Assembly (NCBI GenBank): GCA_026397035.1
Contig: JAPLVQ010000034.1
Location: 1,932-15,876, forward strand
Length of the DNA: 13,945 nt
Origin: Candidatus Iainarchaeum sp.
Lineage (GTDB): Archaea > Iainarchaeota > Iainarchaeia > Iainarchaeales > JAAZKV01
Direction of reading: 5' to 3'
The notes below the pieces were generated by a model. It was not told the DNA's origin, did no database searches, and worked only from the letters and a program-made list of their open reading frames with translations. Within the stretch, counting starts at the first letter, position 1; each line of letters begins with the position of its first letter. Shown here in pieces: positions 1 to 13,945 of this stretch. The position numbers were made by a program, and so were the translations under genes.

Positions 1-332
1 GCGGAAGAAATTTGATTTTGTTGAGAAGAAGCCTGATTTTGTTGAGAAGAAGCCTGATTTTGTTGAGAAGAAGCCTGATCTTGTTGAGAAGAAGCCTGAT
101 TTTGTTGAGACATATTTTGAACAGAAGAATTTTGATTTTGAGGTGAAGAACTTTGATTTTGACTACTTTTAGAATAATTAGAAGTATTCTTTTGAGGAGT
201 TGATAAAGCGCCTTTATCGCCAAAGTAACTATTAATATCGATTTTCCCAGAAGCAGACCTGTTAAGCCCCTGATATTTTAGCTCTTCCTTTTTTTTCTGC
301 ACTATCGGTTGATTAGGAATGTTTTCATCCAT
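1..332 (-). CDS. Q/N/S-rich repeat protein, C-terminus cut off by window edge
   Basis: The frame opens with ATG at 332-330 and stays open to base 1, giving about 110 residues with no stop. The first ~50 residues begin MDENIPNQPIVQKKKEEL, are charged, and include a short INSYFGDK stretch. From about residue 50 the protein becomes serine, asparagine and glutamine rich, and from about residue 75 it is a heptapeptide repeat of the form QNQASSQ, encoded by the 21-bp tandem repeat at 5-109. Such composition predicts a disordered region; no enzymatic domain is visible in this part. The start is the only ATG in frame, since the nearby ATG at 328 runs into a stop after eight codons. It lies 33 bp after the stop of the DHH phosphoesterase gene on the same strand, so the two are probably co-transcribed. 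The missing C-terminal part may hold a folded domain, and the function is unknown. Confidence 0.75.
   Translation of the reverse strand, partial: MDENIPNQPIVQKKKEELKYQGLNRSASGKIDINSYFGDKGALSTPQKNTSNYSKSSQNQSSSPQNQNSSVQNMSQQNQASSQQDQASSQQNQASSQQNQASSQQNQISS
5..109. repeat. In-frame 21-bp tandem repeat, about five copies
   Basis: The unit AAGAAGCCTGATTTTGTTGAG (plus strand, 21 bases in total) occurs at 26-46, 47-67, 68-88 and 89-109; the third of these differs by one base (C at 80). A more divergent copy ends at 25, and decayed remnants rich in GATTTTG continue to about 172. The period is a multiple of three and sits in the coding frame of the minus-strand gene, so copy-number change would alter protein length by seven residues without a frameshift. 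Confidence 0.9.
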
Positions 333-365
333 AAAAAAAACTCTGATTTCAGCTAATTTAAATAA

Positions 366-1616
366 TTAACTCTGCTTTGAATAAACTTGTTTTATAGGTC
401 CAAGCGGGGATTTGTTGAGTAAATACATTCTCGCCTGCTTTTTGAACTGCTCAAAAAACTCTGGAGGAAATTGTGCTCCCGCGGCAGGAATATGCCCCCC
501 TCCACCAGCATTAGAAATACCCATTATAGCGGCTTTTGCGAGCTCACCGCAATTAACTTTGTGATCCTGACGCCTTATAGAACACTTAATAAAATCACCG
601 GGCTGTTCAAAAATAACCACTGTTTTTGATTGATTTTCTGAAGAAATTATTGTACTTAACTTTGAAGCAAAACGATTATCACACTTAAAAAAACAAATCC
701 CAACATCATCAAAACACTCAGCTTCCTTATAAAAAAATTCTTTAAGAATTTTTAATCTCGCGTCAAAAAGCTTTTTTAATCCCCTAAACTCTGACTCAAG
801 TATTCGCTTTGGGGTAGCGGAAGCCGATAATAAATCGCTTAAAGCATTAATTTTTTCCACATACTGGGAAGTAATACACTCAATAATTTCTGTAAGCTCA
901 AAAAGCTTTTTTGATGAAAGCTTATACTTTTTCTGTACTTTTAGCAAAAACTCTTTCCATTCATCAAAAGCAAAATCCCCAATTACTCCAAAAGCACAAA
1001 TCCAGTCCCTTCCGCCGAATAAATCAAAAACCATTTTAGAAGCAGGGTATTTTGAAGACTCGATCTCAGAAAAACTACTCGGTTTTATTACAAGACTCTT
1101 AAACGCATTCCCAGAGATTATTTCCCGCTGGTGATGATCAATTGAAATAAAAGGACCGGCAAGGTTACCAAGGTCAGAAAGAACCCTACTCACAAAAGCA
1201 TCCGCTAGATCAAGAAAAACTGTTTTTTCAGGGGCGAACTGCTCAAAAGTCTGTTTAGGATAAGAAAGTTTATTTGAATAATGATCATAATAAAATATCA
1301 TTGCAACCGCGCGTTCAGCTTCAAGATAAATCCTTAACTGCACCGCAGCACTAACCCCGTCAGCATCATTATCTGAAACGATCGCAATCCTTTTACCAGG
1401 ATCAAGATCCAAAAAATCTTTAATCTTATGAGCAGCAGTAATGATAAGTGAATTCTTTTTTACAGAAACACTTTGTGGGCTAATAGAATTGCCATTTGAT
1501 TTATTAAAATTCATCTTTGATTTACTACTAGCCACACCCTTTTTAGAATTAAGAGCCGCTTTTTTTGGCGCAGAAACGCTTTTTTTACTCTTTAAAGAAC
1601 TTTTCTTTTCACTCAT
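366..1616 (-). CDS. DHH-family phosphoesterase (archaeal RecJ/GAN-like) with a basic N-terminal tail
   Basis: A 416-residue DHH/DHHA1 phosphoesterase. Visible motifs in order are SDNDADG (81-87, metal-binding Asp), FLDLAD (134-139), IDHH (159-162, the family signature), GVIGDFAFDE (210-219) and a DHHA1 substrate-binding glycine motif GGGGHIPAAG (371-380). Archaeal members act as single-strand or 3'-5' exonucleases linked to replication and repair (GAN, which binds GINS) or as phosphodiesterases; which activity this one has cannot be read from the sequence. Residues 1-55 form an unusual lysine- and serine-rich low-complexity tail preceding the catalytic core, perhaps a disordered nucleic-acid-binding extension. 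The ATG at 1616 is the first in frame; M35 is a possible internal start that would remove most of the tail. A TATA-like TTTATTAATTAAA lies at 1646-1658, suiting a short leader or none. The repeat-protein gene follows 33 bp downstream. Confidence 0.9.
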   Translation of the reverse strand: MSEKKSSLKSKKSVSAPKKAALNSKKGVASSKSKMNFNKSNGNSISPQSVSVKKNSLIITAAHKIKDFLDLDPGKRIAIVSDNDADGVSAAVQLRIYLEAERAVAMIFYYDHYSNKLSYPKQTFEQFAPEKTVFLDLADAFVSRVLSDLGNLAGPFISIDHHQREIISGNAFKSLVIKPSSFSEIESSKYPASKMVFDLFGGRDWICAFGVIGDFAFDEWKEFLLKVQKKYKLSSKKLFELTEIIECITSQYVEKINALSDLLSASATPKRILESEFRGLKKLFDARLKILKEFFYKEAECFDDVGICFFKCDNRFASKLSTIISSENQSKTVVIFEQPGDFIKCSIRRQDHKVNCGELAKAAIMGISNAGGGGHIPAAGAQFPPEFFEQFKKQARMYLLNKSPLGPIKQVYSKQS

Positions 1617-1645
1617 AAAAACTAATTAAAATAACAACAAAGTGG

Positions 1646-1658
1646 TTTATTAATTAAA
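1646..1658 (-). promoter_or_regulatory. Possible TATA element for the DHH gene
   Basis: The A/T-only, near-palindromic TTTATTAATTAAA lies 30-42 bases upstream of the ATG at 1616, the distance expected for an archaeal TATA box driving a nearly leaderless transcript. No Shine-Dalgarno match precedes that ATG. The assignment rests on position and composition only. Confidence 0.4.
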
Positions 1659-1759
1659 CGCGGGCTAGTTTAACACCAAAAAAACCGGATTTATCAAAAA
1701 CTTCGTTTGAGAGGAAGTAATTTAAAGCCCCTCAGTCAAAAATAGTATGGTGATAGAAA

Positions 1760-1924
1760 ATGGGTTACGAACACACAAATTCTAAAGGAAGAAAGTATTA
1801 TTTACATTCAAGAGGGAAATTATTCTTTTTCTCAAAAGAACCAAAAGAAGGAATAGATTTACCAGCGGGGTACAAGGTTATTGAAAATCAGACAACCGGC
1901 CTTCCAATGGTAAAAAAAGAGTAA
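1760..1924 (+). CDS. Conserved-looking 54-residue protein of unknown function
   Basis: A short gene encoding 54 residues, beginning MGYEHTNSKGRKYYLHSRGK. The body is basic and aromatic (RKYYLHSRGKLFFFS) and ends with an IDLPAGYKVIENQTTGLPMV segment. I recall similar tiny proteins with a YTNSKG...YYLHS start and a LP-GY-V-EN--TGLP--KK end in uncultivated archaea and small bacterial genomes, but no function is known to me. A perfect GGTGAT Shine-Dalgarno (1749-1754) sits five bases before the ATG, and a TTTAAAG element at 1721-1727 could be its TATA box, which strongly supports translation. It is transcribed away from the DHH gene and toward the M18 aminopeptidase gene; a 12-bp inverted repeat separates it from the latter. 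Confidence 0.8.
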   Translation: MGYEHTNSKGRKYYLHSRGKLFFFSKEPKEGIDLPAGYKVIENQTTGLPMVKKE

Positions 1925-1944
1925 AGGCGAAGAAGGATAATCCA

Positions 1945-1991
1945 TTTAGGAAAGGAAAACTTAAAAGTGGCTTAAAAAATCCTTTCCTAAA
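1945..1991 (+). terminator. Perfect 12-bp inverted repeat, possible terminator or leader hairpin
   Basis: TTTAGGAAAGGA (1945-1956) is the exact reverse complement of TCCTTTCCTAAA (1980-1991), with a 23-base A-rich loop. It begins 20 bases after the stop of the 54-residue gene and ends 41 bases before the M18 start. A T-rich stretch follows at about 2012-2020. The position fits a transcript end for the small gene; a protein-binding palindrome is an alternative. Confidence 0.5.
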
Positions 1992-2000
1992 AACAAGCAA

Positions 2001-2010
2001 TCTTTTAAAC
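2001..2010 (+). promoter_or_regulatory. Likely TATA element for the M18 aminopeptidase
   Basis: TCTTTTAAAC is centred about 27 bases before the GTG at 2033, matching archaeal TATA spacing. Transcription would begin near 2031, giving a leaderless message from 2033 or a 12-base leader containing AGGTGGTG before a TTG start at 2045. Confidence 0.45.
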
Positions 2011-2032
2011 CCTTTTTTGTTACATAATACAG

Positions 2033-3472
2033 GTGGTGGTTAGATTGGTTTTTGCGAGTGAAAAAGACGCTAATAAGGATAAGGATGAGAAAAGCAAGAT
2101 AGAAAAAGAATTATTTTCTGACAGGAAAAATGCCTGGGAAATGCTGGGCGAAGAAAGAAAAACTGCTTTTCGATTCTGTGATGATTATAAAGAATTCATT
2201 GACAAAAACAAAACCGAAAGAGAAATAACTGCATGGGCTGAAAGACTCGCAAAGAAAAACGGGTACGTTTCTTTTGAAGAAGCAACTCCCACAAGCAAGA
2301 AAATCTACTCCACTAACCACGGAAAAAACATTGTACTTGTAGATCTTGGAAACGGAAAATTATCAGACGGATTAAGAATTATTGGAGCGCACATTGACTC
2401 ACTAAGGCTCGATTTAAAACTAAACCCAGTATACGAATCTGATCCGTTTTTGATGATAAATTTGCATTATTATGGAGGAATAAAAAAATTCCAATGGCTG
2501 AATGTACCCCTCGCAATGCACGGAGTAGTATTCAACAAAAAAGGGGAAAAAGTAAATATTGAAATCGGCGAAAAGGATGACGAGCCGGTATTTGTAATAT
2601 CTGACCTCGCAATCCACCTTGAAGAACCAGAGTTTAAGGAAAAACCCACTAAAGATATTATCAAAGGAGAGGACCTTGACGCTATAGGAGGCTCAATCCC
2701 TCTTGATGATAAAAAAGTAAAAGAAAAACTCAAAGCGGCTTTTCTAAAAGCGATTAATGACAAGTATAAATTAGTTGAAGAGGATTTTGTTTCAGCAGAA
2801 GTATCACTCTACCCCGCAACTAAAGCAAGAGACGTTGGAATTGATTCAGGAATAATCGGCGCACCAGCACACGATGATAGAGTATGCGCTTACTTATCGA
2901 TTCAATCCATAATGGAAGCAAAATCAACTCACCCAAAAATGGTACTATTTGTGGACAAAGAAGAAACTGGAAGCGTTGGAAACACTTCAATGGATTCAAT
3001 GTTTCTTGAAAACTTTATTGAAAAACTTGTAAAACTAAGAAAAGAAACTCATTTAGCAAAAGAGGTTCTTGCGAAATCAAAAGCGATCTCCGCTGATGTT
3101 ACTCACGGACTTGACCCGAAATTCGCCGACAAGATGGATTTGTCAAACGTGAATAAGGTAGGATACGGAACAGTAGTGGAAAAATATGGCGGAGGAGGAG
3201 GAAAATATTATACTAATGACGCTAATGCTGAATACCTTTCATGGATTAGAAGAGTATTTGACGAAGCGAATATTCCTTGGCAGCACGGAGAAGCAAGCAA
3301 AGTTGATCAAGGAGGAGGAGGAACAATTTCTTATATGCTTGCAAAATACAATATGGATATAATAGATATTGGTCCGCCAGTACTCGCAATGCACTCCCCA
3401 TTCGAACTCACAAGCAAAATAGATGTATACGCAACTTTCAAAGCGTACAAAGCGTTTTATGAGTACAAATAG
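2033..3472 (+). CDS. M18-family metalloaminopeptidase
   Basis: A 479-residue cytosolic di-zinc aminopeptidase of the M18 (aspartyl aminopeptidase / aminopeptidase I) family, which removes N-terminal residues from peptides. Metal-site motifs appear in family order: GAHID (118-122, His120), PAHDDRVCAY (278-287, bridging Asp281), DKEETGS (308-314, catalytic Glu310 and ligand Glu311), SADVTHG (353-359, Asp355) and AMHSPFE (452-458, His454). Two glycine-rich loops (386-390 and 427-430) flank the C-terminal part. Length agrees with the family. GTG at 2033 is the upstream start, with a TATA element 27 bases before it. TTG at 2045 is a strong alternative because GGTGGT (2032-2037) would serve as its ribosome binding site; it would shorten the protein by four residues. 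No signal peptide is seen. The M24 peptidase gene follows, with its own promoter. Confidence 0.9.
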   Translation: MVVRLVFASEKDANKDKDEKSKIEKELFSDRKNAWEMLGEERKTAFRFCDDYKEFIDKNKTEREITAWAERLAKKNGYVSFEEATPTSKKIYSTNHGKNIVLVDLGNGKLSDGLRIIGAHIDSLRLDLKLNPVYESDPFLMINLHYYGGIKKFQWLNVPLAMHGVVFNKKGEKVNIEIGEKDDEPVFVISDLAIHLEEPEFKEKPTKDIIKGEDLDAIGGSIPLDDKKVKEKLKAAFLKAINDKYKLVEEDFVSAEVSLYPATKARDVGIDSGIIGAPAHDDRVCAYLSIQSIMEAKSTHPKMVLFVDKEETGSVGNTSMDSMFLENFIEKLVKLRKETHLAKEVLAKSKAISADVTHGLDPKFADKMDLSNVNKVGYGTVVEKYGGGGGKYYTNDANAEYLSWIRRVFDEANIPWQHGEASKVDQGGGGTISYMLAKYNMDIIDIGPPVLAMHSPFELTSKIDVYATFKAYKAFYEYK

Positions 3473-3522
3473 TTTGCCAAATAAGCCAAAGGATTTATAA
3501 AAAAACTAAGACACCCAGAAAA

Positions 3523-3558
3523 GACGAAAGCAAAATCAATCCATTTGAAGCTTTCGTC
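3523..3558 (+). terminator. 9-bp hairpin followed by T-rich tract after the M18 gene
   Basis: GACGAAAGC (3523-3531) pairs perfectly with GCTTTCGTC (3550-3558) across an 18-base loop, and CAACTATTTTTA follows. The layout suggests a transcript end for the upstream aminopeptidase gene. A TATA-like ATTTATAAAAA at about 3492-3502 lies just upstream, so the hairpin could also be the start of a short RNA. Confidence 0.45.
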
Positions 3559-3562
3559 CAAC

Positions 3563-3573
3563 TATTTTTAATA
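3563..3573 (+). promoter_or_regulatory. Likely TATA element for the M24 peptidase
   Basis: TATTTTTAATA is centred 27-28 bases before the ATG at 3595. No Shine-Dalgarno match precedes that ATG, so a leaderless transcript is the simplest reading. Confidence 0.5.
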
Positions 3574-3594
3574 CTTCCCGAATCAGTATCAATC

Positions 3595-4632
3595 ATGCAA
3601 TTATGGGAAAAAGTTGATTCTGTCGTCCTGCGAAATTTTCATGATTACTGGGAAGACCCGCTGATAAATAAACATCTTGGAGACGAAGCAAGCAAGCATT
3701 ATGAAGGAATACTAATTATCAGGGAAAACAAAAAACCCGTGTGGTTATCGCACCCGTTCAATTATACACAGGCAAAAACACAATTCAAAAAAAAAGCAAT
3801 AGTTGAGAAATACAATTCTATTGAGGATATTAAAAAAATTCTTAGAAAATACTGCAAAAAACGGGTCGGTTATAACCCGCGCCACCAAACAGTAGTAAGT
3901 TTTAGAAACCTAAAGAAATTCTTGCGAGGGAAAATATTAATTGATGTAGGAAACGAGCTTGAGACTGAAAGAGAAATAAAAACTTCTGAAGAAGTAAAAA
4001 ATCTTGAGACGGCTATTAAAGAAACTAGAAAAGTAATAAAACTTGCGAAGAAGTGGCTCAAAATTGGAATAACGGAAAAAGCGATTGATGAAAAAGTTAG
4101 AAAGCAGTTTGATGGAGACGGTTTTGACACGGCTTTTTGCACAGTGGCTTTTAAAGAAAACACTTCCCATATTCATCACACCGCAACACAAAAAAAGCTT
4201 GAATACGGGCCCGTACTGATTGACACAGGAGCAAAATACAAGGGATACTGTGCAGATATTACTGAAACTTTTTACTTTGGAGAAGAAAATCCTTCTGTAC
4301 AAAAAACTTCTTCTTTCAAAGAATTTATTGAGACAAAAACAAAAGTTGCGAAATGCATTAAAAAAATCGAATCAATGCTCGCTCCAAACACTAAAGCAAA
4401 AAAACTCTGGGAAACTGCAGAAAAAATAGCAGGAAAACAGGTTCATGCGCTTGGGCACGGAATAGGAATAGAAGTACATGATTTTCCAATAGGAATAGGA
4501 CAAAAAAGCAGATTTTTGTTAAAAGAAGGAATGGTGCTTGCAATAGAACCCGCACTTTATAATAAGAAATTAGGAGTAAGAATTGAGAATGATTATTTAA
4601 TAACAAAAAACGGGTTTAAAAAACTAGGGTGA
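3595..4632 (+). CDS. M24-family metallopeptidase (Xaa-Pro aminopeptidase-like)
   Basis: A 345-residue pita-bread-fold peptidase. An N-terminal creatinase-type domain (about 1-130) is followed by the catalytic domain with all five metal ligands in place: Asp210 (LIDTGAKY), Asp221 (CADITETF), His288 (LGHGIGIEVHD), Glu318 (AIEPALY) and Glu331 (IENDYLI). IHHTAT (193-198) fits the substrate-binding histidine region. Such enzymes cleave the bond before a proline at peptide N-termini in the cytosol. Retention of the proximal residues and of a full N-terminal domain favours a prolidase or Xaa-Pro aminopeptidase over methionine aminopeptidase. ATG at 3595 is preceded by a TATA-like element at the leaderless distance. 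The gene follows the M18 aminopeptidase, making a small peptide-degradation neighbourhood. Its last 9 bp overlap the 3' end of the convergent radical SAM gene. Confidence 0.9.
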   Translation: MQLWEKVDSVVLRNFHDYWEDPLINKHLGDEASKHYEGILIIRENKKPVWLSHPFNYTQAKTQFKKKAIVEKYNSIEDIKKILRKYCKKRVGYNPRHQTVVSFRNLKKFLRGKILIDVGNELETEREIKTSEEVKNLETAIKETRKVIKLAKKWLKIGITEKAIDEKVRKQFDGDGFDTAFCTVAFKENTSHIHHTATQKKLEYGPVLIDTGAKYKGYCADITETFYFGEENPSVQKTSSFKEFIETKTKVAKCIKKIESMLAPNTKAKKLWETAEKIAGKQVHALGHGIGIEVHDFPIGIGQKSRFLLKEGMVLAIEPALYNKKLGVRIENDYLITKNGFKKLG

Positions 4633-5988
4633 ATTAAGACCCAACAATCTCCCCATTACTTCTTTTGAGTAAAATCCTGAACAAACTTCTTCAGCCAATA
4701 AAATCCCTTTCAGTGAAAGCTTTATATATTTTTCATCCTCTTCAATCAACCCTAATCGCTTATATTCGTCCATCTTGCTTTTAATTTCGCAAGAAACTTT
4801 TTCAACCTCTTTCCCAATTAAACCCTTGTCAATCTTGGTTTTTAATCCAAAAACAAATTTCCTGTTTAACTGCTCTTCTTTTGACAATTTTTCCCCTCTA
4901 CAAACGGGGATTTTTCCTTTTTCAATGAAAGAATAATATTCAGTCAAATTCATTGCATTACAATACTGAATATTATTAACATAAGAATATGCCGAAACCC
5001 CAAAAGAAAGAGCGTTAATCCCCTCTTCCCACTTTTGAATTTGCTGCGTATAAACCTTTGAGTTTAAATGAAACCAGTCTATTGGATTATGCTCATACCC
5101 TAGTTGCTGTAACTTTTCCATTATTATTAAGTGCGTCAAAAAAGCGGTTTTGTCATCAGGAAATCTTTTAGGCTCTTTAGTGTAAAGTTTTTTTATTGGC
5201 GCCGTTGGTTTAATAATCAACGGATAAACTGAAACCGATTCAGGCATTAACTCAGCAATTATATTCAAATCAGTTAATGTTTTTTCCACAGTCATGTCTG
5301 GCAAATTTCTAATTAGATCAATGTTTATATTTGTAAAACCAACATCTCTTGCCAACTTAAAAGATTCAATTGCTTGCTTTGAATTATGACGTCGAAGAAT
5401 TAATCTTAAGACACTATCATTAAAAGTTTGGACGCCTATGTTCAACCTATTAACTCCCTTTTCAAGAAGAATTTTCAATTTTTCTTTATCCAAAGTTTCG
5501 GGGCTTGACTCAACTGTAAACTCAGTGCATGGTTTAATTTCAAAAGCAATATTAATAAAATCCAATAGGTCCCCCAGTTGCACTTTAGATAAAAAAGTTG
5601 GGGTTCCGCCGCCAATGTAAACCGACCTTATTTTTGCTTTTTTTACTTGATTGTATTTTAAGTATACCCTAACCTCTTCTTTTAACACTTCTAAATATTT
5701 GTCAACAGTTTCTTTTGATTGATTAGGGCAAGTCAAAAATTCACAATACAAACACTTTCCGGTGCAAAAAGGAATGTGAAAATATAAAGTAAAATCAAGG
5801 TTGTTTGGCTTTTCAAAAATGCTTTTTGACCTAATATCCGGCAGAATAGATAACGGCGGATAAGTAACAATTATTTGACTGGACATGTCAGTCATTAATG
5901 TTTTTCTTTTAATCCCATAATTATAAACTTCATCAAGATTATATGAAATTAATTTATTTTGAGCTGACTCAATTAGTTGAGCATTCAT
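4624..5988 (-). CDS. HemW/HemN-like radical SAM protein
   Basis: Numbered from ATG at 5988, this is a 454-residue radical SAM protein of the coproporphyrinogen-oxidase-like group. YFHIPFCTGKCLYCEF holds the 4Fe-4S cysteines C75, C79 and C82 (CX3CX2C). It is followed by YIGGGTPTFLS (GGTP SAM-binding motif, about 126-130), SSPETLD, RLNIGVQTFNDSVL and a SFGVSAYSY motif matching the GxSAxS region. The last ~75 residues resemble the HemN C-terminal helical domain. The second residue after the third cysteine (EF rather than GC) is more like HemW, a heme chaperone, than true HemN; with no heme genes in view the substrate is open. An in-frame TTG at 6015 was rejected because a TATA-like GTTAAATAG (6017-6025) abuts it and instead fits the ATG at 5988. 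Divergent from nucS; convergent with the M24 gene, overlapping by 9 bp. Confidence 0.88.
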   Translation of the reverse strand: MNAQLIESAQNKLISYNLDEVYNYGIKRKTLMTDMSSQIIVTYPPLSILPDIRSKSIFEKPNNLDFTLYFHIPFCTGKCLYCEFLTCPNQSKETVDKYLEVLKEEVRVYLKYNQVKKAKIRSVYIGGGTPTFLSKVQLGDLLDFINIAFEIKPCTEFTVESSPETLDKEKLKILLEKGVNRLNIGVQTFNDSVLRLILRRHNSKQAIESFKLARDVGFTNINIDLIRNLPDMTVEKTLTDLNIIAELMPESVSVYPLIIKPTAPIKKLYTKEPKRFPDDKTAFLTHLIIMEKLQQLGYEHNPIDWFHLNSKVYTQQIQKWEEGINALSFGVSAYSYVNNIQYCNAMNLTEYYSFIEKGKIPVCRGEKLSKEEQLNRKFVFGLKTKIDKGLIGKEVEKVSCEIKSKMDEYKRLGLIEEDEKYIKLSLKGILLAEEVCSGFYSKEVMGRLLGLNSP

Positions 5989-6073
5989 AACAACCAATAA
6001 TAGTAGACAAACCAAACTATTTAACTCTTTCCTAAATTAAACATTGTTGATTAACTTAACTAGAAGTGATTTT
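5989..6073. promoter_or_regulatory. Divergent promoter region between the radical SAM gene and nucS
   Basis: This 85-bp A/T-rich spacer separates two outward-facing genes. On the minus strand GTTAAATAG (6017-6025) lies about 30 bases before ATG 5988. On the plus strand CTAAATTAAAC (6031-6041) lies about 35 bases before the nucS ATG. Regulation of the two genes could be coupled. Confidence 0.4.
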
Positions 6074-6835
6074 ATGCACTTTCATGATGCGGAGCACGAA
6101 ATTCTTACTGCGCTAAAAAACAGGCACATGTGCTTAATTATCGGGGAGTGCGAGGTTAATTATATTGGAAGAGCAAGTTCAAAACTTCCTCTTGGAAAAA
6201 GACTTGTAATAATCAAAGCGGATTCTTCCGTATCCATCCACGAAAATAGACTCATTAGACCGACTAATTATATGATGGATGCAAAAATCTCCTGCGAACA
6301 AGCGGATAAAGATGGAGAAGCTGTGCTTATACTCACTGCAAAAAAACTCAAACCAAAAGAAACTATTACAACTACCTTCACTTCCATTGATGCGATTAAT
6401 TCCTATGATTTACCTGAAAGTAATGACTTGCGCTTAAGCGGTTCCGAACGCGAACTAAATGATGCACTCATGGATGATTTGTCCTTCCTTGAACCAGGGT
6501 TAAAACCAATAAACCAGCAACAATACTTCAAAAAAGGAATTTGCGATATTGTAGCGGAAGACTCACAGGGAAGAATGGTTGTAATTGAACTCAAAAGAAG
6601 ACAAGCGGATTACGCTGCAGTTACACAACTAAAACGATACGCTGAGGATATTAAAAAAATGCGCGGAGTAGAGACACGAGGAATACTCCTTGCGCCAAGC
6701 ATTAGAAAAACCGCTCTTACTTTACTCAAACAATACGGACTCGAATACTTCTCTTACGATTTTGAAATAGGAGAAAGAAGCAAAATAAAAGGAATAGGAA
6801 AAACACAAATGAAACTAAGCGACGAGTTTGGATGA
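6074..6835 (+). CDS. nucS: Mismatch-specific endonuclease NucS/EndoMS
   Basis: A 253-residue NucS. Known family members bind branched or mismatched DNA and cleave both strands at mismatches, working with the PCNA sliding clamp. In numbering from this ATG, the N-terminal beta-rich DNA-binding domain carries CEVNYIGRASSKLP and KADSSVSIHE. The C-terminal RecB-like nuclease domain holds GICDIVAED (Asp158), VVIELKRR (Glu172 and Lys174) and QLKRYAEDI, the D-ExK-Q core. The C-terminus QMKLSDEF (245-252) resembles a PCNA-interacting peptide, with glutamate where the first aromatic is usual. ATG at 6074 was chosen because AAGTGAT (6064-6070) stands just before it as a Shine-Dalgarno and because the length then matches archaeal NucS; the in-frame TTG codons at 6044 and 6047 add an atypical ten-residue extension. 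The methyltransferase-fold gene starts 12 bp downstream, so the two are probably one operon. Confidence 0.92.
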   Translation: MHFHDAEHEILTALKNRHMCLIIGECEVNYIGRASSKLPLGKRLVIIKADSSVSIHENRLIRPTNYMMDAKISCEQADKDGEAVLILTAKKLKPKETITTTFTSIDAINSYDLPESNDLRLSGSERELNDALMDDLSFLEPGLKPINQQQYFKKGICDIVAEDSQGRMVVIELKRRQADYAAVTQLKRYAEDIKKMRGVETRGILLAPSIRKTALTLLKQYGLEYFSYDFEIGERSKIKGIGKTQMKLSDEFG

Positions 6836-6847
6836 GAGTGAATATAC

Positions 6848-7372
6848 ATGCCCCCAAATATGGAAAAAAGAAAAATTGAGATTCATTTAGGAAATGTAGG
6901 TTACAGCAGACTTGCCTGGCAGACACGCAAAATGGCTAAGAAAAATCCAGATACGCATTATATCGGAATTGATATTCGCCGCCCTATTTTTGTTCAAGGA
7001 AGATGGAAACAAATAAAGGCTGATTTTGCTTCGGGTTTGAACCGACTTAAGGACAACTCCGTGCATTTGATAAAGTCCGAAATGGCGCTTGGAGATTTTT
7101 CAAAAAATGGATCTTTTTCGAATTCTGAAAAAATTCAGGAGCAAACAAATGAAACAGTAAAAATAGCGTATGAAAAACTAAAAACAGGGGGAGAACTTAG
7201 AATCGTGGCGGAATATGAGGGCTTACTGGTAATAAAAAATGCTCTCGCCCAAAGTCCTTTTTTGAAAGAAAAAATAAAATCTAGAACCCTTCTACAAAGT
7301 GAGAGGAAAAACACTTTTTGGATATGGTTAGCTCCTTTCATAACAATATATGAAATAACTGCAGTTAAATAA
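6848..7372 (+). CDS. Methyltransferase-fold protein, TrmB-like, with atypical SAM motif
   Basis: A 174-residue protein with the layout of a class I SAM-dependent methyltransferase. IEIHLGNVGYSRLAWQ (about 10-25) stands where motif I is expected, KNPDTHYIGIDIRR (32-45) matches the second strand with its acidic ribose-binding residue and is strongly reminiscent of tRNA guanine-N7 methyltransferase (TrmB), and LKTGGELRIVAE fits the post-motif strand. Motif I lacks the usual GxGxG, carrying only LGNVG, and the TrmB catalytic region is not recognisable, so activity is uncertain. The protein is shorter than typical TrmB (over 200 residues). ATG at 6848 is 12 bp after nucS; GAGTGA (6835-6840) may act as its ribosome binding site, and M5 is an alternative start. 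A divergent RNA methyltransferase or a non-catalytic SAM-fold protein are the main readings. Confidence 0.65.
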   Translation: MPPNMEKRKIEIHLGNVGYSRLAWQTRKMAKKNPDTHYIGIDIRRPIFVQGRWKQIKADFASGLNRLKDNSVHLIKSEMALGDFSKNGSFSNSEKIQEQTNETVKIAYEKLKTGGELRIVAEYEGLLVIKNALAQSPFLKEKIKSRTLLQSERKNTFWIWLAPFITIYEITAVK

Positions 7373-7461
7373 ATTAGTTTCACTCACAAGCTTTCATAAC
7401 CTTAACCATTTATTTCATGAAGCTAATTACCCCAAACTCTTCAAATTACAAGTAACAATTA

Positions 7462-7938
7462 CTAAATATCTTTTGTAGCGCGGAAAATCTCAAGCAGTGA
7501 TCCTTCGTGGGCACCAACCCCTCTTTTTGCGGCAAGTTGTGATTGGTCATAAACCCAATCACGAAAAGAAACTTTTCTTTGCAATCCAAAAGTGAGAGAA
7601 ACATAATCCTCAACTACTGCCAAAAAATAATCCCTGCTAACACTTGCAGGCAGCCCTTTAGCCACTGCAGCATTAAACATACTCTCTCCAGTGTTTTCAA
7701 CAAACTCCTGAACAAATCTTTCCTTTCTTGTAAGCGACCGAGATGCATTAGGTGCTTGTTCATCTTGGATAGCCTGCAAACGTTCTCTTTGCAATTCCTG
7801 AACCTTCCTTACTTGTTCAGGATTCATCCTTACTTGAGGAAGTGCAGGAGGAAGTATTTGATTTTGGGCGGGTTTCTTCCACAAAGCATCTTCAAATCCA
7901 AGCTGTCCAGGAAAAATTCTCTTCTTAATAAAAAACAC
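7462..7938 (-). CDS. Unrecognised 158-residue protein
   Basis: I do not recognise a family. The protein opens MFFIKKRIFPGQLGFEDALW, followed by a proline-rich linker (PPALP, about 30-34), a charged helical stretch (about 38-63, rich in Q, E and R, possible coiled coil) and a mixed alpha-helical C-terminal half (about 70-158) ending GSLLEIFRATKDI. There is no signal peptide or membrane segment. The GTG at 7938 is the only reasonable start; a TATA-like AAATATAATT (7966-7975) lies 28-37 bases upstream, consistent with leaderless transcription. This frame was preferred over the overlapping plus-strand reading (7543-7986) because its composition is that of a soluble protein, while the opposite reading is cysteine- and serine-rich with no start signal. 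It sits 54 bp behind pus10 but appears to have its own promoter. Confidence 0.65.
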   Translation of the reverse strand: MFFIKKRIFPGQLGFEDALWKKPAQNQILPPALPQVRMNPEQVRKVQELQRERLQAIQDEQAPNASRSLTRKERFVQEFVENTGESMFNAAVAKGLPASVSRDYFLAVVEDYVSLTFGLQRKVSFRDWVYDQSQLAAKRGVGAHEGSLLEIFRATKDI

Positions 7939-7965
7939 CTTTTTACATTATTTGCTATTAAAGAC

Positions 7966-7975
7966 AAATATAATT
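7966..7975 (-). promoter_or_regulatory. TATA element for the 158-residue protein gene
   Basis: AAATATAATT on the plus strand reads AATTATATTT on the minus strand, 28-37 bases before the GTG at 7938 and inside the short gap after pus10. Its position supports both a separate transcript and the choice of the GTG start. Confidence 0.45.
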
Positions 7976-7992
7976 ATTTTGGATAGTAAAAA

Positions 7993-9102
7993 TTAGCTAC
8001 AAACTTCCAAAACATCAAGTAAAGTGCAGATACAGTGTGCCCCTGTGAGCGAAGAAATACTTGGTTTTGTTTTTCCACCATCTCCCGAAATGAATTCTTT
8101 TACATAAGTTCCGTGGGATGTGAGGAGCTCAAGAACAAAAGTTCTTTTTGTTATACTCCTCGCATGAATAATTGTTACTTCTTTCGCTCTCTCTAAATTT
8201 GCTCTTCTCTTCTCAACTCGGGTTGGAGTGAATTGGAAAACTAAAAGCTTTTCTTCAATTGGAAGTGAGTTTAGATCAATATCTTTATCTGCAGAAACGA
8301 GAGCCGCATAAATTTTGTTATGAGGGGAATCCTTAAGCGGAGAAACATCATCAATCGAACAAATTTTTAGAGAATTAATTGAAGCCTTGCCTTTGAACTG
8401 AATATTGAACTCTTCTTTAAGTAATTTTAAATCTGCACCCCTTTTTTTTGGCATTAAGAGTTCAGCAACAAAAGGCCTTCCATTCCCAAGCATTAAAACA
8501 TCCATATCTTCTCTTCCAGCACCATGCAAAATCAATAACGCTGCTCCAAAAGCAGGAACAAAAATCTTGGCAATGAACTGCTCTACACTCTCTTCACAAA
8601 AATGCCCCATGCCTTTACAATACCAACAACCCTTTCCCCTGCACTTATTGCAAAAATATTCAGTCTGAGCAATTTCCCTTGAGAACTTACAATACCTCCC
8701 ACTCACAAAAACAGATTTTATCCTTACAAGAACAAGTTTCTTATTAAAATCAATCAAAAAATCTGCATGGGGCGCGGAAAAATCATCCCTCTTTTTTAAA
8801 GAATCCTTAATTTTTAAAATCAAAGCGGTTTGAATAGAAGTTTTTAACTTTTTTTTCTCTTCTTCCGCCATTTCGAGAGGCCAGGAGACTCCAAGCTTGA
8901 AAGAATCAAACTCAATTTCCTTTGAAAGAGAAACTATTTTCTCAAAAAGCAATTCCGCAAGAAAATCATCAAAAACCCCTTCAAAATCAAACCCAATTGA
9001 GTAATGATGCTCCGCAGATTTTATTTTGTCCCTAAGTTGAAACTCATGAAGAAGTGCACGATAATTCTCAATGCTGCCAGTAATTGAAACCATCAAACCC
9101 AC
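7993..9102 (-). CDS. pus10: tRNA pseudouridine synthase Pus10
   Basis: A 369-residue Pus10, the archaeal enzyme that isomerises U54 and U55 in the T-loop of tRNA. Diagnostic stretches are RYCKFSREIAQT (137-147), the HGAGREDMDVLMLGNGRPF segment (193-211) with catalytic aspartate presumably Asp199 in the R-x-D motif, and GTYVKEFISGDGGKTKPSISS near the C-terminus. An internal zinc-type motif CNKC-4-CWYC (C151, C154, C159, C162) is present. The N-terminal CxxC zinc module that usually precedes the THUMP-like domain of archaeal Pus10 is absent, the protein opening directly with MGLMVSITGS. GTG at 9102 sits about 28 bases after a TATA-like element (9125-9136, minus); ATG at 9093 is an equally plausible start. 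The function is firm; the exact N-terminus is not. Confidence 0.92.
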   Translation of the reverse strand: MGLMVSITGSIENYRALLHEFQLRDKIKSAEHHYSIGFDFEGVFDDFLAELLFEKIVSLSKEIEFDSFKLGVSWPLEMAEEEKKKLKTSIQTALILKIKDSLKKRDDFSAPHADFLIDFNKKLVLVRIKSVFVSGRYCKFSREIAQTEYFCNKCRGKGCWYCKGMGHFCEESVEQFIAKIFVPAFGAALLILHGAGREDMDVLMLGNGRPFVAELLMPKKRGADLKLLKEEFNIQFKGKASINSLKICSIDDVSPLKDSPHNKIYAALVSADKDIDLNSLPIEEKLLVFQFTPTRVEKRRANLERAKEVTIIHARSITKRTFVLELLTSHGTYVKEFISGDGGKTKPSISSLTGAHCICTLLDVLEVCS

Positions 9103-9124
9103 AAATAGAACTCATAAAAGAGGC

Positions 9125-9136
9125 AATAAAAATTTA
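9125..9136 (-). promoter_or_regulatory. Possible TATA element for pus10
   Basis: On the minus strand TAAATTTTTATT is centred about 28 bases before the GTG at 9102 and 37 before the ATG at 9093. It is the nearest A/T-only element upstream of pus10. Confidence 0.4.
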
Positions 9137-9158
9137 CCTTCCATCAAAAATTAAGACA

Positions 9159-9250
9159 GAATATAAAAAGTCAAGTATAAAAAACAGATATAAAAATCAA
9201 ACACAACAATCAAACACAAAAACTAAACACAAAAACCTGATATAAACATC
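9159..9250. repeat. A/T-rich spacer with iterated TATAAA boxes and 13-bp repeats
   Basis: On the plus strand TATAAA-type words recur at 9162-9168, 9176-9182, 9190-9196 and 9241-9246. Between the last two lie three near-copies of a 13-bp unit AATCAAACACAAA at 9195-9207, 9208-9220 and 9221-9235. The block fills most of the spacer between pus10 and the membrane-protein gene. No plus-strand gene follows directly, so a promoter array would produce antisense RNA to the membrane-protein gene; read on the minus strand the same boxes could serve pus10. Confidence 0.55.
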
Positions 9251-9256
9251 AGTGAT

Positions 9257-9300
9257 TTAATAAAAAAAGAAAACTGCTTTCTGCATTAAAACAGAAAGCA
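9257..9300 (-). terminator. Intrinsic-type terminator of the membrane-protein gene
   Basis: TGCTTTCTG (9275-9283) pairs perfectly with CAGAAAGCA (9292-9300) across an eight-base loop. On the minus strand the hairpin is followed by a T-rich tract (complement of 9259-9274). It starts 35 bases after the stop of the membrane-protein gene and so probably ends that transcript. Confidence 0.65.
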
Positions 9301-9334
9301 ATCCAAAAATTCTCTTAGTCAAAACTATTCTTTA

Positions 9335-9706
9335 CTAGCTCTTATTTGAGCCAAGAACCCAAATCTGCTTCAACCCTAATACTAATGCGGCAGGAGCCGA
9401 GAAAGCAACTATGCTCTGCAATATTGCTCCAAGGAAAATTCCCACAGGTTCAGAAGCTAATCCAAGCTGATTAATAGGAATCATTCCAATCATAGTTACT
9501 GCAATTACTGCAATAAGGAACTCAGTAATATGCTTATCCTTGATATTTAGTAATCCAACTATTACACCAAGTATTACAAGCACTACAAGAACCCAAAGCG
9601 CCGCGGCACCAATTACCGAAGGCACTAAGCCCTGAACAACCCCAAGGATTATAGCAAGAATGAAACCAATCAAAAAAGCATAACCCCCAACGCCAGTTTT
9701 AGCCAT
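9335..9706 (-). CDS. Small multi-pass membrane protein
   Basis: A 123-residue, strongly hydrophobic protein. Membrane segments are visible at about residues 8-28, 31-55 (an almost unbroken run of V, L, I, G and A), 62-80 and 88-113; short polar linkers such as NIKDKH lie between. The N-terminus MAKTGVGGYAFLIG is glycine-rich, and the C-terminus ends in a short polar GSNKS. I recall similar short membrane proteins in DPANN-type genomes but no assigned function. ATG at 9706 was chosen because GGGGGGTG (9714-9721, minus strand) is a strong Shine-Dalgarno seven bases upstream; the preceding in-frame TTG (9709) has no added support. A TATA-like ATTATATTC lies near 9740-9750. It is divergent from hicB. 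Confidence 0.82.
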   Translation of the reverse strand: MAKTGVGGYAFLIGFILAIILGVVQGLVPSVIGAAALWVLVVLVILGVIVGLLNIKDKHITEFLIAVIAVTMIGMIPINQLGLASEPVGIFLGAILQSIVAFSAPAALVLGLKQIWVLGSNKS

Positions 9707-9835
9707 CAAAAAACACCCCCCATAACAATAACAAAAAGAAGAATATAATTGTATCGATTGAAAGAGTCTAAGGAGGATTGTGAATAAAATGTCTATATGA
9801 TTTATATTTATTTATTGAGTTTGACTAAGGACTAG

Positions 9836-9846
9836 TTTTTTATATG
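9836..9846 (+). promoter_or_regulatory. Likely TATA element for hicBA
   Basis: TTTTTTATATG lies 30-40 bases before the hicB ATG. A Shine-Dalgarno-like TTAGTGAT (9865-9872) precedes the start by three bases, so a short leader is expected. In known HicAB systems HicB represses this promoter, but this HicB is short and lacks an obvious DNA-binding domain. Confidence 0.45.
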
Positions 9847-9875
9847 GTTCGAGTTAATATAATGTTAGTGATTTC

Positions 9876-10082
9876 ATGGGGAAACAATATAGTGTTTTAA
9901 TTGAGAGGGATGAGAACGGCTTTTTAGTGGCGGATGTTCCTGAACTTGAGGGTTGCCACACACAGGCTAAAACTATGGATGAGCTAATTAAAAGGATTAA
10001 AGAAGTTATTGCCCTTTGCAGGGATGAGACTGTTTCTAAGACAAAATTTGTTGGAGTTCAAATGGTGGAGCTAAATGCCTAA
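9876..10082 (+). CDS. hicB: HicB-family antitoxin
   Basis: A 68-residue protein with the compact HicB fold: a first strand YSVLIERDENGFLVADVPEL, the GCHTQAKTMDEL turn and helix that typify the family, and a helix IKRIKEVIALC. HicB antitoxins cap the partially degraded RNase H-like fold over the HicA mRNA interferase and neutralise it. No ribbon-helix-helix or helix-turn-helix domain follows, so this is the short single-domain form, in which the pair must rely on another arrangement for autoregulation. The ATG at 9876 follows TTAGTGAT at three bases. Its stop overlaps the hicA start by 8 bp (ATG at 10075), showing translational coupling in a hicB-hicA order. With the toxin gene broken, this gene may now be under relaxed selection, yet it remains intact. 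Confidence 0.88.
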   Translation: MGKQYSVLIERDENGFLVADVPELEGCHTQAKTMDELIKRIKEVIALCRDETVSKTKFVGVQMVELNA

Positions 10083-10408
10083 CTTAGTTAAACCAAAAGA
10101 TCTGATTAAAGTAATTGAAAAACTTGGCTTTAGGGAAACTATAGTAAAAACGCCCATGTTTTTGAACTTTGTTGGTGCGTTTTACTATCTAGCCATCAAG
10201 GGATTGATGTTCAATTACATACCTTAATGGCTATAGAATTAACGGGAGTCATTACCGATTTGAGCACTTGGATGGAAGGAAAACAACAATTCCTGTTCAT
10301 GGTAAAGAACCAATTGGAACTGGGTTGTTAAACAAGATAATTAAAAAGGATATAAAAATAACAAAGAGTGAATTTGAAGAACTAATGAAGCAACTAATTC
10401 TTTTTTAA
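10075..10408 (+). pseudogene. hicA: hicA toxin gene interrupted by a 94-bp segment
   Basis: The frame from ATG 10075 reads MPNLVKPKDLIKVIEKLGFR then ET, a typical HicA N-terminus, before entering unrelated sequence and stopping at 10225-10227. The rest of HicA resumes in another frame at 10235: RINGSHYRFEHLDGRKTT, then IPVHGKEPIGTG and a terminal helix ending at TAA 10406-10408. Deleting exactly 94 bases (10141-10234) rejoins the parts as LGFRETRINGSHYRF, a 79-residue protein of normal HicA length with the family spacing of six residues between GF and GSH and the catalytic histidine kept. HicA proteins are double-stranded-RNA-binding-fold mRNA interferases. As it stands the gene cannot make toxin unless the segment is removed from DNA or RNA. 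The remainder shows no other damage, so the insertion appears recent. Confidence 0.85.
10141..10234. mobile_element. 94-bp double-hairpin insertion in hicA
   Basis: The segment whose removal restores hicA consists almost entirely of two adjacent imperfect palindromes. Hairpin A: ATAGTAAAA (10141-10149) pairs with TTTTACTAT (10180-10188), then A10150 bulges and CGC pairs with GCG. Hairpin B: TAGCCATCAAGG (10190-10201) pairs with CCTTAATGGCTA (10222-10233) with one mismatch, and inside it ATTGA (10203-10207) pairs with TCAAT (10211-10215). The junction is ambiguous only over a TA dinucleotide (10140-10141 versus 10234-10235), which may be a TA duplication; CTATAG also occurs at both edges (10139-10144, 10231-10236). 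It encodes no protein. Two hairpin ends without a gene resemble a minimal non-autonomous element, for example the end palindromes of the IS200/IS605 group or a MITE inserting at TA. The family is inferred, not recognised. Confidence 0.65.
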
Positions 10409-10437
10409 TTACTCCTGATGAAATTATAAAAATCTTG

Positions 10438-11439
10438 CTAATCACTGTTGTTTTTGAGCGCCCTTTCTTTTGAAACCGAAATTTTCTTATTAAAATTAAA
10501 TGAATCAAGAAGGAAAGATACTTCTTTCTCATCAAGCGGAGCAAGTTCTGTACTGTGATAGTACTGTATAAGGCGCTGGAGAGAAAGCAGTTTTTTTATT
10601 GCTTGAATTCTTTTCTTTGAGAATACTTTATTAAACGCTGTAACCCTTGACTCATACCTGCTCATTCTTCCAAAATCAATACTATCAAAACCTTCTACAA
10701 GAGCTAAAAAATAAGAAGGCATAAATAGTGCAGCCGGACAGCTCAATCCCACAAAACCGTTTCTTAACGCTGGAAAAGAAAGTACTTCCGATTCCTCAAA
10801 AAGCTTTAGCGTGGAAGAATAGTACGCCAGCTCCCCAATTTCACCGGGCGAAGAAGAATAACTAATAATACCGAACAAACGCTCCCAATTTAGTACTCCT
10901 TCAAGCAGACTAAGAGGGATCCTCATATTTGGAATCGAAGGGTTAGGGAAAATGCTTGAAAGATTATTGTAAGTAATTGAAGAGTTATTGTAAAGCAAGA
11001 AATTTGATTTAGTTTGAGTCATTAAAGCATCAATAAAATCCGTAAAACCAAGTTCGCTTTCAAAAGCAAGACGCGGAACATTAACCACGAAACAATCAGC
11101 AAACTTTTCAAACTCTACGACACTTGATACAATACTGTCCGTATCATGACCAAAACACCCGCACAAAAGAAGCCCCCTGCCGCTAATCTCTTCAGAAACG
11201 ATTTTCAGAATCTTTATTTTATCATTAAAAGAAACATTATTTTCTTCTGAGAAAATATTAAAAACAAAAAAGTTACGCACACCCTTATTCATCAAACGCG
11301 CCGTTATAGCTTTGAGCGCAAAAAAGTCCACGCTCAAATCCTCGTTCATCGGAGTAATCAAAGGAACTATTAAACCAGAAAGATTTTGCGGCGAAAAAGA
11401 ACGCAAGGTCTTTCTTCCAAAAAAACCAATACGTTTCAC
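10438..11439 (-). CDS. DapA-fold (DHDPS/NAL-like) protein lacking the catalytic lysine
   Basis: A 333-residue protein with the (beta/alpha)8 outline of the dihydrodipicolinate synthase / N-acetylneuraminate lyase family. GLIVPLITPMNEDLSVDF (22-39) matches the family's opening strand and TP-x-D-G-x-D signature, FLLYNNSSITYNNL (147-160) matches the YN-P segment with Tyr150, and the FGIISYSSS stretch (189-197) occupies the place of the GIKxxSG strand. There the Schiff-base lysine is replaced by Ile192, and the GTTGE substrate loop reads NIFSE (61-65). The family's aldol or lyase chemistry is therefore improbable, and a pseudoenzyme or much-altered activity is likely. The C-terminal ~30 residues extend past the usual end. 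GTG at 11439 is taken as start, with the GGGGTTGATG upstream a weak ribosome binding site. It follows the HAD-like gene by 7 bp, so both belong to one operon. Confidence 0.7.
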   Translation of the reverse strand: MKRIGFFGRKTLRSFSPQNLSGLIVPLITPMNEDLSVDFFALKAITARLMNKGVRNFFVFNIFSEENNVSFNDKIKILKIVSEEISGRGLLLCGCFGHDTDSIVSSVVEFEKFADCFVVNVPRLAFESELGFTDFIDALMTQTKSNFLLYNNSSITYNNLSSIFPNPSIPNMRIPLSLLEGVLNWERLFGIISYSSSPGEIGELAYYSSTLKLFEESEVLSFPALRNGFVGLSCPAALFMPSYFLALVEGFDSIDFGRMSRYESRVTAFNKVFSKKRIQAIKKLLSLQRLIQYYHSTELAPLDEKEVSFLLDSFNFNKKISVSKERALKNNSD

Positions 11440-11446
11440 CCTTTCA

Positions 11447-12124
11447 TCAACCCCTAAAATTCTTTTTTATAAAACTGTTTTTCACAGCATCAGAAAAACT
11501 ATCCCCAACAAGGGCATGTTTCATCGATTCAAAAACATACTTATCAAGACCTGAATAATCAATATCAGGGAAGTTAGTTAAAAGAGGACGCACTACTGAA
11601 AAATCAAGCGAAAAATAAGCTAAGCCCTCAATTTTACAAGCCGGCTTTCCCCTGTCAAGAATATTATCCTCAAGAATCGCAAAATCAATTTTTGAGAAAC
11701 GCATTGAATAATAACCATCAACCCAAATATCATCCGAGAGAAGAAGAGCGCCTTTTGGATTAAAATTATTTTTATCCAAAATATTTATAATTGCCACCTG
11801 CTTAAAATAAGTATCAGCAAAAAAAGGATCTTTCGAAATGGACTCCTTGTGCCTTAATTTGTCCATCTCGTGCTTGCTCGAAATATAATTATCATCCACG
11901 CACAAAAAATGAGAATCATCAAAAAACTTTTCAAACCCCATCTCAACAATAAGAGGCTTTGCGACAATAAAATGCCTTCCTGAAACTAAAAACAATTCAA
12001 TACTTTCTTTTGAGCAAAATTTTGCTAAATCAGCAAGGAATTTATTCGCCTTTTCTCTTGACGGCGAGTAAGCGCCGCTTGGGGCTAGCACCCCCTCAAA
12101 TTCAACAAAACACGCTTTTTTCAT
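11447..12124 (-). CDS. HAD-superfamily-like protein with altered nucleophile motif
   Basis: A 225-residue protein arranged like a haloacid dehalogenase hydrolase. Motif I at the N-terminus reads CFVEFEGVLAPSG (5-17), where active members have DxDG(T/V)L; both aspartates are glutamate (Glu8, Glu10). FLVSGRH fits motif II with its serine, and LLLSDDIWVDGY fits the acidic motif IV. The Asp-to-Glu change at the nucleophile should weaken or abolish phosphoryl transfer, so it may be a binding protein or an unusual enzyme. The residues around motif II and the DD of motif IV are kept, arguing against random decay. ATG at 12124 was chosen because motif I then starts at residue 5, as usual; an in-frame ATG at 12172 adds 16 hydrophobic residues and is abutted by TATAATTA. 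The DapA-fold gene begins 7 bp downstream, suggesting the two act together. Confidence 0.68.
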   Translation of the reverse strand: MKKACFVEFEGVLAPSGAYSPSREKANKFLADLAKFCSKESIELFLVSGRHFIVAKPLIVEMGFEKFFDDSHFLCVDDNYISSKHEMDKLRHKESISKDPFFADTYFKQVAIINILDKNNFNPKGALLLSDDIWVDGYYSMRFSKIDFAILEDNILDRGKPACKIEGLAYFSLDFSVVRPLLTNFPDIDYSGLDKYVFESMKHALVGDSFSDAVKNSFIKKNFRG

Positions 12125-12212
12125 TAAAAAAAACTGTGAAGAAACATTAAAATACTTGACGAAAGAAGTCATTAATTATACAAAGAGAAGATAATCAAAA
12201 AATGGTTTTTTT

Positions 12213-12374
12213 ATGGCAAAAGTACAAACAGGATTATTTCTAATCGGTATTGGAATAGGAATGGTAATTAATTCAATTATCGGCTTGCCTGCAGAACTTG
12301 CGTTCATAAAACAAATAATGTGGCTAATATTCATCCTTGTCGGGACTTATTTTATAATTAACAGCAGCGGCTGA
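12213..12374 (+). CDS. 53-residue two-helix membrane protein
   Basis: A short gene starting at ATG 12213 encodes MAKVQTGLFLIGIGIGMVIN, a loop SIIGLPAELAFIKQ and a second hydrophobic run MWLIFILVGTYFIIN ending SSG. This is a helical hairpin with a glycine-zipper-like first helix (G-I-G-I-G), of the kind that packs against other helices or oligomerises. No family is recognised. A TATA-like ATTAATTATA at 12171-12180 lies 33-42 bases upstream and is shared with, or back to back with, the HAD-like gene's promoter. There is no clear Shine-Dalgarno. It lies 105 bp before the TraB-family gene on the same strand, which has its own promoter. Confidence 0.65.
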   Translation: MAKVQTGLFLIGIGIGMVINSIIGLPAELAFIKQIMWLIFILVGTYFIINSSG

Positions 12375-12417
12375 AAAACTCATTTTATATAAACGATACT
12401 GAAAATGCCCTTATTTT

Positions 12418-12472
12418 GAAGAGGGAAAATCCAAACCAAATACTAATACTTAAAAACACTTCACCCCTCTTC
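12418..12472. repeat. 8-bp inverted repeat flanking the TraB-gene promoter
   Basis: GAAGAGGG (12418-12425) and CCCTCTTC (12465-12472) are exact reverse complements separated by 39 bases that contain the TATA-like ACTTAAAAA. The right arm ends seven bases before the ATG. It could be an operator-like pair of half-sites or a chance match. Confidence 0.35.
12448..12456 (+). promoter_or_regulatory. Likely TATA element for the TraB-family gene
   Basis: ACTTAAAAA is centred about 28 bases before the ATG at 12480. No Shine-Dalgarno match precedes that ATG, so a leaderless message is likely. A second element, TTTTATATAAA at 12383-12393, lies further upstream and could give a transcript with an 60-70-base leader. 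Confidence 0.5.
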
Positions 12473-12479
12473 TAATCAA

Positions 12480-13634
12480 ATGATTAAGCGGATTAAGTTA
12501 GGCGAAAAAGAGATTATTCTTGTAGGAACAGCACACATCTCAAAAGAATCAATAATACTCGCACAAGAAACCATTGAAAAAGAACAGCCTGATGTTATTG
12601 GAGTGGAACTTGATAAAGAAAGACTAGCACAGCTGCTTTCAGGAAATAAATGGCAAGAAACAAATATTATTGAAATAATCCAGTCAGGAAGAACAGAACT
12701 ATTTTTACTTAATATATTACTGTCAAATATGCAACGCAGTTTAGGAGAACACGTCGGAGTAAAACCCGGGGCAGAAATGCTAATAGCAATTCAAAAAGCG
12801 CAGGAACTAAAAAAACCAATCCAGCTCCTTGACAGGGACGTGAAAGTAACTCTAAAACGCGCATTCTCTGCAATGGGAATAATAGAAAAAGCAAAACTAG
12901 GGGGCTCAATACTTGGAAGCTTTTTTGGAGTAGGAGAAAAAGTGACAATTGAAAAGATTGAAGAATTAAAAAAAGAAGATTTACTGAATAACTTGATGAA
13001 AGAACTTGGAAAACAATTTCCTTCAATAAAAAAAGTGCTTGTTGATGAAAGAGATTCTTATACTGCTGAAATGATTAAACACAGCCCCGGGAAAAGAATA
13101 GTCGCTATTGTTGGAGCAGGACACTTAAGCGGGATAATTGAAAACATTAAAAGCGGGAAAAAAATAAATTTGCAGGAACTAGGCACAGTAAAGAAAGGAA
13201 CTAACTGGATGAAACTACTTGGAATAGTAATACCAATAGTATTTGTTATACTACTTGGATGGGCATTTTGCACCAAAGGAATCGGAACAACATTTAACAT
13301 GCTAGGATACTGGATACTAATCACCGGAGGATTCTCCGCGATAGGAGCGCTTCTAGCTCGCGCGCATCCAATAACAATAGGAGCAGCTTTTGTCGCCGCG
13401 CCAATAACAACACTCCACCCGGCACTTGCTGCAGGATGGATTTCCGGCTTAGTTGAAGCAAAATACAATCCGCCAAAAGTACTTGACTTTGAAAAACTTC
13501 CTGATGTTTCATCCTTAGGCGGGTTTTACAAAAACAAAGTAACACACATACTAATAGTAGCCGCGCTCACAAACATAGGAGCAACAATAGGCCTCATAGT
13601 CGCGTTCCCAACATTAGTGGCAATGCTTGCTTAA
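12480..13634 (+). CDS. TraB/PrgY-family membrane protein
   Basis: A 384-residue TraB-family protein. The N-terminal domain carries the hallmark motifs VGTAHIS (15-21), VIGVELDKERL (39-49), LLDRDVKVTL (116-125), DERD (189-192) and VGAGHLSGI (211-219), the GxxH and E residues proposed to bind metal in the TraB/TIKI protease-like fold. The C-terminal third is membrane-embedded, with hydrophobic segments at about 244-262, 273-292, 297-323 and 353-382. In enterococci TraB/PrgY lowers pheromone activity and the animal TIKI proteins are metalloproteases; in archaea the protein is common but its substrate is unknown. The ATG at 12480 is the first in frame and lies 28 bases after a TATA-like element. 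It is of normal length for archaeal members. The membrane mini-protein precedes it and a zinc-ribbon gene follows 79 bp downstream. Confidence 0.9.
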   Translation: MIKRIKLGEKEIILVGTAHISKESIILAQETIEKEQPDVIGVELDKERLAQLLSGNKWQETNIIEIIQSGRTELFLLNILLSNMQRSLGEHVGVKPGAEMLIAIQKAQELKKPIQLLDRDVKVTLKRAFSAMGIIEKAKLGGSILGSFFGVGEKVTIEKIEELKKEDLLNNLMKELGKQFPSIKKVLVDERDSYTAEMIKHSPGKRIVAIVGAGHLSGIIENIKSGKKINLQELGTVKKGTNWMKLLGIVIPIVFVILLGWAFCTKGIGTTFNMLGYWILITGGFSAIGALLARAHPITIGAAFVAAPITTLHPALAAGWISGLVEAKYNPPKVLDFEKLPDVSSLGGFYKNKVTHILIVAALTNIGATIGLIVAFPTLVAMLA

Positions 13635-13683
13635 AAAAACACTTACTTGCTCTTGCTCTCCCTATTGTTGCTCCACCAAAAAA

Positions 13684-13692
13684 GCTTAAAAA
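13684..13692 (+). promoter_or_regulatory. Likely TATA element for the zinc-ribbon gene
   Basis: GCTTAAAAA lies 22-30 bases before the ATG at 13714. No ribosome binding site is visible before that start, again pointing to a leaderless transcript. Confidence 0.5.
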
Positions 13693-13713
13693 TCCCAGAA
13701 GTGTTAGTTGTGC

Positions 13714-13945
13714 ATGGCAAAAGAAATTGAATATACTCAAATATGCCCTATTTGCGGCGGTAAAAAAGTAGGTTTTTACACTGATGATAAGGCTACCGAA
13801 GCCGCAGGAATTGAAATGTATAACTGTGCAAGATGCAAAAATATTTTTGCTTTTCCACTTGAAGTTCCTAAAAAAAGCGTGCGAAGAGTAAAAGAAGTTC
13901 CTCTTTCAAATAAAATTCTGCATGATACACCACGCGAAGCAATTA
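13714..13945 (+). CDS. Zinc-ribbon protein, C-terminus cut off by window edge
   Basis: The frame opens with ATG at 13714 and remains open to the last base, giving 77 residues. Two cysteine pairs, CPIC (11-14) and CARC (about 43-46), are spaced like a treble-clef or ribbon zinc site. The stretch between them, KKVGFYTDDKATEAAGIEMY, is consistent with the beta-hairpins of a small zinc ribbon. A basic stretch (KKSVRRVKEV) follows. Such domains occur in transcription factors, ribosomal proteins and nucleic-acid enzymes, so the role cannot be assigned without the remaining part. The TATA-like element at 13684-13692 supports this start. It is in the same direction as the TraB-family gene but probably separately transcribed. 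Confidence 0.75.
   Translation, partial: MAKEIEYTQICPICGGKKVGFYTDDKATEAAGIEMYNCARCKNIFAFPLEVPKKSVRRVKEVPLSNKILHDTPREAI

What the first reader, a model, noticed from the sequence alone, without database searches (positions are those of the whole stretch)
10141..10234. A 94-bp double-hairpin element caught inside a hicA toxin gene
Deleting exactly 94 bases restores a complete 79-residue HicA with canonical GF-x6-GSH spacing, so the insertion boundaries are defined to within two bases. The removed segment is not random: it is two back-to-back imperfect palindromes (10141-10188 with a bulged A, and 10190-10233) separated by one base. It has no coding capacity, and its junction shows only a TA repeat. 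A pair of hairpins with no gene looks like the ends of an IS200/IS605-type element joined together (a palindrome-associated non-autonomous element) or a TA-targeting MITE. It may be a new small element family in this lineage, caught at base resolution.
Basis: partly seen in the sequence, partly recalled or inferred. Interest (0 to 1): 0.78.

Follow-up and report, generated by a model that had tools for sequence, protein, structure and literature searches.

The report
Double-hairpin archaeal MITE inside hicA
A toxin gene in a small archaeon is split by a 92-base hitchhiking DNA element made of two hairpins; the element belongs to a family scattered through this archaeal order and is most likely moved by an IS630-type transposase.

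Summary
The insert is a mobile element with four copies (94-100% identical) in its own genome, with the same ends and unrelated 60-nt flanks. A covariance model from these four matches 14 of 143 related archaeal genomes at E<=0.01, all of the same order; the complete genome archaeon GW2011_AR10 holds 41 doublets. A DNA pattern scanned over 84,980 species gave 49 stretches, all archaeal. In AR10 one repeated context occurs with the element (5 loci) and without it (3 loci): the empty site has one TA, the filled sites TA-element-TA. In 17 of 17 HicA homologs matching both window pieces the net insertion comes out at 94 nt: a 92-nt element plus one TA. IS200/IS605 ends are therefore rejected. IS630-type transposons in relatives end in a sequence like each hairpin's outer arm plus loop (28 of 31 nt at best), but lack the fold-back arm. 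Verdict: a MITE family of IS630-type transposons whose two ends have each become a self-pairing, compensatorily changing hairpin. No intact IS630 transposase was found in the 14 carriers; the relatives found are decayed (G032) or split over two frames (G058, G201).

The parts
10142..10233 (+). the mobile element itself (TAG...CTA, 92 nt)
   Evidence: 4 copies in the own genome, family in the order, empty site, letters
10140..10141 (.). left TA of the target duplication
   Evidence: net length 94 = element + TA; TA duplication seen in AR10
10234..10235 (.). right TA of the target duplication
   Evidence: as above
10140..10185 (+). hairpin module 1 (TATA, 5' arm 10144-10153 with an extra A, loop, 3' arm 10177-10185)
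   Evidence: model R2, 40.3 bits; fold
10192..10235 (-). hairpin module 2, the same module inverted (arms 10192-10200 and 10223-10231, TATA)
   Evidence: model R2, 43.8 bits
10162..10167 (+). loop 1 motif TTGAAC, shared with some IS630-type ends
   Evidence: present in 38 of 42 copies; IS630 ends
10209..10214 (-). loop 2 motif (GTTCAA on +), complementary to loop 1
   Evidence: present in 35 of 42 copies
10075..10140 (+). hicA, part before the insertion
   Evidence: PF07927 positions 2-15, weak alone, E 0.099; homologs
10247..10408 (+). hicA, part after the insertion
   Evidence: PF07927 positions 21-55, E 8.1e-8; found in 35 of 143 genomes, own included
9876..10082 (+). hicB-like antitoxin gene, uninterrupted
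   Evidence: PF15919 E 1.8e-7

Best explanation
The insert is a non-autonomous DNA transposon (MITE) of an IS630-type (Tc1/mariner-like) insertion sequence. Shown: it is multicopy, has fixed ends, inserts at TA and doubles it, and carries no ORF of 60 aa. Its two halves are one module in inverted orientation: TATA, a 9-nt arm, a loop of about 22 nt with TTGAAC, and the arm's complement. The first 31 nt of the module resemble the ends of IS630-type elements in related archaea. Inferred: an IS630-type transposase acting in trans recognised these ends and inserted the element at the TA in hicA, splitting the gene. The fold-back arm is an addition not seen in the IS ends; it is kept by compensatory change, either because a hairpin in DNA or RNA helps the element or because template switching keeps repairing palindromes. 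The damage to hicA is read as a by-product that leaves hicB open.
For: Own genome: 4 copies at 94-100% identity with unrelated 60-nt flanks. Relatives: E<=0.01 in 14 of 143 genomes, all same order. AR10: 41 +/- doublets among 114 non-overlapping hairpins, 37 of 41 being 91-95 nt long. Stem pairs: 8 of 9 compensatory, covariation 0.584 against 0.185 shuffled and at most 0.106 slid, on rows chosen for <=1 stem mismatch. Unselected: 78 of 84 halves have <=1 mismatch. Empty site: 33 nt at 3 loci against 124-126 nt at 5 loci. Net 94 nt in hicA. IS630 link: a hairpin-like end at 32.4 bits on the right of an IS630-type gene in G032; the best score in the 121-kb comparison set outside its two IS630-type loci is 9.7, and the shuffled maximum 9.2. 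Those two IS630-type loci, put in that set by accident, gave hits at both flanks of their gene (16.8 and 10.2; 5.9 and 5.7). Their genes carry DDE_3 and HTH_33.
Against: No intact IS630 transposase was found in the 14 carrier genomes: PF13358 0 of 14; NF033545 none over cut-off, best 98.1 of 100 bits, a relic lacking the DDE half in G048, the next best 52.6 and lower. AR10 is complete by its single contig, so its copies look like orphans today. The G032 element is decayed (frameshift and stops) and its left end scores low (13.2 bits, E 0.56; not among the four best matrix hits). The G058 ends (5.9, 5.7) and the G223 end (4.6) do not exceed background on score; only their position supports them. 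None of nine IS ends folds back (best arm mismatch 3-6 of 9), so the step from IS end to hairpin module is unexplained. The five filled AR10 loci probably descend from one insertion, so the empty-site evidence is one event plus hicA and one nested case read by eye.
Confidence: 0.85

Rival explanations
1. IS200/IS605-derived palindrome-associated element (or REPIN/RAYT-like), moved as single strands by a Y1 HUH transposase that reads the hairpins.
For: Two hairpins in a gene-free unit; REPINs are inverted doublets of one module (passages of PMC3116915). Y1 matches occur in 8 of 13 carriers tested besides the own genome.
Against: TA duplicated; net 94 rather than 92 in hicA; no Y1 match in AR10 or in G000; of 13 Y1 loci one lies near a copy and none is bracketed by the hairpins; ends resemble IS630-type elements instead.
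Confidence: 0.05
2. A MITE moved by another TA-targeting DDE family, such as the IS427 group of IS5.
For: DDE_Tnp_1 matches in 10 of 14 carriers, 9 over the cut-off; TA targeting of that group is recalled, not tested here.
Against: Of 25 DDE_Tnp_1 loci searched only the one beside an AR10 remnant has clear family hairpins, on one side and about 1.2 kb away (weak hits at E 0.1-0.84 in three others); the G000 C59 element has unrelated ends GTTCTGTAGAAATCC.
Confidence: 0.07
3. The element is kept for a function of its RNA, as a terminator, mRNA stabiliser or small RNA; mobility is incidental.
For: Strong compensatory change; complementary loops, at least 6 of 7 positions in 39 of 42 copies, G-U counted; 31 of 42 copies between ORFs by a crude ORF test.
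Against: No Rfam match at E<=1 in the window; the 60-nt flanks of the four G000 copies are unrelated; the inverted module makes loop complementarity automatic; palindrome repair by template switching can also produce compensatory changes.
Confidence: 0.1
4. Assembly artefact or part of a real gene.
For: The assembly is a 188-contig MAG.
Against: Model matches in the single-contig genome AR10 and 12 other genomes besides the own one; 17 of 17 homologs lack the stretch.
Confidence: 0.01

Closest known systems
RUP of Streptococcus pneumoniae with IS630-Spn1
   Same: 107-bp repeat with ends like those of an IS630 element and insertion at TA (passages of PMC2229807)
   Different: Here each end is itself a hairpin; archaeal host; no intact IS630 found in the carrier genomes
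Correia/NEMIS elements of Neisseria
   Same: About 107/155 bp, TA at the termini and target duplication (passages of PMC2229807); TATAG...CTATA ends are recalled
   Different: 24-bp terminal inverted repeats that pair with each other (recalled), not two separate hairpins
REPINs / BIMEs with RAYT
   Same: Two copies of one module in inverted orientation, compensatory changes, extragenic (passages of PMC3116915)
   Different: In REPINs the two halves pair with each other; here each half pairs with itself. RAYT is a tyrosine transposase; here TA duplication and IS630-like ends
Mitochondrial double-hairpin elements of fungi
   Same: Mobile double hairpin, by name and architecture (recalled; only a search listing seen)
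   Different: No sequence relation or target tested
Archaeal MITEs of Sulfolobus, Halobacterium, Haloquadratum, Desulfurococcus
   Same: Non-autonomous archaeal elements (passages of PMC10969869)
   Different: That review's main text has 0 occurrences of DPANN

Membership tests
MITE | short, without a gene, multicopy, fixed ends in unrelated flanks | tested here: met
MITE | target-site duplication shown by an empty site | tested here: met
   3 empty and 5 filled copies of one AR10 context, TA; consistent
MITE | ends shared with an autonomous element | tested here: met
   up to 28 of 31 nt with the G032 IS630-type element, itself decayed; weaker for the others (21-25 of 31 with the best half)
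IS630-type origin | TA target | tested here: met
IS630-type origin | HTH + DDE_3 transposase between matching ends | tested here: met
   L271 and L274 DDE_3 6.3e-19 and 4.1e-24, HTH_33; L272 DDE_3 1.6e-9 in one of two pieces. The two halves lie in different frames in L271 and L274
IS630-type origin | intact transposase in a carrier genome | tested here: not met
   none of 14 carriers
IS630-type origin | transposase moves the element | not testable with these tools
   needs an assay
IS200/IS605 (PATE) | insertion without target duplication | tested here: not met
IS200/IS605 (PATE) | Y1 transposase with matching ends | tested here: not met
REPIN | two inverted modules that pair with each other | tested here: not met
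   arms of the two halves differ in 42 of 42 copies, by 2 of 9 in 26 of them; each half pairs with itself
Rfam RNA family | match to a described RNA | tested here: not met
   0 matches at E<=1 in the window

The most novel reading that the evidence does not exclude
The fold-back arms are not decoration. In this lineage IS630-type ends have been rebuilt into self-pairing hairpins that the transposition process itself requires, for example through extruded ends or single-stranded, replication-linked targeting, with complementary loops (TTGAAC/GTTCAA) bringing the two ends together. That would be a DDE transposon system reading DNA hairpins the way REPIN/RAYT or IS200/IS605 does.
Probability: 0.15. 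Interest if true: 0.75.

Novelty: new variant of a known kind. Interest (0 to 1): 0.55.

Why it matters
It gives an order of small-genome archaea (many of the records titled Diapherotrites; a DPANN group by recall) a base-resolution mobile repeat family with a census in one single-contig genome (41 doublets in 1.24 Mb), a demonstrated TA target and a probable parent transposon. It shows IS630-type MITEs taking a form that resembles REPIN-like doublets, and it raises a testable question: why would a DDE transposon's ends turn into hairpins that keep pairing while their letters change? It is also an apparent natural knock-out of a toxin gene whose antitoxin partner stays open.

Tried and rejected
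IS200/IS605: rejected on TA duplication, net length, no Y1 match in AR10 and G000, and Y1 loci not bracketed by hairpins. IS5-type DDE_Tnp_1: clear hairpins at 1 of 25 loci, about 1.2 kb away and on one side; different ends in G000 C59. PF13586: matches at E<=0.1 in 8 of 14 genomes, one over cut-off; the loci of that call were not scanned for hairpins. Viral contigs: 0 hits for two patterns. A 12-base end pattern in the own genome was noise: 230/203 matches against 308/257 for the reversed control. Long autonomous element in AR10: among the unpaired hairpins only one +/- pair lies 0.2-6 kb apart, and it spans complete copies. An IS630-model hit in G042 (L250) showed none of the end motifs and only an E 2.4 model hit. 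Pfam on the two pieces of the ORF interrupted by the L249 copy: nothing. PADLOC on the hicB and second hicA piece: nothing. Two weak R1 matches outside the order, G118 (E 0.083) and G120 (E 0.8), were not followed. Papers: the rows listed by searches name none on repeats of this kind in Diapherotrites; PMC2229807, PMC3116915 and PMC10969869 were opened, as passages only.

A control that went another way: L271 and L274 were put in the comparison set by mistake and supplied four of its eight top scores, the two best among them. I report them as support, but they were not planned as a test.

Dropped rows: 42 copies were put in A3; left out were partial and overlapping hits, two G021 copies repeating a context already in (L066, L072), and diverged or truncated ones (such as L079, L080, L094). 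For A4, of 84 halves those with >=2 stem mismatches and duplicates were left out (64 kept).

Full report
WHAT WAS CLAIMED AND WHAT IS THERE. The hairpins are real and far more stable than shuffles. The gene is a HicA relative: the piece after the insert matches PF07927 strongly (8.1e-08) and the piece before it weakly on its own (0.099), at successive parts of the profile. An uninterrupted hicB-like gene lies just upstream (9876-10082, PF15919). Instead I aligned each piece to homologs: of 19 loci examined, 17 gave a protein matching both pieces, and in 17 of 17 exactly four residues lie between them when the matches are extended without gaps to the piece ends. The window has 106 nt there, so 94 nt are extra.

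COPIES. The element has four copies in the own genome (G000, a 1.29 Mb, 188-contig, 77.4% complete assembly): C31 (this one), C118, C135 and C101, at 94-100% identity, with ends TATAG/TATAA...CTATAG and unrelated 60-nt flanks. By plain DNA search none of 52 relatives had a match. A covariance model from the four (R1) changed that: 14 of 143 genomes match at E<=0.01, all of the same order, several with many matches; palindromic copies are often hit on both strands, and some matches (G042, G060, G066) are short. Two more genomes, outside the order, match weakly (E 0.083 and 0.8). The copies read out share one plan although their letters differ.

ANATOMY. Both halves are the same module in opposite orientation: TATA, a 9-nt arm (often GCAAAnnGC), a loop of about 22 nt with TTGAAC near its middle, then the complement of the arm. 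On 64 distinct halves chosen for at most one mismatch, 8 of 9 stem pairs change on both sides and still pair; the covariation score is 0.584, against 0.185 for shuffles and 0.067-0.106 for slid partners. Without that selection 78 of 84 halves have at most one mismatch. The arms of the two halves differ from each other in 42 of 42 copies, so each half is built to pair with itself. The loops are complementary in 39 of 42 copies at six or more of seven positions, G-U counted; because the module is inverted this follows from conservation of the loop and is not independent proof of loop pairing. The window copy carries one extra A in an oligo-A stretch of the first arm.

SPREAD. A single-module model (R2) counts 134 matches in G021, 21 in G000 and 3 in G004 at E<=1. 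From 117 listed G021 matches I counted 114 non-overlapping hairpins and 41 doublets, 37 of them 91-95 nt. That scan of one genome for each of 84,980 species gave 49 stretches, all in archaeal records: 18 titled Diapherotrites, 14 AR10, 9 Woesearchaeota, 3 Thaumarchaeota, 3 'archaeon isolate E14', 2 Micrarchaeota; these are the records' own titles, and records very near the window's genome may be left out of that scan. Viral contigs gave none. That Diapherotrites are a DPANN group is recalled; the taxonomy look-up gave names without a lineage.

EMPTY SITE AND TARGET. Among the fetched AR10 loci one repeated outer sequence occurs at 5 places with a copy inside and at 3 without. The same stretch measures 124-126 nt and 33 nt; the empty form reads ...CGC-TA-GTC... 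and the filled form ...CGC-TA-[TAGC...GCTA]-TA-GTC.... The five filled loci probably stem from one insertion later copied as a composite. A second nested case (L070) fits the same rule by eye. So the element enters a TA and doubles it. In hicA this predicts element plus TA = 94 nt, which is what the homologs show; insertion beside a TATA without duplication would give 92.

WHO MOVED IT. I searched the 14 carriers for transposases. Y1: no match in G000; matches in 8 of the other 13, AR10 not among them. IS630 DDE_3: 0 of 14. DDE_Tnp_1: matches in 10 of 14 but not bracketed by these ends. The full-length IS630 model gave nothing over its cut-off and many weak hits, but just below the cut-off a relic in G048 that keeps only the DNA-binding half. 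Using that relic as query over 241 genomes gave 14 with matches, G048 included. One, G032 of the same order, has family hairpin hits on both sides of the gene, about 1.13 kb apart: right end E 6.8e-5, left end weak at 0.56. A 31-nt weight matrix from 54 MITE halves scores the G032 right end at 32.4 bits, with 28 of 31 letters equal to one MITE half; its left end is not among the four best matrix hits. The same matrix marks both sides of IS630-type genes in G201 (16.8, 10.2) and, weakly, G058 (5.9, 5.7), and one side in G048 (11.6), G186 (14.1) and G223 (4.6). The next best score elsewhere in the 121-kb comparison set is 9.7, so G058 and G223 count by position only. DDE_3 and HTH domains confirm G201, G058 and, in pieces, G032. 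The G032 gene is broken by a frameshift and stops; in G201 and G058 the HTH and DDE halves lie in different frames (86 nt apart and overlapping by 19 nt), which may be decay or, in G058, frameshifted expression (a possibility from recall). None of nine IS ends has the fold-back arm. G032 and G058 had no R1 match; G186, G201 and G223 were not part of that search.

READING. The insert is best described as a MITE of an IS630-type transposon whose two ends have each acquired an inverted copy of the outer arm. Multicopy state, ends, TA duplication and pairing are shown. The parent family is strongly indicated by the ends and by the TA target. Movement by that enzyme, the origin of the fold-back and its purpose are inference. 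Two explanations for the pairing remain open: selection for a hairpin, or mechanical repair of near-palindromes.

LIMITS. Most genomes used are incomplete assemblies. AR10, a single contig, has no IS630 gene by the models used (only sub-cut-off hits of at most 14.5 bits), so its copies look orphaned. Statistics on pairs use related copies. Gene context was judged with simple ORFs (31 of 42 copies between ORFs of at least 100 aa). Statements that the family is undescribed rest on the rows listed by searches of an open-access library.

Noticed in passing
L114, L115, L116, L117, L118, L120, L122 (G000 contigs C82, C84, C133, C122, C125, C4, C59): A longer subfamily, about 200 bp where complete, in the window's own genome: similar outer hairpins with several short inner hairpins in between; some copies are cut by contig ends or contain N.
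   Followed up: partly
L124, L125, L126 (G021): Another longer AR10 subfamily with one good family hairpin followed by a shared tail.
   Followed up: no
L249:1175-1484 (G048): A family copy at 1270-1362 splits an ORF that looks like an IS110 transposase (recalled resemblance; the pieces gave no Pfam hit), 67 nt from an IS630 relic.
   Followed up: partly
window 7982-8015, - strand: A 34-nt stretch is 79% identical to part of the element (E 0.002) but is not found by model R2; relic or chance.
   Followed up: no
L245:4315-5294 (G000:C59): An IS5-like transposase (303 aa, DDE_Tnp_1) with inverted ends GTTCTGTAGAAATCC, running to the end of a contig.
   Followed up: partly
G004 contigs C1, C28, C30, C32, C35, C45, C47, C63, C82: Ten DDE_Tnp_1 fragments of 53-54 aa, most of them near contig ends, suggesting a multicopy insertion sequence that breaks the assembly.
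   Followed up: no
L121:940-1051 (G000:C96): A weak family-like end (R2 21.3 bits at 1029-1051) lies about 15 nt from a tRNA-Met gene at 940-1014.
   Followed up: partly
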